Assembly (NCBI RefSeq): GCF_017357525.1
Contig: NZ_CP036172.1
Location: 2,640,561 to 2,704,560 of the forward strand
DNA: 64,000 nt
From: Methanofollis aquaemaris
GTDB taxonomy: Archaea > Halobacteriota > Methanomicrobia > Methanomicrobiales > Methanofollaceae
Reading direction: 5' to 3'
Position numbers and translations under genes: made by a program. The notes beneath the pieces were generated by a model, which saw only the letters and a program-made list of their open reading frames with translations, was not told the origin of the DNA and made no database searches. Positions 1-64,000 of the stretch are shown piece after piece (positions within the stretch are counted from its first letter, which is position 1; each line of letters begins with the position of its first letter).

Positions 1-296
1 GGATCGTGGTCACCGGATGGACCCCACACTGGAAGTTTGCCCGCTGGGATCTGAAGTACCTCGAAGACCCGAAGGGCATCTATGGCGGCGAAGAGCACGT
101 CGCCACCCTCGCACGCACAGGCCTGGCCGAGGATGATCCCGAAGCATATGCGATCCTTCAGCGTTTCTTCTGGACCCCTGACGACATGCAATCGGTGATG
201 CTCGATATCGACGACGGGATGTCGGAGACCGAGGCGGCGCAGAAGTGGCTCGACGCCCACCCCGACCAGGTCGATGCCTGGCTTGGGAAGGCATAA
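1..296 (+). CDS. Glycine betaine/proline ABC transporter substrate-binding protein (C-terminal end)
   Basis: Only the last ~97 codons are present, open at the left window edge and ending TAA at 294-296. The visible residues match the C-terminal lobe of OpuAC/ProX-type binding proteins: a VVTGWTPHW segment, then DLKYLEDPKG, GGEEHV and a final helix rich in Asp/Glu with EAAQKWLDAH. In this family the WTPHW region lines the aromatic cage for the quaternary ammonium group. The protein would act outside the membrane, delivering betaine to an osmoprotectant ABC importer whose other subunits lie off the window. Methanogens use betaine as a compatible solute. Family call firm; the exact ligand is inference. 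Confidence 0.88.
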   Translation, partial: IVVTGWTPHWKFARWDLKYLEDPKGIYGGEEHVATLARTGLAEDDPEAYAILQRFFWTPDDMQSVMLDIDDGMSETEAAQKWLDAHPDQVDAWLGKA

Positions 297-321
297 TAAT
301 ACCGAACACCCCTTTTTTCTG

Positions 322-762
322 ATGAAGGTCCGGGTCATCGCCTGCGGCAACCCCTATATGGGCAACGACGGTGTCGGTCATGCTGTGATGGAAACTCTCT
401 CTGTAGAACACCCTGAACTCGATGTCGTCGACGGAGGGCTCGGCGGGTTCGGGCTCATACCCCTGATGGAGGAGTGCGATCGCGTCGTCATCGTCGACGC
501 CACGACCGGGATGGGAACACCCGGCGAGGTGCAGGTCTTCCATGAGGTGCCTCCCTCTTCCGCCTTCCCGATGTCCCTCCACGACCTCGGGATCGCCGAG
601 ACGCTTGCCCTCGCCCGCGAGGTCGGGGTGACCGCCGAGGTGGTCATCGTCGGGATCGAGGGAGGAGAGATCGAGGCGTTCTCGAAAGTTCTGACCCCTG
701 AGGTGACGGCGGCCGTTCCTGAGGCGTGCCGGCGGGTGCTCGAAGAGGTGGGGAGGGAGTAA
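322..762 (+). CDS. Hydrogenase maturation protease (HyaD/HycI/FrhD type)
   Basis: 146 residues. The start at ATG 322 gives the typical N-terminus MKVRVIACGNPYMGNDGVG, containing the GNPxxGNDGVG signature whose Asp/Glu binds nickel at the cleavage site. Two further blocks fit the family: VDGGLGGFGLIPLM and RVVIVDATTGMGTPGEV. These enzymes clip the C-terminus of the [NiFe]-hydrogenase large subunit after nickel insertion. No hydrogenase structural gene is in the window, so the target (F420-reducing, Ech-type or other) cannot be told. It lies 25 bp after the betaine-binding gene, possibly by chance. An upstream in-frame GTG-type extension is ignored because it would overlap the previous gene and lacks family similarity. 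Confidence 0.88.
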   Translation: MKVRVIACGNPYMGNDGVGHAVMETLSVEHPELDVVDGGLGGFGLIPLMEECDRVVIVDATTGMGTPGEVQVFHEVPPSSAFPMSLHDLGIAETLALAREVGVTAEVVIVGIEGGEIEAFSKVLTPEVTAAVPEACRRVLEEVGRE

Positions 763-861
763 AGGAGTTATTCCAGCTCTTTAGAGTGCCTATTCTTGTG
801 CAAGGAGGTGGGAAGGCAGATCGATCAAAATGGTCGCCCCGACAGAAGGAAATTCTCAGTT

Positions 862-1004
862 GCTCTCTCGCGCCGGGGGGCGGTGAGGTGCTCTGTTCTC
901 GCCTGCTGCCATGGTGAGAGGAGAGTGATCGAGGCTTTCTACGGAACCCTGCAATCTTTGATCGGAGGATCGTCACGACAGAACTATGAAAAATTCTCCA
1001 GAGC
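862..1004. repeat. Degenerate fragment of the dispersed TIR element
   Basis: The gap 763-1044 holds no gene. The stretch CTCTCGCGCCGGGGGG at 864-880 and the terminus ATGAAAAATTCTCCAGAGC at 986-1004 resemble the internal module and right end of the long repeat elements described further on (compare 9256-9703). The copy is badly decayed and its left end cannot be placed. An A-run follows at 1005-1015. Confidence 0.5.
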
Positions 1005-1044
1005 AAAAAAAAAAAGTTCTAAGATCAGGACAAATCCCGGACGT

Positions 1045-1761
1045 CTACTTCTTGACCGAGCCCGGTGCGCCGGTGACGATCGGGAGTGCCTCGGCGATAT
1101 CGGGCAGGAGTTCGACCGGGATGCCCATGACCATCTCGCCGTCCTCGATCCCGGAGAACTTTCTGGAACCGTCACACCCGAGCGAGAAGTTCACCTTCCC
1201 GTTGAGGTAGGTCTGGGTGGCGGTGTCGGCGCAGACCGACTGGATCCCGGAGAAGTTCGACTCGATCCTTCCGCCGAGTTTGTACAGCACGGCCTGGGCA
1301 AGTTTGAGCATCATCCTGGCCTCGGCAACGATGAGGACGACCGTCGGAGTGAAGGGCGTTTTCTCGAGCGGGGCATACATCGTGGCATAGGTCGTCCCCG
1401 ACTCAAGGTGCGGGATGCGGTCGATGGTCCGCTTGCACGCCGCCCAGGTGTCGAACTTGCCGAGTTTGAAGTAGAACTCGCCTGACTTCAGGCTCGGGGT
1501 GATCTCCTTGAGCCCGAGAGCCCAGGCACCGCCCGAGCACGAGTGCTTGTCCGCGGTTGCATAGAAGATCTTCCCCTCCTTCCTGGCCAGACTGACCATC
1601 TGGCAGTGGCGGGTGTTCTCGGCGAGCGCTTCGACGCCCTCCGGGATTTCTTCTTCCGTCCGGGCGAACTTTACGGCGACCGGCGAACCTGAGAGACCAA
1701 GGTTCTTTTTCAGGCTCTCAGAGACTTCTGCATAATCAATCGTGGTTCTTATGTCTTCCAT
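1045..1761 (-). CDS. DUF169 family protein
   Basis: 238 residues. ATG at 1761 is chosen because GGAGGT lies 7 nt upstream; a GTG five codons earlier would begin inside that ribosome-binding site. The sequence fits the DUF169 family found in methanogens and other anaerobes: an N-terminal SGSPVAVKF segment, a Cys in the CQMV region, HSCSGGAWALGL in the middle and a C-terminal CADT...SLGCDGSR part. These conserved cysteines suggest metal or cluster binding, but no reaction is established. It stands alone, convergent with the upstream protease gene. Function unknown. Confidence 0.85.
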   Translation of the reverse strand: MEDIRTTIDYAEVSESLKKNLGLSGSPVAVKFARTEEEIPEGVEALAENTRHCQMVSLARKEGKIFYATADKHSCSGGAWALGLKEITPSLKSGEFYFKLGKFDTWAACKRTIDRIPHLESGTTYATMYAPLEKTPFTPTVVLIVAEARMMLKLAQAVLYKLGGRIESNFSGIQSVCADTATQTYLNGKVNFSLGCDGSRKFSGIEDGEMVMGIPVELLPDIAEALPIVTGAPGSVKK

Positions 1762-1830
1762 CGAGGTTACCTCCACTCTCTACTCTGATCCAGGAGATAA
1801 AAAATGTGGGTATGGAGGAAAAATATGGGT

Positions 1831-2649
1831 TTAGAGAGAATGGAGTTTCTCGCGCACCTTCAGGAAGAAATTTTTCCCGGCGTCGATGAAGACTGCCGGG
1901 TTCTCGGCTCGCCGGATCGTGAGTTCAACGTTGGTGCCGACCGGGACACTGCCCCGGCCGTCGAGCACGAGTTGAGCTGCTTTCGCACTCTCCAGCCTGA
2001 TCTTCAGGTCTCGACTGCTGTCGATGAGGTGCGGGCGGGAGGAGAGCATGTACGGGGCCAGCGGGACGAGGAGAAACCCGTCGAACTTGGGGTCGACGAT
2101 CGGTCCGCCGCCGCTCATCGCATAGGCCGTCGAACCGGTCGGGGTGGCGACGATGAGACCGTCGGCCCTGAACTCTTCTACCTCGACGCCGTCGATGACG
2201 ATGGTGAACTTCAGCATCTTTGCCGGGCGTGCGGTGACGATTACCGCTTCGTTGAGGGCCTCGCCAAGGTGCTCTGAGTCGGTGCCGAGCGAGATCCGCA
2301 TCCGCAGTTCCAGGCGCATCCGCCTCTGGAGGTTGCGGAAGAATGCCGGCACCTCCCCGGACTCGAGTTCTGCGAGAAAGCCCACATGCCCCTTGTTGAT
2401 CCCGATCACCGGGATCTGCCGCTTCATCTTCTGGACGGCGAGGAGGACCGTCCCGTCCCCGCCGATGGCGACGACGATATCGGCATCGGTCTCGTCGAGC
2501 CATTCCCCTTCTTCTTCACGGCCCATGGCGATGGCCGTGCTCCCTTCGAAGGCCACGTGATAACCGTACGAGAGGAGGAGATCCCCCACCTCGGCGGCAT
2601 AGTTCAGCACATCGGGGACGTCAATCCGCGAGATCAGGAGCGCTTTCAC
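1831..2649 (-). CDS. nadK: NAD(+) kinase
   Basis: 272 residues, ATP- or polyphosphate-dependent phosphorylation of NAD to NADP. Hallmarks are visible in order: VVAIGGDGTVLLA (the GGDG motif, about residues 58-70), GINKGHVGFLAEL and GLIVATPTGSTAYAMSGGGP (NAD-binding). The reading frame stays open further upstream, but that extension reads Arg/Gly-rich because it overlaps the inositol phosphatase gene in another frame. The start is therefore GTG at 2649, 5 bp after the suhB stop. In some methanogens NAD kinase is fused to an inositol-phosphatase domain; here the two are separate and adjacent in one operon, which supports both calls. Confidence 0.93.
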   Translation of the reverse strand: MKALLISRIDVPDVLNYAAEVGDLLLSYGYHVAFEGSTAIAMGREEEGEWLDETDADIVVAIGGDGTVLLAVQKMKRQIPVIGINKGHVGFLAELESGEVPAFFRNLQRRMRLELRMRISLGTDSEHLGEALNEAVIVTARPAKMLKFTIVIDGVEVEEFRADGLIVATPTGSTAYAMSGGGPIVDPKFDGFLLVPLAPYMLSSRPHLIDSSRDLKIRLESAKAAQLVLDGRGSVPVGTNVELTIRRAENPAVFIDAGKNFFLKVREKLHSL

Positions 2650-2654
2650 GTCAC

Positions 2655-3431
2655 TTACCTCAGATATTCGATGACCTTGTTGTGGATGGCGCCGTTGGTC
2701 GCGATGAGGCAGCGCCCCATGCTCACCTCGTCGGGGAAGGTGATCGCCTGGCCGTCCAGATCGGTGACCGTGCCGCCTGCCGCATGGCAGAGGACGATCC
2801 CGGCGGCGGCGTCGGTGATCCGCAGGGTATTCCTGACGTCCACGAAACCGTCGAGCCGTCCGCAGGCGACATAGGCGAGTTCGAGCGAGGACGCACCAAG
2901 GAGTCGCCACCGCCTGATCTGCTGGCCGAGGCGGAGGACGCTGCTCGGATCGAACTTTCTTCCATAGACCGATAGCGCGCTCTCTTCGAGGAGAGCGGTC
3001 TGTGAGACCCGGCACGGTTTGCCGTCGACATATGCGCCCTTCCCTATTTCTCCCCAGAAGGTCTCATGAGTGCAGAGGTCTCTGATAAAACCTTTCTTGA
3101 GGATGCCCTCCTCGCCGTACCCGATCGAGAGCGTGTAGAAGGGGATCCCATGCACCGCGTTGTAGGTTCCGTCTACGGGATCGAGGTAGATGGTACCCTT
3201 CTCTCCGCCGATTTCCATGCGCCCGAGTTCCTCGGAGATGAGGCGTTTGCAGACCGGTTCCTCCTGCAGGGCCGCCACAACGCAGTCCTCCGCTACCTGG
3301 TCGATCCTCTCGGTCGGGGTGCCGTCGGCACCCATCTTGATATATCTTCCACCTTCCGGCGTGCCTGCGATCTCCCTGACCTCCTCCTCCACTCTGTCGG
3401 CCAGGTGCTCGCACCATTGTATGAAGTCCAT
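2655..3431 (-). CDS. suhB: Bifunctional inositol-1-monophosphatase / fructose-1,6-bisphosphatase (archaeal class IV)
   Basis: 258 residues. It has the IMPase metal-binding signatures: a Glu pair in SEELGR, then YLDPVDGTYNAVHG (D-P-[VL]-D-G-T) and near the C-terminus RITDAAAGIVLCHAAGG (the WD-xAAG-type motif). Archaeal members hydrolyse inositol-1-phosphate and fructose-1,6-bisphosphate with Mg2+, serving gluconeogenesis and inositol-lipid synthesis. It is the first gene of the suhB-nadK operon and is divergent from aIF5A across a 67-bp promoter region. Which substrate matters in vivo cannot be told from sequence. Confidence 0.9.
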   Translation of the reverse strand: MDFIQWCEHLADRVEEEVREIAGTPEGGRYIKMGADGTPTERIDQVAEDCVVAALQEEPVCKRLISEELGRMEIGGEKGTIYLDPVDGTYNAVHGIPFYTLSIGYGEEGILKKGFIRDLCTHETFWGEIGKGAYVDGKPCRVSQTALLEESALSVYGRKFDPSSVLRLGQQIRRWRLLGASSLELAYVACGRLDGFVDVRNTLRITDAAAGIVLCHAAGGTVTDLDGQAITFPDEVSMGRCLIATNGAIHNKVIEYLR

Positions 3432-3498
3432 GGAAACGCTCGTGCGTTGTATTTATTTACTGCCTTTCAGATAAATTACTACTGCGAGCGTGAACTCA
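3432..3498. promoter_or_regulatory. Divergent promoter region suhB / aIF5A
   Basis: The 67-bp gap between two divergently read genes contains an AT-rich stretch (TTGTATTTATTTAC near 3447-3460) suited to serve as a TATA element for the aIF5A side, and a second AT run (AGATAAATTA near 3470-3479). The very short 5' regions suggest short leaders. Assigned by position and composition only. Confidence 0.5.
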
Positions 3499-3879
3499 AT
3501 GAAGGAACAAACTGAGACTGGAAAATTAAAGGAAGGCAGGTACGTTGTGGTCGATGATGAGCCATGTAAGATTCTCTCGATCGCCACCTCCAAGCCGGGT
3601 AAGCATGGTGCGGCAAAGGCACGCATCGACGTGGTCGGTATCTTCGACGGGCAGAAGCGCTCTATTGTGCAGCCGGTTTCGGCAAAGGTCTATGTGCCGA
3701 TCGTCGAACGCAAGATGGCCCAGATCATCTCGGTCGCCGGCACCACCGTTCAACTGATGGACGTCAAGGACTTCGAGATGTTCGAACTCGATCTCTCCGA
3801 GGACGTCATCTCCAAACTTGAGGCCGGGCAGGAAATCCAGTATATCGAGGCGCTCAACAAGCGGAAACTGGACCTCTGA
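3499..3879 (+). CDS. eif5A: Translation initiation factor 5A (aIF5A)
   Basis: 126 residues from ATG 3499; an in-frame GTG three codons earlier is less likely. The N-terminal domain carries the hypusination loop TSKPGKHGAAKA, where Lys35 is expected to be converted to deoxyhypusine/hypusine. The SH3-like N-domain and OB-fold C-domain are both complete. aIF5A binds the ribosomal E site and promotes peptide-bond formation at stalling sequences. Agmatinase follows 49 bp downstream, which is notable because archaeal hypusine and polyamine synthesis start from agmatine. Confidence 0.96.
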   Translation: MKEQTETGKLKEGRYVVVDDEPCKILSIATSKPGKHGAAKARIDVVGIFDGQKRSIVQPVSAKVYVPIVERKMAQIISVAGTTVQLMDVKDFEMFELDLSEDVISKLEAGQEIQYIEALNKRKLDL

Positions 3880-3928
3880 GCCTGCCGCCGGCCCTCGAGG
3901 CCTGTGGCTGAACCAGGGGTGCATACCC

Positions 3929-4795
3929 ATGGAAGCATTCTTAAATAACCTTTTTGCGGACGCCGAGGCCGAATATACCGATGCGCGGTATGTGGTCTTC
4001 GGCGTGCCTTATGACGGTACGTCGTCATATCGCGCGGGATCGCGCGAGGCGCCCGGGGCGATCAGGGCCGTGTCGTACAACTTCGAGACCTATCTTCCGA
4101 GCGTCGGCGTCGAACTCTGGGAGGTGCCGGTCACCGATCTCGGCGACCTCGAACCGCTCTCCCTCCCCGACCTGGTGGTCGGGCAGGTGGAGGAGACGGC
4201 GGCGATGATCGCGGCCGACGGGAAGATCCCGATCATGATCGGCGGCGAGCACACGATCACGCCCGGCGCGGTGAAGGCGGTGAAGCCTCAGTGCTATGTC
4301 GTCTGCGACGCCCACCTGGACCTGCGCGACGAGTTCGGCGGGACGAAATGGAACCACGCCTGCGCGACGCGGCGGGTGATGGATCTGGACGTCGAGGACA
4401 TCTTTGTCATCGGGGCGCGGAGCGGACCTGCCGAGGAGTTCGAACTCGTCGAGGAGTCGGAGCGGCTCCACATGTATACGGCCGACGAGGTGCGGGCGCG
4501 GGGGATTGCGTCGGTGATCGAGGAGATACGGGCGGCGGTCGGTGACCGGAGCCTGTACCTCTCCGTCGACGCCGACGCCGTCGACTGCTGTCTTACCCCG
4601 GGCCTGGGGACGCCCGAACCCTTCGGGATCACCACCTGGGATCTCCGCAGCGTGGTGCGCGCCTTTGCCGCACGGGCGTCGGGCTTCGACTATGTCGAGG
4701 TCTGCCCGGTCGACGCCGGTCAGACGGCGGCCGTCGCCGCAAAACTGATCCGAGAGTTCATCGCCTGGAACTGGGCGGGGAAAGAGGGGCTCTGA
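3929..4795 (+). CDS. speB: Agmatinase / ureohydrolase
   Basis: 288 residues. ATG 3929 is preceded by GGGGTG. Ureohydrolase motifs appear in order: GVPYDGTSSYRAGSREAP, IGGEHTIT, DAHLDLRDEFGG and LSVDADAVDCC, giving the His and Asp ligands of the binuclear Mn centre. The second metal motif has Cys-Cys where most relatives have Pro after the last Asp. It would hydrolyse agmatine to putrescine and urea in the cytoplasm. Directly after aIF5A, it probably shares a transcript and supplies the polyamine chemistry tied to hypusine formation. Confidence 0.92.
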   Translation: MEAFLNNLFADAEAEYTDARYVVFGVPYDGTSSYRAGSREAPGAIRAVSYNFETYLPSVGVELWEVPVTDLGDLEPLSLPDLVVGQVEETAAMIAADGKIPIMIGGEHTITPGAVKAVKPQCYVVCDAHLDLRDEFGGTKWNHACATRRVMDLDVEDIFVIGARSGPAEEFELVEESERLHMYTADEVRARGIASVIEEIRAAVGDRSLYLSVDADAVDCCLTPGLGTPEPFGITTWDLRSVVRAFAARASGFDYVEVCPVDAGQTAAVAAKLIREFIAWNWAGKEGL

Positions 4796-4813
4796 GCCCC
4801 TCGCTTCATTTCT

Positions 4814-5680
4814 TCAGTCTAAGTAGTAGCAGAGGAGGAGTTCCTCGCCGGTATGCGCGTCGAGCCAGGCGCTCGCTGGGCCCGCGTCATAAGGCCTGAC
4901 ATAATCGTCTTCGAACTCGATCTTCCAGGCCAGAGAGATCTGCTCGCCATCCTGGTCATACCAGCGCAATTCGGTCGAGAGGATCGTCATCCCCTTCGAC
5001 CCGCGTTTCTCTTCCATGGCGGTCGTCAGGATCACGGTAGCCTCTGCGGCGGAGAGGGTGGGGGTCGGGTCGGTCTCGATCGTCGCAGGGAGGTCCCAAT
5101 TGATATGATATTTCAGGACCGTGCCGTCCTCTGGATCGATGAATATCCGGACGCCGTCAAAGGAGGGGATCCCGTCGATCATCCGCACATAGGTGACCCG
5201 GTAGCGTCCGATATCCCCGGCAAAGTGCGGGGGTTCGTACGACACATCGGGATCGGTGAGGGTGCCTTCGATCTCTTCGCCCCTGAGATGATTTCCAGCG
5301 ATCTCTCCCGCCTTCTCCATACTGATGCCGGTATTCACCCCCGCACGATCCGCGATCTCGCCGTAGGCGTACGACACTTCTCCGGTCTTTGTGTCGATCC
5401 CGATCACTCCTGATCCCTCATCTTTCGAGCGGACTTGAAACTCCCAGACCGGGTCTTCAGGAGCGTCGTCCATGAGGTTTCCTTCCACTGGCATCTCTGC
5501 GGCAGGGATCTCGGCGCGTACGATCGAGCGTGCCGCGCTCTCGTTCATATCGATCTCTGCGCTCGCCTGTTTTTCTTCAGTCGGTGAGAGGAGCATTGCC
5601 GCCCCCAGCAGGACGCATCCTGCAAGGAGGGCGGTGACGAGGAGATAGATCACACGTGGGGATTTGTGAGGGGGTGCCAT
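4814..5680 (-). CDS. Membrane-anchored PepSY-like domain protein
   Basis: 288 residues. An N-terminal hydrophobic segment (about residues 9-30) anchors a large extracytoplasmic part. The repeated pattern of 'exported residues, xGEVxYAY, a helix with KAGEIAxNHL, then Y-V-Y strands and a DPEDGTVLKYH block' resembles tandem PepSY/YcdB-type domains, which often inhibit or escort secreted proteases. No catalytic motif is seen. It ends convergent with agmatinase, 18 bp away. Function unknown; PepSY-like is a fold impression only. Confidence 0.6.
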   Translation of the reverse strand: MAPPHKSPRVIYLLVTALLAGCVLLGAAMLLSPTEEKQASAEIDMNESAARSIVRAEIPAAEMPVEGNLMDDAPEDPVWEFQVRSKDEGSGVIGIDTKTGEVSYAYGEIADRAGVNTGISMEKAGEIAGNHLRGEEIEGTLTDPDVSYEPPHFAGDIGRYRVTYVRMIDGIPSFDGVRIFIDPEDGTVLKYHINWDLPATIETDPTPTLSAAEATVILTTAMEEKRGSKGMTILSTELRWYDQDGEQISLAWKIEFEDDYVRPYDAGPASAWLDAHTGEELLLCYYLD

Positions 5681-5864
5681 AGGTCATCCACAGTTCCGGC
5701 TATGGCACCCACAGTACTTGTGCTTTCTGTGACGATCCTCTTATTGTCGTGAGGTGGAGATGAGCGAAGGCGTAGGATTGGTCTCACCGGTTTCTCATGA
5801 GTGAGGGAATGCACCGTATCTCAAAGTATCGTCCCTTCTGCCAGGGTGATACCAGTCATAGAGG

Positions 5865-6479
5865 TCATCCCAGAACTCCTGACTGGGAGGGGGTTTCTAT
5901 TGGTGGGGGAATCGTAGTATTTTTGTTCGCATCCGATTCCCCGGGAAGTACCGTTAAAACACTCCCATTGCATGCGATATGGGTATCGAGATCAGTGAGG
6001 TTATCGTAAAACATGCAGAAGTGCGATGCGGGTAAAGTTATCGTGTTATTCTGTGCATCGGCAAGGAATCTTTCGTACATGCTCTCTGGCATCCGTACCA
6101 GAACTACCGCATCATCGGGATCGATGTTTGTTTCGATGAATATAGTCTGGTGTTCTCTGTATTTCATGAACCGGGGATCTTGACATGGAGATGAACCAGG
6201 GAGTTCAATGATCCCGTTTCTTTTATCCTGCGCCGATGTGTTGAGCGTTTTTTCTGAGAGAATGAAAGAGATCATTTCTGATTCTGGCAGGGGTGTTGCA
6301 GGTCTTGCGTCCTTGAAATATTCCGGAGGAATAAAATGATCCGGCACATCTGTGGATTTGTTCACCTCAGCACGATCGTGTTCATTGAATCCTTCTCCCG
6401 CCGCGCCCAGCATCGACACCATCGTCGTCACCGCGATGAGCATTGCAAGCAGGAGGACGATCAATTTCAGGGCTTTCAT
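5865..6479 (-). CDS. Secreted protein of unknown function
   Basis: 204 residues with a clear N-terminal signal sequence (MKALKLIVLLLAMLIAVTTM). The mature part is polar, with several N-glycosylation sequons (NKS, NTS, NNT, NLT, NGS, NKN/NTT) and four Cys, consistent with an archaeal surface protein. I recognise no family. Base composition is more AT-rich than the housekeeping genes. Its last codons (5865-5885) share the motif GAGGTCATCCCARAACTC with intergenic DNA at 58491-58508, so the 3' end of the gene may derive from, or abut, a repeat remnant. Confidence 0.65.
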   Translation of the reverse strand: MKALKLIVLLLAMLIAVTTMVSMLGAAGEGFNEHDRAEVNKSTDVPDHFIPPEYFKDARPATPLPESEMISFILSEKTLNTSAQDKRNGIIELPGSSPCQDPRFMKYREHQTIFIETNIDPDDAVVLVRMPESMYERFLADAQNNTITLPASHFCMFYDNLTDLDTHIACNGSVLTVLPGESDANKNTTIPPPIETPSQSGVLG

Positions 6480-6710
6480 GGATCTTCATACCTCCTATTC
6501 TCTGAGATTGCAGAGGCGGAGCCGGATACTCATGCGAAGTTCACCGGGCCGTGCCCCCGATCAGGCGGAACGCATCATCAAAACCTTACCTGAGGGTGAA
6601 CCGTTCAAGGTTGCAGACGCCTTTCTGGTGGATATGATGATATCAACACACCAATATAATTCGATTCATACTCCTGCACAGATATACTGATCCCCCTTCC
6701 TGGAAATATG

Positions 6711-7004
6711 GGCTTTGTTGAATCGGGCATGAGCCTCGGGCTCAAGCATCCGTGATGAAAATTCTTGTGGCTCTCCGTTGTGAGGATGGATCGATCCTTG
6801 ATCCTTCTTCTTGCGTTCGATGAGCGAACAGAAATCGAGCATCGTGCCGCCCCCCGGCGCGAGACGGTTGGGAAGATTCTACGATTGAGGGCGGCATGTC
6901 TGATCATTTCCCTCACGATCGGGACCGATGCAGACTGTTTGTTAGGGAAAGGGATGCACCCGTTCCCGTGGTTTCTTCAGGCAGCCGGTTGAGTTCTGCA
7001 GTAC
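6711..7004 (-). repeat. Long TIR element, degenerate copy (reverse orientation)
   Basis: The gene-free gap 6480-7018 contains a copy of the dispersed element reading on the minus strand. It begins GGCTTTGTTGAATC at 6711, continues through CTCAAGCAT...GTGATGAAAATT, and carries the complement of the CGCCGGGGGG/AACTTCCC module found in the 9256-9703 copy. The right end near 7004 (GAGTTCTGCAGTAC) is eroded. No target duplication is visible. The rest of the gap (6480-6710) shows nothing recognisable. Confidence 0.65.
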
Positions 7005-7018
7005 GATACGAGATTATC

Positions 7019-7378
7019 TCACGGCAACTTTTTCTCAAGTTTGAGTGTGGCATTTGCTCCGGGCGGAACATATGTACCTATATAGTGAATTTCGATAGGA
7101 ATACCTGGTGATTCTGCCACGCTATCATTTTCCAGAGTGATCCCTCGAAAGCCCACCACCATGCCATCGATCTGATACTCTTCGTCCAGATTCACAGGAA
7201 CATAGCGTGTTCCGTTTTCCACCTGTATGATATATGTCCCGTTATCGTCATGTAAGATCGTTCCAATAACGGTTTCTTCCTCGGTTTTTCCTGTATCAGT
7301 ACAACCGCTTGAGAGCGAAGCTAAAATGAGAACGAATGCAATTGATACAGTTGAAATGTAGAGAGATATCCTACGCAT
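7019..7378 (-). CDS. Small putative lipoprotein
   Basis: 119 residues from ATG 7378. The N-terminus MRRISLYISTVSIAFVLILA ends in a lipobox-like LSSGC, so Cys is the probable lipidation site. The mature domain is a short beta-rich unit (VIGTILHDDNGTYIIQVENGTRY) like small OB/SH3-type barrels. An upstream ATG at 7393 is possible. However, the AT-rich TTTAAATTAAT element at about 7399-7409 lies 20-30 bp before 7378, the spacing expected for a leaderless transcript starting there. No named family. Confidence 0.65.
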   Translation of the reverse strand: MRRISLYISTVSIAFVLILASLSSGCTDTGKTEEETVIGTILHDDNGTYIIQVENGTRYVPVNLDEEYQIDGMVVGFRGITLENDSVAESPGIPIEIHYIGTYVPPGANATLKLEKKLP

Positions 7379-7417
7379 AATATATGTGCTCATTTTATTA
7401 ATTTAAACTTCTTGGTG

Positions 7418-7880
7418 CTACCCTTTGGAACCTTGAAAACAGGTAATGAGACGAGAAGAATTGTCCATGAATGCGATGAGCCATCTGTCCTGGCCGTTCA
7501 GGGCAATCATCTTCCTCATACTGATCACCACTCTCCCATGGGTGAGAAGAATTCGATAGATCGTATTTTGCGGAATATTGACGCCATATTCTTTCTCAAT
7601 TTTCTTTTCAAGGTGGTTTGGTCCGAGAGAGTACATCTCGTGGGCGGTAAGCACGAGGGCTTCAGTCTCAGACGGGATTGAGGTGGATTTTTCCTGGGGG
7701 GTTGCAGGGAGGAAAACCATGCTCACGATAAAATGAAACAATCGGGTAAATCCGTTGCCGATTTACGTGATGGTAATCGGCAAGATCACGAACAGGTTTT
7801 CCCCCCTTCCATTGACGAATGATACCCCGGATATCCCGGTCGGAGAGTTTGCTCACATCGGCATATAACTCTGATGTCAA
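7418..7880 (-). pseudogene. Broken IS transposase remnant (integrase-like, HTH + start of DDE domain)
   Basis: Two overlapping frames together rebuild one damaged transposase. The upstream part (7668-7880) has a helix-turn-helix region (SDRDIRGIIRQWKGGKPVRD...VNRQRIY). The downstream part (7418-7741) continues with SETEALVLTAHEMYSLGP, GVNIPQNTIYRILL and then RWLIAFMDNSSRLITCF, the beginning of an rve-type catalytic core. The frames switch near 7690-7715, around a CCCCCC run, suggesting an indel. Part of the linker before RWLIAF is missing and the protein ends just after SSRLI, so most of the catalytic core is gone. It cannot be active. No inverted-repeat ends were found nearby. Confidence 0.75.
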
Positions 7881-7978
7881 ATGATTGCGGGATACTACAC
7901 CAAAAAATTGTATTAAAATCTTTAATCGGCCTCAATGTATTAGAACTGATACTCCAAAAATGAAAACGGTAATTGACG

Positions 7979-8566
7979 ATGACAAAAGTCGTTGCATTTA
8001 ACGGCAGCCCCCGAAAAAATGGGAACACCTCTATCCTTATCGGGCTGATGCTCGAAGAACTCAGGAAAGAAGGGATCGAGACCGAGGAGATCTCTCTCAG
8101 CGGACGCGTCGCACGGGGATGCACTGCCTGCATGAAATGCTTTGAGAAGAAGGACGGGCATTGCGTCTTTGATGATGATTGTGTCAACGACTGCATCGAC
8201 AGGATGGTCGAAGCGGACGGCATTATTCTCGGTTCGCCGGTCTACTTCACCGATGTCACCGCCGAGATGAAGGCCCTGATCGACCGGGCAGGCCTGGTGT
8301 CCATGGCAAACGGTGGACTCTACCGGCGCAAGGTGGCGCAGGCCGCGGTCGCGGTGCGGCGGAGCGGGACGTTCCATACCCTTGACACCCTTCTGCATTT
8401 CCTGCTCATAGGCGGGATGACAGTGCCGGGATTCCCGGTTGTCGGTGTCGGAAGAGAGATCGGGGAGGTTCTTGAAGATGAGGAAGGCCTGATGCGGGCA
8501 AAAGACGCAGGGAAGAACATGGCATGGCTCCTGAAAAAATGTGAGAATAATGAAGAACTTTCCTGA
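7979..8566 (+). CDS. NADPH-dependent FMN reductase / iron-sulfur flavoprotein-like
   Basis: 195 residues from ATG 7979. Flavodoxin-like fold: FNGSPRKNGNTSILIG binds the FMN phosphate, GSPVYFTDVTAEMKALIDR is the second loop. Between them lies a Cys cluster, CTACMKCFEKKDGHC, followed by two more Cys (DDDCVNDC). This pattern is seen in archaeal Isf-like iron-sulfur flavoproteins and related NAD(P)H:quinone reductases. Role in electron transfer or oxidative-stress defence is likely but the partner is unknown. The next gene starts inside its 3' end (17-nt overlap), so the two are co-translated. Confidence 0.82.
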   Translation: MTKVVAFNGSPRKNGNTSILIGLMLEELRKEGIETEEISLSGRVARGCTACMKCFEKKDGHCVFDDDCVNDCIDRMVEADGIILGSPVYFTDVTAEMKALIDRAGLVSMANGGLYRRKVAQAAVAVRRSGTFHTLDTLLHFLLIGGMTVPGFPVVGVGREIGEVLEDEEGLMRAKDAGKNMAWLLKKCENNEELS

Positions 8567-9248
8567 TACTACAGAAGAAAGCAGGCATCGCTGGGAAACA
8601 AATGCGGACTTCTGGGATGCCCGGATGGGAGATGATTCCAACTTTTTCCATTGTTCTATAGTACGCCCGCATACCGAAGTACTGCTTGATATTCAGGAAG
8701 GAGATCTGGTCCTCGACATTGCATGCGGGAACGGTAATTTTTCCCAGAGGCTCGCAGAAAAAGGAGCACAGGTTGTCGCATTCGATTACAGCGAAAAACT
8801 TGTCGCACACGCAAAACGCCGCCGTTCTGCATATCCGGCGCAGATCTCATTTCATACCTGTGACGCCACGGATAAAGACCAGATCCTTTCCCTGGCACAG
8901 GGACGCTCGTTTGACAAGGCGGTCGCAAATATGGCGGTCATGGATATAGCAGATATAGGTCCGTTGCTTCACGGGATGTATGATATGCTGAAGCCCGGCG
9001 GTATCTTTGTCTTCTCCACTCACCACCCGTGTTTTGTCAGGCCGGAAGAACGGTACCGCACCGCCTGCACCCACGAGGGTGTGGCAATCCAGGGACAACC
9101 GGTTCTCCAGCTTTATTATCACCGGTCATTGCAGGATATCTTCCATCAATGCTTTGATGCCGGGTTTGTACTGGATGGTTTTTACGAGGAAACGGATGAT
9201 GACGCTGAGAAGCCGGTCGTTATTATTGTCAGGCTGAAGAAAATGTAA
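8550..9248 (+). CDS. Class I SAM-dependent methyltransferase
   Basis: 232 residues. Rossmann-fold motifs: VLDIACGNGNFSQRLAEKGAQVVAFD (SAM glycine loop and acidic residue), CDATDKDQ, and the post-motif LKPGGIFVFSTHHP. ATG 8550 overlaps the flavoprotein gene by 17 nt. Related ubiE-like small-molecule methyltransferases act on metabolites, but the substrate cannot be read from sequence. Codon use is less GC-rich than the core genes, as in its upstream partner; the pair may have been acquired together. A repeat element begins 7 bp after its stop codon. Confidence 0.85.
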   Translation: MKNFPDTTEESRHRWETNADFWDARMGDDSNFFHCSIVRPHTEVLLDIQEGDLVLDIACGNGNFSQRLAEKGAQVVAFDYSEKLVAHAKRRRSAYPAQISFHTCDATDKDQILSLAQGRSFDKAVANMAVMDIADIGPLLHGMYDMLKPGGIFVFSTHHPCFVRPEERYRTACTHEGVAIQGQPVLQLYYHRSLQDIFHQCFDAGFVLDGFYEETDDDAEKPVVIIVRLKKM

Positions 9249-9255
9249 GGGAGAC

Positions 9256-9703
9256 GGCTCTGTTGAATCAGGCATGAAGCGAACGCACGCCTCAAGCATG
9301 CTGCATGAAAAGTTTTTTCCATGAAGCATATCCCAGAAGTATCCTGGGCTCGATCAATCGGATCGAGACTCTTCTCGGCCATTCCTCTGCCTTCCCCGCT
9401 TCAATTGCAATCCCGAGAGTTCCGGGGGCAGCGCCCCCGGCACCGATGTTTGGGAAGGTGTGATGGAATGATCAGGCATGCCGCCCTCAATTGCAGAAAC
9501 TTCCCTGTCGTCTCGCGCCGGGGGGTTGCACCCCCCGGACCCCCCACGGACGAAGATAGCCGAGGGGCGGCACGATGCTTGATTTCTGACCGTTCCCCTG
9601 TCACGAGGAGAAGGATCCTCTCACACCCAGAGACTTGCACTATGATATTTTCATCACGTATGCTTGAGGCGTGCTTTCCCCTCATGAAAAATTCTACAAT
9701 GCC
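9256..9703 (+). repeat. Long TIR element, near-complete reference copy (448 bp)
   Basis: Best long copy. Left end GGCTCTGTTGAATCAGGC at 9256; right end TTCTACAATGCC to 9703. The outer ~56 bp are inverted repeats of each other: both contain CGCACGCCTCAAGCAT-type cores and end in ATGAAAA. Inside are GC hairpins, CCGGGGGCAGCGCCCCCGG near 9423-9441 and CGCCGGGGGGTTGCACCCCCCGG near 9516-9538. There is no conserved coding frame. It fills the whole gap between a methyltransferase stop and the ABCE1 stop. No target duplication is seen here. Confidence 0.85.
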
Positions 9704-9738
9704 AAAAAAAGTATGAGCGTTCTCTGGAACCACTCTGT

Positions 9739-11511
9739 TCACTCACTCTCAGGCAGGGCGTAGTAATACTCGCCCTGCGAGCGCTGCTCGCGGTCGAGAT
9801 ACGAGCCCGGCTTGTTGATCCTGGGCCGCCCCGTCTTGTCCCGCCTGAAGGTGACGCCGAGTTCTGAGAGGAAGAGGTTCATGCCGTTCCGCATCGAGAA
9901 CGGACCCTTCGCCTCGCCCGCCACACCGGGCTTGCCGTCGAAGACCACGAGCCGCTCGGAGATCATGTCGATGAGATAGATGTCGTGGTCGATGACGATC
10001 ACCCCGCACTCCTTCCCCTCGGCATGATGCTTGAGCACCCTGGTCAGGCCCATCCGCTGCTCCACGTCGAGGTGGGCGCTCGGTTCGTCGAGGATATAGA
10101 GGTCGGCGTCCCTGGAGAGACAGACGGCGATGGCCACCCGCTGCAGTTCGCCGCCTGAAAGGGTGTTGACCGGCGACTGGAGGATCTGCTTGAGGCCGAG
10201 GGGCTCGATCACCTCGTGCTGGTAGAAGGAGGTGTCGAAGCGCCGGGTGATCCGCCTGAGCATGAACTCCACGGTGTCGGTGGAGTCGGCCTTCACGTAC
10301 TGCGGCTTGTATGAGATGGTGACCTTCTCCTCGATCGGGCCGCCGTCGGGCTCTTCCACCCCGGCAAGGAGTTTGGCGAAGGTCGACTTCCCGATACCGT
10401 TCGGACCGACGAGCCCGAGCACCTCGCCCTTCTTCACCTCGCCGCCCTTCACCGTGAGCGTGAACCGGTCGTACGACTTCGTCATCTCAGGGAACGAGAA
10501 GAGATCTTCTCTCACCGTCTCCTCGGCATGGGCCCGCTTCTCGAAGACCACCGCCGAGTCCCTGAACCGCACGTTCTCCTCGGGCAGGTAACCTTCGAGG
10601 TACTCGTTGATCCCGATCCGCACCCCCTTCGGCCCGGTGATCACACCGAAGACCGCCGGTTTGCCGTACGCCACATGGACCGTATCGGCGAGCATGTCCA
10701 GAATCGCGAGGTCATGCTCCACGATCACCACCGGACGGGTTCCGGCCACCTCTCTGATCAGGTTTGCCGCCGCCATCCGCTGGTAGATATCCAGGTACGG
10801 CGTGATCTCGTCGAGGAAGTAGAAGTCGGCCTCCCTCGCAAGACAGGCGGCGATGGCCACCCGCTGCAGTTCGCCGCCGGAGAGATTCTTGATCTCCCGG
10901 TCTACAATCGAGGTGAGGTTGAGGTTCTCGACCAGGTGGTCAAGCACCCCCCGCTCGTCGGTGGAGGCGAGCAACTCCCGCACCGTCCCGGCAAAGGCCT
11001 TCGGGATATAGGTGACGTACTGGGGCTTGACGGCGACTTTGATATCCTTCCCTGAGATATGCTTGAGATAGTCGAAGAGTTCGGTCCCGGCAAAACGCTT
11101 CAGCACCTCGTCCCAGGATACCATCTCCTCGAAGATCCCGAGGTTCGGCCTGATCTGGCCTGACAGAACCTGGAGAGAGGTGGACTTTCCGATACCGTTC
11201 GGTCCCAGGATCCCGGTCACCTTTCCCTCGACCGGGATGGGCAGGCCGTAGAGCACAAAGGTGTTCGGCCCGTACCGGTGAGTCGGGTGTTCGAGTTCCT
11301 CGGGGAGGTTCACGATATCGATCGCTTCAAACGGACACTTCTTCACGCATATGCCGCACCCGACACAGAGTTCCTCGGAGATCACGGCCTTGCCCTCCTC
11401 GTCGAGGAGGACGGTCTCGTCTCCGGATCGCACTCTGGGGCAGTAGATGATACACTCGTTTCCGCACTTCTTAGAATGGCACTTGTCTTTGTGGACGACC
11501 GCTATGCGCAT
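9739..11511 (-). CDS. rli1: Ribosome recycling ATPase ABCE1 (Rli1)
   Basis: 590 residues, full length. The N-terminus has the two ferredoxin-like cluster motifs: CHSKKCGNECIIYCP and CVGCGICVKKCPFEAI. Two ABC ATPase domains follow, each with Walker A GPNGIGKST and signature LSGGELQRVAIA. Walker B ends in Asp-Glu (YFLDEITPYLD; YILDEPSAHLD), and the helix-loop-helix insert lies in the first domain. ABCE1 splits ribosomes into subunits after termination or after Pelota-mediated rescue. Its neighbours RqcH and Pelota act in the same process. Confidence 0.97.
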   Translation of the reverse strand: MRIAVVHKDKCHSKKCGNECIIYCPRVRSGDETVLLDEEGKAVISEELCVGCGICVKKCPFEAIDIVNLPEELEHPTHRYGPNTFVLYGLPIPVEGKVTGILGPNGIGKSTSLQVLSGQIRPNLGIFEEMVSWDEVLKRFAGTELFDYLKHISGKDIKVAVKPQYVTYIPKAFAGTVRELLASTDERGVLDHLVENLNLTSIVDREIKNLSGGELQRVAIAACLAREADFYFLDEITPYLDIYQRMAAANLIREVAGTRPVVIVEHDLAILDMLADTVHVAYGKPAVFGVITGPKGVRIGINEYLEGYLPEENVRFRDSAVVFEKRAHAEETVREDLFSFPEMTKSYDRFTLTVKGGEVKKGEVLGLVGPNGIGKSTFAKLLAGVEEPDGGPIEEKVTISYKPQYVKADSTDTVEFMLRRITRRFDTSFYQHEVIEPLGLKQILQSPVNTLSGGELQRVAIAVCLSRDADLYILDEPSAHLDVEQRMGLTRVLKHHAEGKECGVIVIDHDIYLIDMISERLVVFDGKPGVAGEAKGPFSMRNGMNLFLSELGVTFRRDKTGRPRINKPGSYLDREQRSQGEYYYALPESE

Positions 11512-11517
11512 GGATGA

Positions 11518-11892
11518 TCACATCAGAGTGGTGGTGAGCATGGTGGACCAGGAAATGAACCAGAAGGCAAAGGTCATGAATGCCTGATAGAACCAGTCCT
11601 TCCCGCCGAGTTCGGTGTAGTCGATCCGCATCAGCATAAAAATATGCTTCTGGAAGACCACCCCTGCCATGAGGAAGAGGACGCCGATGATCGCATTTGG
11701 CTGCAGCCCGGTTGCGGGGTTCACCGTACCGGAGACATAGAACGAGACCAGACCCATGGCAATGCCCATAAAACAGGCCACCAGAGTCCGTTTGATCCGC
11801 TGCATATGCGCAGCCTGTTTTTGCGCCTTTTCATCCGCACCCTTCCCCTTCGGCGCTTCAGGCGTTATTTGCAACTGTTCCTCCTCGCTCAT
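11518..11892 (-). CDS. Small archaeal membrane protein (possible EMC6/Rab5ip-like)
   Basis: 124 residues. A charged cytoplasmic N-terminus of about 35 residues is followed by three hydrophobic segments: LVACFMGIAMGLVSFYVSG, AIIGVLFLMAGVVFQKHIFML, and FYQAFMTFAFWFISWSTML. The three-segment layout and the WF-F-W-F-ISW ending resemble archaeal relatives of EMC6, a core subunit of the ER membrane insertase, but I cannot confirm this by eye. It is 6 bp downstream of the ABCE1 start, i.e. upstream in the same operon. Two adjacent Met codons are possible starts. Confidence 0.6.
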   Translation of the reverse strand: MSEEEQLQITPEAPKGKGADEKAQKQAAHMQRIKRTLVACFMGIAMGLVSFYVSGTVNPATGLQPNAIIGVLFLMAGVVFQKHIFMLMRIDYTELGGKDWFYQAFMTFAFWFISWSTMLTTTLM

Positions 11893-11948
11893 CATGCATC
11901 AGTAGACTATTTCTTGGTGCCAAAGCCATATTTAATTTGGTATAATTC

Positions 11949-13850
11949 ATGGCAGACCAGAAGGGGATGAGCGGGATCGACGTCAGGGCAATGACGGCCG
12001 AGCTTTCGGAGATGCTCCCACTCTGGGTGGGCAAGATCTACCAGTACGACAACAGGACCCTGGGCATCAGGCTCAATGGCGAGGGCGGGGCCAAATATCA
12101 GTTCTTCGTCGAGGTCGGTCGGCGGGCCCACCTCGTCGGCTCCCTTCCCGAGGCTCCGATGTTTCCTCTCAGTTATGCGATGCTTTTGCGCAAGCACCTT
12201 GATGGGGGGAAGGTCGTGGGGGTCGGGCAGTACGGCCTCCAGCGGATCTTCTATCTCGATGTCGGGAAGAAGGGGGGAACGCTCAGACTCATCTTCGAAC
12301 TCTTCGACGAGGGCAATATCGTCCTCCTCGACGGGGAGGGTGTGATCGTCAAACCGCTCCTGCACCACCGGTTCAAGGACCGGGCGGTCGTGCCTGGCGA
12401 GGAGTATGTCCTTCCCGAGGGGACTGACTGCAGCGGGTACGAGGAGGAGGGGTTTGCCGCGATGCTGGCGGAATCAGATCGCGATCTGGTCAGGACGCTG
12501 GCGGTAAGATGTCTTCTCGGCGGAAAATATGCCGAACTGGTCTGCGCCGATGTCGGGGTCGACAAGAATATGCCCGCCCCTGAGGCCGACGCCGGGGCGG
12601 TCTATGCGGCCCTCCACCGGGCCCTCGACGCGATCGAGGGGGACCGCCACCCGGTGATCACCGATAAGGGGTGCTGGCCGGTAGGGGGGATCGGCGAGGA
12701 GAAGAAGGCGTTCCCAACCTTCAACGAGGCGCTGGAAGCCTTCTACCCCATGACGGCGGCCGAGAAGAAGGCCGAGGAGAAGAAGCCGAAACTCTCCAGG
12801 GAGGAGGTGATCCTTCAGCAGCAGAAGGCGGCGATCAAGAAGTTCGACGGGAAGATCGCCAGGGCCGAGAAGGCGATCGAGGCCGTCTACACCAACTACA
12901 CGGTGGTGCAGGAGGTGATCGCCGTCCTCGACCCGGCGAGTCGGGAGCGCTCCTGGCAGGAGATCGAGACGGTGCTGAAGGGGAGCGACCTGCCGGCGGC
13001 ACAGGTGATCGCGGCCGTCCACCCGGCGGATGCGGCCGTCGACCTCGACCTCGAGGGGGTGCGGGTGAAGATCTACGTCCACGAGGGCGTGGAGACAAAC
13101 CTTGAGCACTACTACGGGCAGATCAAGAAGTTCAGGAAGAAGAAGCAGGGCGCCATCGATGCGATGGCACGCGGTGTGCCGAAGAAGAAGGAAAAGCCCA
13201 AAGAGACCTTCACGCTCCTGAAGAAGAAGTGGTTCCACCGGTTCAGGTGGTTCTACACCACCGACGGTACGCTGGTCCTCGGCGGGCGAGACGCCTCCCA
13301 GAACGAGGAACTGGTCAAGCGCTACATGGAGGGGAAGGACACCTTCGTGCATGCCGACGTGCATGGCGGTTCGGTGGTCATCGTCAAGGGGGAGACCGCC
13401 CATATGGATGACGAGGTGGCCCAGTTCGCCGCCTCGTACTCGAATGCCTGGAAGGCCGGGCACTTCACCGCCGACGTATATATGGCGCGGCCCGACCAGG
13501 TGAGCAAGACGCCCGAGTCCGGCGAGTACGTGGCGCGGGGTGCGTTCATCATCAGGGGCGAGCGGCGGTATATCCGCAATGTCCCCCTGGGTGCGGCCAT
13601 CGGGGTGCAGTTCAAACCGAGCGTGGCGGTGATCGGCGGGCCGCTCGAAGCGGTGAAGGAGCGGGCCGAGCATGTCCTCGAACTGACGCCCGGCACCTTC
13701 GGCCCCAACGACGTCGCCAGGAAGGCCCAGCGGATCCTGAAAGAGAAGGTGGGCGAGGAGACCTGGAAGAGTCTGCGGGTCGCCCTCAACACCGAGGCGA
13801 TCGCCGCCTTCGTCCCGCCGGGCGGCACCGACATCGTGGGAGAGGAATGA
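11949..13850 (+). CDS. rqcH: Ribosome quality-control protein RqcH (NEMF/Rqc2/FbpA family)
   Basis: 633 residues. NFACT-N domain at the start (SGIDVRAMTAELSEMLPLWVGKIYQ), a helix-hairpin region, a long charged coiled coil (about residues 275-330), and the NFACT-R domain beginning KKKWFHRFRWFYTTDGTLVLGGRDASQNEELVKRYM and continuing with VHADVHGGSVVIVK. Eukaryotic and bacterial homologues bind the 60S/50S-nascent-chain complex after splitting and recruit tRNA to add C-terminal tails. The pelota gene begins inside its stop codon (ATGA overlap), tying both to stalled-ribosome handling. Confidence 0.93.
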   Translation: MADQKGMSGIDVRAMTAELSEMLPLWVGKIYQYDNRTLGIRLNGEGGAKYQFFVEVGRRAHLVGSLPEAPMFPLSYAMLLRKHLDGGKVVGVGQYGLQRIFYLDVGKKGGTLRLIFELFDEGNIVLLDGEGVIVKPLLHHRFKDRAVVPGEEYVLPEGTDCSGYEEEGFAAMLAESDRDLVRTLAVRCLLGGKYAELVCADVGVDKNMPAPEADAGAVYAALHRALDAIEGDRHPVITDKGCWPVGGIGEEKKAFPTFNEALEAFYPMTAAEKKAEEKKPKLSREEVILQQQKAAIKKFDGKIARAEKAIEAVYTNYTVVQEVIAVLDPASRERSWQEIETVLKGSDLPAAQVIAAVHPADAAVDLDLEGVRVKIYVHEGVETNLEHYYGQIKKFRKKKQGAIDAMARGVPKKKEKPKETFTLLKKKWFHRFRWFYTTDGTLVLGGRDASQNEELVKRYMEGKDTFVHADVHGGSVVIVKGETAHMDDEVAQFAASYSNAWKAGHFTADVYMARPDQVSKTPESGEYVARGAFIIRGERRYIRNVPLGAAIGVQFKPSVAVIGGPLEAVKERAEHVLELTPGTFGPNDVARKAQRILKEKVGEETWKSLRVALNTEAIAAFVPPGGTDIVGEE

Positions 13851-14872
13851 AAGTCGAGTTCGGAGAACTGAAGCGGTCGTATGGCGAGGCGAAACTCTTC
13901 CCTGAGAACGTCGACGACCTCTGGCACCTCAAGCACCTCATCTCGCCCGGCAACCTGGTCTTTGCGACCACCTTCCGGAGCGTCGACGGGGCGACCGACA
14001 AACTCAGGCCCGAGAAGACCGAGAAGAAACCGGTCCGTCTGGGTATCAGGGTCGAGAAGGTGGAGTTCCACGCGTACGCCACCCGTCTCAGGGTCGGGGG
14101 GACGATCGAGTACGGGGTGGATGTCGCCTCGTACCACACCTTCAACCTCGACCCCGGACACGAGGTCTCGGTCATCAGGCGCTGGCGGCCCCTCGACCTC
14201 GAACGGGTCGAGCGGGCGGTGGAGGCGACACTCCATGACGTCATCCATGTCCTGACCGTCGAGGAGGGTGAGGCCGAACTCTTCCGCATCAGACAGTACG
14301 GTCCCGAGCGGGTGGTGACCGTCACCGGCGGGAGCGGGAAACGGGTCGACACCGACAAAAGATCCGCCTTCTTTGCCGACGCCCTCGCCACCCTCTCGAA
14401 GGTGACCGGACCGGTGGTCGTGGCCGGGCCGGGGTTTGTGAAGGACGACTTTGTCAAGTATCTCAAGGAAAAAGACGCCGACCTCGGCGAACGGGTCGTC
14501 ACCGTCGAGACGAGGCGCACCGGGCGGGGCGCCGTCCAGGACGTGATCGGCCAGGGCGTGCTCGAGCGTCTGGTCGGCGACCTCCAGCTCTCCCGTGAGG
14601 TGACCAGAATGGAGGAGGTGCTCAAGCGGATCGGGAGCGGGGGGGCGGTCACCTACGGACGGACTGAAGTGGCCGACGCTGTCAACTTCGGGGCGGCGGA
14701 GGAGGTGCTCGTCCTGGACGAATACCTCAGGGATCCCTGGGTGAACCGGCTGCTTGAGACTGCCGAGCAGATGAACGCAAAGGTCGTCGTCCTCAGCTCC
14801 GAGTTCGAACCCGGCCAGCAACTCGAAGCCCTGGGCGGGGTGGCGGCGCTCCTGCGGTTTAAGATCGGATAG
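13847..14872 (+). CDS. pelA: mRNA surveillance protein Pelota
   Basis: 341 residues, the size of archaeal aPelota. Three domains: Sm-like N-terminal domain (FGELKRSYGEAKLFPENVDDLWHLKHLI), an eRF1-domain-2-like centre (VVVAGPGFVKDDFVKYLK) and an eRF1-domain-3-like C-terminus (GGAVTYGRTEVADAVNFGAAEEVLVLDEYL). The GGQ tripeptide of release factors is absent, as expected for Pelota. With aEF1A it recognises ribosomes stalled on empty A sites and then hands them to ABCE1. ATGA overlap with rqcH. Confidence 0.95.
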   Translation: MKVEFGELKRSYGEAKLFPENVDDLWHLKHLISPGNLVFATTFRSVDGATDKLRPEKTEKKPVRLGIRVEKVEFHAYATRLRVGGTIEYGVDVASYHTFNLDPGHEVSVIRRWRPLDLERVERAVEATLHDVIHVLTVEEGEAELFRIRQYGPERVVTVTGGSGKRVDTDKRSAFFADALATLSKVTGPVVVAGPGFVKDDFVKYLKEKDADLGERVVTVETRRTGRGAVQDVIGQGVLERLVGDLQLSREVTRMEEVLKRIGSGGAVTYGRTEVADAVNFGAAEEVLVLDEYLRDPWVNRLLETAEQMNAKVVVLSSEFEPGQQLEALGGVAALLRFKIG

Positions 14873-14960
14873 GTCTGTGTACCTGTCAGGATAGATCCGG
14901 AAACCGGGCTCTGCAGAAAACATCCTCTTTTCATCACCTCAACTCCCCCTGTGAACTGAA

Positions 14961-15429
14961 TCCGTCGCCTTCACTCATGCTCACGCCCGGGGGCTCCGCC
15001 CCCGAGACCCCAGGGACGAAGATAGGGCTGGGAAGGCACAATCAATGATTATGAAGAGGGGGCCGGCCAGCCCTCCGCAGAGAGAGTTATCCAGAGCAAT
15101 TCTACGAAGCGGTTCCCGGCGTTCTTCGGAGCAAGACACCACGCAGGATCACCCTTGAATTGCCGCCCCCGCCTATCCTCGCCGGAGGGCTTTGCCCCCC
15201 GGAACCCCTCACGAACGAAGATAGCCAGGGGGCGGCGATAGAACGGTGTCCTCGCCCGCCGCACTTTAGCATGGGCGTAATCAAGAACCCTTTCACACTC
15301 AGGAAGATCGCCTCCGAACAATTTTCATCCTGTATGCTTGAGCCCAGGGATCATGACCAATACCATGAATAACTTTTCATGCGGTATGCCTGAGGCGTGC
15401 GTTCGCTTCATAAGCAATTCTACGAAGTT
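14961..15429 (-). repeat. Degenerate long TIR element(s) overlapping the end of a membrane-protein gene
   Basis: The gap 14873-15419 is filled by eroded repeat DNA: hairpin CCCGGGGGCTCCGCCCCCGAG near 14987-15007, a CCCCCCGGAACCCCTCACG module near 15195, an inner right-end-like stretch at 15322-15352, and a good right-end TIR at 15371-15429 (CATGCGGTATGCCTGAGGCG...TTCTACGAAG). Two overlapping or nested copies may be present. The terminal TCTACGAAG supplies the TAG stop codon of the minus-strand gene ending at 15420. Confidence 0.6.
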
Positions 15430-16403
15430 GTATTCTCCTCTCTTTCGGCACGAAATACAAACCCCCGCAGGACGCGGGCGGCCGCGTTGTAGATGATGGA
15501 GGCGATCGCACCGATGAGGAAGGCCCCTCCCGCGTAGATGAAGGGGCAGACGAGGAGGTCGAAGGCGAAGGTCTCGGTCTCCGGGAGGCCGGGCAGGAAC
15601 GGAAAGCCGGTGATCGCGCCGAGGAGCATGGTTGCAACAAGGAGGCACCCAAATCCGAACCCGATCGCCGCCGCGGCCCTGGCGACCGTCGGTGTGGCGA
15701 AGGCTCTGATTGCGTACATCCTGTCCGTAAACTCTTCCCCGTCACCCCCGGCCGTCCCCCTGACGGTCACCACCGCACCGCGAGTCCACGGCAGAAAGAG
15801 GTTGTACAGGAGTGCGGCACCCCCGAAGATGACGAAGCCGACCGCGACCTGGGAGATAATCCAGAGGACGGTGATGATCATCTCTGTCGTGTTCGATCCG
15901 TAGATCGCCCCGGAGTGCGGCCACCAGATGGAACTCAGCCACCCCAGACCCATATAGAGGAGGCACGTGCAGGCACCCAGTCCGAAGAAGATCACGCCCC
16001 CGATCCCGCCTGCAGCACATACTCCCACGTCCCTGATGACGATCTCTCTTTCCTCCGCCGGAGAAAACCCGGTCCTGACCGTGACTCCACCGAAACGGCC
16101 GGCGACCAGGTTGTACATCGCGATGGCGACCGCCGCGAATACCAGCCCGACCACTACAAACAGGAGGGAGTTGAGGAGGATGGCGGGGTCAGGAGGCGGG
16201 TTCATCTTCGCCACGGTGAACGTTCCCGAAGGAGTTTTTGAGATCATCTCGGAATACGGCTCATAGGTGAGGAGGGCAATCGCGGCGAAGACCAGGATGA
16301 ACACTCCGAGATAGAGGAAGATCGGTGTCAGGGCCTTCATCGTCGGCCGGAACCTGACCGACGTGATCTCAACGGTGCTGTCGGCATGGGAGGGATTGTG
16401 CAT
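15420..16403 (-). CDS. Multi-pass membrane protein of unknown function
   Basis: 327 residues from ATG 16403, which has AAGGAT upstream. About six or seven hydrophobic segments. The protein looks internally duplicated: two halves each contain a loop of the type 'V-VR-G...E...RM/DV' followed by a Gly/Ala-rich membrane helix. No catalytic or transport signature seen. The last codons (TTS-stop) lie at the boundary of a repeat element, and the stop TAG is read from the element's inverted-repeat end, so the native C-terminus may have been changed by the insertion. Confidence 0.65.
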   Translation of the reverse strand: MHNPSHADSTVEITSVRFRPTMKALTPIFLYLGVFILVFAAIALLTYEPYSEMISKTPSGTFTVAKMNPPPDPAILLNSLLFVVVGLVFAAVAIAMYNLVAGRFGGVTVRTGFSPAEEREIVIRDVGVCAAGGIGGVIFFGLGACTCLLYMGLGWLSSIWWPHSGAIYGSNTTEMIITVLWIISQVAVGFVIFGGAALLYNLFLPWTRGAVVTVRGTAGGDGEEFTDRMYAIRAFATPTVARAAAAIGFGFGCLLVATMLLGAITGFPFLPGLPETETFAFDLLVCPFIYAGGAFLIGAIASIIYNAAARVLRGFVFRAEREENTTS

Positions 16404-16550
16404 TGATTGATCCTTATGCAAACCCAGAATATATTTTTACTCTCATGATCAGCTTCACTGCGATCCAGAAGACCGACCTGAAACATTCTGTGAGAGAACA
16501 TCTTTCTATGCAGACTCCCATCCTCTGTTTTGACCAGAGGATGCGGATCC

Positions 16551-17828
16551 GTGCTACTGAGAGAAAAAATACTTTTTACGCTTGCTGTGCTGGTTCTTGC
16601 GGCCGGCCCTGTGGCGGCCGGTGCGGCAGGCCCGGTCGCCGACGCCGATGAGGTCGCCCTCCGGACGGTGGCGGCCTACGAGCAGGCGGGCTCGATCTCG
16701 GCGACAGTGGCGGTGCACGGACCGGGAGATCGAGAGGAAGAGATCCTGATCAGGGCAGAACCGCCCGACTGTTTCAGGGCCGATCTCCTGCACCCTGAAT
16801 ATCATGACGGCGTCGGGGTCGTCGTCGTACGTGACGGACTCCTGTGGAAGTACTGGCCGCCGACCGCAGATTTCCCGGCGACGAGAGGCGCCACAACAGA
16901 CAACCTCTCGAACGTTCCGGGCACATATCTTGAGACCGCCGTCAGCGCGCTCAGGAGTATGACGGTCGGAGCGGCATGGACGGCAGAGCATGACGGCCGT
17001 CCCGTCTATCTGCTCCGGACCGCAGCACCGGCAGACCCCCGGCCGTTTCCTTCAGAGACCGAAGCCCTCAGGGCCATGGTCGACGCCAGGAGTATGGAGG
17101 TCCTGCAGGTCGAGGGGATCGACCGGGACGGGGCGGTGGTCCAGATCGCGGAGTTCAGGGATATGAAGACCGGCGTCCCCCTCCCTGAGGACACCTTCGC
17201 CTTCACCCCTCCGAAGAGCATCTGGCAGAGGGTTCCCCAGGTGACCGGCACTCCGTTTCTGGACCTCGCTTTTTTCCTCTCTCACCTCCTCTTCTTTGCT
17301 TCTGATCTCGCCGTCGTCTTCCATGCCTGGTCCTATCTCGGGTACCGACAAATATCCAGAGAGAATATCCTCGAGAACAGCACCAGACGGCGGATCTACG
17401 AGGCGGTCCGCTCGATGCCGGGCGCCCATATGCACCTGCTCTCCAGGTTCACCGGCACAAACATCGGCACGCTCCGCTATCACCTTGCACTCCTCGAAGA
17501 CGCCGGCAAGATCGTCGCCGCACGCACTGGCGGGTATGTACGCTACTATGAGAACAGCGGCAGGTACCGCGAAAACGAGATGAAGGTCCTCGGTGCTCTC
17601 AGGAACGAGGCGAAGAGCAGGATCATTTCCATCCTCCTCGAAGAACCAGAACTCACTCGAAAAGAGATCGCGACACGTCTCGGGATCTCAGGCCCGGCGG
17701 TCTCCAGACACCTGGCACAACTCTGCGACGACGGGACGATGGAGGCCGGAGAGGACGGACGCACGGTCAGGTACCGCCTTGATGCACGGGCCAGGACATT
17801 TCTCGACGATGTCCTGAGAGGAAAGTGA
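16551..17828 (+). CDS. Membrane-tethered regulator: LolA/MucB-like sensor domain + transmembrane segment + tandem winged helix
   Basis: 425 residues from GTG 16551 (GAGG ten nt upstream), beginning with a signal/anchor helix. Residues about 30-235 form an exported domain resembling LolA/outer-membrane-lipoprotein carrier folds (VAAYEQAGSISATVAV, DGLLWKYWPP, LPEDTFAFTPP). A transmembrane segment follows (LDLAFFLSHLLFFASDLAVVF). The cytoplasmic C-terminus holds two winged helix-turn-helix units: RRRIYEAVRSMPGAHMHLLSR...TLRYHLALLEDAGKI and KSRIISILLEEPELTRKEIATRLGISGPAVSRHLAQL. This is a one-component system that could convey an envelope signal directly to DNA. The ligand is unknown. Confidence 0.8.
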   Translation: MLLREKILFTLAVLVLAAGPVAAGAAGPVADADEVALRTVAAYEQAGSISATVAVHGPGDREEEILIRAEPPDCFRADLLHPEYHDGVGVVVVRDGLLWKYWPPTADFPATRGATTDNLSNVPGTYLETAVSALRSMTVGAAWTAEHDGRPVYLLRTAAPADPRPFPSETEALRAMVDARSMEVLQVEGIDRDGAVVQIAEFRDMKTGVPLPEDTFAFTPPKSIWQRVPQVTGTPFLDLAFFLSHLLFFASDLAVVFHAWSYLGYRQISRENILENSTRRRIYEAVRSMPGAHMHLLSRFTGTNIGTLRYHLALLEDAGKIVAARTGGYVRYYENSGRYRENEMKVLGALRNEAKSRIISILLEEPELTRKEIATRLGISGPAVSRHLAQLCDDGTMEAGEDGRTVRYRLDARARTFLDDVLRGK

Positions 17829-17843
17829 AAAAAGTATTGAGGA

Positions 17844-18641
17844 TTATTCCTCAGCCTGCTTTTTTGCAGTCTTTTTCGCGGGCTTCTTGGCAGGTTCCTT
17901 AGCCGGTTCCTTAGCCGGTTCCTCGGCAGCGGCCTCTGCGGGCTCTTCTGCTGCGACCTCGACGGGCTCCTCCTTCGGGAGCTCGGGGCGCTTGAAGGAC
18001 TCGACAAAGACGACTTCCTTGACCTCTTCGAGGTACTCGAAGATCTGGTAGACGACAACGCCGCGGGACATGGTCCAGCGCTTGTCATAGTTGATGCCTG
18101 CCGGCAGGGTCACGGTCAGGACGCCGTCGGCGAAGACGAGGTCCATGTCGCGGCCGGAGAAGAGTTTGATGAAGCCCTGTGCCTTCTCTTCGACGTCCTC
18201 GACGATCCCCTCGATGTTGAAGGTGTACGTGAGAGTCTGGCCCGCGAGCGGGTGGTTGAAGTCGATGACGGCACGCTTGCCGACGACATTGACAACGACG
18301 CCCTCGCGCTCGCCGGTCTGGACACGCATGCCCGGCTTGGGCTTCTCTCTGAAGTTGTTGGTGCTCACCGACTCGACGAGCTTCGGGTCATGTGGCCCGA
18401 AACCCTTCTCAGCCGACACCTCAGCCTCATAGTCCTCACCGATCTCCTTGCCGACGAGCGCCTCGTCGAGGCCGGGGATCACGTGGTTGCTCCCGACACG
18501 CACAACGATCGGGGCATATTCCTTCTTCGGGTTCTTGATGCCTGCTTCTTCAGCCTCGGCCTCGATGGTGGTGTCAAAGATCTCACCTTCGATACGGCCG
18601 ATATAATTGAGTCTGATGACGTCTCCTTCCTGGATTGCCAT
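17844..18641 (-). CDS. slyD: FKBP-type peptidyl-prolyl isomerase, long archaeal form
   Basis: 265 residues from ATG 18641. FKBP core MAIQEGDVIRLNYIGRIEGEIFDTT, with VIPGLDEALVGKEIGE and the inserted-flap domain (QTGEREGVVVNV...IDFNHPLAGQTL), as in SlyD-like chaperone-isomerases. A domain of about 90 residues follows. The last ~45 residues are a low-complexity Ala/Glu/Pro tail turning to a Lys-rich AKKPAKKTAKKQAEE end, unusual among FKBPs and likely disordered and nucleic-acid or ribosome binding. Divergent from the CyaB gene. The chaperone role is family knowledge; the tail's role is unknown. Confidence 0.92.
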   Translation of the reverse strand: MAIQEGDVIRLNYIGRIEGEIFDTTIEAEAEEAGIKNPKKEYAPIVVRVGSNHVIPGLDEALVGKEIGEDYEAEVSAEKGFGPHDPKLVESVSTNNFREKPKPGMRVQTGEREGVVVNVVGKRAVIDFNHPLAGQTLTYTFNIEGIVEDVEEKAQGFIKLFSGRDMDLVFADGVLTVTLPAGINYDKRWTMSRGVVVYQIFEYLEEVKEVVFVESFKRPELPKEEPVEVAAEEPAEAAAEEPAKEPAKEPAKKPAKKTAKKQAEE

Positions 18642-18698
18642 GGGATACACCTTGTCTATATTAACTCATGACGAAGATACTTAAATTGGTGCCATCGG

Positions 18699-19220
18699 AT
18701 GTTTGAAGTCGAAGCAAAGATACGGGTTCTTGATATCGAAGAAATTCGGGCGCGGCTTGTCAGGGTCGGCGCCGCAACGCCGATCTCCAGCGAACAGCGT
18801 GACGTATACTATAATCACCCTGACCGGGACTTCAGAGAGACCGACGAGGCACTCCGTCTCAGGTACGAGGGCGAGCGGTGTACGGTCACCTACAAAGGAC
18901 CGAAGTGCATCTCAGAGAGTGCCAAGGCGCGAGAAGAGTTCAATGTCACCGTCGAGTCGGGTGCGGTCATGGAAGAGGTCTTCGTCCGCCTGGGCTTCAG
19001 AAAGAGCGCCGAAGTCAGGAAACACCGGGAAGAGTTCGCCCTCGGCATTGCATCCGTCGCCCTCGACGAGGTCGAGGGGCTTGGCAGTTTTGTGGAGATC
19101 GAAGTGATGGTCCGCGACCTGGACGCCGGGGCCGAAGAAGAGATCGCCCGCATAAAAGGTGAACTGGGGATCGAAGGCGACCACATCCCGCAGTCCTATC
19201 TCGAACTCCTCACACGGTGA
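18699..19220 (+). CDS. cyaB: Class IV adenylate cyclase / CYTH triphosphate-tunnel protein
   Basis: 173 residues. It starts MFEVEAKIRVLD, the EXEXK motif that defines the CYTH family, continues with RDVYYNHPDRDF, ALRLRYEG and TYKGPK, and ends with EVEGLGSFVEIEV, the acidic strands of the tunnel. Archaeal CyaB relatives bind triphosphates and metals; cyclase activity is shown for only some bacterial members, so thiamine-triphosphatase-like or other triphosphatase activity is equally possible. Convergent with the phosphoesterase gene; the two stops overlap by about 11 bp. Confidence 0.88.
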   Translation: MFEVEAKIRVLDIEEIRARLVRVGAATPISSEQRDVYYNHPDRDFRETDEALRLRYEGERCTVTYKGPKCISESAKAREEFNVTVESGAVMEEVFVRLGFRKSAEVRKHREEFALGIASVALDEVEGLGSFVEIEVMVRDLDAGAEEEIARIKGELGIEGDHIPQSYLELLTR

Positions 19221-19851
19221 GCAGTTCGATCGTGATCTCGCCGGGTTCGTCGCCGAAGGTGAGCATGGCGCAGTTGCCTTCTGAGGCCGGGCCCGGGTTG
19301 ACGATCTTGACCCCGTCCACCTCGACGACGCCCTTGTGCTCGTGCATGTGAGCGCAGCAGACAAGGTCGAACTCCTTGAGGTGGTTTCTGACGCTCGTGC
19401 TCCCGACATGGTTCTCGCCCGCCAGGTCGAGGACGCCGTGCGGCGGGGCATGGGAAATGAGCACATTGTAGACATTCCGGTCCATCAGAGCGGTGGCCCG
19501 TGTGATCAACTGTTCGATCTCTTCTTCCTGAAGTTCGAAGGGCGTCTCGAACGGCGTTGGGTTGGACCCGCCGATCCCGGCCATCGAGACATTCCCTATC
19601 GTGAAAGCCGCCCCATGGAGGTTGACGCACTCCGAGCGCTCGATTGCATCGCAGATCTCGCGAGGGTCGCAGTTTCCGGGGACCACAAAGCATGGGACGT
19701 CGATGAACGAACCGATCTTCCCGACCAGATCGCACGGCCCAAACTGCGTGAGATCACCGGCAATGATGACAAAGTCGGGCTTCAAGTCAAGGAACGCATC
19801 CATTTTGCCCAACTGGCCATGGAGATCAGCCAGCAATAACACATTCATCAT
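19210..19851 (-). CDS. Calcineurin-like metallophosphoesterase (YfcE/MJ0936 type)
   Basis: 213 residues. Binuclear metal motifs are complete: LLADLHGQ (D-x-H), IAGDLTQFG (GD), VPGNCD (GN-D; Cys replaces the usual His after GN), ISHAPPHG (H) and CAHMHEHKG (H-x-H). The family hydrolyses phosphodiesters with Mn/Ni; the natural substrate in archaea is not known. The upstream radical SAM gene ends in the same ATGA overlap (19848-19851), so both are read from one message. Confidence 0.87.
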   Translation of the reverse strand: MMNVLLLADLHGQLGKMDAFLDLKPDFVIIAGDLTQFGPCDLVGKIGSFIDVPCFVVPGNCDPREICDAIERSECVNLHGAAFTIGNVSMAGIGGSNPTPFETPFELQEEEIEQLITRATALMDRNVYNVLISHAPPHGVLDLAGENHVGSTSVRNHLKEFDLVCCAHMHEHKGVVEVDGVKIVNPGPASEGNCAMLTFGDEPGEITIELLTV

Positions 19852-20972
19852 GATAGAACATCTGAATGGTTCCTAAAAAACCTTCTCTCAGGATCGTCCC
19901 AGGATCCCGTGATCCTGCCTGCAAGGGCGAGTTGTCCGAGGGCTCGCTGCGTCTCGGGGAGGAGGGGTCGAGGTTCCATCCCGGCCATCGGCGTCCCTGG
20001 AAGCGGGATGAACCGGTGGACATGAGCTTTGCCGTTCCTCACGACCTCACGGACCAGCGAGAGCGTCGCCGCTTCGTCTTCGTCCTCGTCGCAGGGGAGG
20101 CCGACGATGAAGTCCACCACCGGGAGGAGGCCGTGGTCCCGGCAGAGATCGAGGGCCTGCTCGACGTCGGCGACGGTGTGGCCGCGCCTGAGCGCCCTGA
20201 GCACCCGGTCCGAGCCCGATTGCGCCCCGAAGTGGAGGCGCCGGTTCGCACAGTAGCCTGTGATCAGGTCGAGCGCCTCCTCTGAGACGAACTCCGGGCG
20301 CACCTCCGAGGGGAAGGTTCCGAAGTAGATCCTGTTCTTGCGAAGGGCCTGGAAGAGTTTCTCCACCTTATCGAGCCGCGGGTGAACACCGTCCGAACCG
20401 TAGGCGAGGGCGTTGGGGGTGACGAACCTGGCGTCCCTGAACGCGGTGGCGGCGCGCGCGATCTCGTCGATGGGCCGGTGCCGCATCCGGCGGCCGAAGA
20501 TCCTGGGGGTCTGGCAGTAGGCGCACCCGAATGGGCACCCCCGCGAGATCTCAAGATACCCTTTGAAGTGTGAGAACGGCGGGTACGCCGGGAGAAAAAC
20601 CGTATGGTCGGGTGGGCAGAGTCCTCCCTCCCGGGTGGCCACGCCGGGGATCCGGCCTGCCTTCCCGGCCTCGATCGCGTGCAGCAGACGAGGGAGAGTC
20701 CATTCCCCCTCGCCGACCACTACATAGTCGGCGTACGCCGCCGTCTCCATCGGGCAGGCCGTGGCATGCGGGCCGCCGACGACGGTGGTGCAGGGGGCCG
20801 AGGCGATCTCCTCCCTGAGACGAGGAGCGTTGAGCGAGTTGAGACTGTAACAGGTGACATCGCCCTCGGGTGCCTTCACCGGTTCGAGCCTGAAGCCTTC
20901 GCCTTCGCAGGCGGCGTACAGGGCGGCGAACGAGTTCTTCGCGTGGGTGATCTCCCGCCAGTTCACCTGCAT
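19848..20972 (-). CDS. B12-binding-like / radical SAM protein (MJ1487-like, TIGR04013 type)
   Basis: 374 residues. The N-terminal ~120 residues resemble the cobalamin-binding Rossmann domain (CTTVVGGPHATACP, YADYVVVGEGEWTLP) without an obvious DxHxxG motif. The radical SAM domain follows with EISRGCPFGCAYCQTPRIFG (CxxxCxxC) and RRLHFGAQSGSDRVLR. These proteins are restricted mostly to methanogens and relatives; the reaction is unknown. The overlap with the phosphoesterase suggests a shared pathway. No C-terminal extra cluster motif is seen. Confidence 0.85.
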   Translation of the reverse strand: MQVNWREITHAKNSFAALYAACEGEGFRLEPVKAPEGDVTCYSLNSLNAPRLREEIASAPCTTVVGGPHATACPMETAAYADYVVVGEGEWTLPRLLHAIEAGKAGRIPGVATREGGLCPPDHTVFLPAYPPFSHFKGYLEISRGCPFGCAYCQTPRIFGRRMRHRPIDEIARAATAFRDARFVTPNALAYGSDGVHPRLDKVEKLFQALRKNRIYFGTFPSEVRPEFVSEEALDLITGYCANRRLHFGAQSGSDRVLRALRRGHTVADVEQALDLCRDHGLLPVVDFIVGLPCDEDEDEAATLSLVREVVRNGKAHVHRFIPLPGTPMAGMEPRPLLPETQRALGQLALAGRITGSWDDPERRFFRNHSDVLS

Positions 20973-20982
20973 CAGGCGGCCC

Positions 20983-21387
20983 TCAGGCTTCCCAGGCGAC
21001 CGTTCCCTCGTCGCCGTCGACCGTCACCTCTGCCCCCTCCGGCAGGTCTGAGAGCCCGACTTCGAGGTGGTCGACCATCGGGATCCCGCTGATGATCGCA
21101 CCGGTGGCGATGATCGGTTCGGCCTCGATGTTGATGATGGCCGCCGGGGCCTTCTCGTTTCTGCTAAGGGCGTACATCACGTACGAACCGACCGTCGAAC
21201 CTTTGCCGTACGGGAAGGCAAAGACCGTCCCGGCGATCGACCGCCCCTCCAGGGGGTGCCCCTTCTCGATGATTACACCGCTCTCCGGGTCTACGCCCGA
21301 TAAGAACGAGAGCGGCGCGTCTGAGACCAGCATTTTCCCTGACGCCGATCCCTTCGCGATACCTCTTCCTTTGACTATCACTTCCAC
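20983..21387 (-). CDS. Aconitase X swivel domain protein (DUF126); likely phosphomevalonate dehydratase small subunit
   Basis: 134 residues from GTG 21387 (VEVIVKGRGIAKGSASGK). The sequence has the DUF126 features: KGRGIAKGSASGKMLVS, SGVIIEKGHPLEGRSIAGTVFAFPYGKGSTVGSYVMY and EAEPIIATGAIISGIPMVD. In archaea this protein partners with the DUF521/aconitase X large subunit to dehydrate mevalonate 5-phosphate in the modified mevalonate pathway for isoprenoid lipids. The large subunit is not in the window. The preceding radical SAM ORF begins 10 bp downstream, so an operon continues. A longer start at 21414 would occupy the promoter. Confidence 0.85.
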   Translation of the reverse strand: MEVIVKGRGIAKGSASGKMLVSDAPLSFLSGVDPESGVIIEKGHPLEGRSIAGTVFAFPYGKGSTVGSYVMYALSRNEKAPAAIINIEAEPIIATGAIISGIPMVDHLEVGLSDLPEGAEVTVDGDEGTVAWEA

Positions 21388-21426
21388 ACCTAATAAATGG
21401 TATAAAGAATCCACTATATTAGAGAC
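21388..21426. promoter_or_regulatory. Compact divergent promoter, DUF126 / PAN-1
   Basis: Only 39 bp separate the two starts. The AT-rich block TAATAAATGGTATAAAGAATCC at about 21391-21412 can serve as a TATA element in both directions. Both messages should have very short or no leaders. Confidence 0.5.
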
Positions 21427-22587
21427 ATGGAAGACTCAGTGGTTAACGTCAGCAATGACAATGACCTGTATAAACTTCAGCTCCAGGAGATGAAGGCAAA
21501 GATCCTGGATCTGAAGATGCAAAACGAGTTGCTCCAGAAAGAGGTCAACCAGCTGCGCCGGGAGAACAACCAGCTCAAGCGCGTGCCTCTTTTTGTTGCT
21601 GCAGTCGTCGACAAACTCGACGACGGCGAGGTCTACCTCAGGCAGCAGGGCAACAACCAGGAATATATCACCAGGGTCAACCCCGAGCTCTATGCCGAGT
21701 TGAAGACCGGGATGAAAGTGGCAGTGAACAATGCCCTCTCCATCGTCAAGACGGTCGGCACCATCTATGACGCACGCGTGCGGGTGATGGAACTGGAGTC
21801 TGTTCCGGACATCACCTTCGAGCAGATCGGAGGGCTGAAAGAAGAGATCGAGGAGGTGCGTGAGGCAGTCGAATATCCGCTCACCAGACCTGAAATATTT
21901 GAAGAGGTCGGTGTCGAACCTCCGAAGGGCATCCTCCTGCACGGGCCGCCGGGCACGGGCAAGACGCTCATCGCAAAGGCCGTGGCGCACAATGCCGAGG
22001 CCGAGTTCATCAGGATGTCGGGCTCGGAACTGGTCCACAAGTTCATCGGCGAGGGTGCCCAGCTTGTGCGGGAACTCTTCACCTTTGCCCGCGAGCACGC
22101 CCCTTCAATCGTCTTCATCGACGAGATCGATGCGGTGGCGAGCATGCGGACCAACGACGGGACATCGGGCAGCGCCGAGGTCCAGCGGACCTTGATGCAG
22201 CTCCTGGCCGAGATGGACGGCTTCGACAACCGGGGCAACGTGCGGATCATGGCGGCCACCAACCGCGTCGACATGCTCGACCCCGCCATCCTCCGGCCGG
22301 GCCGCTTCGACCGGATCATCGAGATCCCGGTACCTGACACCGACTCTCGCCGCGAGATCTTCAAGATCCACACGGCAAAGATGAACCTCTCGGGCGTCAG
22401 CATCGAGAACCTGCTCTCGCTGACCGAGGGAATGACCGGCGCCGAGATCCAGGCGATCTGCCGGGAGGCCGGGATGCGTGCCGTCCGCCGGAACGTCAGG
22501 AAGGTGGATCATGCCGACTTCCTCGAAGCCATCGAGAAGGTGGGGCACGCCGAGAAGAACGCCCCCGACGCCAGGATGTACATCTGA
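21427..22587 (+). CDS. pan: Proteasome-activating nucleotidase, copy 1 (canonical HbYX)
   Basis: 386 residues. N-terminal coiled coil (KLQLQEMKAKILDLKMQNELLQKEV within the first 45 residues), an OB domain, then the AAA+ ATPase: Walker A GPPGTGKT, Walker [11 protein letters not shown], sensor [19 protein letters not shown]. The last three residues MYI form the HbYX motif that docks into the 20S proteasome alpha ring and opens its gate. The hexamer unfolds substrates for degradation. A small gene of unknown role starts 4 bp downstream, and a second PAN lies about 1 kb away on the other strand. Confidence 0.96.
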   Translation: MEDSVVNVSNDNDLYKLQLQEMKAKILDLKMQNELLQKEVNQLRRENNQLKRVPLFVAAVVDKLDDGEVYLRQQGNNQEYITRVNPELYAELKTGMKVAVNNALSIVKTVGTIYDARVRVMELESVPDITFEQIGGLKEEIEEVREAVEYPLTRPEIFEEVGVEPPKGILLHGPPGTGKTLIAKAVAHNAEAEFIRMSGSELVHKFIGEGAQLVRELFTFAREHAPSIVFIDEIDAVASMRTNDGTSGSAEVQRTLMQLLAEMDGFDNRGNVRIMAATNRVDMLDPAILRPGRFDRIIEIPVPDTDSRREIFKIHTAKMNLSGVSIENLLSLTEGMTGAEIQAICREAGMRAVRRNVRKVDHADFLEAIEKVGHAEKNAPDARMYI

Positions 22588-22591
22588 GGAT

Positions 22592-22990
22592 ATGCATCTC
22601 CTCCTCATCCCGCGTGAGGGGACCGACCTCTTCCATACTCTTTTTGCTTCTGAGACCAGCAGAGAGGTGCTCAGGTTCTACCGTCCCCAGAAGAGCGGGT
22701 GCGGCGTGGTGATAGGAGTGATCTCCCTCGGTGCCGCTCTCTCTCTGGCCAGCGAACTGCGCTGGTACCTGCGGCGCTACGTCGCCCTCACTCTCCTTGA
22801 GTTTGAGGTCGGGCGATACTGCACCCTCGGGTATGCGAGGGCCATCGACCACCGGGACGTCGACCCTGACCGTCCACCCGAAGACCGCCGGTACGTTGTC
22901 GTCAGGGACGGCACGGTCAGGGAGGTCGGGGCCGGGGGAGAGGACGCCGTCGAGGTCTGGGCGCTGCCGGGGGAGAGGATCTCGGTATGA
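22592..22990 (+). CDS. Unknown protein co-transcribed with PAN-1
   Basis: 132 residues. ATG 22592 has GAGGAT immediately before it and begins 4 bp after the pan stop, so it is probably co-translated. The protein has a Gly-rich hydrophobic middle (GCGVVIGVISLGAALSLASEL) that is too weak for a clear membrane helix, then an Arg-rich stretch (RWYLRRYVALTLLEFEVGRY) and an acidic C-terminus. I recognise no family. Context makes it a candidate factor for proteasome or PAN function. A repeat element starts at the base after its stop codon. Confidence 0.65.
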   Translation: MHLLLIPREGTDLFHTLFASETSREVLRFYRPQKSGCGVVIGVISLGAALSLASELRWYLRRYVALTLLEFEVGRYCTLGYARAIDHRDVDPDRPPEDRRYVVVRDGTVREVGAGGEDAVEVWALPGERISV

Positions 22991-23596
22991 GGAATCTGTA
23001 CAATCGCTCATGAAGCGAGAGGATGCCTCAAGCATACTGCATGAAAATTTCTTCTCGCAATTCTTCGGGGCGTGGAAAGATCTTTGATCCCTCAGAATCT
23101 TCGCCCCCCGGTTATCTTCGCCGTGGGGGGTCCGGGTTTTTTTCCCCCGGCGCGAGACAGGGGGGAGAATCCTTCGATGAGGGCGGCACGCCTGATCATC
23201 ACGCCTTCCCCCATCTTCACGCCGGGGGCGCTGCCCCCGGACCCCCGGGATTGCGATTGGGTCGGGAAGGCAGAGGACTGATCGTCCTGAAGGTGTTTAC
23301 TGTTCTCTGTGCGTCAAGTCCATGCGGGGGCTCGGGGCGATCAAATCTTTGTTCAACACTATAAAGCCGATATTCTGGATCATTTTCATAATAATCGGGT
23401 ATGAGCCGAGTGCCCCCCGGAACCCCCCACGGGGGGAGGATCGGCAGGGGCGGCAGGCACAGAGATTTCTGGCCGTTTCCCCCTTTCACAAGAAGAAGGA
23501 TCAAAGATCCTTCTACACCCCGAAGAACCGCGATGAGAGATTTTCATGCGGTATGTCTGGGGCGTGATTTCGCTTCATGCCCGATTCTACAGGGCC
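22991..23596 (+). repeat. Long TIR element with an internal expansion (606 bp)
   Basis: It fills the 661-bp gap between the small gene and PAN-2. Left end from 22991 (GGAATCTGTACAATC...GCCTCAAGCATACTGC), right end at 23596 (GATTCTACAGGGCC). GC hairpin modules lie near 23107-23150, 23216-23245 and 23419-23442. About 110 bp near 23290-23400 (containing TTTGTTCAACACTATAAAG) are not found in the other copies and may be a later insertion or the original host DNA between two elements. No flanking duplication is seen. Confidence 0.75.
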
Positions 23597-23651
23597 AATA
23601 TTCGGCTATATTCATCGAGGCCCGGCATAGGCCGGAAAAAAAAGAGAATAT

Positions 23652-24890
23652 TCAGGCGAACATCTCGCCGAACGTATTTTTGAGCGTCGAACGCATGAAC
23701 CCGTTCGAGACCTTCTGCATCGCGCGGATAAAATCTTCCTGGGTGATCTCGGTCCGCTCGTCCCGGATCGCAAACATCCCGGCCTCCATGCAGATCGCGT
23801 GGAGATCGGCGCCGTTCCGCCCCTCGGCCTCCCGTGCGACTGCCGGGAGATCGACGTCTGCCCCCAGGTTCATGCCTTTCGTATGGATCTTCAGGATCGA
23901 GAGGCGCCCCTCCGGGTCGGGCAGAGGGATCTCGATGATCCGGTCGAACCGTCCCGGCCGCAACAGGGCCGGGTCGAGGATATCGATCCGGTTCGTCGCC
24001 CCGATGATCTTCACGTCGCCCCGCGCGTCGAACCCGTCCATCCCGGCCAGGAGCTGCATCAGCGTCCGCTGGACCTCGCGGTCGCCCGAGGTGATCGACT
24101 CGGTCCGGTGCGCGCCCACCGCATCGATCTCGTCGATGAAGATGATCGTCGGCGCCTTGTCCTTTGCGAGTTCGAAGAGCTCGCGGACCAGCCGCGCCCC
24201 CTCGCCGATGTACTTCTGCACCAGTTCGGAACCGACCACCCTGAGGAAGTAGGCGTTTGTCTCATGCGCCACCGCCCGCGCCAGCAGGGTCTTGCCCGTG
24301 CCCGGCGGCCCGTACAGGAGCACCCCCTTCGGCGGGGTGATCCCTACTTTCTCGAAGAGTTCGGGTCTGGTGAGCGGGAGTTCGACCGCCTCCTTCACCT
24401 CTCGGATCTCATGATCAAGCCCGCCGACATCCGAATAGACCGCGTCGGGCCGCTCCTCCAGTTCCATCCCATAGACCTGCGGGTCGTAGTTCTGCGGCAG
24501 CACCTCGATCAGGGCCAGAGACTGCTGGTTCAGGGTGCACCGGCTTCCGGCCTTGAGGTCCTTGGGCTCGATGAACTGCGAGACCCTGACCAGGAACCGG
24601 GGCCCTGCGCTGCTCCTGACGATGACCCGGTTGTTATCGATGATGTCGATGATCTCGCCGACGACAAGAGGTGGGCTCCTGAGCTGTTCGATCTCGCTCC
24701 GAAGTTTCCGCATCTCGCGCTCGTACCGGATCTTCTGCGTCTCGACATAGCGCTTTTCCGACTCCATCTGGCGCATCCGCTCCCTGAGCTCCAGGTTGCG
24801 GTTCTCGAGATTGGAGATCCGCTCAAGCAGGCACTTGCAGAGTTCTTCGTTATTCTGCAGATCGGTTGGATCACAGCCACTGTCCCCCAT
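23652..24890 (-). CDS. Proteasome-activating nucleotidase-like AAA ATPase, copy 2
   Basis: 412 residues. Organisation is the same as PAN: N-terminal coiled coil ([20 protein letters not shown]...), OB domain, AAA+ core with [23 protein letters not shown] and [12 protein letters not shown]. It is diverged from copy 1 in the coiled coil and at the end. The C-terminus reads GEMFA, so the docking motif is Met-Phe-Ala with Phe in place of the key Tyr. The distinct coil suggests homo-hexamers or mixed complexes with different substrates. Haloarchaea also carry two PANs (PanA/PanB). Confidence 0.93.
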
Positions 24891-24947
24891 CAGCCCTCCT
24901 CGAATAGGTATATAGTATAAAATGACTTAAATGTGTTTGCGAGTAGT
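24891..24947. promoter_or_regulatory. Divergent promoter region PAN-2 / MBF1
   Basis: 57 bp between starts. GTATATAGTATAAAATG at 24908-24924 is a strong TATA-like sequence readable on both strands. CTTAAATG near 24925-24932 is a weaker candidate for the MBF1 side. PAN-2 also has a GAGGAGGG ribosome-binding site just before its ATG. Confidence 0.55.
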
Positions 24948-25442
24948 ATGCAGTGTGAATTGTGTGGGGCTCCAATTCGCGGCGCCCCGAAAAAAGTACA
25001 GATCGAGGGTGCAGTGCTCCAGGTGTGCGAGAAATGCGCACGTCTGGGAGTGGAAGTGGCACCGCCCCGCCCGGTCGCGACAGGACGGAGAGCACAGGCG
25101 AGAACACAACCTCGGGCCGCGGCCAGACCGCCGCAGCGGGGTCGCGATGTTTTCGACATGATGGTCGGCGAGATCGTCGAAGACTTCGGGGACAGGATCA
25201 AGAAGGCCCGTCTCGATAAGAACTGGACCCAGAAAGACCTTGCAAACGAGATCAAGGAACGCGAGATCCTCATCAAGAAGATCGAAAAGGGCGACCTCAT
25301 CCCTGAGGACAGTGTCAGGGTCAAGATCGAGAAGGCGCTCGGGATCAAACTCCTCGACGTCTCCGATGACGACATGGAACGCCGGGGGACCGGCAAGATC
25401 ACCACGACCGTCGGCGACATCATCAAGATCAAGAGGGAATGA
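24948..25442 (+). CDS. mbf1: Multiprotein bridging factor 1 homologue (aMBF1)
   Basis: 164 residues. The start is ATG 24948, where the sequence opens directly with the zinc ribbon [10 protein letters not shown]...VCEKCARLG (C-x2-C...C-x2-C). A basic disordered linker ([17 protein letters not shown]) follows, then a Cro-type helix-turn-helix [36 protein letters not shown]. Archaeal MBF1 binds the small ribosomal subunit and affects translation. The triosephosphate isomerase gene begins 1 bp after its stop. Confidence 0.93.
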
Positions 25443-25443
25443 A

Positions 25444-26112
25444 ATGACCGGACCCCTGATCATCGTAAATCTCAAGGCATATGCCGAAGGCACAGGGGAA
25501 CAGGCAACTCGCATAGCCGCCGCGGCCCGGGAGGTCGCGGAAGAGAGCGGGGCCGTGATCGGCGTCGCTCCGGCGTATACGGACCTGGGCATCATCGCCC
25601 GGGACTATGATGTCCCGGTCTATGCCCAGCATATCGACGGCGTTGTTCCCGGTGCTCACACCGGGCACGTGACCGCCGAACAGGTCAGGGCCGCAGGGGC
25701 CTTCGGCACCCTTGTCAACCATTCGGAGCGGCGGCTGACCCTTGCAGAGATCGATGCCGCCCTCTCCGCCGCGAGGCGGTGCGGGCTCCAGGCAGTGATC
25801 TGCACCAACAATGTGGCGACGACCGCGGCCGCAGCGGCGCTCGCACCCGAATATGTTGCCATCGAACCGCCCGAACTGATCGGGACCGGAGTCTCGGTCT
25901 CGAAGGCCGACCCCGGGATCATCGAGCGGTCGGTCGCAGCGGTCCGTGCAGTCAACCCTGAGGTAAAAGTGCTCACCGGCGCCGGGATCAGCACCGGCGA
26001 GTGTGTGAAGATCGCCCTTGAACTCGGGACCGACGGTGTCCTCCTCGCCTCAGGCGTCGTGAAGGCCAGAGATCCCGCGGCGGCCCTGCGCGATTTGGTC
26101 TCCCTCCTCTAG
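25444..26112 (+). CDS. tpiA: Triosephosphate isomerase (archaeal short form)
   Basis: 222 residues, the short archaeal type. Lys11 in NLKAYAEG, the catalytic His in the [10 protein letters not shown] strand/loop, Glu in [11 protein letters not shown] and the phosphate loop LTGAGIST are all present. It interconverts glyceraldehyde-3-phosphate and dihydroxyacetone phosphate in gluconeogenesis. An open frame extends upstream from 25240, but that part overlaps MBF1 and is not family-like. It ends convergent with the HTH-CBS gene; the two stops overlap by 4 bp. Confidence 0.95.
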
Positions 26113-26675
26113 GCGATGAGGGCGATCAGGTCGTGTTTTGTGATCACGCCCCTGACCTTCCCGCCGTCGAGGACGAGAACGGCATGCTGCTGCTGGAGGA
26201 GATGAACCACCGTCTCGATCCCGACATCCGGGGGAACGGTCGGGAAACTGGACTCCATAAAGTCCTTTACTTTTCTTGCGTGTGCTCGTGTCAGGCCGAC
26301 CTGCTCGACGGTGTTGACGATCGCAGACTCTGAGATGCAGCCGATCGGAACGCCGTCCAGGATCACCGGGAGTTGAGAGACATCCTCGCGGCCCATGATC
26401 TCGACTGCGGTCGTGATCGAGTCCTCGGGGGTGACGGCGTGGACCGGAGCGTGCATCACCTGCGAGGCGGTGATCGCCGGGTGTTCGGCCACCTTCAGCA
26501 CCTGGATGATCTTTTTGAGCGTACTCACTCTCGGGTCGACGGTCCCTGACTCGATCCTGGCCACCATTGACTGGGAAACGCCTGCCCTGCTGGCGACGTC
26601 GGCCTGCCTGAGGCCGAGCATGATCCGTTTTGCCCTGATCTCAGCGGGCGTTGGGATATACATGGTATTACTCAT
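26109..26675 (-). CDS. HTH-CBS pair transcriptional regulator
   Basis: 188 residues. N-terminal Xre-type helix-turn-helix ([33 protein letters not shown]), then two CBS motifs forming a Bateman module ([30 protein letters not shown]... and [29 protein letters not shown]). CBS pairs usually bind adenosyl nucleotides, so this is a likely energy- or metabolite-sensing repressor. Widespread in methanogens; target genes unknown. Its promoter region contains TTTTTATCTCATG. Confidence 0.88.
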
Positions 26676-26745
26676 AGTGATTTCATGAGATAAAAATATA
26701 CAGAAATTTGCCCGACGGGAGGCCGGGTGATTTTTCCCTCAAAAA

Positions 26746-27168
26746 GGCTTTGTAGAAATTATCTTGATGGTTCTCTTCGCCGGGGGGCTGGCCGCCCCCG
26801 GTCCCCCCGCATCATGATAAGGAGGTGGACTGCACCCCCCTCTCTGTGGTCATCTCTCCGCCTTCCCGACCCTATCGCAATCCCGGGGGTCCGGGGGCAG
26901 AGCCCCCGGCGTGAAGATGGGGGAAGGCGAGATGATCTCGCAGGCCGCCCTCAATTGCAGAAACTTCCCTGCCGTCTCGCGCCGGGGGCCGTGCCCCCGG
27001 ATCCCCCACGGATGAAGATAGCCGAGGGGCGGCAGGTCAAGATATCTCTGACATTTGCCCTGTCACGAGGAGAAGGATCAAGGATCATCTCACACCCCGG
27101 AGACCTGCACTATGAAATTTTCATCACGTATGCTTGAACCCCACGTTCATACCTGATTCTACAGAATA
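26746..27168 (+). repeat. TIR element, 423-bp full copy with 8-bp target duplication
   Basis: The left end GGCTTTGTAGAAAT at 26746 is of the short-form type. The right half (module AATTGCAGAAACTTCCC, then CATCACGTATGCTTGA and GATTCTACAGAATA to 27168) is of the long-form type. The flanks repeat CTCAAAAA exactly (26738-26745 and 27169-27176), a target-site duplication. Hairpins: GGGGGGCTGGCCGCCCCC, CCGGGGGCAGAGCCCCCGG and CGCCGGGGGCCGTGCCCCCGG. This copy shows that the short and long forms belong to one family. Confidence 0.85.
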
Positions 27169-27193
27169 CTCAAAAAAAAGAGTGAAACCGTCA

Positions 27194-27850
27194 TCAACTG
27201 GTTCTTCTCAGTGCGATGAAGGCACACGCGACAATGGCGAGGAGTGCCCCGAAACCGGGCAGCGATGTGGCGGGCACCTCGCTCTTTGCGTAGATCGTGG
27301 TCTTGAAGATGTCGGAACCGGTCAGGTGCCATTCGGCACTCTTCTCATTGACCGTGTTGGCATTGGAATCGACGATTTTCCCCGGCATCTCCAGGTAGTA
27401 GTGGAGGACACAATCACTGAGCAGGGCACCGGTGAGTTTGTCCGAGGTGTCCATCTCTTCTTCCCCGTCCTGGAATCTCAGGTCGTTGTAGATCAGGTAC
27501 CCGTCCTCTTTTGTAATCGTCCAGTTCGATCCGTCCGGGGTGACGGGTTCGTTGCTCCGGATCTTGAGGGTCACGGAGTCATCATCCCAGACCTCTTCAT
27601 AGGATATGCTTCCGGGCCCGGATTCGGCCTCGACATATTCCCTGACGTTTGCGTACCCGTTCTCTTTTGCACTCTCCTTGAGGAGATTATAGACAAATGA
27701 GGAGGTGGTGAGTTCGACGCGGTAGTCGCTGACTGTCCCATCAGTATTTGCCGTGGCATGGACATTCATCGTGAAGCACCCTGAGACCAGAACAAGTCCC
27801 AGCAGCGATAAACAGACGAGAGCAATGGTTTTCTTCTTTTCAAACGCCAT
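27194..27850 (-). CDS. Putative lipoprotein with PGF-CTERM-like C-terminal sorting signal
   Basis: 218 residues. N-terminal lipobox LLGLVLVSGC, a beta-rich exported domain (SDYRVELTTSSFVYNLLKE, YEEVWDDDSVTLKIRSNE), and a C-terminal tripartite signal: SLPGFG, a short hydrophobic stretch (LLAIVACAFIAL), then Arg-Arg. PGF-CTERM signals are processed by archaeosortase A, which replaces the tail with a lipid. A protein with both an N-terminal lipobox and this C-terminal signal would be lipid-anchored at both ends or have one signal vestigial. Function of the domain unknown. Confidence 0.72.
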   Translation of the reverse strand: MAFEKKKTIALVCLSLLGLVLVSGCFTMNVHATANTDGTVSDYRVELTTSSFVYNLLKESAKENGYANVREYVEAESGPGSISYEEVWDDDSVTLKIRSNEPVTPDGSNWTITKEDGYLIYNDLRFQDGEEEMDTSDKLTGALLSDCVLHYYLEMPGKIVDSNANTVNEKSAEWHLTGSDIFKTTIYAKSEVPATSLPGFGALLAIVACAFIALRRTS

Positions 27851-28044
27851 ATTATTACTCTATATTTTAAAAAATGGATCAATATTTAATAGTTATGAAA
27901 TTGAATTCGGCATTGGGATCATTTTGGTGATGAAATGGTTGTTTATGTTGTGGTGTCCGAGTGAACAGATAAATCATGAATGAGAAGTCGAAGAGGGACC
28001 GGCACAATCCTCCGGTTCGTCCTCATCTCCTCTTCGGAAGAATG

Positions 28045-29625
28045 TCAGTGGCGCCGCCTCTTCCTGTACACCACAACAAGAGCAAGGACGAGCACGACGC
28101 CGGCCACGACCATCATAACAGGCTGGCCTTCCGGCTCATAGAAGGGGTTGTTCTCCGGGGGAAAACAGAACGACTCTCTCCGTGATCTTTCGATAAAAGT
28201 TGTCTCATCGCTCCCGACGACCTCGCCGTCCTCCCCGTACGCCACGATCAAGTAGGTGTGATTGCCTGGCGTGAGGAGAAGGGAGTTCTCTGAAGGCAGT
28301 TCTGCAATCCTGATCCCGTCGATGAAACCGGTGACCTCAGCCACCTCTTTGGGCCTCTTGATCGTATAGGCAAGAGAACGAATGCCGGCAAGCCATTTTT
28401 GCAGGCCAGAGGTCTCAATAACCTCCTGCGAGCGTTTGCCAGGGATGGCGATCCCTACGCTGTTGTTTGCCGCGACCGGGAGATCGAGATCTCCCCCTTC
28501 TGCGGTGAGGTGTATCCTCTGTCGGTTACCGGCGGGGTCATAGCCGACGACGTCCACCTCGTGGGTACCGTGAGGCAGGGAGACTGCACCCGATGGATAG
28601 GTACCCAGGTTCTGGTCGTTCACGATCACCTCGTAGGTGAGGTCTTCAGAAGAATCGTAGTAGATGGTCCCATTCTCCACCCGGGCCACACATTCGGGGG
28701 GCGTCAGGTCGCCGGTGCCCTCCACCCATGCGATGCCCCCGGCCACCGCCCCGGCACACTCTGCGGCGAGAGTGTAGTTGAGTCTCTCAGGGCGGTCGTC
28801 CGGCGTATCCCAGATCGTGACATGATCTCCGTTGTCGATCAACCTGATCACCGGGAGGTGATGTTCCTGAAACCTGAACTCGTCCCCCATCGCCACCCCG
28901 GCGGCGCGATCATAACTGATACTTCCACTCTCAGGAAGCCACTCATAGAGCCAGCGGTGCTGGGGGAGAGCGACGGCCCTGAGAGAATCGCCATATGCCA
29001 CGCAGTCGAGGTTGATGGCGGCGATGATCTCGTCGTGGCAATCTTCGTGCGCGTCCAGCCACTTTTTGCTCCCGAACAACCCCACATCCTCACCAGAGAA
29101 GGCGATGAAACAGAGAGTCCGGTCCAGGTCCTCGTCCTGGAGGAGACGGGCGACCTCCAGCATTGAAGCGACGCCGGCGGCGTTGTCGTCGGCACCTGGG
29201 TACTCCTCGCCAGGGTGTTCGGGGGCGGCGGTATCGTAGTGAGCGCAGACGATCACGGTCCGGTTGCTCTTCCCTTCCTTCACCCCGATCACATTGGAGC
29301 CGATGAGCACCGGTTGTTCTTCAGAATCTTTTCCTACTTTAAGAGAGGTCTCGACCGGCACCTCGAAGGACTCGACCGTCACCGCAAGCCCGCGTTCGCA
29401 CATTTTTTCACTGATATACTCGGTCGCTTCTTCCTCGCTCCCCGTGAACCGTGAAAGGTTGCAAAGGTCGCGGGTGACAGTCTCGATCTCGTCGGTGTCC
29501 GCGGTGAAGGCAGAGGACGCAGGGACGAGAAGAATGAATAGAGCAAAGACAAAATAGAGCCCCTTTGTGGGGATTAATGTTTTTTCACGAGATAAACCAA
29601 AAAAGAGGGGAAATTTTTGTTTCAT
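28045..29625 (-). CDS. Exported M28-family aminopeptidase, membrane-anchored
   Basis: 526 residues. An N-terminal hydrophobic segment (residues ~20-40) exports the protein; a C-terminal helix followed by YRKRRRH anchors it. The M28 catalytic region shows AHYDTAAPE (His, Asp), PGADDNAAGV (bridging Asp), FSGEDVGLFGS (general base Glu; the next metal ligand position reads Asp), NLDCVAYG (Asp) and DNGDHVTIW (last His). These form a two-zinc site. Residues ~320-480 make beta-sandwich-like domains (TYEVIVNDQNLGTYPSG...HEVDVVGYDPAGN). It probably trims peptides outside the cell. Confidence 0.85.
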   Translation of the reverse strand: MKQKFPLFFGLSREKTLIPTKGLYFVFALFILLVPASSAFTADTDEIETVTRDLCNLSRFTGSEEEATEYISEKMCERGLAVTVESFEVPVETSLKVGKDSEEQPVLIGSNVIGVKEGKSNRTVIVCAHYDTAAPEHPGEEYPGADDNAAGVASMLEVARLLQDEDLDRTLCFIAFSGEDVGLFGSKKWLDAHEDCHDEIIAAINLDCVAYGDSLRAVALPQHRWLYEWLPESGSISYDRAAGVAMGDEFRFQEHHLPVIRLIDNGDHVTIWDTPDDRPERLNYTLAAECAGAVAGGIAWVEGTGDLTPPECVARVENGTIYYDSSEDLTYEVIVNDQNLGTYPSGAVSLPHGTHEVDVVGYDPAGNRQRIHLTAEGGDLDLPVAANNSVGIAIPGKRSQEVIETSGLQKWLAGIRSLAYTIKRPKEVAEVTGFIDGIRIAELPSENSLLLTPGNHTYLIVAYGEDGEVVGSDETTFIERSRRESFCFPPENNPFYEPEGQPVMMVVAGVVLVLALVVVYRKRRRH

Positions 29626-29639
29626 CTAGGCATCTCCGA

Positions 29640-30128
29640 TCACTCGTGAAATATAATGTCAATTACATCACTTGCTGATTCAGATCCCCCACTACAAGAA
29701 ATCTCAAAGTTAAACACGTCATTAGCGCTATTTGGCCTGAACGTATACTCAAGCGTTCCTCTCCAACTCTCGTCACCGCCTGGCGTGTCTAAAATTTCTT
29801 TCGAGTCGAGTACTCTTCCGCCTGAATCTTTCAAGAAGAATCTGGCAGTCTGCAACCACTCATCACCAGTCTCAATATACTCACAGTTGACTTTGATTTT
29901 GTATGTAAGACCACGGACATATCTGGCATTGAATGATTTTGCATCTGCGACACAGGTCATACCACCAGTTTCGTCAACGATTAATTCTCCAGCATCGAGT
30001 ATTTCCACAGACTTAACTCCAATAGAGTCAGTCTGTTCGCTCTCGGCACTCACTGCAGGAACCAGGAACATCCCGACAAGGAGAAGTCCTGCGAAAACAG
30101 CGAGCGCGCTTTTGCTTTTTCTCTCCAT
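29640..30128 (-). CDS. Secreted protein of unknown function with structured leader
   Basis: 162 residues from ATG 30128 (MERKSKSALAVFAGLLLVGM), a Sec-type signal ending VSA-ES. The mature part is a single beta-sandwich-like domain (YKIKVNCEYIETGDEWLQTARFFLKD, GTLEYTFRPNSANDVFNFEISCSG) with three Cys. No family recognised. Its leader (30129-30280) can fold into hairpins, one of which covers the GGGAGGAG ribosome-binding site, so translation may be controlled. An upstream frame extension (from 30167) lies inside that leader and is rejected. Confidence 0.68.
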   Translation of the reverse strand: MERKSKSALAVFAGLLLVGMFLVPAVSAESEQTDSIGVKSVEILDAGELIVDETGGMTCVADAKSFNARYVRGLTYKIKVNCEYIETGDEWLQTARFFLKDSGGRVLDSKEILDTPGGDESWRGTLEYTFRPNSANDVFNFEISCSGGSESASDVIDIIFHE

Positions 30129-30300
30129 TTTTCTCACTTTTCTCCTCCCGAAGGCGCGGCACCGCAATGGCTATCAAGGATGATGACCTACAGCACCATA
30201 GCCTTCGGGCGATTTGTTGGGGCCGGGAAGTACTCGTGTTAAGTTCTCCGGCCCCGGCGGGACACCGGTTAAGGTGTCCACAACCCCAAATATATCTACG
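30129..30300 (-). promoter_or_regulatory. Promoter and structured 5' leader with possible ribosome-binding-site sequestration
   Basis: On the minus strand: a TATA-like AGATATATTTG at about 30287-30297, a perfect palindrome-type hairpin GGACACCGGTTAAGGTGTCC (30260-30279), a second hairpin GGGGCCGG/CCGGCCCC (30219-30226 with 30248-30255), and a 9-nt pair in which 30201-30209 can bind 30147-30155. The latter overlaps the Shine-Dalgarno GGGAGGAG. A competing 6-nt pairing (30169-30174 with 30198-30203) would free it. This is riboswitch- or thermometer-like geometry. No known class recognised. Confidence 0.45.
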
Positions 30301-30534
30301 GAGATATATACCGATTGTGTGTCGATTCTATGCATCGTCGAAAAGATGAGAGCCTCTTTCTGGATGCAATGAACCTCCATAATTTTGTGACCGAACAACA
30401 CCCATGTCGCGGGGGTGCCGTGAATCACTCATGATCGTGTATGATTCCAGTCGTGGTCATATCATATTCGGTGAACATCTTCCAGATTGAACGATATTTT
30501 CCAGGCAGGAGGGAGAGTCGAAGACCTGCGGGTC

Positions 30535-30670
30535 TTCTCAAGTTCGCTCATTTCGCACCTCGCGTCAGAATAGAACCAGGGACGGCACCACCATCTTCAG
30601 GATCTTTTCCTCTGCCTCTCCATCGCCATCCCCGGCGTCCCGGGGCTGCGAGCGATAACGAACTTGAGAA
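30535..30670. repeat. Small inverted-repeat element, family C (136 bp)
   Basis: The ends are TTCTCAAGTTCG at 30535-30546 and CGAACTTGAGAA at 30659-30670, a perfect 12-bp inverted repeat extended imperfectly by CTCATTTCGC-like bases. No coding content. A related element lies at 43772-43958. The surrounding gap (30301-30871) otherwise shows only a decayed right end of the large repeat near 30795-30838 (CATGCAGTATATCTGAGGCATGC). Confidence 0.6.
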
Positions 30671-30871
30671 ACACGGAGTGTTTCGAAGGTGCCCCGGGCG
30701 CGTTTGATGAGGAAAGGCCGGCGGCTCATGATCGCGGGGGAACGGGGAGGGCTCCTTCTGAGCCCTCTATGCAGAAGATCCGCTCAGAACAGTTATCATG
30801 CAGTATATCTGAGGCATGCCTTTCGCTCACAGACTGAAAACAGAAAATCAAGAAAACCGAACCAAGAATAA

Positions 30872-31214
30872 TGGAGTCGGAGGAGTAAGCCCCCTTCTGT
30901 TCATTGCGGCATTCGACTTAGCGCCATACCCGGACAGGCCCAGGCGCCCATATGTCCTGTTCTGGCTTGCACCCGCAGGGATTCACCGTTTCAGCGTTTC
31001 CTGCCGTTACGTTCAACGGGTTAACTCACGCACCGGAGTGCGCTTCTCGCCCGAAGGCTCGGCCGCATCATCACTGGCGGCAGGGCGTGTCGTTTCTGTG
31101 TCATTGCCATGACTCTCGCCACCCGCACTTGCATGCGGCTGCGTGCCTGGTTGGTGGGGGGACTTTCCTCAGCAGCTCTCAAGCCACCGTCGGCCGCACT
31201 CTCCCTCTCCTCTT
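30872..31214 (-). ncRNA. rnpB: RNase P RNA (archaeal)
   Basis: Read on the minus strand, the 5' part holds GAGAGCTGCTGAGGAAAGTC followed by CCCCC (CR-I/P4 side). The middle has GGCGAGAGTCATGGCAATGACACAGAAACGAC. The 3' part has AACAGAAGGGGGCTTAC, the CR-V/P4 partner, then CTCCTCCGACTCC. AAGAGGAG at the 5' end can pair with CTCCTC at the 3' end as P1. These conserved blocks in the right order identify the ribozyme that removes 5' leaders from pre-tRNA. Ends are placed by P1 pairing and are approximate. Several open frames across it are spurious. Confidence 0.93.
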
Positions 31215-31244
31215 AATATATGGAACGCCCTGAATATATTGCTA
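31215..31244. promoter_or_regulatory. Divergent promoter rnpB / AMMECR1-tgtA-arcS operon
   Basis: A 30-bp gap with two TATA-like blocks, TTAATATATGG (31213-31223) and GAATATATTGC (31232-31242). It separates the RNase P RNA gene from the operon start, so tRNA processing and archaeosine genes may be coordinated. Assignment rests on sequence and position. Confidence 0.5.
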
Positions 31245-31811
31245 ATGTTTGCGCTGACCAGTGAAGAGGGCAGAACTGCGGTCCGGATCGCACGCGCCGC
31301 CCTCGAAAAAAATCTCAGGGGCGAAGCGTTTACCATGCCCGACCTTCCCCCGGCATTCTCAGAGAAGCGAGGGGTCTTTGTCACCCTCACCGCGGGAGGA
31401 AGCCTGCGCGGGTGCATCGGCCTCCCATACCCGGTGATGCCCCTCGCCGAAGGGATCGTGCATGCCGCCCTCTCGGCCGCCCTCGAAGACCCGCGTTTTC
31501 CCGCGGTCCGCACCGGGGAACTGGCCGGGATCAGGGTGGAGGTGACCGTGCTCTCGGTCCCTGAACCGCTCACCGGCCCGGCGGCCGAGCGGGCCGGGCA
31601 CGTCGAGGTCGGCAGGCACGGACTGGTCGTCAGCGGACGGGGCCACAGCGGGCTCCTCCTTCCGCAGGTCGCAACCGAATATGAGTGGAACACAGAAGAG
31701 TTCCTGGACCACACCTGTCTCAAGGCCGGGCTCCCGCAGGGGTGCTGGCGACGGGACGAGTTCGAGGTCGCCGTCTTCGAAGGCCAGATCTTCACCGAGG
31801 AGGTAGAGTAA
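31245..31811 (+). CDS. AMMECR1 family protein
   Basis: 188 residues from ATG 31245 (MFALTSEEGRTAVRIARAALE). It contains the strictly conserved core SLRGCIGLPYPVMPLAEGI (LRGCIG motif) and the C-terminal LLLPQVATEYEWNTEEFLDHTCLKAGLP. AMMECR1 proteins occur in all domains; a bacterial/archaeal relative next to MEMO and radical SAM genes is common, but the chemistry is unknown. Here it is the first gene of an operon with tgtA and arcS (next start directly abuts its TAA), suggesting a link with RNA modification. Longer upstream frames run into rnpB. Confidence 0.93.
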   Translation: MFALTSEEGRTAVRIARAALEKNLRGEAFTMPDLPPAFSEKRGVFVTLTAGGSLRGCIGLPYPVMPLAEGIVHAALSAALEDPRFPAVRTGELAGIRVEVTVLSVPEPLTGPAAERAGHVEVGRHGLVVSGRGHSGLLLPQVATEYEWNTEEFLDHTCLKAGLPQGCWRRDEFEVAVFEGQIFTEEVE

Positions 31812-33257
31812 ATGGGAATCAGTTTTGAGATCCTGCAAAAAGATATCGCCGCCAGGAACGGGCGGCTCAAGGTCGGCGATAAGACCATACGGACACCTGC
31901 CCTCCTCCCGGTCGTCAACCCGCACCTCCCGCTCGTCACCCCGCGGGAGATGCAGGAGATGGGCGTCGAGGCGATCATCACCAACGCCTACATCTTCTCC
32001 AAGAGCAGCGAGTACCGGGACCGGGCCCTCACCGAAGGCCTCCATAAAGTCCTCGACTTCGACGGCGTGATCATGACCGACTCGGGCTCCTTCCAGTTGA
32101 TGGTCTACGGCGAGGTGGAGATCACCAACATCGAGACGATCACCTTCCAGCAGGAGATCGGGTCCGACATCATCGTACCCCTCGACATCCCGATCACCCC
32201 GGACACCCCGCGTGAACAGGTCGAGGAAGAACTTGCCGTCACCATCGACCGGATCAGGGAAGCCCGCGAGTTCCTCGGCCCCGACGCCCAACTCGCCGGG
32301 CCGGTCCAGGGGGCACTCTTCCCTGACCTGCGTGAGTACGCGGCCAGGAGCGTGCAGGAGATCGGCTTCGACTTCTGCCCCATAGGGGCAGTCGTCCCGC
32401 TGATGGAGAACTACCGGTACAAGGATCTGGTCGACGTCGTCCTGGCCGCCAAACGCGGCCTCTCGCCCTCGACCTGCGTCCACCTCTTCGGGGCCGGCCA
32501 CCCGTCCATGCTCGCCCTGGGTGCGGCGATGGGCTGCGACATCTTCGACTCGGCCGCCTACGCCCTCTTTGCCAAGGACGGCCGGTACCTCACCACCTAT
32601 GGGAGCCTGAAGATCGACGAACTCTCAGAACTCGCCTGCCCCTGCGAGGTCTGTCGGAACCACACCGCCGAGGAACTGAAGAAGAGCCCGGAGAGAGAAC
32701 GGCTCCTCGCGCTCCATAACCTCTATGTCACCCTCGCCGAGATCGCCAGGATCAGGCAGGCGATCACCGACGGCACCCTCTGGGAACTCCTCGACCTGCG
32801 GTGCCGGAGCCACCCGCGTCTCCTGGAAGGCTACCGCGAGCTCCTCCGCCATGCCGAGGAACTCGAACGGCAGGACCGGGTCTCCAAGCGGCGGTTCTTC
32901 TACCAGGGCACAGAGAGTTGCCGGCGGACCGAGGTGGTCAGGTACCACGACATGATCGAGCGCTTCACGCTCGGGGAGCGGGTGCTCGTCACCATGACCG
33001 GCGAGAGCATGGAGGATTACGACGACGTCCTCTCCTTCAAGCCTCCCTTCGGGCCGTTCCCGACCGGTCTTGCCGAGACCTTCCCGATCGGCCAGTCCGA
33101 GATCCCGGCCTGGGACGAGGCGATGATGCGGGCCGGGTGCCAGGGAATTGCGCGGCTTGCCGAGACCCATCCTGAGAGCAGGGTGGTTGTCCTCGCACCG
33201 TCCGGATGGGCGGCCTTCGTGCGGCAGGCCCTCCCAGACCTGGAGGTGCTGGAATGA
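31812..33257 (+). CDS. tgtA: Archaeosine tRNA-guanine transglycosylase
   Basis: 481 residues. Catalytic core: [15 protein letters not shown] (nucleophile/base-recognition Asp), [23 protein letters not shown], and the zinc site [10 protein letters not shown] with a later His. It swaps guanine-15 of tRNAs for preQ0, the precursor of archaeosine. The ~100 residues after the barrel resemble the C-terminal linker domains of archaeal TGT, but no PUA is visible; the PUA is in the adjacent arcS product. ATG directly follows the AMMECR1 stop codon. Confidence 0.95.
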
Positions 33258-34900
33258 AGGCGTTCTTCGAGGTGAAGAACAGGGACGGGATGGCGCGGGC
33301 CGGGACGTTCACCGTCGGCGAGAAAGTCCACCAGACACCGACGGCCCTCGACCTCGAGGAGGTCTATCCCTCCCTTGCGGCGATGACCCACACCAACGTC
33401 CCCCTCACCGCGGACCAGGCGTTCGTGGACGAATACCTTGTCCAGCCAGAGGAGGAAGAGGTGCGGATCGTCCAGCCCCTCAGGGGGGAGGCCGCGGCGG
33501 GGGGCTGCGCCCTCGTCGCCAACTGGCAGACGCTCCTCGAACGTCCCAGGGACTATGTCGCCACCCTTGCGGCCCTCAGGGGGGCTGTGCCCCCCGACGC
33601 CGCCTGGTACGCTCCGGCGGCGGCCCTGCCCTCGAACGTCCCCTTCCTGGTCTACACCGGTTTTGACCTCTTTGACTTTGTCGGGGTCGACCTCATGACC
33701 GCGCGCGGGCTCTTCTGCACCCCGGAGGGTGAGATCCCGGTGGCCGAGGTGGAAGAGGGGACGTGCCGGTGTGCCGGGTGCGAGGCAGGAGACCTCGGGC
33801 TCCACAACCGTCTCGCCCTCCTCTCGGCCTGTGCGACCGCCAGGCAGTTCATCGGGAAGGAACAACTCCGCGAACTGGTGGAGATGCGGTGCAGACTGGA
33901 CGCGAACCAGGTGACCGCCCTGCGGCTCATCGACCAGGAATACACGATGGCCGAGGCCGCCGCACCCGCGGCGCGCCCCTGCCGGCTGCTGGCCAATGCC
34001 GGCGAGTCGATGGAGCGGGCCGAGGTGAAACGGTTTGCGGCGCGGGTCGTGGAGCGCTATGTCCCGCCGAGAGACGACGTCGCCGTCCTCCTCCCGTGCT
34101 CCGCTAGGAAGCCGTACTCCACCTCGCAGAGCCACCAGAAGTTCGTGCGCACCATCGACGGCCGGGCCCATGAGGTGATCATCACCTCGCCGCTCGGCGT
34201 CGTGCCGCGAGAACTCGAAGGGGTCTACCCGGCCGGTCACTACGACGTCCCGGTCACCGGGTACTGGGACCGCGAGGAGTGCGGACTCCTCGCCGGGTTC
34301 CTCACCGACTATCTCAAGGCCCACCCGTACCAGCGGGTCATCGCCCACCTGGAGGGTGGGGCACTGGAGGTCGCGAGGACCGCCGCGGCGGCCTGCGGGA
34401 TCGAACTCGAGGAGACCGTCGTCGCTGGCCGCCCGACCGCGCCTGCCTCGCTGGCGGCCCTCGACGAGGCGCTCGCCGGAGGATGGAAGAAGCGGAGCAC
34501 CCCGGTCGCCGGGATGCTTGCCTGGCAGTTCGGCGAGCAGGTCGAGACGAAGGGGATGCAGGTGAAGGGCAAACCCTGGCGGCGTGCAGTCTTCAAGGGC
34601 AAGACCATCCTCTTCAACATCGACCCCGAGACCGGACTGTACAAACCGACTTTGAACGGCTGGGAGCATCTCCATGGCTACCGCGTCGAGATCGACGACT
34701 TCGTCCCGCGCGGCGACGTCCTCGCTCCGGGCGTGACCGGCGCCGACCCCAGGATCCGGGCAGGCGACGAGGTGCTGGTCGTCGGCCCCTCGGCGATGGC
34801 GACTGGTCGGGCGGCGATGGGCGCGGCCGAGATGGTCGGGGCACGCCGCGGCGTGGCGGTCAAGGTGCGTAAAGTAAAGTCCTTGAAAAGCGAATCGTAA
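33254..34900 (+). CDS. arcS: Archaeosine synthase alpha-type (ArcS, TGT paralogue)
   Basis: 548 residues from ATG 33254, overlapping the tgtA stop by 4 bp. N-terminal TGT-like domain lacking a full catalytic set, a Cys cluster CRCAGCEAG, the ArcS-specific motif [17 protein letters not shown] at about residue 285, and a C-terminal PUA domain ([19 protein letters not shown]). ArcS converts preQ0-15 in tRNA toward archaeosine; the Lys of the PCSxxKPY motif is reported to form the adduct in the lysine-transfer mechanism. Completes the tgtA-arcS modification pathway in one operon. Confidence 0.94.
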
Positions 34901-34935
34901 AGGAACAGTGCACTGTGCAACTGGAGTGGTAGAGT

Positions 34936-35790
34936 TTGTATCAGGTTGAGGAGGCTACGCAGCTCTCAGAGAATGTGTACCAGATCTGGGTCAACGCGCC
35001 GCAGGTGGCGCGCCACGCCCGGGCCGGGCAGTTTCTGATTATCAGGGTCGACGAGACCGGCGAGCGGATCCCGCTTACCATCTCGGCGACGAAGGGCGAT
35101 TCGGTCAGAGTCATCTATATGGCAGTCGGCAAGACCACCGAACTGCTTGCGACCAAAAAGAAAGGCGACGTCCTTGCCGACATCGTCGGCCCGCTCGGCA
35201 CGCCGAGCGAGATCAAGAACTACGGCACCGTTGTCGTCATCGGCGGGGGCGTCGGGATCGCGAGCACCCCGATCATCGCCCGCGAGGCCAAAGAGGCCGG
35301 CAACCATGTCATCGGAATCATCGGGGCGAGGAACAAAGATCTTCTCATCCTTGAAGACGAGATGGAAGAGGTCTGCGACGAACTCTTCATCACGACCGAC
35401 GACGGGAGCAAGGGCGTCCACGGGTTTGCGAGCACGGTCCTGGAAGACCTTCTCAAGGAGCGGACGATCGGTTGTGTCTGGATCGTCGGCCCGGCCATCA
35501 TGATGAAGGTGACCTCGCGGGTGACCATACCGTACAAGGTCAAGACCTTCGTCTCTCTCAACCCGATCATGGTCGACGGGACCGGGATGTGCGGCTCGTG
35601 CCGGGTCACGGTCGGCGGCGAGACGAAGTTCGCCTGCGTCGACGGCCCTGAGTTCGACGCCCACCAGGTCGACTTCGACAGCCTGATGCAGAGGCAGCGG
35701 ATGTACGTCGACGAGGAGAAGGAAGCGCGTGAGCACTTCCACCACCATGACCATCATGGCGGCTGCGGGTGCTGTGGGGGGAAGCACTGA
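34936..35790 (+). CDS. Flavin/[2Fe-2S] subunit of a ferredoxin:NADP-type oxidoreductase (NfnA/SudB-like)
   Basis: 284 residues from TTG 34936, preceded by GGAGTGG. FAD domain RHARAGQFLIIRVDETGERIPLTI, NAD(P) domain VVVIGGGVGIASTPIIAREAKEAGN, and a C-terminal [2Fe-2S] site GTGMCGSCRVTVGGETKFACVDGPEF. It pairs with the next gene to make a two-subunit flavoprotein, as in NfnAB or sulfide dehydrogenase. The last 20 residues are a His/Cys tail (EHFHHHDHHGGCGCCGGKH) not typical of the family, a probable metal-binding appendage. The next start overlaps its stop codon. Confidence 0.9.
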   Translation: MYQVEEATQLSENVYQIWVNAPQVARHARAGQFLIIRVDETGERIPLTISATKGDSVRVIYMAVGKTTELLATKKKGDVLADIVGPLGTPSEIKNYGTVVVIGGGVGIASTPIIAREAKEAGNHVIGIIGARNKDLLILEDEMEEVCDELFITTDDGSKGVHGFASTVLEDLLKERTIGCVWIVGPAIMMKVTSRVTIPYKVKTFVSLNPIMVDGTGMCGSCRVTVGGETKFACVDGPEFDAHQVDFDSLMQRQRMYVDEEKEAREHFHHHDHHGGCGCCGGKH

Positions 35791-37118
35791 TGGCTGAAGA
35801 GATGAAGGACTTCAAAGAGGTCAACAAGGGGCTCTCCGAGGAGAACGCCGTCCTTGAGGCCCTCCGGTGCATGAACTGCGTCATCCCGCACTGCGTGAAA
35901 GGGTGCCCGGTCGGGATCGATATCCCGGCCTTCATCCAGAAGGTGGCAGAGAAGGACTTCGAGGGCGCGGCAGCGGTCATCAAGGCCGACAACATGCTCC
36001 CGGCGATCTGCGGCCGGGTCTGCCCGCAGGAGTCCCAGTGCGAGGGCGAGTGTATCCTCGCAAAGAAGGAGAAGCCGGTGGCCATCGGCGCCCTGGAGCG
36101 GTACGTCGCCGACCGGGAACGCGAGCACGGCACAAAGCTCCCGGCGGTCGCGGAACCGACCGGCAAGCGGGTCGCGGTCGTGGGTTCAGGCCCGGCCGGA
36201 CTGACCGCCGCGGCCGAACTGGCCCGTTTCGGGCATAAGGTCACGGTCTTTGAGTCGCTCCACGAGGCCGGCGGCGTGCTCACCTACGGGATCCCTGAGT
36301 TCAGGCTCCCCAAGGCGATCGTGAAGGCCGAGATTGAGCAGGTGAAGGCCCTCGGCGTGGAGGTCAGGCTCAACCACCTCGTCGGGCGGAGCGTCCCGGT
36401 CGAGGAACTCCTCGGCTATGACGCTGTTTTCCTCGGGACCGGTGCGGGACTGCCGTACTTTATGGGGATGGAAGGCGAGAACCTCAATGGGGTCTACTCG
36501 GCCAACGAGTTCCTGACCCGCGTCAACCTGATGCATGCCAACTGCTTCCCTGAATTCGACACGCCCGTCAAGCGCGGCTGCAAGGTCGTCGTGGTCGGCG
36601 GCGGGAATGTAGCGATGGATGCCGCACGCGTGGCCAGGCGGCTCGGCGCGGCGGTGACGCTGGTTTACCGCCGGCGCGAGGAAGACCTCCCGGCCCGTGC
36701 GGTCGAGGTGAAGAATGCCCACGAGGAGGGCGTGGAGTTCCTCTGCTGCGCCAACCCGGTGCGGGTCGTCGGCGAGACGGCCGTGGAAGGCGTAGAGTGT
36801 GTCAGGATGGAGATGTGCGAGGTCGACGCGAGCGGACGGCCGAAGCCGACCTGCATCGAGGGGAGCGAGTTCACCCTCGAGGCCGACGTCTTCATCGAGG
36901 CCATCGGGCAGGGGCCAAACCCGCTCCTGGTCTCGATGATCCCCGGGCTTGAACGCGAGCGCCGGGGCAACCTGGTCGTGGACGAGGACGGGCGGACGAC
37001 GGTGGCACGGGTCTATGCCGCCGGTGACGCCGCGACCGGCGCGGCCACCGTCATCTGGGCGATGGGCTCGGCGAAGAAGGCCGCGGCGGCAATTGATAAG
37101 GCACTGAAAGAGGAGTGA
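35790..37118 (+). CDS. gltA: NADPH-dependent glutamate synthase-like flavoprotein (NfnB/SudA/GltA-like)
   Basis: 442 residues. The N-terminal Fe-S domain has ALRCMNCVIPHCVKGCPVGIDIP and AICGRVCPQESQCEGECILAKK. FAD loop VAVVGSGPAGLTAAAELARFG and NAD(P) loop VVVVGGGNVAMDAARVARRLG follow, ending with YAAGDAATGAATVIWAMGSAK. It may work as glutamate synthase small subunit, but with the preceding NfnA-like gene it more likely forms an electron-bifurcating or ferredoxin:NADP oxidoreductase. TGATG overlap shows translational coupling. Confidence 0.9.
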   Translation: MAEEMKDFKEVNKGLSEENAVLEALRCMNCVIPHCVKGCPVGIDIPAFIQKVAEKDFEGAAAVIKADNMLPAICGRVCPQESQCEGECILAKKEKPVAIGALERYVADREREHGTKLPAVAEPTGKRVAVVGSGPAGLTAAAELARFGHKVTVFESLHEAGGVLTYGIPEFRLPKAIVKAEIEQVKALGVEVRLNHLVGRSVPVEELLGYDAVFLGTGAGLPYFMGMEGENLNGVYSANEFLTRVNLMHANCFPEFDTPVKRGCKVVVVGGGNVAMDAARVARRLGAAVTLVYRRREEDLPARAVEVKNAHEEGVEFLCCANPVRVVGETAVEGVECVRMEMCEVDASGRPKPTCIEGSEFTLEADVFIEAIGQGPNPLLVSMIPGLERERRGNLVVDEDGRTTVARVYAAGDAATGAATVIWAMGSAKKAAAAIDKALKEE

Positions 37119-37122
37119 AGAG

Positions 37123-37644
37123 ATGATCGAAGGGCGGTATCTTGAGGAGCGGAGGACTCTCCTCCGTCTCGCCGGCGTCGAGGACAGAGAGGTGCTGGAC
37201 ATCGGGGCCGGCCCTCTCACTCTCATCGCCGCCAGTGAATACGACTGTTTCGTCACCAGCATTGATATCGACACCGAACGGTTGAGGGAGACCGAGCGGC
37301 TTGCCGAGGAGGAGGGGGTCGCGAAGAAGATCAGCTTCGAGGAGGCCGACGCCGCTGACCTTCCATACGGGGACGAGGCCTTTGATATCGGGGTTTGCTT
37401 CGGCACTCTCCACCATCTGGAACCTGAGACGAGGCATGCTGTCCTCTCAGAACTGGCACGGGTCTCGTATGAGAGATTTATCGTCGCTGAGTTCAATGAG
37501 GTAGGCTTTTCCGAACTCCATGGCGAAGACGACCTCGCACCCGTCGACCTCGCCTGGCTGGAGGAAGAACTCCGGGCCTTCGGCTGTCCGGTCGTCCACC
37601 CGCTCGAGAAGATGACGATCTTCGTCGTGGAAAAGAAGGCCTGA
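37123..37644 (+). CDS. Small class I SAM-dependent methyltransferase
   Basis: 173 residues. Motif I VLDIGAGPLTLIAASEYDCFVTSIDID, a DAADLPYGDEAFDIGVCFGTLHHL segment and a C-terminal strand MTIFVVEKKA. It begins 4 bp after the oxidoreductase operon. Substrate unknown; the size and the LPY-xxxxFD block recall methyltransferases acting on small molecules. Its stop codon TGA is the first three bases of the 9-bp target duplication made when the repeat element at 37651 inserted. Confidence 0.85.
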   Translation: MIEGRYLEERRTLLRLAGVEDREVLDIGAGPLTLIAASEYDCFVTSIDIDTERLRETERLAEEEGVAKKISFEEADAADLPYGDEAFDIGVCFGTLHHLEPETRHAVLSELARVSYERFIVAEFNEVGFSELHGEDDLAPVDLAWLEEELRAFGCPVVHPLEKMTIFVVEKKA

Positions 37645-37650
37645 CTTTTT

Positions 37651-37881
37651 GGCTCTGTAGAATTCCTCAAGACGGTCATCTCTGCGGGGGGCTGGCCGCC
37701 CCCCGGTCCCCCCGCGCGAAGATAGGCAGGGGACGGCAATACTCTCTTCATCGTCATTGATAGTGCCTTCCCGGCCCTATCGCAATCCCGGGGGTCCGGG
37801 GGCAGAGCCCCCGGCGTGAGCATGGGGGAAGGCGGTTGAATCATACTCAAACCTAGAAAAAGTGAGGTTTTCTACAAGGCC
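37651..37881 (+). repeat. Short TIR element with 9-bp target duplication at a stop codon (231 bp)
   Basis: Ends GGCTCTGTAGAATTCCTC (37651) and GAGGTTTTCTACAAGGCC (to 37881) are inverted repeats. TGACTTTTT flanks both sides (37642-37650, 37882-37890). Internal GC module: GGGGGGCTGGCCGCCCCCC hairpin, then a 70-bp unit (37764-37833) bounded by GCCTTCCC and GGGAAGGC containing CCGGGGGCAGAGCCCCCGG. No coding frame. Confidence 0.9.
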
Positions 37882-37901
37882 TGACTTTTTAAACTTTTTT
37901 T

Positions 37902-38385
37902 GGCTGTGAGCATATCCCAAAAGTGTCCCGAACATGAATCTTCGTCCGTATCAAAACCCTTCATTCCAGAAATTCTGATCGCAGACCTTCCGCCGGGTGG
38001 CTGGTTGCCCCTCGTTCCCCCCGCAGAAGATAGGGAGGAGGACGGTAATCCCCTTTTCAGCATCATCACATGCGCCTTCCCGCCCCCATCGCAATCCCGG
38101 GGGTCCGGGGGCCGCGCCCCCGGCGTGAGGGTGGAGGAAGGCGTGGTGATCCGACGTGCCGCCCCCCTTGTAGACTCTTCACCGCAATCTCGCGCCGGGG
38201 GGCTTTGCCCCCCGGAACCCCCCACGGACAGAGGATAGCCGAGGGGCGGCGGATGAGTGGTGCCCTCCTCGCCCCCTGTTGCTAAGAGAGGGATCCAGGA
38301 TCTCTCAACAGTTCGAAACCCTGCTCAGAACAATATTCAACCGCGTATGCTTGAGCCCCCGGTTCATGTTGAATTCTAAAGAGCC
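37902..38385 (+). repeat. Long TIR element, left end altered (484 bp)
   Basis: Begins near 37902 with GGCTGTGAGCATATCCCAAAAG and contains a distinctive unit around 37925-38060 (ACATGAATCTTCGTCCGTATC...AGAAGATAGGGAGGAGGAC). It ends GAATTCTAAAGAGCC at 38385. This copy is the uninterrupted relative of the element at 58571-59222 (reverse orientation) and so shows the empty site of the insertion found there. The remainder of the gap (38386-38582) shows nothing clear. Confidence 0.8.
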
Positions 38386-38582
38386 ATTCTGGCAACCTTT
38401 TGCAGATCAAAAAGCCGTAGTATTCGTCTCAATCGCGCTGATTTCCGACAGAATTCCCTCGCCGTATGACGCTGTTCCCGAAGGGTCCTGACCCCTGATG
38501 TCTCTCCCTCTTGTACGGGTGGGTATGGGGCCGATATAGTCCATGGATCTTTCGATATTTGATAAACCGGTCATATTCTGTC

Positions 38583-38755
38583 ATGGCTGCAAAAAATGAC
38601 CGATATAACTCTGGATCGGCGGGGCAGATCCCGGAACAAAGAGATATTCGAGCAGATATGCCCCGCTTTCCTCTCTATGATCCGTCGGATCCGGAGGATG
38701 AATCCCCGAACGGATCTCGAAGGGTAATTCCTGGAGGGTTTTATCTGAAATACGG
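38583..38755 (+). pseudogene. Possible small open reading frame cut by a repeat insertion
   Basis: From ATG 38583 an open frame of about 57 codons reads MAAKNDRYNSGSAGQIP...FYLKYG and then runs into the 38755 repeat element, where it continues as meaningless Arg/Pro-rich sequence. A strong AT-rich promoter-like block lies upstream (GATATTTGATAAACC, 38552-38566). No family is recognised; it may be the remnant of a gene whose 3' part is lost, or not a gene at all. Confidence 0.3.
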
Positions 38756-38996
38756 GCTTTGTAGAAATGCTCTGGATGGGTATCTTTGCGGGGGGCTGGC
38801 CGCCCCCCGGACCCCCCGCATCAGGATAGGAGCGAGGACGACAACCCCCTCTTCAGGCGCATCAATGGCGCCTTCCCGGCTCTATCTTCATCCCGGGGGT
38901 CCGGGGGCAGCGCCCCCGGTGCAAGAATGAGGGAAGGCGATGGATTCGGTCATAGGGGGGTTGAAGGGATGAAATGAGGATGGTTTCTACAGGGCC
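38755..38996 (+). repeat. Short TIR element with 8-bp target duplication (242 bp)
   Basis: Left end GGCTTTGTAGAAATGCTC at 38755; right end GGTTTCTACAGGGCC at 38996. The 8 bp GAAATACG flank it exactly on both sides (38747-38754, 38997-39004). Internal modules are the same as in the 37651 copy: GGGGGGCTGGCCGCCCCCC, then GCCTTCCC...CCGGGGGCAGCGCCCCCGG...GGGAAGGC. The 100 bp after it hold the promoter of the next gene (CATATATATATTATT at 39074-39088). Confidence 0.9.
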
Positions 38997-39107
38997 GAAA
39001 TACGCCCAATTATTCCTTATTGTTGCCACAAATGATTTTGATATTTAAAATGAATATCCGCGATAAATATGAAACATATATATATTATTCAGGGTCATTG
39101 AATTTTG

Positions 39108-40487
39108 ATGCTCCGTGACTCCCCCCTTATCGGAATAGAATCCTCTCAGGCCAATAGACTCCCGCAGATTCTCTGTCTGGCCGATACAAGGGGTATCATT
39201 CTGTTCCTGAACCAGAGGGGGCGAAACGTCTTCTGCCGTCCGGATGAGCGCACCACCGGGCGGTACCTCTCCGATCTCTTTGCCCCCTCTGAGAGGGAAC
39301 GGTTTGTGGCTGAGTATGACGGGACCGTGAGCGGTGCGGGTTCATCGCCCTCGCTGTACACCGTACTCGACAGAGACGGCCGTCGGATCCAGGTGTTGCC
39401 GGTCTTTGCTCCTGCCAGAGAGGGCGTCTGGGTCAGCCTCGTTGAAATAAACGCATTCTCCATCCGTCCCCGCCCCGATGTGCGCGAGGATCTTTTTGCC
39501 TTCCTGGACGCCTTCCCCCAGACATTCTTCGAGTTCGACGAGAACGGCACCTTCACCTATGTGAACAGCCATGGTCTCCTCGAGTTCGGTTTTACCGATG
39601 AGGATCTCAAGAGGGGGCTGAACGCCTACGACCTGATTGCTCTCCCTGACAGGGAGTGGGCCTACCAGAATGTAGCCTGCCGGATGGGCGGCAAGGTTCC
39701 CGAGTGCCACGAGTACACCTTTCTCAGAAAGGACGGGAGCACCGTCCCGGTGATCGTCCACTCGGTCGCCGTGACCAGGGACGGGAAGGCGACCGGGACA
39801 CGGGGGGTGGTGATCGATATCAGTGGGATCAGGGCCGCCCAGGAAGAACTGGAGCATATGAACGAGGCACTCACTACGGTCACCAGTCTCACCCGCCACG
39901 AACTGATGAACATCCTCACCGCCCTCTCGGGGTGGGTCGACCTGGCGGCCGGTGCCACAACTGAACCTGAAGTCGATAAATGCCTCGGGAAAGCTTCGGA
40001 TGCGGCCGGGTTGCTCAGAAAACACCTTGAGTTCTCCCGCGAGATCCAGCAGGTAGGGACGGCGGCACCGACATGGCAGGGCCTCGATGCCGCCGTCGCC
40101 TCCGCACGGTCGTTTCTTGAGAACGGTGCGCAGAGCCTCACGATCCGGACGGAGACCAGAGGTGCCTGGATTCTTGCCGACACGCTCTTCGACCGCGTCT
40201 TCTATATCCTCCTCGAAAACTCGCTGCGGCATGGGAAGGGGGTGACCGAGGTGAAGTTCAGGGTGGAGGGATCTCTGGTGGTGTACGAGGATAACGGATG
40301 TGGGGTTCCCGACAGGGAGAAAAAAAGGATCTTCGACCTCGGGTATGGGAAGAACACCGGTTTTGGGCTCTACCTCGCGCGCCGGATCCTGACCGTCACC
40401 GGGATCAGGATCCGGGAGGAGGGAAAGCCCGGCACCGGGGCGAGGTTTGTCCTCTCCATCCCGCAGGACCAGATCAGGTTCTTCTAA
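39108..40487 (+). CDS. PAS-domain sensor histidine kinase
   Basis: 459 residues, no membrane segment, so cytoplasmic. Two PAS-like domains (residues ~15-120 ending VWVSLVEIN; ~130-245 with FLDAFPQTFFEFDENGTFTYVN and GVVIDISGIR). An H-box follows: SLTRHELMNILTALSGWVDLA (phospho-accepting His). The ATPase has the N box FYILLENSLRHGKG, G1 EDNGCGVP and F box IFDLGYGKNTGFGLYLARRIL. Methanomicrobiales have many such orphan kinases; no response regulator is next to it. Its stop codon lies in the 9-bp duplicated target of the 40493 element. Confidence 0.9.
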   Translation: MLRDSPLIGIESSQANRLPQILCLADTRGIILFLNQRGRNVFCRPDERTTGRYLSDLFAPSERERFVAEYDGTVSGAGSSPSLYTVLDRDGRRIQVLPVFAPAREGVWVSLVEINAFSIRPRPDVREDLFAFLDAFPQTFFEFDENGTFTYVNSHGLLEFGFTDEDLKRGLNAYDLIALPDREWAYQNVACRMGGKVPECHEYTFLRKDGSTVPVIVHSVAVTRDGKATGTRGVVIDISGIRAAQEELEHMNEALTTVTSLTRHELMNILTALSGWVDLAAGATTEPEVDKCLGKASDAAGLLRKHLEFSREIQQVGTAAPTWQGLDAAVASARSFLENGAQSLTIRTETRGAWILADTLFDRVFYILLENSLRHGKGVTEVKFRVEGSLVVYEDNGCGVPDREKKRIFDLGYGKNTGFGLYLARRILTVTGIRIREEGKPGTGARFVLSIPQDQIRFF

Positions 40488-40492
40488 TTCTC

Positions 40493-40844
40493 GGCTCTGG
40501 AGAACTCCTCAGACTCTCAACCATCATCATCGTGAAGGGACTGGGGGGTGCAGCCCCTGAGTGTGGGGACTGCCGCACCCCGATCTTGAAGATTGGTGCA
40601 AGACGGCACACTGATGAAGAGACGATCGAACCGACACATTGTTCCAACTGCTCGCCAATTCGCCGGCGAGCGATCCCCCACCAATCGCCATTGTGGAGGG
40701 GTTCAGGGGCTGGTCCCTGAACCCCCTTTATTGAGAGGATTGTGCGAGACCGCACATCCCCGAAAAAAAGCGGGCGAAATTGATCTATTCGGCCCGCCGC
40801 TATCAGCGCTCCAGAGTCGATCTTCTCCAAAACTCAGGAGAGCC
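40493..40844 (+). repeat. Diverged TIR element inserted between two convergent stop codons (352 bp)
   Basis: Ends GGCTCTGGAGAACTCC (40493) and GGAGAGCC (40844) match the family's terminal bases. The interior differs but keeps GC hairpins (GGGGGGTGCAGCCCCT; GGGGTTCAGGGGCTGGTCCCTGAACCCC). Flanks are CTAATTCTC (40484-40492) and CTAATCCTC (40845-40853), a 9-bp duplication with one mismatch. Each flank copy contains the TAA stop of the left gene pattern and the CTA (TAG on the minus strand) of the right gene pattern. Confidence 0.75.
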
Positions 40845-41924
40845 CTAATCCTCTTCTTTCCAGACCTTCAACCCTTCGTTGTCGACGGTGGTGGCGAGGG
40901 TGACCGTGAGGCCGAGCCCTTCGGCGATCGCCTCCACTTCTTCCGTGGGCTTCCCGGTGACGACGGCGATCGAGGGGCCGACCGAACTCATCCCCACGAA
41001 CTCAAGCCCGGCCTCCCGCAGTCTGCTCATATAGGCGTAGATGGCAAAACTGTGGTGCTCGATCTCGGCCCTCTTGGAGCCGCGGAACTCGATCTCCCAC
41101 ATCACCTCGCCGGCCTTCTCAAGGTCGCCCCGTTCGAGGGCCGGGATCAGGTCCATCAAGACCATGTAGGCCTTGAGCGGGCGGTCGCGGTAGTCGAGGT
41201 CGCGGGCCCGGTTCATCAGGAGGTCGAACTCGCTCTTGCCGGCAGAGGAGATCCCGCTCTCAGGGATGATCACGTAGACGTTCTTCTCTGCGGCGAAGGG
41301 GTGATGATAAGCAAGGGCGAGGTCGTCGCCCATCACCACAAACCCGCCGTATGTGCTCACCGCCGGGCCGACCCCGGTCTCGAAACCGAAGGCCACCTGG
41401 TCGTCGGCTGTCTCCTCGACAAAGTTCCTGCCCACCAGAATCCTGATCTCCTCAGGGGTGAGGGGTGATCCCACGGCGGCGTTCATCGCATGGCAGACCG
41501 CGGTGAGGACCGTCCCGGTTGAGCCGAGACCGACATGCTTGTACTGGTGGTCACGGGCCCTGACCGAGAAACCGCCTTCGTAGCCCACCGTCTCCTTGAA
41601 GGCCTCGATGACCTGCGTGACGATGGGGGCGCGCTCGTACTCGATCTCGGTCTCTCCATCGGTGCACCGCGCCGTGGCGGTGCAGTAGACCTGGACCGCG
41701 TACCCGAACCCGCCGCCGCCCGGGCGGTCGGGGGCAAACCGGTTCATGTCAAGGACGGTCGCGTGGATCCTGGCCGGCGCACGGGCGGTGAAGGCGCCTT
41801 CCTGCGGCACCGCCCGAACCTCGCGGTCGAGGTGGAGGGGGCGGAGGTGCTCGCCCGCGGTGAAGGGCTCGAACTCGTACTCGACGAGGTCGAGGTCGCC
41901 GCCTCTGATCTTCATCATCGGCAT
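40845..41924 (-). CDS. GHMP-family protein, beta-RFAP synthase-like
   Basis: 359 residues. N-terminal ARIHATVLDMNRFAPDRPGGGGFGYAV and the phosphate loop HVGLGSTGTVLTAVCHAMN fit the GHMP superfamily, closest by impression to beta-ribofuranosylaminobenzene 5'-phosphate synthase. That enzyme condenses PRPP with 4-hydroxybenzoate in methanopterin synthesis. A genuine kinase would show a stricter PxxxGLGSS loop. It is followed (9 bp upstream in reading order) by a DUF2148 gene. Either a true synthase or a paralogue. Confidence 0.75.
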   Translation of the reverse strand: MPMMKIRGGDLDLVEYEFEPFTAGEHLRPLHLDREVRAVPQEGAFTARAPARIHATVLDMNRFAPDRPGGGGFGYAVQVYCTATARCTDGETEIEYERAPIVTQVIEAFKETVGYEGGFSVRARDHQYKHVGLGSTGTVLTAVCHAMNAAVGSPLTPEEIRILVGRNFVEETADDQVAFGFETGVGPAVSTYGGFVVMGDDLALAYHHPFAAEKNVYVIIPESGISSAGKSEFDLLMNRARDLDYRDRPLKAYMVLMDLIPALERGDLEKAGEVMWEIEFRGSKRAEIEHHSFAIYAYMSRLREAGLEFVGMSSVGPSIAVVTGKPTEEVEAIAEGLGLTVTLATTVDNEGLKVWKEED

Positions 41925-41933
41925 GGTATGTTC

Positions 41934-42482
41934 CTATGTGCGGTCAAAGAAGATATTTTTTCCAGAGGCCTTGAGCGGGACGGCATAGACGACGGTGCAC
42001 CCCTCCAGAAGGCCGAGAGTCCGGGCGCCGACACCCCCGGAATACAGGACCCGGTTGTCGACATTGTGGATCGAGGCGGTCTTCACTGCGGACCCGACGG
42101 CGATCCCGAGGTCGGTCATCCTGACCGCACAGTTCGGGCCGGCAAACGGCGCGCCGCCTCTCCGGGGTGCGCGGAGTGCCGCGGTCATCTCTGTGCAGGT
42201 GAGGTACCCGCAGGCCCCGCAGTTGATCGCGGCGGTCTCCGCTCCGCGGCACCCGATGAGAAGACAGGCGTCGGCGGCCTCGACGTTTTTGGCGTCCCGC
42301 AGGAAGAACCCGAGGTCGTGCTCCTCCCCGAAGGCCCGCATTGCGTCGGCGAGTCTGGTCAGGTCGGCGTCGACGAGCACCGCCGTCTCGATGGTGTCGA
42401 CGCCCTTCCCCTTGGGTGCGGTCCTGGCCGAGAGCGCCATCAGCGAGGCGACGAGCCTGACGGCTTCAGATTCTGGAGTCAT
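41934..42482 (-). CDS. DUF2148 ferredoxin-domain protein
   Basis: 182 residues. Contains LSARTAPKGKGVDTIE near the N-terminus, then a Cys set: CLLIGC, INCGACGYLTC and NCAVRMTDLGIAVGSAV, matching DUF2148 proteins of methanogens and anaerobes that probably carry an Fe-S cluster. Function not known. It is the first gene of a two-gene operon with the GHMP protein and divergent from the radical SAM-HhH gene. Confidence 0.85.
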   Translation of the reverse strand: MTPESEAVRLVASLMALSARTAPKGKGVDTIETAVLVDADLTRLADAMRAFGEEHDLGFFLRDAKNVEAADACLLIGCRGAETAAINCGACGYLTCTEMTAALRAPRRGGAPFAGPNCAVRMTDLGIAVGSAVKTASIHNVDNRVLYSGGVGARTLGLLEGCTVVYAVPLKASGKNIFFDRT

Positions 42483-42573
42483 ACTGGTTAGGTTCGCTTA
42501 GCATCTGATATAATCTTCACTTTCACCCCGCACCCGGTCCATCTTTTTCCCTCTCAGGACCGAGTTGAGAACA

Positions 42574-43629
42574 ATGTCTCGTGCCGCAGAGGTCGCGGCC
42601 CTCACCAGGGCGGCGCGCTTTGATCGCTGTGTCCCTGATCCTGTTCTGCCGGGGATCCCCGTCGCATCGGGCCGGTGCAGGCGGATGATGAAGGTGCTGC
42701 TCCATGGGCGGTGTGCGTACGACTGTGCCTACTGCGGGATCCGGACGTGCCGGGAGGATCGTTCCCTCTCACCGGCAGACCTCGCCGATCTCTTCCTGCG
42801 GATGTGGCGCGAGGGGCGGGCCGACGGGCTCTTCCTCTCGTCGGGTATCCCGCGCGACGTCGACGAGGCGATGGAGGGGATCCTCGAGACCGGCGAGATT
42901 CTGCGGCGCCGGGGGTACGACGGATATCTCCATCTCAAGGTGCTTCCCGGCGCGGCGCGGGCCGACATCACCGATCTCGCCAGGGTGGCCGACCGGATCT
43001 CCATCAACATCGAGGCGCCTTCGGCGTCCAGGCTCTCGGAAATCGCCGGGGTGAAGGACTACCGGCAGGACATCGAGAAGAGGCAGACCTGGGTCGCCGA
43101 CGCCATGCCGGGACGACACACCACCCAGCTCGTCGTCGGGGCGGCCGGCGAGAACGACGCCGAGGTGCTGGCCTGCATCGCCGGGCAATACCGGCGTCTG
43201 GCCCCGGCCAGGATCTATTATTCGGGTTTCAGGCCTCTTCCCGGAACGCCGCTTGCCTCCCACGATCCCACCCCCCTCTGGCGGCAGAACCGTCTCTACC
43301 AGGCGGACGCTCTGCTCAGGCTCTACCACTTTTCCACGGATGAGGTGGCCGGGGTGCTGGACGAGGGAGGGTTCTTGCAGAACGCCGACCCCAAGCGACT
43401 CCTTGCCGGGGAGAGGCCGCGGGTGGACGTCAACCGTGCCTCCCTTGCCGACCTCCTCAGGGTGCCCGGCATCGGTCCGAAGAACGCCCGCCGGGTGCTC
43501 GCCGCACGGGAGAAGAGTCCTCTCAGGTCTGAGCGCGACCTCAGGGCCTGCGGCGTGCGGGGGAGAGGGGTGGGGCGGTATGTCACCTTCGGGGAGGGGG
43601 ATGTGCAGAGCGGGATCTTTGAGTTTTGA
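42574..43629 (+). CDS. Radical SAM protein with C-terminal helix-hairpin-helix (putative DNA modification/repair)
   Basis: 351 residues from ATG 42574. Radical SAM cluster site LHGRCAYDCAYCGIRTC (CxxxCxxC), followed by SSGIPRDVDEAMEGIL and an IEAPSASRLSEIAG segment. The C-terminus has a DNA-binding helix-hairpin-helix VDVNRASLADLLRVPGIGPKNARRVLAAR. This arrangement matches the radical SAM family usually paired with a uracil-DNA-glycosylase-like partner and proposed to act on DNA; that partner is not visible here. Reaction unknown. Confidence 0.85.
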   Translation: MSRAAEVAALTRAARFDRCVPDPVLPGIPVASGRCRRMMKVLLHGRCAYDCAYCGIRTCREDRSLSPADLADLFLRMWREGRADGLFLSSGIPRDVDEAMEGILETGEILRRRGYDGYLHLKVLPGAARADITDLARVADRISINIEAPSASRLSEIAGVKDYRQDIEKRQTWVADAMPGRHTTQLVVGAAGENDAEVLACIAGQYRRLAPARIYYSGFRPLPGTPLASHDPTPLWRQNRLYQADALLRLYHFSTDEVAGVLDEGGFLQNADPKRLLAGERPRVDVNRASLADLLRVPGIGPKNARRVLAAREKSPLRSERDLRACGVRGRGVGRYVTFGEGDVQSGIFEF

Positions 43630-43771
43630 TGGGGGGTTGATGAAACTCTCAGACTTTGCCCTCTCTAATCCCACGCCATTCCTGATCCTCGCGCTGGGGG
43701 CTCTTCGAAAAACTTTGTTTATCTCGTGTTCGCTGTCGCTCGCAACCCCCGGACAGTTATAATCAAAGATT

Positions 43772-43958
43772 TTCTCGAACTCGCTCACGCTCGTTCCCTC
43801 AGGATGAAGAGCTGGCCGCGACGGCTGAGAAAAGATCTAGAAAACTGGAATGTCGTCCACCGCTTATTCGTGGTCGCTTCAGGATCTTTGTTCTGCCTTC
43901 CCCCAATCATCTATCATCCCATGGGGCCGGGGGATGGGAGTGTCAGCGAGTTTGAGAA
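43772..43958. repeat. Small inverted-repeat element, family C (187 bp)
   Basis: TTCTCGAACTCGCTCACGCTC at its left end matches, inverted, GAGTGTCAGCGAGTTTGAGAA at its right end (17 of 21 positions). No coding content. It is similar in ends to 30535-30670 but different inside. It lies in the 1.1-kb gene-free gap 43630-44733, which also contains a CTCGTGTTCGCTGTCGCTCGC block at about 43723-43743. Confidence 0.6.
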
Positions 43959-44029
43959 GATCTCTGATCTTCAAGAGAGCACCCGGTGCGATCTGGAGGG
44001 AAAGTAAGTCGATTAGAAGTTCTCCTCTG

Positions 44030-44504
44030 AACAATTTTCATGTGTTATGCATGAGGTGTGCTCTCGACTCATGTTTGATTACCATGAAACAGGATGAGGC
44101 AAGAGCCTCATACTGAACCAATGAAAACCTACCCATTGAATTCTATTTCTGATTTCAATGGGGTTTTCATGGAAAATGATCCTGACGATCAACCTGGGCG
44201 GTTTGTATGATGATTTCTCATCATCTGGATCCTTTATACCTGATATACGAAGTACAGAAACTCTCTCAGAATGATCGGCCGCCCTCAGCGCAGAACCTTC
44301 ACCGTCGTCTCGCGCCGGGGGTTGCACCCCGAGACCCCCCACGGAGAGAGGATAGGCAGGGGCGGCACGATGCAAGATTTCTGGCCGTTCCCCTGTCATA
44401 AGGGGAAGAACCAAGGATCGGTCCTTCCAAGCCCCAGAGAGCGGCGACATGAAATTTTCATCGCGTATGCTTGAACCCAGGGTTCATGCCCTATTCTACA
44501 TAAT
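44030..44504 (+). repeat. Decayed long TIR element copies before the AT-rich island
   Basis: Two right-end sequences are visible: ATTTTCATGTGTTATGCATGAGGTG near 44034-44058, and AATTTTCATCGCGTATGCTTGAACCC...TTCTACATAATC near 44453-44505. Between them is the usual CGCCGGGGGTTGCACCCCGAGACCCCCC module (near 44315-44340) with GGCCGTTCCCCTGTCATAAG following. The rest of the gap to 44733 is AT-rich (ACATAATAAATAAAATATTAAATG near 44631-44654) and probably carries the promoter of the radical SAM gene. Confidence 0.6.
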
Positions 44505-44733
44505 CGGAAGACAGGACATTCTTTCTAGTCGAAAATATCTGGTCAGGATGGAATGGAGCGTGTCTGGGGTCTAAAAATATGTTTGAGATCTAGAAGGACT
44601 TCATTTGATGTAAAGAGTTGTACCACAAAATACATAATAAATAAAATATTAAATGCCGATTGCATACATCTCGGATTATATTTGATAATCTTATCAGAAG
44701 TCGGGAGAATGATGCATTGAACATAGAGAGGTG

Positions 44734-45573
44734 ATGAAATTGGTGGCCAATTTTCTGGACCTCCATATTGTTGATTACTGCCAATTGAACTGCAAGCATT
44801 GCTACCTGAATCAGGGCCACACCTTCATGCCGGTGGATATGCTAAAAGAAGTCTGTATCGACTTCATGCAGACCGATTTTCCCCTTCCGCAGAGTACGAT
44901 TATTCTCAGCGGCGGCGAACCTCTTCTCCATCCGCACTTTGATACCGTGTGCACCATTGTACGAGGTCTGAACGGTTTCATTGCCCTGAGTTCGAATGGA
45001 ATACTCATTCCTCAACACATCGATCTTTTCCAGAAAGATGATGGTATCCAGATCAGCATTGACGGAGACAAAACTGTTCATGATTTCATCCGCGGCACCG
45101 GGAGTTATGAAAAAGCAGTGAATGCGCTGAGGATACTGGACGAGAACAGGATACGTCATAGTATTTCATTCACTATCAATGAGGCAAACTTGAAATGCAT
45201 CGACCCTATCATTGATCTCTGCATTGAAACCGGGTCCTATATGCTGAACTTTAATCTTTACCAGCCGATTCGTGACAATGGATTTTATCCTCTAACGTTT
45301 TCACACTGGCTCTCTCTCAGACAACACGTCAAGAAAAGAGCGGAACAAGAAGGGATATTCTGCCCTCTGACCTGTGTGGAAAAGGGCTGTATTGCAGGGA
45401 TACTGGGGCTTTCAGTTCTTCCTGATGGTACATATTGGGATTGTTCACGGAATCAACGTGTTCTTGGAAAGTTTCCTCAACGGATCAAGGATGTCGTACT
45501 CAAGAAAAACATCAGAAGTGGAAAAAGTAGAGATCAATTTGAGACTTGTTGCAAGAAGGTGGATTATGAGTAA
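44734..45573 (+). CDS. Radical SAM enzyme, peptide-modification type (SPASM-like C-terminus)
   Basis: 279 residues. Radical SAM site VDYCQLNCKHCYLNQG (CxxxCxxC), SGGEPLLHP (SAM-binding GGEP), ISIDGDKTVHD. The C-terminus has additional Cys (CPLTCVEKGC, then DGTYWDCSRN and FETCCKK), consistent with auxiliary Fe-S clusters of SPASM/twitch type. Such enzymes install carbon-carbon or thioether links in peptides or modify proteins and cofactors. It is the first gene of a compact AT-rich cluster; the next start overlaps its stop by 8 bp. Not a family I can name. Confidence 0.85.
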   Translation: MKLVANFLDLHIVDYCQLNCKHCYLNQGHTFMPVDMLKEVCIDFMQTDFPLPQSTIILSGGEPLLHPHFDTVCTIVRGLNGFIALSSNGILIPQHIDLFQKDDGIQISIDGDKTVHDFIRGTGSYEKAVNALRILDENRIRHSISFTINEANLKCIDPIIDLCIETGSYMLNFNLYQPIRDNGFYPLTFSHWLSLRQHVKKRAEQEGIFCPLTCVEKGCIAGILGLSVLPDGTYWDCSRNQRVLGKFPQRIKDVVLKKNIRSGKSRDQFETCCKKVDYE

Positions 45574-46606
45574 AGTATATGTAATCGCTTCGTATTGCGA
45601 TCAGGGAAAAATTGCACTGATATTGGCACTTGAAAATTATTATAGGGCACAGGGCAAAAAAGTGGCATGCTTACAAAGGATCAAAGGTCAATCAGATGTA
45701 GGATTATACCTGAAGAAAGGATGCTATCAATACAGTCTTCCGCTTGAAGCTGTAAAAAGCCGAAGTGCACTTGAACAGTGGTTGCCAAAAGGATTTGATG
45801 TTTATATCGTCGGGATTTCTACCGCGTATTCCCCTATTGGGGCTGCATATCTCGATCTCTTTTCGAGTTATAACGAAATCATTCCTTATGATTGGTTTGA
45901 TAATGTGACAGGCTGTGTACAGAACTGTATCCAGTCTTATTCAGGTGATCCTGAAATATTACTGTTCTGGGAAATGGCACGTCAAAAGAATCTTCAGGAG
46001 AAAAAAGTTCAAGAAGCAATTACCGGTGTGTCAGAGCCTCTGGACTACCCCTGCCTGGATAAAAATTCTGTTCTTCATCATCCAGAAACACTCGTCTACG
46101 ATGCATTTGAGCCAAAAATGTCACTGCCGGAGAGTAACAAGAAAGTGATTGCTGTGGGCGCTTTTCCCGGGGAGTTCTGGGATATTTTCCATGATCTCAT
46201 GTGGTATGGGTACGACTACATGCAGTTCGTCCAGAGGCTTGAGGAAGAAAGTTATGATCTGGCGATTATTGGAGAATGTAGCAATGGATCTTTAAAGTTG
46301 CCCAGTAAGCCAAAAAATAAAACAGTCATTTGCTATCAGCCTTCAGTTTATTTCCCGTTTCGACAGCCTGAAAATGTATTTCAATCCGGCAAAAGCATTG
46401 GACAGATTCCTAAGAACATAAAGGAGAGACCCGTGGGTACATCTCTGGCTGATAACGGGTTTTCATACAGTGCCTATCAGAATAGATTCTGGTTATTTCA
46501 GAGGTATCCCGGGACTGATATTGTCCGGCATGAGGACAATATCATCTATTGTAACGGATGGGTACTCCCTCAGTACCTGATGAGGGATGGATTACTGGAG
46601 GTGTGA
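45566..46606 (+). CDS. Unknown protein with degenerate CobB/BioD-like P-loop domain
   Basis: 346 residues from ATG 45566 (AGGTGG upstream). The first ~120 residues read like a dethiobiotin-synthetase/CobB nucleotide-binding fold: VYVIASYCDQGKIALILALENYY in the P-loop place, but the Walker A Gly and Thr/Ser are replaced (S...GKI), then ACLQRIKGQSDVG and a DVYIVGISTAY strand. The rest (residues ~190-346) is a second domain with VIAVGAFPGEFWDIFHDLMWYG, aromatic-rich and unrecognised. ATP use is doubtful. It sits between the radical SAM gene and the Cys-rich protein, with overlaps on both sides or a 2-bp gap. Confidence 0.7.
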   Translation: MSKVYVIASYCDQGKIALILALENYYRAQGKKVACLQRIKGQSDVGLYLKKGCYQYSLPLEAVKSRSALEQWLPKGFDVYIVGISTAYSPIGAAYLDLFSSYNEIIPYDWFDNVTGCVQNCIQSYSGDPEILLFWEMARQKNLQEKKVQEAITGVSEPLDYPCLDKNSVLHHPETLVYDAFEPKMSLPESNKKVIAVGAFPGEFWDIFHDLMWYGYDYMQFVQRLEEESYDLAIIGECSNGSLKLPSKPKNKTVICYQPSVYFPFRQPENVFQSGKSIGQIPKNIKERPVGTSLADNGFSYSAYQNRFWLFQRYPGTDIVRHEDNIIYCNGWVLPQYLMRDGLLEV

Positions 46607-46608
46607 TC

Positions 46609-47181
46609 ATGGGAGGTGGTGGCTGGAGCGATTGGGGGAACTGGGCAAACTGTTGTGTTCCATCAGGTCCGTATCTCACCTTCTACATACGACACTACCG
46701 GTGTGGTCAGTCGTCCTGCCAGGGAGGTACAGGTTCCTGGAATTTAAATGCCGTGTGTCTGCAAAACGCAGTGATGCGATATGCACGGGCCGGAAAAAGT
46801 TCTCAATTCTCCAATGCTCTATCATGTTGTTACTGGAGAGAAGATTATAGATGCCCTGAGCACTGCTATTTTGAGGAAAATTACAACAAGGACATCTATA
46901 TCGTCGCAATAACAAATGGGGATCTTGTATTTGGCCATGCCGTCTGCGCCGAATATCTCGGAGGAGGAGTAGGAGAATTCAGCAACTGGAAATTTTTCCA
47001 GTACGATAATCTCAATATAACTCCAGGAGACTGGCAGATGCCGTACGGAACGGAATGGCAGGAAACAAAAGTCGAGATAAAAAAAGTAACTGACATACCC
47101 GACTGTGGTCATTACAATAGCGATCGATATCCTGTTGTGACATTTTTGATCGACGAAAATGGTAGGATAACCATTGGTTGA
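46609..47181 (+). CDS. Cys/Gly/Trp-rich protein, possible papain/transglutaminase-like fold or modification substrate
   Basis: 190 residues from ATG 46609 (GGAGGTG seven nt upstream). N-terminus MGGGGWSDWGNWANCC, then eleven Cys in total. A Cys-His-Asp order is visible: NAVCLQNAVMRYARAG (Cys), DLVFGHAVCAEYLGG (His), NWKFFQYDNLNITPG (Asp), the spacing of transglutaminase-like cysteine peptidases. There is no signal peptide. It could be an enzyme of the cluster or the substrate of the radical SAM protein; the Gly-Trp-Cys start is attractive as a modified segment. No family recognised. Confidence 0.7.
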   Translation: MGGGGWSDWGNWANCCVPSGPYLTFYIRHYRCGQSSCQGGTGSWNLNAVCLQNAVMRYARAGKSSQFSNALSCCYWREDYRCPEHCYFEENYNKDIYIVAITNGDLVFGHAVCAEYLGGGVGEFSNWKFFQYDNLNITPGDWQMPYGTEWQETKVEIKKVTDIPDCGHYNSDRYPVVTFLIDENGRITIG

Positions 47182-47197
47182 CAGGAGATGGCAATGA

Positions 47198-47779
47198 ATG
47201 AAAATAATTCTTGGAATAAAAAAACATCCGATTTTGGTGGGAGTTGGTACAGTGATTATTGTATTAGTAATCATATGTTTCGCAGTATTGATGGTAGAAG
47301 AATTACAATCCCCAGAAAAAACTGAAGATACGAAGGAGACTGAAAATATGACATTAGAGGAGTTACCAGAGGATTTGAAAGATGAGATTGAGCATATACG
47401 ACTATACAGTAAATTTGGCATAAGTAAATTGGAATTAGATGCCAAAAATAAACACCTCGTCATATATGCTTTCGATATAACGGATGAAAAAGAAGTGAGC
47501 GATCTCCAGGGAAAGCAAATCAGTAATTGGACCATTCAGATCGTTCACGATGTTGACTATGAAAAGGAGAGAGATCAGATCCGAACCGAACTTATGGAAC
47601 TGGAAAAAGATCCGGAATTGCAAATCGCAGGTTTTGATCTGTCGACCGAAGAAATCAACGTGTGGGTCTACGAACGCACACCCGAAAACCAGGCGCTGGA
47701 CGGCAAGGAGATTCACGGCTGGACGGTCCATGTCTGGGTTGCGCTCACCCCGACAGAGACTGGAATTAATAGGTGCTAG
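47198..47779 (+). CDS. Membrane-anchored protein with duplicated domain
   Basis: 193 residues. One transmembrane helix (residues ~12-34, PILVGVGTVIIVLVIICFAVL), an acidic linker, then two similar units: ISKLELDAKNKHLVIYAFDI...GKQISNWTIQIVHD and IAGFDLSTEEINVWVYERT...GKEIHGWTVHVWV. The pattern strand-strand-'xLxGKxIxxWTxxV' repeats. Exported side expected for the duplicated part. No family recognised. It follows the Cys-rich gene by 16 bp, so is probably the last member of the cassette and its link to the cell surface. Confidence 0.68.
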   Translation: MKIILGIKKHPILVGVGTVIIVLVIICFAVLMVEELQSPEKTEDTKETENMTLEELPEDLKDEIEHIRLYSKFGISKLELDAKNKHLVIYAFDITDEKEVSDLQGKQISNWTIQIVHDVDYEKERDQIRTELMELEKDPELQIAGFDLSTEEINVWVYERTPENQALDGKEIHGWTVHVWVALTPTETGINRC

Positions 47780-47930
47780 TGCTCTCGCTATCGATGGAAA
47801 ATCTGCTTCCGGTGTAATCTATCCATGAGAGGTATGAAAGGTGTTGGCATAAACCTGAAAGCCCTCTGTATCGTCCTGCTGCTTGATCACATGCACCCAC
47901 CAAGTTAGCGGCAACCTCCATCGTCCCGCT

Positions 47931-48294
47931 GACGAATGACCCGGCAATCAATTTGTATCAGTCTTGGTCACCAGATGGGAAACACATTGCCTTCACGTCA
48001 TCCGATAACGACCATGCCGGCATCAAGGTTATGGAACTACGTTGTCGGTTCGGCACTGGAACCAGAGTTTTCGATCTGGATTACAGAGATCGGGGGGAAT
48101 GCCACCGCACAGGTGACGACAACCGCAATGGTCGCCTGACGGAAAAAAGATCGCCGTAAGCGATGGAAACGATCTCTTCACCGTCATCCTTGATGATCCA
48201 CAGCAGACAACACCTGCCTTGCCGATTTATGGCGTTTGGGGTGGTGGCGGCACTCTCACTGTTCGCAGTGGGCGTTGCTTTTAAAAGACGGTGA
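47931..48294 (+). pseudogene. Remnant of a TolB/WD-type beta-propeller surface protein
   Basis: Fragments in different frames: YQSWSPDGKHIAFTSSDND near 47955, a second WSPDGKKIAVSDGN near 48131-48172, and a C-terminal membrane tail AFGVVAALSLFAVGVAFKRR ending at TGA 48292-48294. The first two are the PD40 repeats of TolB-like propellers; the tail resembles PGF-CTERM-type anchors. At least two frameshifts separate them and the N-terminus is absent. The preceding 150 bp (47780-47930) show nothing else. Confidence 0.75.
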
Positions 48295-48511
48295 TCCTAT
48301 CACCTGAACTGGCGGTGTGTATGATCCTGCCAGGAGAGTTAGCGGGATGCAATCCAAGAAATCAGGCCCCCTATCGCTCGCACTCAGTGTCGAGATAGCA
48401 CCGGGGATGGCTTTCCTCTCCTCAAGATCTTCAATGTTGTTTTCCGACCCGGAGATCCAAAAAAGATGATCGCGGGAAGTGTGAAGACGTTCTCCCTCCG
48501 TCCCGCACCTC

Positions 48512-49213
48512 TCACTTATACTCGCGCTTCGAGTACGAATACTTCTCGGAGTTCCCGCCCCGCACCACGATATAGATCCACTCCCAGAGGGACTTGAGCG
48601 TCCCGAACTGCTCGTACCGGCGCATATCGAAGGCGACGCGGAGTGAGGTGTCGAGGAAAACCTTCCCGACCTCGCTGGTCCGGCGGGCGATCTCCAGGTC
48701 GTCGCCGGCGTCGATGCACCGGTACATCCCGACCTCGATGAAGGCCTCGCGGCGGAAGGCGGTGTTGCACCCGAGGGTGTAGTACATGGTGTGCGTCCAC
48801 GAACCGAGGCGGGAGAAGACGTTGGCCAGGGCGAGGGAGATGGAGTGTTTGAGGTTCTTCTCCTTGGGATACACCAGGCCGTAGACCTGGACGACGTCCG
48901 GGTGGCGCGCGAAGTCCTCCTCGATCCGCTCCAGCCAGTCCGGGGGGATGACGCAGTCGGCGTCGGTCGTGGCGACGATCTCCCCCTTCGCCGCCTTCGC
49001 CCCGTCGTTCCGTGCGCCGCCGACCTTCTTGCTCGTCTGGATGAAGACCTGGTCGGCATATTCGGCGGCGATCTCGCGGGTCCTGTCCTTCGACCCGCCG
49101 TCGACGACGATGAGTTCGTAGCGCTCCCTGGGGAGGGTCTGGTTGCAGAGCGACGCAAGACACGCGGCGATGTTCGCCTCTTCGTTATAGGTAGGGATCA
49201 CAACTGAGATCAT
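48512..49213 (-). CDS. Family 2 glycosyltransferase
   Basis: 233 residues from ATG 49213. GT2 features: MISVVIPTYNEEANIAACLASL, VVDGGSKDRTREIA, GEIVATTDADCVIPPDWLE (DxD-like) and TAFRREAFIEVGMY, with AGDDLEIARR near the active site. It transfers a sugar from a nucleotide donor, likely in surface glycan or S-layer glycosylation. Third gene of an operon with the UGM-like and GT4 genes; its start overlaps the GT4 stop in ATGA. Longer open frames upstream overlap GT4 and are spurious. Confidence 0.9.
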   Translation of the reverse strand: MISVVIPTYNEEANIAACLASLCNQTLPRERYELIVVDGGSKDRTREIAAEYADQVFIQTSKKVGGARNDGAKAAKGEIVATTDADCVIPPDWLERIEEDFARHPDVVQVYGLVYPKEKNLKHSISLALANVFSRLGSWTHTMYYTLGCNTAFRREAFIEVGMYRCIDAGDDLEIARRTSEVGKVFLDTSLRVAFDMRRYEQFGTLKSLWEWIYIVVRGGNSEKYSYSKREYK

Positions 49214-50190
49214 GACGAGGTCAACTCCTGGTAGAGTCTGACATGGAGGTCGGAGACTTTCCTGATGTCGTAGCGTTCGGTGAAGGGTCTGGAGAGGTCG
49301 GCGTGCTGCCTGAGGAGGGCGGTGTCCTCGAGGAGTGCCCCGGCCCCGGCGAGGTCGTCGAAGTAGAGGGCGGCGTCGCCGAAGTTCCCGGTGAACTCGG
49401 GGATCTTGCGGGCGACGACCGGCAGGCCGCTGGCGAGCGCCTCCAGGATGACCATCGGGAGGCCCTCGGCGAAACTGGGCATGAAGAAGACGTCGGCGCT
49501 GCAGTAGGCCGCGGTGATGTCCTCGACGAACCCGGTGAAGAGGACGTTCTTGCCGCACTTACTCTTCTCCTCTTCGATCCGGCCGTGGTCTTTTGAGAAC
49601 CTGCCGTAGGGGAACCCGCCGACCCAGACAAACCTGGTGTCCGGGTGGTCCCGCGAGAGGGCGAGGAAGTCGTAGATGCCTTTCCGGGGTGTCTGCTGGG
49701 CGACGGTGAGCACCACCTGCTCGTCCTCGCCGATCCCGTACGTCTCGCGGAAGGCCGCCCGCTTCTCGGCGTCGGGTCTGAACCGTTCCCTGTTCACGCC
49801 GTTCGGGATGAGGGTGGTAGGGACGTCGGGGGCGAACTCGCGCACCTCCTCGTCGCAGAGCGGCGAGATGGTGATGATGTGGTCGAAGCCCTGGTATATG
49901 CCGGGGTAAAAGTTGTTGACGGTATCAGAGAAGGCGAGGTTGCCGGCGTTGAGTCGTGGCGTCGAGTGGGCGGTGAGTACGGTCACCGCGCCGCTCAGTT
50001 TTTTGTTTGCGAGGGCGAGGGGACCGAAGGTATGGTAGTGGACCAGGTCGAAGTCCCGGCCGTGAGCGTTCCAGGAGACTTCGGGGCCGCCGTTGCCGTC
50101 GGCGAGCGCCCGGTACAGGGTCTTTGCCAGGGTGGCGCAGCCGATATATTTGAAAAAGAGCATGTCCTCGACGAAAAAGTTGACTTTCAT
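49210..50190 (-). CDS. Family 4 glycosyltransferase
   Basis: 326 residues from ATG 50190 (MKVNFFVEDMLFFKYIGCATLAKTLYRAL). GT-B fold: ITISPLCDEEVREF, LIPNGVNRERFRP, VVLTVAQQTPRKGIYDFL, and the donor site FFMPSFAEGLPMVILEALASGLPVVAR (EGLPMVILEA with catalytic-region Glu). Transfers hexoses retaining configuration. Translationally coupled by ATGA overlaps to both neighbours. Specific donor and acceptor unknown. Confidence 0.9.
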   Translation of the reverse strand: MKVNFFVEDMLFFKYIGCATLAKTLYRALADGNGGPEVSWNAHGRDFDLVHYHTFGPLALANKKLSGAVTVLTAHSTPRLNAGNLAFSDTVNNFYPGIYQGFDHIITISPLCDEEVREFAPDVPTTLIPNGVNRERFRPDAEKRAAFRETYGIGEDEQVVLTVAQQTPRKGIYDFLALSRDHPDTRFVWVGGFPYGRFSKDHGRIEEEKSKCGKNVLFTGFVEDITAAYCSADVFFMPSFAEGLPMVILEALASGLPVVARKIPEFTGNFGDAALYFDDLAGAGALLEDTALLRQHADLSRPFTERYDIRKVSDLHVRLYQELTSS

Positions 50191-51527
50191 GAAAACTCCT
50201 TCGCAAACTCGATGACGTGACGGATGCACCCGTCCATATTGAGGTACTCGAACTCGGAGAACCGGCCGACAAGATCGATCCCGAGGCTCTCGCAGTACTC
50301 CCTGACGATCTTGATATTCTCCAGGTAGGCGAGGTCGTAGATGACGTAGGCGTATTTCTGGCGTTCGACCGAGGTGGTGAGCACCTGGTCGCGCGAGGCG
50401 ATGACTCCCATCTCCATGAGGCCGTCGACGGTGGAGGCGACGAGGTCGTCGTCGGAGAGGGCCGCGGTGGGGTCGCCGTCGCGGTAGGTCACTTCGGCGA
50501 GGACCGAACTGCACCCTTCGGGGGCGTTGGTGTCGCTGTAGCCTGAGGGGAAGGAGATCCGGTTGAAGGGGCCGAGTTCTTCCTGCGGGACATAGACCCA
50601 GGAGTACGGCGGGACGTCGCCCCTGAGTCCGAGGCAGACGCAGGCGACCGAGTTGTACTTGAGGGCCCGGCAGGCCGCGGCAACGTCGTGTGGGACGCCG
50701 TCGAGGGCAGGGAGGAGGGCCTGGAGGGGGATGGTGGAGATGCACCGGTCGGCGACGACCTCTTCGGTGCCGTCGGAGATCACCCAGCGGTCGCCCTTGC
50801 GCCTGACCGACCTGACCGCAAACCCGGTCCTGATGGCGTCCTCGATCGGTGCGGCGACGGCCTTCACCATCGCCTCGATCCCGCCCTCCTGCGGGTACGA
50901 GAAGACCGACTGGTGGGTGTAGCCCTCGGTCTCGATCCCGACCGCCGACCTGACCACATCCTCCACCGGCGGCCTTGGCACGCGGCCGTCCATCCAGTGG
51001 GCCGACATCTCCTCCGGCGGGAACTTCCAGATCTTTCTGTTGTACGGGAGCATGTAGCACGCCGCGATCCCCTCGCCGAAGGTGGTGCGGATCCACTCGC
51101 CGAAGTTCTCGGGCGGTTTCACCTCGCCCTTCTCCGCGGCGATGAGCGCCTTGATGAACTCGTTGATGCAGAAGAAGAGGTCGTCCTTCGGGAGGTCGGC
51201 AAGTCCGTTCTCGAAGGGGTACTTCACGTACCGCCCCTTGTAGAAGATCTTCGTCTTTCTCTGCCGTTCGGTCCGGTTCTCCCCGAGCGCCTCCTTCATG
51301 AGGGAGAGGACCTCTGTATCTCTTGAAAATATAATGTGCGACCCGCCGGTGTCGAAGGTGAAGCCGTCGATGACCTTCGACCGGCAGAGCCCGCCGTACC
51401 CGGACTCAGCCTCAAGGACCACCACGTCCTCGCCCTGCTGACGCAGCAGTCGCGCCAGTGTTATGCCGGTCAGTCCGCCGCCCAATATCGCCGTTTTCAC
51501 GGTGTAATAGGTTTGTGGAGGATTCAT
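50187..51527 (-). CDS. FAD-dependent amine-oxidase-like protein (UDP-galactopyranose mutase / protoporphyrinogen oxidase-like)
   Basis: 446 residues. Dinucleotide loop VKTAILGGGLTGITLARLLRQQGEDVVVLEAE followed by GYGGLCRSKVIDGFTFDTGGSHIIF, and a middle section IWKFPPEEMSAHWMDGRVP with SYPQEGGIEAMVKAVAAPI. This set is typical of UGM-like flavoproteins in glycan loci that make or desaturate sugar nucleotides. In an operon with two glycosyltransferases, a sugar-modifying role is likely; exact chemistry cannot be read. A GTG at 51500 is an alternative start. Confidence 0.8.
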   Translation of the reverse strand: MNPPQTYYTVKTAILGGGLTGITLARLLRQQGEDVVVLEAESGYGGLCRSKVIDGFTFDTGGSHIIFSRDTEVLSLMKEALGENRTERQRKTKIFYKGRYVKYPFENGLADLPKDDLFFCINEFIKALIAAEKGEVKPPENFGEWIRTTFGEGIAACYMLPYNRKIWKFPPEEMSAHWMDGRVPRPPVEDVVRSAVGIETEGYTHQSVFSYPQEGGIEAMVKAVAAPIEDAIRTGFAVRSVRRKGDRWVISDGTEEVVADRCISTIPLQALLPALDGVPHDVAAACRALKYNSVACVCLGLRGDVPPYSWVYVPQEELGPFNRISFPSGYSDTNAPEGCSSVLAEVTYRDGDPTAALSDDDLVASTVDGLMEMGVIASRDQVLTTSVERQKYAYVIYDLAYLENIKIVREYCESLGIDLVGRFSEFEYLNMDGCIRHVIEFAKEFS

Positions 51528-51632
51528 TTATGGTTGTTGATATTCGGTGAACGGCCCAGGATCATGATGAACGGGGGGAGAAAAGGGGAGGCCGGAGGGC
51601 GGTCGAGCATGGATGCACCGTCGACTTCCGTC

Positions 51633-52307
51633 TTACTTCATGTACCGCGAATAACTCTCTATCGTATAGACCGCCGCGAGGGGGTTGTGGCCGAGCAAGC
51701 GATCCTTGGCGGCGAGGACGGTGCAGGGCGCCTCCGCATATTTCATGAAGAGGGAGTCGTGCCCGACGCAGAGGCCGAGCATGATGTTGAACTCGGTCTC
51801 TGCGGCATTGAGGAGCATGGCCTGGAAGATGGGATTGCAGATCTGCTCGTCGGTGCCCGGCGCCACCTTCTCCTGGTCGGAGACGCCGAGAGTCTCTTTC
51901 GGGACGCGGCCCGCCTTGCAGACCACCGAGATGACTTCAAAACCCCGCCCCCTGAAGAAACGCTCCACCGCCGCCGCCTCCTTTGCAAGGCCGGTGCAGA
52001 AGGCAAGGCCGAGGCGGCGGTATCCCATCTTCCCGGCAAACTCGGCCGTCTCCTCAAGCCGGCACTTCACCGGCCTGAGGCGGTCGTACCCCTGCTCCTT
52101 ATCTCCATAGCCCTCGCCCTCCTGGACCGCCGCCGCCCGTGCAAAGGCGGCCACGGCAGGGCGGCGGTACTCCTCCATCGCGGCGGCCAGCACTTCGGCC
52201 TGCTCTGCCGTCGGACATCCTGGGATCGACCTCCCGTCTTTTGTCCTGCAGAGTTGCTCGTCTTTTTTGATCCCGCATCTGGCGCATGCAGGGTAGCCTC
52301 CTTCCAT
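51633..52307 (-). CDS. DUF1847 metal-binding protein
   Basis: 224 residues. Opens with a Cys-rich zinc/Fe-S motif YPACARCGIKK...CRTKDG...CP, then YRRLGLAFCTGLAKEA and VGHDSLFMKYAEAPCTVLAAKDRLLGHNP (conserved GHDSLF and GHNP). Matches the DUF1847 family of anaerobes, predicted metal-binding and of unknown role. Separate from the neighbouring operons; a few ORFs on the opposite strand are shadows. Confidence 0.87.
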   Translation of the reverse strand: MEGGYPACARCGIKKDEQLCRTKDGRSIPGCPTAEQAEVLAAAMEEYRRPAVAAFARAAAVQEGEGYGDKEQGYDRLRPVKCRLEETAEFAGKMGYRRLGLAFCTGLAKEAAAVERFFRGRGFEVISVVCKAGRVPKETLGVSDQEKVAPGTDEQICNPIFQAMLLNAAETEFNIMLGLCVGHDSLFMKYAEAPCTVLAAKDRLLGHNPLAAVYTIESYSRYMK

Positions 52308-52359
52308 GGATCACTCCTGGGGGGCCGGGTAAAAATAGAGAGAGATTGCGGCAGTCCGT

Positions 52360-53862
52360 TCACCGGAGGTGGATGAACTTGCCGGTCAGCGTGGCGTCGA
52401 GCACCTTCGCATCGGTCTTCGTGGTCGCCATGCTGACGACGACCATCGTGACCGCCGAGAGGAGGAAGGCATACATGCTGAAATGGAAGGGCATCTTGTC
52501 GACCACATAGTACCAGTAGCCAAGCGCCCCGCCTGAGACCAGACCGACCAGCATCGAGGCGATGGCACCCTCTCTGGTCGCACCCCGCCAGTACAGCCCG
52601 GCGAGGAGAGGCACCGCAAAGGTGGCGAGCATGATCCCGATCCCGGACCACATCAACCACGCGAGCATCTGGGGCGGGTTGATCGCGAGGAGGAGCGTCC
52701 CGCCGGCGGCCACGACGACCGCGACCCTGGAGACGAGGAGCACCTCTTTGTCGCTGGCCGAGGGCCTGAAGATATTCTTCCAGACATCCCAGGCAAACAT
52801 CGAGCCCACCGTGAGCATCAACCGGTCGGTCGTCGACATCACGGCCGCGAGCACGATCACCGCAAAGAACGACCAGACCCAGAGGTTGGGCATGGCGTAC
52901 TCCAGCCCTGAGATGAAGATGAAGTCCTGGGCATTGGGCACGTCGGGGAGAATGATGCTCCCCTCCTCGACGAGCACCCGGCCGGCAAACCCGGCAAACT
53001 TCATCAGGAGCATCACGACCGCGTAGACCGCGAAGGCGATGAGCGGCGACCACTTGAAGTAGCGCTCCTCCTTTGCCGCCAGCACATTGTTGATGACGTG
53101 CGGGGCGCAGGCAAGCCCTACCGTGAGCATCAGCCCGAACGAGAGGAGAAACTCGGGCGTGAAGGTCATCCCCTCGGTGAGGTACGGCTGAACAAAGGTC
53201 GGGTCGATCCCGGCCATCACCTCGTTGATATGGCCCATCCCGCCGGCTTTCATGATGAGGATCGGCGCGATCGCAAGCACCCCCACGATAAGGAGGCCGC
53301 CCTGGATCACCGTCGTCCACGAGACGGCGTACAGCCCGCCGACCACGGTGTAGGCGGTGATGATGACGCCCGAGATGATCAGCGCCTGCCAGTGGGGGAT
53401 CTCAAAGAGCCAGACGAGCACGATGGAGATCGCAGTGTACTGTCCAATCAGGTAGATGAGGGAGACGATGATCCCGGCCACCGCCGAGAGTCCTCGCATG
53501 ACCTTCGGGCTCTCGAAGCGGTCGGCAAGATAGTCCTCGACCGTCAGGTAGTTGTTCTTCTTCCCGATCCGGTGGAGTTTGACGCCGAAGACGATGATAC
53601 AGAAGGAGGCGGCCAGCGGGACGAAGAGTTGTTCCCAGATGGAGGGCCACCCGGTGGTGAAGCCGAGCCCGCTCACCCCGAGCAGGGTCATCCCCGAGCA
53701 GATGGAGGAGACCATCAGGATGGTGAAGACCCAGAACCCGAGCGACCTTCCGGCGACGATGTAGTCCTCGGTGTTGTGGATCTTGCCCGAGGCCCAGGCC
53801 CCGATCACGATGAGGACCAGGAAGTAGAGGCCGATGATCCCGGCCGTGACCGGTTCGATCAT
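52360..53862 (-). CDS. Sodium:solute symporter (SSS family)
   Basis: 500 residues with about 13 hydrophobic segments. SSS features: GSWASGKIHNTEDYIVAGRSLGF-type start, LVSLIYLIGQYTAISIVLVW, VVGGLYAVSWTTVIQGG (the Na+-symporter signature region) and LAAVMSTTDRLMLTVGSMFAWDVWK (Na+ site region). Substrate (acetate, proline, pantothenate or other) cannot be told. It begins inside the stop codon of a tiny upstream gene (53859-53966) whose product is probably its accessory protein. Confidence 0.9.
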   Translation of the reverse strand: MIEPVTAGIIGLYFLVLIVIGAWASGKIHNTEDYIVAGRSLGFWVFTILMVSSICSGMTLLGVSGLGFTTGWPSIWEQLFVPLAASFCIIVFGVKLHRIGKKNNYLTVEDYLADRFESPKVMRGLSAVAGIIVSLIYLIGQYTAISIVLVWLFEIPHWQALIISGVIITAYTVVGGLYAVSWTTVIQGGLLIVGVLAIAPILIMKAGGMGHINEVMAGIDPTFVQPYLTEGMTFTPEFLLSFGLMLTVGLACAPHVINNVLAAKEERYFKWSPLIAFAVYAVVMLLMKFAGFAGRVLVEEGSIILPDVPNAQDFIFISGLEYAMPNLWVWSFFAVIVLAAVMSTTDRLMLTVGSMFAWDVWKNIFRPSASDKEVLLVSRVAVVVAAGGTLLLAINPPQMLAWLMWSGIGIMLATFAVPLLAGLYWRGATREGAIASMLVGLVSGGALGYWYYVVDKMPFHFSMYAFLLSAVTMVVVSMATTKTDAKVLDATLTGKFIHLR

Positions 53863-53966
53863 ACCTCGTCCTCTTTGAAGACGAACGCCCAGAGGGTGAG
53901 CATGACGGTGACCGCAATGAAGGCGGTGCTGACGATGGCAAGTGTCTCGAATGGAAGGCCGATCAT
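53859..53966 (-). CDS. Small membrane protein, symporter accessory subunit
   Basis: 35 residues. ATG 53966, stop TGA 53859-53861; the symporter ATG overlaps it (ATGA). One hydrophobic helix (LAIVSTAFIAVTVMLTLWAFVF) flanked by MIGLPFE and an acidic KEDEV end. Small proteins of this size directly preceding SSS symporters are known as symporter small accessory proteins. It is too short for automatic gene finders but the coupling is convincing. Confidence 0.75.
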   Translation of the reverse strand: MIGLPFETLAIVSTAFIAVTVMLTLWAFVFKEDEV

Positions 53967-54130
53967 AGTACTATGTCAATGTGTGTCATGCCAGCATATA
54001 ACATGATCGGTCGGAGCGGCCCTCGCCTCTCAAGCATGAGAAGAGGCGATCTTCAGGGGGCGGGGGGCGGGCGGGTGCGAAAAAAGGGGATGAATGCAGT
54101 ATCCGGATTATCATCAGTAGAATGGGGCCA

Positions 54131-54625
54131 TTACCGCCCGCCTTTCATCCCCCGCATCAACGCAATCTTCCCGGTCCGCACAAACTCCTTGATCCCGTAC
54201 TGGCGCAGGAGGCGTTCCAGGGCGTCGATCTTCTCGGGGTCCCCGGCCACCAGGAGGATGACGCTCTTTGGCCCAACATCGATGATCTGGGCCCTGAAGA
54301 TGCTGGCCACCTGCATCACCTCGGCCCTCCCCTCGCCGGCTTCGGCCGTCACCTTGATGAGCGCGAGTTCGCGGTCGACCGTGCTCTGCTCGGTGATGTC
54401 GGAGACCTTGATGACGTCGATGAGTTTGTTCAACTGTTTTTTCACCTGCTCGATCCTGGCGTCGTCGCCCAGGACGACGATGGTCATCCTGCTCATCCCC
54501 GGCTCCTCGCAGGTGCCGACGGCAAGGCTCTCAATATTGAACCCCCGGCGGGAGAAGAGCCCCGAGACCCTGGAGAGGACGCCCGCCCTGTTCTCGACGA
54601 GGACGTGGAGCGTGTGCGGCCTCAT
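54131..54625 (-). CDS. ilvN: Acetolactate synthase small (regulatory) subunit
   Basis: 164 residues from ATG 54625. ACT domain at the start: HTLHVLVENRAGVLSRVSGLFSRRGFNIESLAVG, the valine-binding region, followed by the second domain ELALIKVTAEAGEGRAEVMQVASIFRAQIIDVG. It confers branched-chain feedback on IlvB. Overlaps ilvB by 4 bp (ATGA). Last gene of cimA/leuA-ilvB-ilvN. Confidence 0.95.
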   Translation of the reverse strand: MRPHTLHVLVENRAGVLSRVSGLFSRRGFNIESLAVGTCEEPGMSRMTIVVLGDDARIEQVKKQLNKLIDVIKVSDITEQSTVDRELALIKVTAEAGEGRAEVMQVASIFRAQIIDVGPKSVILLVAGDPEKIDALERLLRQYGIKEFVRTGKIALMRGMKGGR

Positions 54626-56295
54626 CCGCCCCGCCTCCCGATCATCTCGTTGATCGCCGCCCCTGCCGGGACCATCGGGAAGACATTCGCCTCCCGCTCG
54701 ATCCTGACGTCCAGCACAAACGCCCCCTCCGAACCGAAGGCCGTCTCCAGGGCCGGCTCGACCTCGTCCGGGTCGTCGACCCGTATCCCATCGACACCGT
54801 AGGCCTTTGCAATCCCGACAAAGTCCACGGGACGGAGCTCGGTGTACGAGTACCGCCGGTCGTAGAAGAGTTCCTGCCACTGCCGCACCATCCCGAGATA
54901 GAGGTTGTTGAGGATGACCACCTTCACCGGGACATCGTACTCGACGACCGTGCCCAGTTCCTGGATGTTCATCTGGAAACTCCCGTCCCCGGCCACCAGG
55001 GCGACGGTCTCGTCAGGACATGCAAACTGCGCCCCGATCGACGCCGGGAAACCGTAGCCCATCGTCCCGAGCCCGCCTGAGGTGATCCAGGTCCGCGGCC
55101 GCCTGAAGCAGTAGTGCTGCGCCGTCCACATCTGGTTCTGCCCCACCTCGGAGACGACGATCGCGTTCTCGTCAAGGAGGGCGTTCATCTGCCTGATCAC
55201 CGCGGCCGGGCTGAGTCCGTCGGCGGTCCCGGCCGCCCCGGTCCCTTCCTCCTGCCAGCGCCGCACCCTGGAGAGCCATCCGTTTCCTCTCTCCTGGCGG
55301 GCGAGTTTTGCGGTGACCGCCCTGAGGACCAGTTTCGCGTCCCCGACGATCGGGACGTCGACCGGTTTGTTCTTCCCGATCTCCGCCGGGTCGATATCGA
55401 TGTGGATGACCGCGGCGTGCGGGGCGAAGGCCTCCACCCGGCCGGTGACCCGGTCGTCGAAGCGCACCCCGACGGCGATGAGGAGGTCGCACTCGGTGAC
55501 GGCGAAGTTTGCCGCCTCGGTCCCGTGCATCCCGATCATTCCCAGGGAGAGCGGATGGTCGCACGGGACGGCCCCCAGGCCCATCAGGGTCGAGGCCACC
55601 GGAATAGCCGTCAGTTCGGCAAGGGCGAGGACCTCGGCGGCCGCCCCCGAAGCGACGACCCCGCCGCCGATGTAGAGGAGCGGACGCTCGGCCTCCCGGA
55701 TGAGCGCAACCGCCCGCTCGACCTGCCTCGGGTGCCCTTCGTACGTCGGCTGGTAGCCCCGCAGCCGCGCTTCGCGCACCTCAGGGACTGGATCGACCTG
55801 GGCGGTCATCACGTCTTTGGGGAGGTCGATGAGCACCGGGCCCTGCCGTCCGGTCCCCGCGATATAGAAGGCGTCGCGAACTACCTGGCCGATCTCGTCG
55901 GCCTCTTTGACGAGATAGTTGTGTTTGGTGATCGGGAAGGTGATCCCGGTGATGTCAGACTCCTGGAAGGCGTCGTTGCCGAGCATCGTCGTCGGGACCT
56001 GGCCGGTGACGGCGACGAGGGGTACCGAGTCCATGTACGCGGTGGCAATCCCGGTGACCAGGTTGCAGGCGCCAGGGCCGGAGGTGGCCAGGCATACCCC
56101 GGTCTTTCCCGAGGCGCGGGCATACCCGTCGGCTGCGTGGGCCGCCGCCTGTTCGTGGCGGACCAGCACATGCCGCAGCGGGGCGTCGTAGAGTTCGTCA
56201 TAGATAGGCAGGACCGCACCGCCGGGGTAGCCGAAGATCGTCTCGACCCCCTCGCGCTGCAGCCCCTCGACCAGCAGTCGTGCTCCAGTCTTCAT
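54622..56295 (-). CDS. ilvB: Acetolactate synthase large subunit
   Basis: 557 residues. ThDP-dependent enzyme: FGYPGGAVLPIYDELYDAP and VRHEQAAAHAADGYARASGKTG (catalytic Glu), central FAD-binding domain (GGGVVASGAAAEV, MHGTEAANFAVTECDLLIAVGVRFDDRVTGR), and GDGSFQMNIQEL...VVILNN (ThDP/Mg motif GDG-x-NN). It makes acetolactate and acetohydroxybutyrate for valine, leucine and isoleucine. Coupled by ATGA overlap at both ends. Confidence 0.96.
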   Translation of the reverse strand: MKTGARLLVEGLQREGVETIFGYPGGAVLPIYDELYDAPLRHVLVRHEQAAAHAADGYARASGKTGVCLATSGPGACNLVTGIATAYMDSVPLVAVTGQVPTTMLGNDAFQESDITGITFPITKHNYLVKEADEIGQVVRDAFYIAGTGRQGPVLIDLPKDVMTAQVDPVPEVREARLRGYQPTYEGHPRQVERAVALIREAERPLLYIGGGVVASGAAAEVLALAELTAIPVASTLMGLGAVPCDHPLSLGMIGMHGTEAANFAVTECDLLIAVGVRFDDRVTGRVEAFAPHAAVIHIDIDPAEIGKNKPVDVPIVGDAKLVLRAVTAKLARQERGNGWLSRVRRWQEEGTGAAGTADGLSPAAVIRQMNALLDENAIVVSEVGQNQMWTAQHYCFRRPRTWITSGGLGTMGYGFPASIGAQFACPDETVALVAGDGSFQMNIQELGTVVEYDVPVKVVILNNLYLGMVRQWQELFYDRRYSYTELRPVDFVGIAKAYGVDGIRVDDPDEVEPALETAFGSEGAFVLDVRIEREANVFPMVPAGAAINEMIGRRGG

Positions 56296-57779
56296 TTTTT
56301 CTCCTCAATCAGTCTGTTCATGCCGGCGACCATCGCCTCCACGCTTGCCATGATGATGTCGGTCCTCGCCCCCCGCGCCGTGAGTGTCCGCCCTCCGTGG
56401 CTGAGCCGCACCGTCACCTCGACGAGGGCGTCGGTGCCCCCGCTGATCGCGTCCACGCGGTACTCTTCGAGCCGCACCTCGGCGGCACCGGCGACCGCCC
56501 GCCGCACCGCCTCGACGGCGGCGTCGACCGGACCGTTCCCGGTGGCGGCGCAGGTCACCTCCTTGCCGTGGACGAGGAGGGTGACCGAGGCCGTCGGGAT
56601 GACGGTGTTGCCCGAGACCATGGTCGCCTGTCTGAGGGTGATCGCCGGTTCGCTGCTCACCCCCGTGACCGAGTCGGCGATGGCCATCAGGTCGGCGTCG
56701 GTGACCCGCCGCCCTTCGTCGCCGAGGGCCTTGACCCTGGCGACGACCTCGGCGTGCTGCACCTCGGTGCAGTGGTAGCCGAGTTCTTTGAGTGCGGCCC
56801 CGACCGAGGCTGAGCCCGAATGTTTCCCGAGCACGATCCGCCTGGTCCGCCCGACGCTCTCGGGCGTGAGCGGTTCGTAGGTGCTCGCGTCCCGCAGGAC
56901 GCCGTGGGCGTGGATCCCGCTCTCGTGGGTGAAGGCCATCTCGCCGACGATCGCCTTGTTCGTCGGGAGCGGGACGTTGGTCAGCCGCGAGACCGTCGTC
57001 GCAAGCGGATAGATCTTCTCGGTCGATAGCCCGGTCTCCACCCCGTAGAGGTGCTCCAGGGTCACGGCCAGTTCTTCGAGGGCGGTGTTCCCGGCGCGTT
57101 CTCCCAGGCCGTTCACGGTCACATGAGCGGCAGTCGCCCCGGCCTTGAGCGCGGCGATGGTGTTGGCGAGGGCGAGGCCGAGGTCGTCGTGGCAGTGGAT
57201 GCTCAGCGGTGCGGAGAGGAGCGTCGGGATTCTTTCCGCGACCAGTTCAGGAGTCATGAGCCCGACCGTGTCGCAGAAGCAGAGGCGATCGGCCCCCCGC
57301 TCCACCCCGCCCGCAAAAAGCATGGCCAGGAACTCCTGGTCTGCCCGTGAGGCGTCTTCGCCCGAGAGTTCGACGACGAGCCCGTGGTCTTTCGCATACT
57401 CAACCGCCTCCCAGGCCATGGTGCAGACCGCGTCCCGCGTCTTCCTCAGTTTTGCCTGGATGTGCAGGTCGCTCACCGGCACGACGAGGTGGACGCAGTC
57501 GACCCCGCACGCCGCGGCATCGTCGATGTCGCCTGGCAGCGCCCGCACGAAGGTGGCGACTTCGACCCCGAGCCCGGCGTCGGCGACGAGTCTGATGGCC
57601 TCACGTTCTCCTTCCGATGCGGCGGCCGATCCTGCCTCGATGGTGGCGATGCCAAGGTCTGCGAGCATGGTTGCGATCTGAAGTTTTTCCTCGGGCTTCA
57701 GCGAGACGCCCGGCGTCTGCTCCCCGTCCCGCAGGGTAGTGTCAAAAAAGCGGATCTTTTCAGAGAATAAAGCAATCAC
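56292..57779 (-). CDS. cimA: Isopropylmalate / citramalate synthase family enzyme
   Basis: 495 residues. HMGL-like barrel: IRFFDTTLRDGEQTPGVSLKPEEK (RDGEQ), CFCDTVGLMTPE, SIHCHDDLGLALANT (metal H-x-H), and the C-terminal LeuA dimer/regulatory domain (AITLRQATMVSGNTVIPTASVTL). In methanogens one paralogue makes citramalate for isoleucine and another isopropylmalate for leucine; they are hard to separate by eye. Position at the head of ilvBN favours a branched-chain role; cimA is chosen because the leader enzyme of this operon in relatives is often citramalate synthase. Confidence 0.8.
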   Translation of the reverse strand: MIALFSEKIRFFDTTLRDGEQTPGVSLKPEEKLQIATMLADLGIATIEAGSAAASEGEREAIRLVADAGLGVEVATFVRALPGDIDDAAACGVDCVHLVVPVSDLHIQAKLRKTRDAVCTMAWEAVEYAKDHGLVVELSGEDASRADQEFLAMLFAGGVERGADRLCFCDTVGLMTPELVAERIPTLLSAPLSIHCHDDLGLALANTIAALKAGATAAHVTVNGLGERAGNTALEELAVTLEHLYGVETGLSTEKIYPLATTVSRLTNVPLPTNKAIVGEMAFTHESGIHAHGVLRDASTYEPLTPESVGRTRRIVLGKHSGSASVGAALKELGYHCTEVQHAEVVARVKALGDEGRRVTDADLMAIADSVTGVSSEPAITLRQATMVSGNTVIPTASVTLLVHGKEVTCAATGNGPVDAAVEAVRRAVAGAAEVRLEEYRVDAISGGTDALVEVTVRLSHGGRTLTARGARTDIIMASVEAMVAGMNRLIEEKK

Positions 57780-57932
57780 TCATAGTGGTTGTCACCACCT
57801 GATGTGGGGACGAGCCGATATATATTCTTTCGTATATCTCACCGGGGCACATAATTTTCGTCCCATCTAAGGGAGCAGATAGAAAAAACCAGCACTCATA
57901 AATCTCCGGAGGCCAACGCTCTTCTATCTCTT
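57780..57932. promoter_or_regulatory. Divergent promoter region, cimA operon / zinc-ribbon gene
   Basis: AT-rich blocks GATATATATTCTTTCGTATATC at about 57817-57838 suit TATA elements for the cimA side (57779). The zinc-ribbon gene has CCGGAGG at 57906-57912, about 20 nt before its start, which is long for a Shine-Dalgarno. Nothing else recognisable. Confidence 0.4.
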
Positions 57933-58364
57933 ATGCCAAACTACTGTCCAAACTGCGGCACGCTGCTCAAGGATAGGGACGGTGCCGTCTGCCCTCAGTG
58001 CGGGACGCGCTTCCAGCACACGACGAAAGAGAAGAACCTCTCAATCGCTGTCATCTGCGCGGCCTCGTGCCCTGGACTCGGGCAGGTGTACAACGGCGAG
58101 ATCGGGAAGGGGGTGCTGGTGCTTGTCGGGACGGCGGTGGGCATGCTCCTCCTCATCCCCGGCCTTCTGGTCTATATTTATGGTATCTATGACGGGTATC
58201 GGACGGCACAGAAAATGAATGCCGGCGAGGTACCTTTCAGGGAGGCCAGTATCCCCTTCATGCTCCTCTTTATCGGCATCCTGATCCTGGGCACTATCGT
58301 GCTCGTCCTGCTGGCGGTCTCGGCCGCGTTCATGTGCTTGCAGGGGATGACGGCCGGGTTCTGA
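57933..58364 (+). CDS. Zinc-ribbon membrane protein, TM2-like
   Basis: 143 residues. N-terminal zinc ribbon YCPNCGTLLKDRDGAVCPQCGTRF (C-x2-C...C-x2-C), then a Gly-rich TM2-like section (CPGLGQVYNGEIGKGVLVLVGTAVGMLLLIPGLLVYIYGIYDGYRTAQ) and a further membrane helix. Such proteins are common in methanogens; they may sense or scaffold at the membrane but have no assigned role. Ends before a large repeat block. Confidence 0.8.
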   Translation: MPNYCPNCGTLLKDRDGAVCPQCGTRFQHTTKEKNLSIAVICAASCPGLGQVYNGEIGKGVLVLVGTAVGMLLLIPGLLVYIYGIYDGYRTAQKMNAGEVPFREASIPFMLLFIGILILGTIVLVLLAVSAAFMCLQGMTAGF

Positions 58365-58570
58365 TACTTTTTTGGCCGCGTGGCCTTGTCGTACCATCAA
58401 TCGTTCCTATCTTGTCAGGTGTGAAGGATTCGGAAAATCCTCTCCCCATTCTGTTCGCTCAGGAAGAGAGTTTCAACAGTGCCTTTCTCTGAGGTCATCC
58501 CAAAACTCTCCTGACTTCCCCCTCTACTAGAGATAAAGAAAGATGATGGTGTAAAACTCTCCTCTCTTCG

Positions 58571-59222
58571 TAGCGTGAACATCCATTCCTTGCCTTCTTC
58601 TATCCTTTCACCGGGTGCTCTGCCACCCGATCCCTATCTTCGTCGTGGGGGTTCCGGGGTGTCTCCCCCCAACGAGAGAAAGCAGGAGAACATTCTTTAC
58701 TCTATAGGTGGGGCGGCACGTCGGATCAGCACGCCTTCCCACACCATACGTGCCGGGGGCTCTGCCCCCGGACCCCCGGGATTGCGATAGGGGCGGGAAG
58801 GCGCACGTGATGATGATGAAAAGGGCTCTGTAGAAATCCTCTCGGTGGTTATCTCTACGGGGGGCTAGCCGCCCCCCGGTCCCCCCGCGTCAAGATAGGA
58901 CAGGGGACGGGAACTCCCTCTCCATGTTCGCTGATTTTGCCTTCCCAACCCTATCTTCATATCGGGGGTCCGGGGGCAGCGCCCCCGGCGCGAGCATGCG
59001 GGAAGGCAGGTGGGTCACGCTTGTACCCAGAAGAGGGGAGGATTTCTACAAAGCCATGAAAAGGGGATTGCCGTCCTCCTCCCTATCTTCTGCAGGGAGA
59101 ACGGGGGGTAACCAGCCGCCCAGCGGAAGATCTGCGATCAGAATTTTTGGAATAAAGGGTTTTGATACGGACGAAGATTCATGTTCGGGAGACTTTTGGG
59201 ATATGCTCTCTGATAAAAAAAA
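58571..59222 (-). repeat. Long TIR element (reverse orientation) interrupted by a nested short element
   Basis: Outer element parts: 58571-58823 and 59056-59222. Read on the minus strand they match 37902-38290 in order, including GCATATCCCAAAAGT, TTCGTCCGTATCAAAACCC and the GAAGATAGGGAGGAGG unit. The inner 232-bp element (58824-59055) splits it. In the uninterrupted relative at 38050 the junction reads, on this strand, GATGATGCTGAAAAGGGGATT. Other short pieces in the gap 58365-58570 include GAGGTCATCCCAAAACTCTCC at 58491, an eroded element end. Confidence 0.85.
58824..59055 (+). repeat. Short TIR element nested in another copy, 8-bp target duplication (232 bp)
   Basis: Ends GGCTCTGTAGAAATCCTC and GAGGATTTCTACAAAGCC are inverted repeats with one mismatch over 18 bp. 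ATGAAAAG flanks it on both sides (58816-58823, 59056-59063). Internal hairpins GGGGGGCTAGCCGCCCCCC and the GCCTTCCC...CCGGGGGCAGCGCCCCCGG...GGGAAGGC unit. The best-preserved short form in the window. Confidence 0.93.
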
Positions 59223-59289
59223 TTCACGCGGCACACCGTCGGAAAAAGAGAGGGATTAAGGAGTTGTCCCCTCACAAAATGAAACCTCT

Positions 59290-59952
59290 TCACGCAGGCG
59301 CCGCGGCGCTGTCGTAGATGAGGGTCATGTATCTGGCCGTGAAGATCCCGAGCACCGGGTAGAGGAAGATGGCGATGACCCAGCCGATGAACGGAATTGA
59401 CATGATGATGCCGATGACCAGACCGATCACGACGGTTACCACCCAGAGGACGATCAAGGCGATGATGTAACTGCCCCATCCGACCGCACCGATATGCGCC
59501 AGGATCGCCGAGATGTTGAAGGCCTCACCGAAGCTGTCGGTCCGTGCAAATCTGATGAACCCGAAGGCGGCGATCAGGCCAACGAGGAAGCCGACCACGA
59601 TCATGACGAGTATCCCGAGGAGCATTCCCCCGATCGCGGCGGCGACTGCGGCGTCGGAGCCTCCGCCTGCCATGAGGGCGATAGAACCGCCGAAGAAGAC
59701 CACGGCGACGATCAGCAGGGGGATGCTGTAGATGAGTTCGACGATGAAGAGTTTGATCCCGTCGATGAGGAGTTTGACCCAGTCCTCAAATTCGGGTGCT
59801 GGAGTCTTGCCCCGGTAGATCTCCATCAGATATCCCATGAACAGGGGGAAGATGATCATCGAGATGAAGAGGAAGACCCACTTCAACCATTTTCCCCAGA
59901 CCGCTTCCTTCGCATATTCGAAGGAATCACCAAGCATAGAACCATAATCCAT
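59290..59952 (-). CDS. DUF4013 membrane protein, paralogue 1
   Basis: 220 residues with about five membrane segments. Starts MDYGSMLGDSFEYAKEAVWGKWLKWVFLFISMIIFPLFMGYLMEIYRGKTPAPEFEDWVKLLIDGIKLFIVELIY, the DUF4013 signature region (YLMEIYRG...P-F-DW). Function unknown. It is closely related to the protein encoded at 61064-61711, same strand, with 1.1 kb of repeats between; a tandem duplication later separated by insertions is likely. Confidence 0.85.
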   Translation of the reverse strand: MDYGSMLGDSFEYAKEAVWGKWLKWVFLFISMIIFPLFMGYLMEIYRGKTPAPEFEDWVKLLIDGIKLFIVELIYSIPLLIVAVVFFGGSIALMAGGGSDAAVAAAIGGMLLGILVMIVVGFLVGLIAAFGFIRFARTDSFGEAFNISAILAHIGAVGWGSYIIALIVLWVVTVVIGLVIGIIMSIPFIGWVIAIFLYPVLGIFTARYMTLIYDSAAAPA

Positions 59953-60162
59953 AAGAATACACCTCCCGGTGTGTAGATCTCAGTAAATGCCGGTTGGATA
60001 TATACGTTTCGTAATTAGGAAATATATGGGATTTGTTTAACCCATAACAATTGGGAAATGTCAGTTTTTTGCTTGACAGTGGATGTTTTTGTGTTCTGTC
60101 CGTTCCATCACGGTGGCAAACGATCACCTGTGGAGAGGGTGCCGCTGCAAAAATGAATGGGA

Positions 60163-60358
60163 GGCAGTGTAGAAAACCTTGATCACTCTCTTTCCAACAG
60201 GGGAGCGGGCCGAAACCAAGCAACCTGCCGCCCCCGTCTCTCTTCATCGCGGAGGAGATCCGTGGGGCACTCGCCCCCAGCGTGAGGATAAGGGCAGGCG
60301 ATGGATTCAGTTCAAAATGGGGGTATGTCGATCAAAAGAGGATCTTTTCTACAAGGTC
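60163..60358 (+). repeat. Short TIR element, decayed copy (196 bp)
   Basis: Left GGCAGTGTAGAAAACCTTG, right GATCTTTTCTACAAGGTC; inverted repeats of each other. The hairpin units inside are eroded (CCTGCCGCCCCCGTC; GGGGCACTCGCCCCCAG). No flanking duplication is left. The rest of the gap to the next element (60359-60690) is AT-richer and shows only three scattered GTGCAAA/TTTGCAC motifs. Confidence 0.6.
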
Positions 60359-60689
60359 GAGAGTTGATACATGTGTTTGATCATTTGCACCACATTTCCA
60401 CTCAGGGGTGCAAAGAAGAAAAAGATCAGAATGGCGGCTGATCTTGATTTATAGGAGATCTAGTGCTATACGCGTGTATATATTGATCTTTGCATTAGAA
60501 TGTGAATACACAGAGCATGATCGATAAAGAGGGGGATGGGGGTGTGGGACGGTGTTTTCCGTTCAGGTGCAAACGAATCTTAAACCTCCATAGATGGCGT
60601 GAATAATTAAATGACGGCATTGATGGCGGTTGATACGTTTGCACATCCTGGTGAAAGATATCGGAGACCTGGCAGAGAGTGAAAGAGTG

Positions 60690-61025
60690 GTGAGATGCAC
60701 CCCCTGAACAATGGTCTCTCTGCCTTCCCCCCCAATCGCAATCCTGGGGGTCTCGGGGGCAGCGCCCCCGGCGCGAGTGTGCGGGAAGGCACGTCGATCA
60801 GAAGGGCCGCCCCACCAGAAGGCCGAGGGATGTTAAACTGTTTTCTTCCGCCGAGGGAGACCCCCCGGACCCTCCCCAGGACGAAGATGGGTGGAGAACG
60901 GCAGCAATCTCTTGAACTACGCCGTGTTTCATAAATGTCTTCCAGTCGCAGATCCTGGCGGAGAGTTTTGGGATATGCTCGTGGTATGCCTGAGGCGTGC
61001 TTCACCCTCATGCCTCTACTGCGCT
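60690..61025. repeat. Long TIR element fragments before DUF4013 paralogue 2
   Basis: Contains the conserved GCCTTCCC...GGGGGCAGCGCCCCCGG...GGGAAGGC unit (60721-60790), a CCCCCCGGACCCTCCCCAGGACGAAGATGGG module, TTTTGGGATATGC (60967-60979) and a right end CGTGGTATGCCTGAGGCGTGC...CTCTACTGCGCT to about 61025. Order of modules is mixed, so this may be two overlapping partial copies. Confidence 0.6.
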
Positions 61026-61063
61026 AAAAAAAGTATGAGCCTTTTAAACAGTCAGAAATATCC

Positions 61064-61711
61064 TCACTCCGACACCGGCACACTCTCGTAGATGAGCGTC
61101 ACGTACCTGGCCATGAAGATCGAGATCGCCGGCGTGATGATAAGGAGGATCAACCCCCCGACGATCGGGATGAGCATCAGCACAAAGGTCACCACCCAGA
61201 CGATGATATACGCAATGACCAGGGCGACAAGATAATACAGCCATCCGACCGCACCGATATGCCCGATGATCGCTGAGATGTTGAAGGCCTCGCCGAAACG
61301 GTCGGTCCGTGCAAGCCTGATCCCTGCAAAGATCGAGACCAGACCGATGAGGACGGCGAGGACGAAGAAGATGATTGAGCCGATGATGAATGTCGCCGAG
61401 GCCGCGGCCGTCATACCGCCGCCGCTATAGAACGCCAGCGCCGCCCCGCCGAAGAAGACCAGAGCGACGATGATGAGCGGGATGCTGTAGATGAGTTCGA
61501 CGATGAAGAGTTTGACCCCGTCGACAAAGAGTTTGATCCAGTCCTTGAGTTCAGGCGCAGGCGTCCTCCCCCGGTAGATCTCCATCATATATCCCATGAT
61601 CAGGGGAAAGATGATCGAAGAGATGATCAGCAGAACCCACTTCCCCCATTTTCCCCAGACTGCCTCTGTCGTATACTCATACGACCTGCCTATCAACGTA
61701 CCATAATCCAT
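61064..61711 (-). CDS. DUF4013 membrane protein, paralogue 2
   Basis: 215 residues, about five membrane segments, starting MDYGTLIGRSYEYTTEAVWGKWGKWVLLIISSIIFPLIMGYMMEIYRGRTPAPELKDWIKLFVDGVKLFIVELIYSIP. Aligns along its whole length with the protein at 59290-59952 (ending FMARYVTLIYES versus FTARYMTLIYDS). Role unknown. Upstream region holds an AT block (ATGAGAGAATATAAGTC near 61747) suited to a promoter. Confidence 0.85.
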   Translation of the reverse strand: MDYGTLIGRSYEYTTEAVWGKWGKWVLLIISSIIFPLIMGYMMEIYRGRTPAPELKDWIKLFVDGVKLFIVELIYSIPLIIVALVFFGGAALAFYSGGGMTAAASATFIIGSIIFFVLAVLIGLVSIFAGIRLARTDRFGEAFNISAIIGHIGAVGWLYYLVALVIAYIIVWVVTFVLMLIPIVGGLILLIITPAISIFMARYVTLIYESVPVSE

Positions 61712-61815
61712 CCTGTACCCCCCGCAAAGTACGGCGAGAGATGGTATGAGAGAATATAAGTCTGCCGTGGCGAGCGGGCACCCGCCGGTACAGGGCGGAA
61801 AAAAGAAGGAAAAGT

Positions 61816-63300
61816 TTAGTGCCTGAAGTACCGCACGCCGGTGAAGACCATCGCCACATTCAGTTTGTTTGCGGCGTCGATCACTTCCTGGTCACGGATC
61901 GAACCGCCGGGCTGCACGAGGGCCGTCGCCCCGGCCGCCGCGGCGACTTCCATGGTGTCGGCGAAGGGCAGGAAGGCGTCGGACGCCACGACCGCACCCT
62001 TCAGGGACGACCGCGCCTTCTCGACGGCGATCTTCGCCGAGTCGACCCGGTTCATCTGGCCGGCGCCGATCCCGATGGCGGCATGGTCGTTGGCATAGAT
62101 GATCGCGTTGCTCTTCGTGTGCTTGCAGACCTTCATCGCAAAGTGCATCGCCGCGATCTCTTCCGTCGTCGGTTCGCGCTCTGAGACGACCTTCCACTCT
62201 TCCTTGGGCTCGGGAGTCCGCTGGACCAGCGCACCGCCGTCGATGGACCTGAGTCTGTCGGCCGGAGACTTCTCGGGCAGGACGAGCACCCGCATGTTCG
62301 GCTTCCTCTTCATGATCTCGATGGCCTCAGGCGTGAACGACGGGGCCACGATCACTTCGACAAAGGTGCCGCAGAGTTCCTCGGCGATCGCGGTGTCCAC
62401 CGGGGTGTTGACAGCCACGATCGAACCGTAGGCCGAGACGGGATCGACCTCGCGGGCGGCGAGGTAGGCTTCGAGTCCGTCCTTGCCGATGGCGACGCCG
62501 CACGGGTTGTTGTGCTTGACGATCACCGAAGCGGGTTCCTCGAACTCACGGAGCAGGGAGACCGCCGCATCGACGTCGAGATAGTTATTGTACGACATCT
62601 CCTTGCCCTGGAGAGGCGTCTGGCCGGCGATCCCGTGGTCGCCGTAGACCGCCGCCAGTTGGTGCGGGTTCTCACCGTACCTGAGGCTCCGCCGATTCGT
62701 GAACTGCACGGTGTAGACCTCGGGGAAGTCGCCGTCGAGCGAGTGCAGGTGGTTGGAGATGGCCGCATCGTATGCTGCGGTGCGGGCGAAGACCTTCTTT
62801 GCAAGCCCGAGCCGCTGTTCATAGGTGAACCCGCCATTTGCGACGTTTTCCTTCACCATGGCGTAGTCGGCCGGGTCGACGACGACCGAGACATACTTGA
62901 AGTTCTTGGCCGCCGCCCTGATCATCGCCGGGCCTCCGATATCGATATATTCGATGAGTTCGTCGAGACCGAGGTTCTCTCCGGCCATCTTCTCGAAGGG
63001 ATAGAGGTTGACGACCACCAGCTCGATGGGGTTGATGTCGAGTTCCTTCATGATCTCGGCATCCACATCAGGTCTGCCGAGGAGTCCGCCGTGGACGCGC
63101 GGGTGGAGGGTCTTGACCCTCCCGCCCATGATCTCGGGCGAGCCTGTGTACTCGGAGACCTCAACGAAATCGATCCCTGCTTCTCCGAGGGCCCGTCCGG
63201 TCCCCCCTGAACTGATGATACGGTAGCCGTTCTCAACAAGCGTCTGTGCAAGATCCACAATCCCGGTCTTGTCCCAGACAGAGAGAAGTGCCCATTTCAT
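61816..63300 (-). CDS. purH: Bifunctional AICAR transformylase / IMP cyclohydrolase
   Basis: 494 residues from ATG 63300 (MKWALLSVWDKTGIVDLAQTLV). N-terminal MGS-like cyclohydrolase: SGGTGRALGEAG, GGRVKTLHPRVHGGLLGR. C-terminal transformylase: LRYGENPHQ, VKHNNPCGVAIG, KYTxSNA-like KHTKSNAIIYANDHAAIGIGAGQMNRVDS and GAVVASDAFLPF. It performs the last two steps of purine synthesis. Many methanogens use PurP/PurO instead; a full PurH is a Methanomicrobiales/Methanosarcina-type trait. The long upstream frame extension has no similarity. Confidence 0.95.
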   Translation of the reverse strand: MKWALLSVWDKTGIVDLAQTLVENGYRIISSGGTGRALGEAGIDFVEVSEYTGSPEIMGGRVKTLHPRVHGGLLGRPDVDAEIMKELDINPIELVVVNLYPFEKMAGENLGLDELIEYIDIGGPAMIRAAAKNFKYVSVVVDPADYAMVKENVANGGFTYEQRLGLAKKVFARTAAYDAAISNHLHSLDGDFPEVYTVQFTNRRSLRYGENPHQLAAVYGDHGIAGQTPLQGKEMSYNNYLDVDAAVSLLREFEEPASVIVKHNNPCGVAIGKDGLEAYLAAREVDPVSAYGSIVAVNTPVDTAIAEELCGTFVEVIVAPSFTPEAIEIMKRKPNMRVLVLPEKSPADRLRSIDGGALVQRTPEPKEEWKVVSEREPTTEEIAAMHFAMKVCKHTKSNAIIYANDHAAIGIGAGQMNRVDSAKIAVEKARSSLKGAVVASDAFLPFADTMEVAAAAGATALVQPGGSIRDQEVIDAANKLNVAMVFTGVRYFRH

Positions 63301-63390
63301 GATGTATATGTGGCTCCCTGAGGTCTTATATCTTTCAAGGCCATGATGCAATTTCTTATCCGGCCGCCCGACAAACAGAGTTGTGATCAT

Positions 63391-64000
63391 ATGCAGGAAC
63401 CCGCCGTCAAGAAGACTCTGTACTGGTGCCCGGTCTGCAATCTCCCTCTCATCGGCAAGAATTGCCGGTGCGGAGCCGAGGGCACCCCCGTAGTTCTCCA
63501 GAAACCCTATGATGTCAGGCCGGCGCTCAGTCACGACATGGAACTCCTGCGTTCCCTTCTCCGTGACCGCTTCGGGATCGACCGCCTCCCGCAGGTGGTC
63601 CTCTTCAACAAGATCGGGGGGGTGGACCGCGCGGAGTCTGTCATCGCCGATGGTGTCGTCTTCGGGCGACTCACTTTCGACCCGGTCTCCAGGACCTATA
63701 CCTTTGACCTCTCTTTTGAGGCACTGTCCTATCTCCTCCCCTCGGTCACCAGGAGCGTCGTCGACATCACCGAGGCCGCCGCCGGACAGGGACTGAACCA
63801 GGGGCGGATCGGCGGGAAGAAAGTCGCGGTCAGGACGACCGATCTTGAGGACGGCCCGGTGGTGGTGAGGATGGGCAACCTCGCCGGTGTCGGGACGCTC
63901 AGAGAGGGCGAGGTAAAGGTGAAGCAGATCGGGCGGGTCGACCCGGTCGAAGCCCCCGATCCGTCATGGGAGGAGACGGGGAAGGCAAACGCAAAGCACC
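63391..64000 (+). CDS. PAPS-reductase-like protein with zinc ribbon and PUA domain (5' part)
   Basis: The first 203 residues are present; the gene runs off the right edge. It opens with a zinc ribbon (YWCPVCNLPLIGKNCRCGAEG), continues with a domain beginning VQKPYDVRPALSHDMELLRSLL and a PUA-like portion (VVRMGNLAGVGTLREGEVKVKQIG). This is the N-terminal layout of large archaeal phosphoadenosine-phosphosulfate-reductase-family proteins, where the reductase-like domain follows. Start ATG 63391; no strong ribosome-binding site, so possibly leaderless. The call for the missing part is inference from family architecture. Confidence 0.75.
   Translation, partial: MQEPAVKKTLYWCPVCNLPLIGKNCRCGAEGTPVVLQKPYDVRPALSHDMELLRSLLRDRFGIDRLPQVVLFNKIGGVDRAESVIADGVVFGRLTFDPVSRTYTFDLSFEALSYLLPSVTRSVVDITEAAAGQGLNQGRIGGKKVAVRTTDLEDGPVVVRMGNLAGVGTLREGEVKVKQIGRVDPVEAPDPSWEETGKANAKH

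What the first reader, a model, noticed from the sequence alone, without database searches (positions are those of the whole stretch)
44734..47779. AT-rich four-gene radical SAM cassette of unknown function
Radical SAM enzyme with extra C-terminal Cys, a degenerate CobB/BioD-like protein, a Cys/Gly/Trp-rich protein and a membrane-anchored duplicated-domain protein follow with overlaps or short gaps. The block is visibly poorer in G+C than its surroundings and is bordered by repeats and a pseudogene, which suggests acquisition by transfer. The set looks like a modification system: enzyme, carrier or energy protein, substrate or protease, and surface anchor. I know no described system with this composition.
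Basis: partly seen in the sequence, partly recalled or inferred. Interest (0 to 1): 0.8.

Follow-up and report, generated by a model that had tools for sequence, protein, structure and literature searches.

The report
Archaeal radical-SAM enzyme with Trp-repeat partner
A horizontally acquired gene set in a methane-producing archaeon pairs a radical enzyme with a protein whose first residues are a tandem Trp-x-Asp/Asn repeat; the same pairing recurs across many archaea, which suggests that the enzyme staples this N-terminal tag onto exchangeable cargo domains, a protein-modification system not described before.

Summary
The four genes are real: A, radical SAM; B, P-loop NTPase; C, Cys/Trp-rich; D, membrane-anchored. 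They form a 43% G+C block, part of a 4.8-kb segment absent from the same site in two congeners. The order recurs: B lies directly before a C-type gene at about 30 loci in Methanomicrobiales and other members of the phylum.

A's presence goes with one feature of C, its N-terminal tandem W-x-[D/N] motif (window MGGGG-WSD-WGN-WAN). B-loci with A: 7 of 8 readable C starts carry at least two units, the eighth one. B-loci without A: 1 of 19, and that one is IS-damaged. Archaea with A but no B keep the motif. Between the window and Methanoculleus UBA430, DNA homology runs through B and stops at the last motif codon; the payloads then differ. C proteins are therefore modular.

W-x-N/D and Y-x-D are targets of three-residue-cyclophane (triceptide) radical SAM enzymes, so I infer that A staples the N-terminus of C. 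The chemistry is not shown. B (SIMIBI fold) and D have no assigned role; C's predicted fold has no PDB match. Purpose is open: antagonistic effector, or accessory to CobN/BtuFCD tetrapyrrole uptake, beside which many B-loci lie.

The parts
43635..48458 (.). Strain-specific segment, absent from the same site in two same-genus genomes
   Evidence: Flanks 42516-43634 and 48459-54000 are 85-95% identical in G005 and G003, where only 88 bp and about 310 bp lie between them
44278..44507 (.). Copy of a repeat dispersed in genomes of the genus
   Evidence: blastn against L101 and L102 gives many scattered partial matches
44743..45573 (+). Gene A: radical SAM enzyme, 276 aa, CX3CX2C core plus C-terminal auxiliary Cys (C...GC...PDGTYWDC...CC)
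   Evidence: Pfam PF04055 2e-17; family alignments A2 and A4; nearest solved structures SkfB, CteB-type 5wgg, anSME, YydG
45566..46606 (+). Gene B: SIMIBI-class P-loop NTPase-like protein, 346 aa; P-loop degenerate here (YCDQGKIAL against PxQGKTTTA in relatives)
   Evidence: Alignment A1; model pLDDT 91; Foldseek hits ParF, BioD, SRP54
46609..47181 (+). Gene C: 190 aa, 11 Cys, 8 Trp; proposed substrate N-terminus followed by a payload domain
   Evidence: Translation; alignment A6 with invariant C50, N53, H110; model pLDDT 85
46624..46650 (+). Tandem W-x-[D/N] core of C: WSD-WGN-WAN, proposed modification site of A
   Evidence: Present beside A across loci with and without B; DNA homology with UBA430 ends at its last codon
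47198..47779 (+). Gene D: N-terminal transmembrane segment plus two similar domains; partner of this payload type
   Evidence: Hydropathy maximum 3.21 at residues 12-30; alignment A5; co-occurrence
47825..48263 (+). Pseudogene of a TolB-like (PD40) surface beta-propeller, the usual last gene of relatives' cassettes
   Evidence: tblastn with L031 and L045 propellers, up to 63% identity, E 6e-14, in several frames with a large deletion

Best explanation
The block is a modular protein-modification cassette. A is a peptide-modifying radical SAM enzyme whose substrate is the tandem aromatic-x-[D/N] motif at the start of C, most likely making Trp-ring to C-beta(Asp/Asn) three-residue cyclophanes (one per unit, three in the window), as OscB-, XncB- and YxdB-type enzymes do on bacterial peptides. 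The stapled N-terminus is a constant module; the rest of C is an exchangeable payload. In the window the payload is a roughly 170-aa Cys/His-containing domain paired with membrane-anchored D; in others it is a different domain usually paired with a surface beta-propeller. B is a SIMIBI-class NTPase that probably serves the common Met-Gly start of C (presentation, folding or targeting), since it precedes both Trp-type and Ig-type C proteins. Shown here: gene structure, recurrent order, association of A with the Trp motif, payload exchange point, transfer, purifying selection on A and B. Inferred: that A acts on the motif, the cyclophane chemistry, the role of B, the payload function, and where C ends up.
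For: B-loci with A: 7 of 8 readable C starts have two or more aromatic-x-[DNE] units, the eighth has one; B-loci without A: 1 of 19 (Fisher p = 7e-5), the exception being IS-damaged. A without B sits beside leader-plus-W-motif genes (WNNWGNWGD, WGDWSNWSD, WHDWSD), and divergent A in mobile elements beside long W-x(x)-D runs. In 2698 six-frame ORFs the contiguous tandem motif occurs 18 times, 13 in these partners. DNA homology between window and UBA430 ends exactly at the motif's last codon while payloads differ. Position 3 is D 20, N 9, E 5, S 1, matching published triceptide targets Trp-Asn/Asp and Tyr-Asp (PMC11002830). A has auxiliary-cluster Cys and its nearest solved structures are peptide/protein modifiers. 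dN/dS about 0.1 for A and B.
Against: No product was measured. A matches no curated cyclophane family above threshold (best of these 50 bits against 310 required, core domain only). In B-loci the motif starts right after Met-Gly, with no leader, unlike known triceptide precursors. L037 has only WAE-YAD and L083 only WDE. Some A copies (L091, L092, L093, L098) have no motif gene in the contig held; L093 has the leader but no tandem motif.
Confidence: 0.55

Rival explanations
1. A acts on the W-x-[D/N] motif of C but makes something other than three-residue cyclophanes, for example Trp-Trp or Trp-Cys links, epimerisation, or i to i+3 links in the W-x-x-D variants.
For: A's best-scoring curated models are not cyclophane families (ACGX, SbtM, ScmE); nearest solved structures include thioether makers (SkfB) and an epimerase (YydG); mobile-element partners use W-x-x-D spacing.
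Against: Cys near the motif is not conserved (absent in G628, G324 and L097), so Cys thioether is unlikely as the common reaction; conserved Trp/Tyr plus Asp/Asn at i+2 is the published cyclophane pattern.
Confidence: 0.25
2. The Trp motif is a purely structural or binding element and A modifies another part of C or another protein.
For: WxxWxxWxxC also resembles the thrombospondin Trp ladder; C has many Cys.
Against: No thrombospondin profile match; the motif is the only part of C shared by all A-bearing loci while payloads differ; payloads of the same type occur without A (L034, L044, L047).
Confidence: 0.12
3. Biological role: the B-C-partner sets are antagonistic effectors with cognate surface partners (polymorphic-toxin-like), the Trp tag being one of two delivery or stabilising modules.
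For: Variable payloads behind conserved N-termini, linked partner genes, arrays with partial B copies as in L044, D with this payload type at every locus where it was found.
Against: No known toxin fold or secretion gene; payload has no fold match; no defence or toxin profile match.
Confidence: 0.3
4. Biological role: the sets help surface capture or processing of metallo-tetrapyrroles or corrinoids, C and the propeller being binding proteins.
For: About 10 of 31 B-loci lie within about 8 kb of CobN, ChlI/D or BtuF-type genes, which number only 1-3 per genome in most genomes checked; in L073 and L075 the set sits inside such an operon.
Against: Not in the window, where the only CobN is about 350 kb away; could be an insertion hotspot.
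Confidence: 0.3
5. In this genome the cassette is a decaying relic.
For: Propeller is a pseudogene; B's P-loop lost its Thr; partial copies are frequent in relatives.
Against: A-D are intact; dN/dS about 0.1 for A and B against UBA430, which shares the same altered P-loop (synonymous sites near saturation).
Confidence: 0.15

Closest known systems
Triceptides / three-residue cyclophane-forming radical SAM enzymes (XncB, OscB/GrrM, YxdB, FxsB, YhhB)
   Same: Radical SAM enzyme with C-terminal auxiliary Cys beside a substrate with tandem aromatic-x-[N/D] motifs; the same residues at i and i+2 (Trp-Asn, Trp-Asp, Tyr-Asp)
   Different: Archaeal; A scores far below curated cyclophane models; motif at the extreme N-terminus (in B-loci without leader) of large proteins with folded payloads; no protease or peptide exporter seen; linked NTPase and surface partners
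NCBIfam TIGR04340 (radical SAM/SPASM, ACGX system)
   Same: Best-scoring curated radical SAM model for A (E 5e-25)
   Different: 88 of 400 bits required; match covers only the radical SAM core (residues 6-179); partner here is W-x-D/N, not an ACGX peptide
Sactipeptide/ranthipeptide maturases (SkfB, CteB, PapB)
   Same: Nearest solved structures of A (SkfB 5e-19, 5wgg 2e-13)
   Different: They link Cys to other residues; here no Cys is conserved in the motif region
SIMIBI P-loop NTPases (BioD, ParF/ParA, SRP54)
   Same: Predicted fold of B's N-terminal half and GKT P-loop in relatives
   Different: No Pfam or NCBIfam family matched at trusted score; unknown C-terminal half; P-loop degenerate in window and UBA430
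Polymorphic toxin / contact-dependent inhibition cassettes
   Same: Constant N-terminal region, variable C-terminal domain, linked downstream gene, partial 'orphan' copies
   Different: No toxin domain, secretion apparatus or demonstrated immunity; the N-terminus is short

Membership tests
Triceptide (three-residue cyclophane) biosynthesis | Radical SAM enzyme with CX3CX2C and SPASM/twitch auxiliary cluster Cys | tested here: met
   CX3CX2C and conserved C-terminal Cys near 211, 216, 234, 270; cluster occupancy itself not testable
Triceptide (three-residue cyclophane) biosynthesis | Adjacent precursor with aromatic-x-[N/D/R/K...] motifs | tested here: met
   Tandem W-x-[D/N] in C beside A
Triceptide (three-residue cyclophane) biosynthesis | Membership in a curated cyclophane enzyme family (GrrM/OscB, FxsB, YhhB, WgkB models) | tested here: not met
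   All hits far below cut-offs
Triceptide (three-residue cyclophane) biosynthesis | Short precursor peptide with leader, core and removal or export | tested here: not met
   In B-loci no leader and a 130-540-aa protein; a leader exists in loci without B
Triceptide (three-residue cyclophane) biosynthesis | Aryl to C-beta bond between residues i and i+2 | not testable with these tools
   Needs MS/NMR
Sactipeptide/ranthipeptide (thioether) biosynthesis | Conserved Cys donors in the substrate core | tested here: not met
   No Cys near the motif in G628, G324, L097
SIMIBI-class P-loop NTPase (gene B) | BioD/ParA/SRP-like fold | tested here: met
   pLDDT 91 model; Foldseek prob 1.00 to ParF, BioD, SRP54
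SIMIBI-class P-loop NTPase (gene B) | Intact Walker A GK[T/S] | tested here: not met
   GKI in window and UBA430, GKT in nearly all relatives
Papain/transglutaminase-like cysteine enzyme (C payload) | Cys at helix start and His at strand start in a papain-like fold | tested here: inconclusive
   Invariant C50 and H110 in the right order but no Foldseek match in PDB
Polymorphic toxin-immunity cassette | Toxic C-terminal domain neutralised by the adjacent gene product | not testable with these tools
   Needs expression tests; no toxin profile match
Tat-exported complex | TatC present in the host | tested here: not met
   No TatC in the window genome or the other Methanomicrobiales genomes checked

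The most novel reading that the evidence does not exclude
A widespread archaeal system in which a radical SAM enzyme installs a rigid poly-cyclophane tag at the N-terminus of large, exchangeable effector or binding proteins (not small peptides), with a dedicated SIMIBI NTPase and payload-matched surface partners; the enzyme-tag pair also occurs in archaeal mobile elements.
Probability: 0.35. Interest if true: 0.88.

Novelty: new variant of a known kind. Interest (0 to 1): 0.74.

Why it matters
If A staples the N-terminus of C, radical-SAM cyclophane chemistry extends to archaea (methanogens and related lineages) and from secreted peptides to N-terminal tags on folded proteins with swappable domains. 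It gives an easily tested enzyme-substrate pair (a short peptide is enough), suggests a function for an unassigned radical SAM family, and exposes an undescribed modular gene family (B-C-partner) that often neighbours CobN/BtuFCD tetrapyrrole operons. In the open-access full-text library searched I found no report of archaeal triceptides or of this gene set; most subscription papers were not searched.

Tried and rejected
Tat export of C riding on B: suggested by TatA/TatC genes and a Tat signal on B in G628 and a TatA near the G324 locus, but TatC is absent from the window genome and the other Methanomicrobiales genomes checked, so it is not general. Papain/transglutaminase payload: residue order fits, but no fold match in PDB or BFVD and no sequence match. 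Thrombospondin or C-mannosylation-like WxxWxxWxxC: no profile match, Cys not conserved. Sactipeptide-type thioether on C: no conserved Cys near the motif. Anti-phage defence: only generic viperin-like radical SAM similarity for A. Carriage of B by known viruses: no hit in IMG/VR. A DNA-pattern scan of viral contigs for the Trp repeat was too unspecific and was not used. Distant viral A-like genes (about 33% identity) lack the motif.

Full report
What is there. The window lies at 2,640,561-2,704,560 of a single 2,746,416-base contig, a member of Methanomicrobiales judging by its relatives (nearest named match of B: Methanoculleus sp. UBA430, 75% identity). Four intact genes follow each other: A 44743-45573, B 45566-46606, C 46609-47181, D 47198-47779, with A overlapping B and a Shine-Dalgarno-like GGAGGTG before C. 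G+C is 43.3% against 64.5% and 63.1% beside it.

Acquisition. Two same-genus genomes have both flanks (window 42516-43634 and 48459-54000, 85-95% identical) with only 88 bp and about 310 bp between them. The 43635-48458 segment is thus strain-specific. A groups with homologues from the Methanoculleus genus (72-74% identity; support 94/98), while the congener G005 carries two B-C loci elsewhere but no A. Downstream, about 47825-48263 is a broken copy of the beta-propeller gene that follows C in relatives. A and B are under purifying selection against UBA430 (dN/dS about 0.1, with synonymous sites near saturation).

Family of loci. B was found in 19 of 232 genomes of the order and 15 of 394 sampled from the phylum, a few of these being marginal hits. 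Where the downstream sequence is intact it is followed at once by a gene starting Met-Gly or Met-Cys-Gly. These C-type proteins share only their start: most continue with a PPVV-like stretch and Ig-like domains, a minority with a tandem Trp motif. Their C-terminal payloads fall, by eye, into about five types, usually followed by a membrane-anchored D-like protein or a PD40 propeller. Tandem and partial copies are common: L044 has B-C-D, then B-tail-C-D, then B-tail-C.

The decisive association. A (5 strong homologues in 150 relatives, one of them a divergent copy in a mobile element without B) goes with the Trp motif. A+ C starts: MGGGGWSDWGNWAN (window), MGGGGWSNWGDWAN (G099), MGWAEYAD (G142), MGWGDWGNWSD (G193), MGWGEWGDWSD (G326), MGWSDWGDWMD (G467), MGWISWGNWNDWGEWSD (G628) and the single-unit MGWDEVP (G522); in G111 the C start is deleted. 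Of 19 A- loci only G324 has the motif, and there an IS-like ORF and a truncated B occupy A's place; Fisher p = 7e-5. This test treats related loci as independent. My script took a wrong frame for the C start at three A- loci and found none at a fourth; the starts read by hand at the three also lack the motif. Outside B-loci, in the class of G326 and in f9 genomes, A sits beside genes with a leader (INKKRWERWRAQQ...) and then WNNWGNWGD, WGDWSNWSD or WHDWSD, and two divergent A genes in mobile elements sit beside starts such as WGDWSGDWSGDWSDWSDWATDWGGDWGAD. Among 2698 six-frame ORFs in all loci the contiguous tandem motif occurs 18 times, 13 of them in these partners. Between window and UBA430, DNA similarity (82%) ends at the last codon of the motif and the payloads are unrelated, so the motif travels with A and B, not with the payload.

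Mechanism. In the collected units position 1 is Trp (34) or Tyr (1), position 3 Asp (20), Asn (9), Glu (5) or Ser (1), position 2 mainly Gly, Ser or Ala. Three-residue cyclophane enzymes join Trp to Asn/Asp (OscB), Trp to Asn/Arg (XncB) and Tyr to Asp (YxdB) at i and i+2 (PMC11002830). A carries CX3CX2C and auxiliary Cys, and most of its nearest solved structures are peptide or protein modifiers. I therefore propose stapling of the C N-terminus by A. The step 'A acts on C' is strongly inferred; 'cyclophane' is the most likely chemistry but unproven, and A is not a sequence member of any curated cyclophane family.

B, C and D. B models with confidence (pLDDT 91) as a SIMIBI P-loop fold (ParF, BioD, SRP54-like) with a C-terminal half of unknown kind; its P-loop is intact in most relatives and degenerate in window and UBA430. 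B also serves Ig-type C proteins, so it is not the partner of A as such. The C payload models with fair confidence (pLDDT 85, residues 1-12 uncertain), has invariant C50, N53 and H110 and no match in PDB or BFVD. D has one hydrophobic segment (residues 12-30) and accompanies this payload type wherever that payload was found.

Purpose. Two readings remain: effectors with cognate surface partners, or accessories of CobN/BtuFCD tetrapyrrole handling (about a third of B-loci lie beside these genes, which number 1-3 in most genomes checked). Tat export is excluded as a general route.

Verdict.

Noticed in passing
L031, L032, L038, L039, L044, L045, L073, L075, L081, L087: B-C loci lie beside or inside CobN / ChlI-D / BtuF-type ABC-transporter clusters in about a third of cases, although CobN has only 1-3 copies in most of these genomes.
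   Followed up: partly
L097 4798-7029, L099 3593-4417, L080: Divergent A-like radical SAM genes in archaeal mobile elements; in L097 and L099 the next gene starts with a long W-x(x)-D run, and in L097 it has a weak major-head-protein hit. L080 carries three radical SAM genes in a row and no motif gene.
   Followed up: partly
L086 3341-5639 and 6654-7775; L071 7047-7361: Tat translocase genes directly beside the A-B-C set, with a Tat signal fused to B, in G628; a TatA gene near the G324 locus although TatC was not found in that genome.
   Followed up: yes
L093 105-1055, L094 2808-3827, L096 5962-6891: A second radical SAM gene with an apparent Tat-type N-terminus directly upstream of A in loci without B.
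   Followed up: partly
L042 11103-11930, L043 8443-9171, L047 6207-6590: A different radical SAM gene (or a remnant of it) sits next to B-loci that lack A.
   Followed up: no
L034 14533-14619, L036 1771-1857, L042 12046-12129: Short fragments of the first 28-29 codons of B at the far end of B-C loci, as if left by tandem recombination.
   Followed up: no
L034 15180, L035 10529, L036 511, L039 12031, L040 2560: Yip1-domain membrane proteins recur near B-C loci.
   Followed up: no
window 37645-38385, 38755-38948, 44278-44507, 58620-59218: Copies of an intergenic repeat dispersed through genomes of this genus.
   Followed up: no
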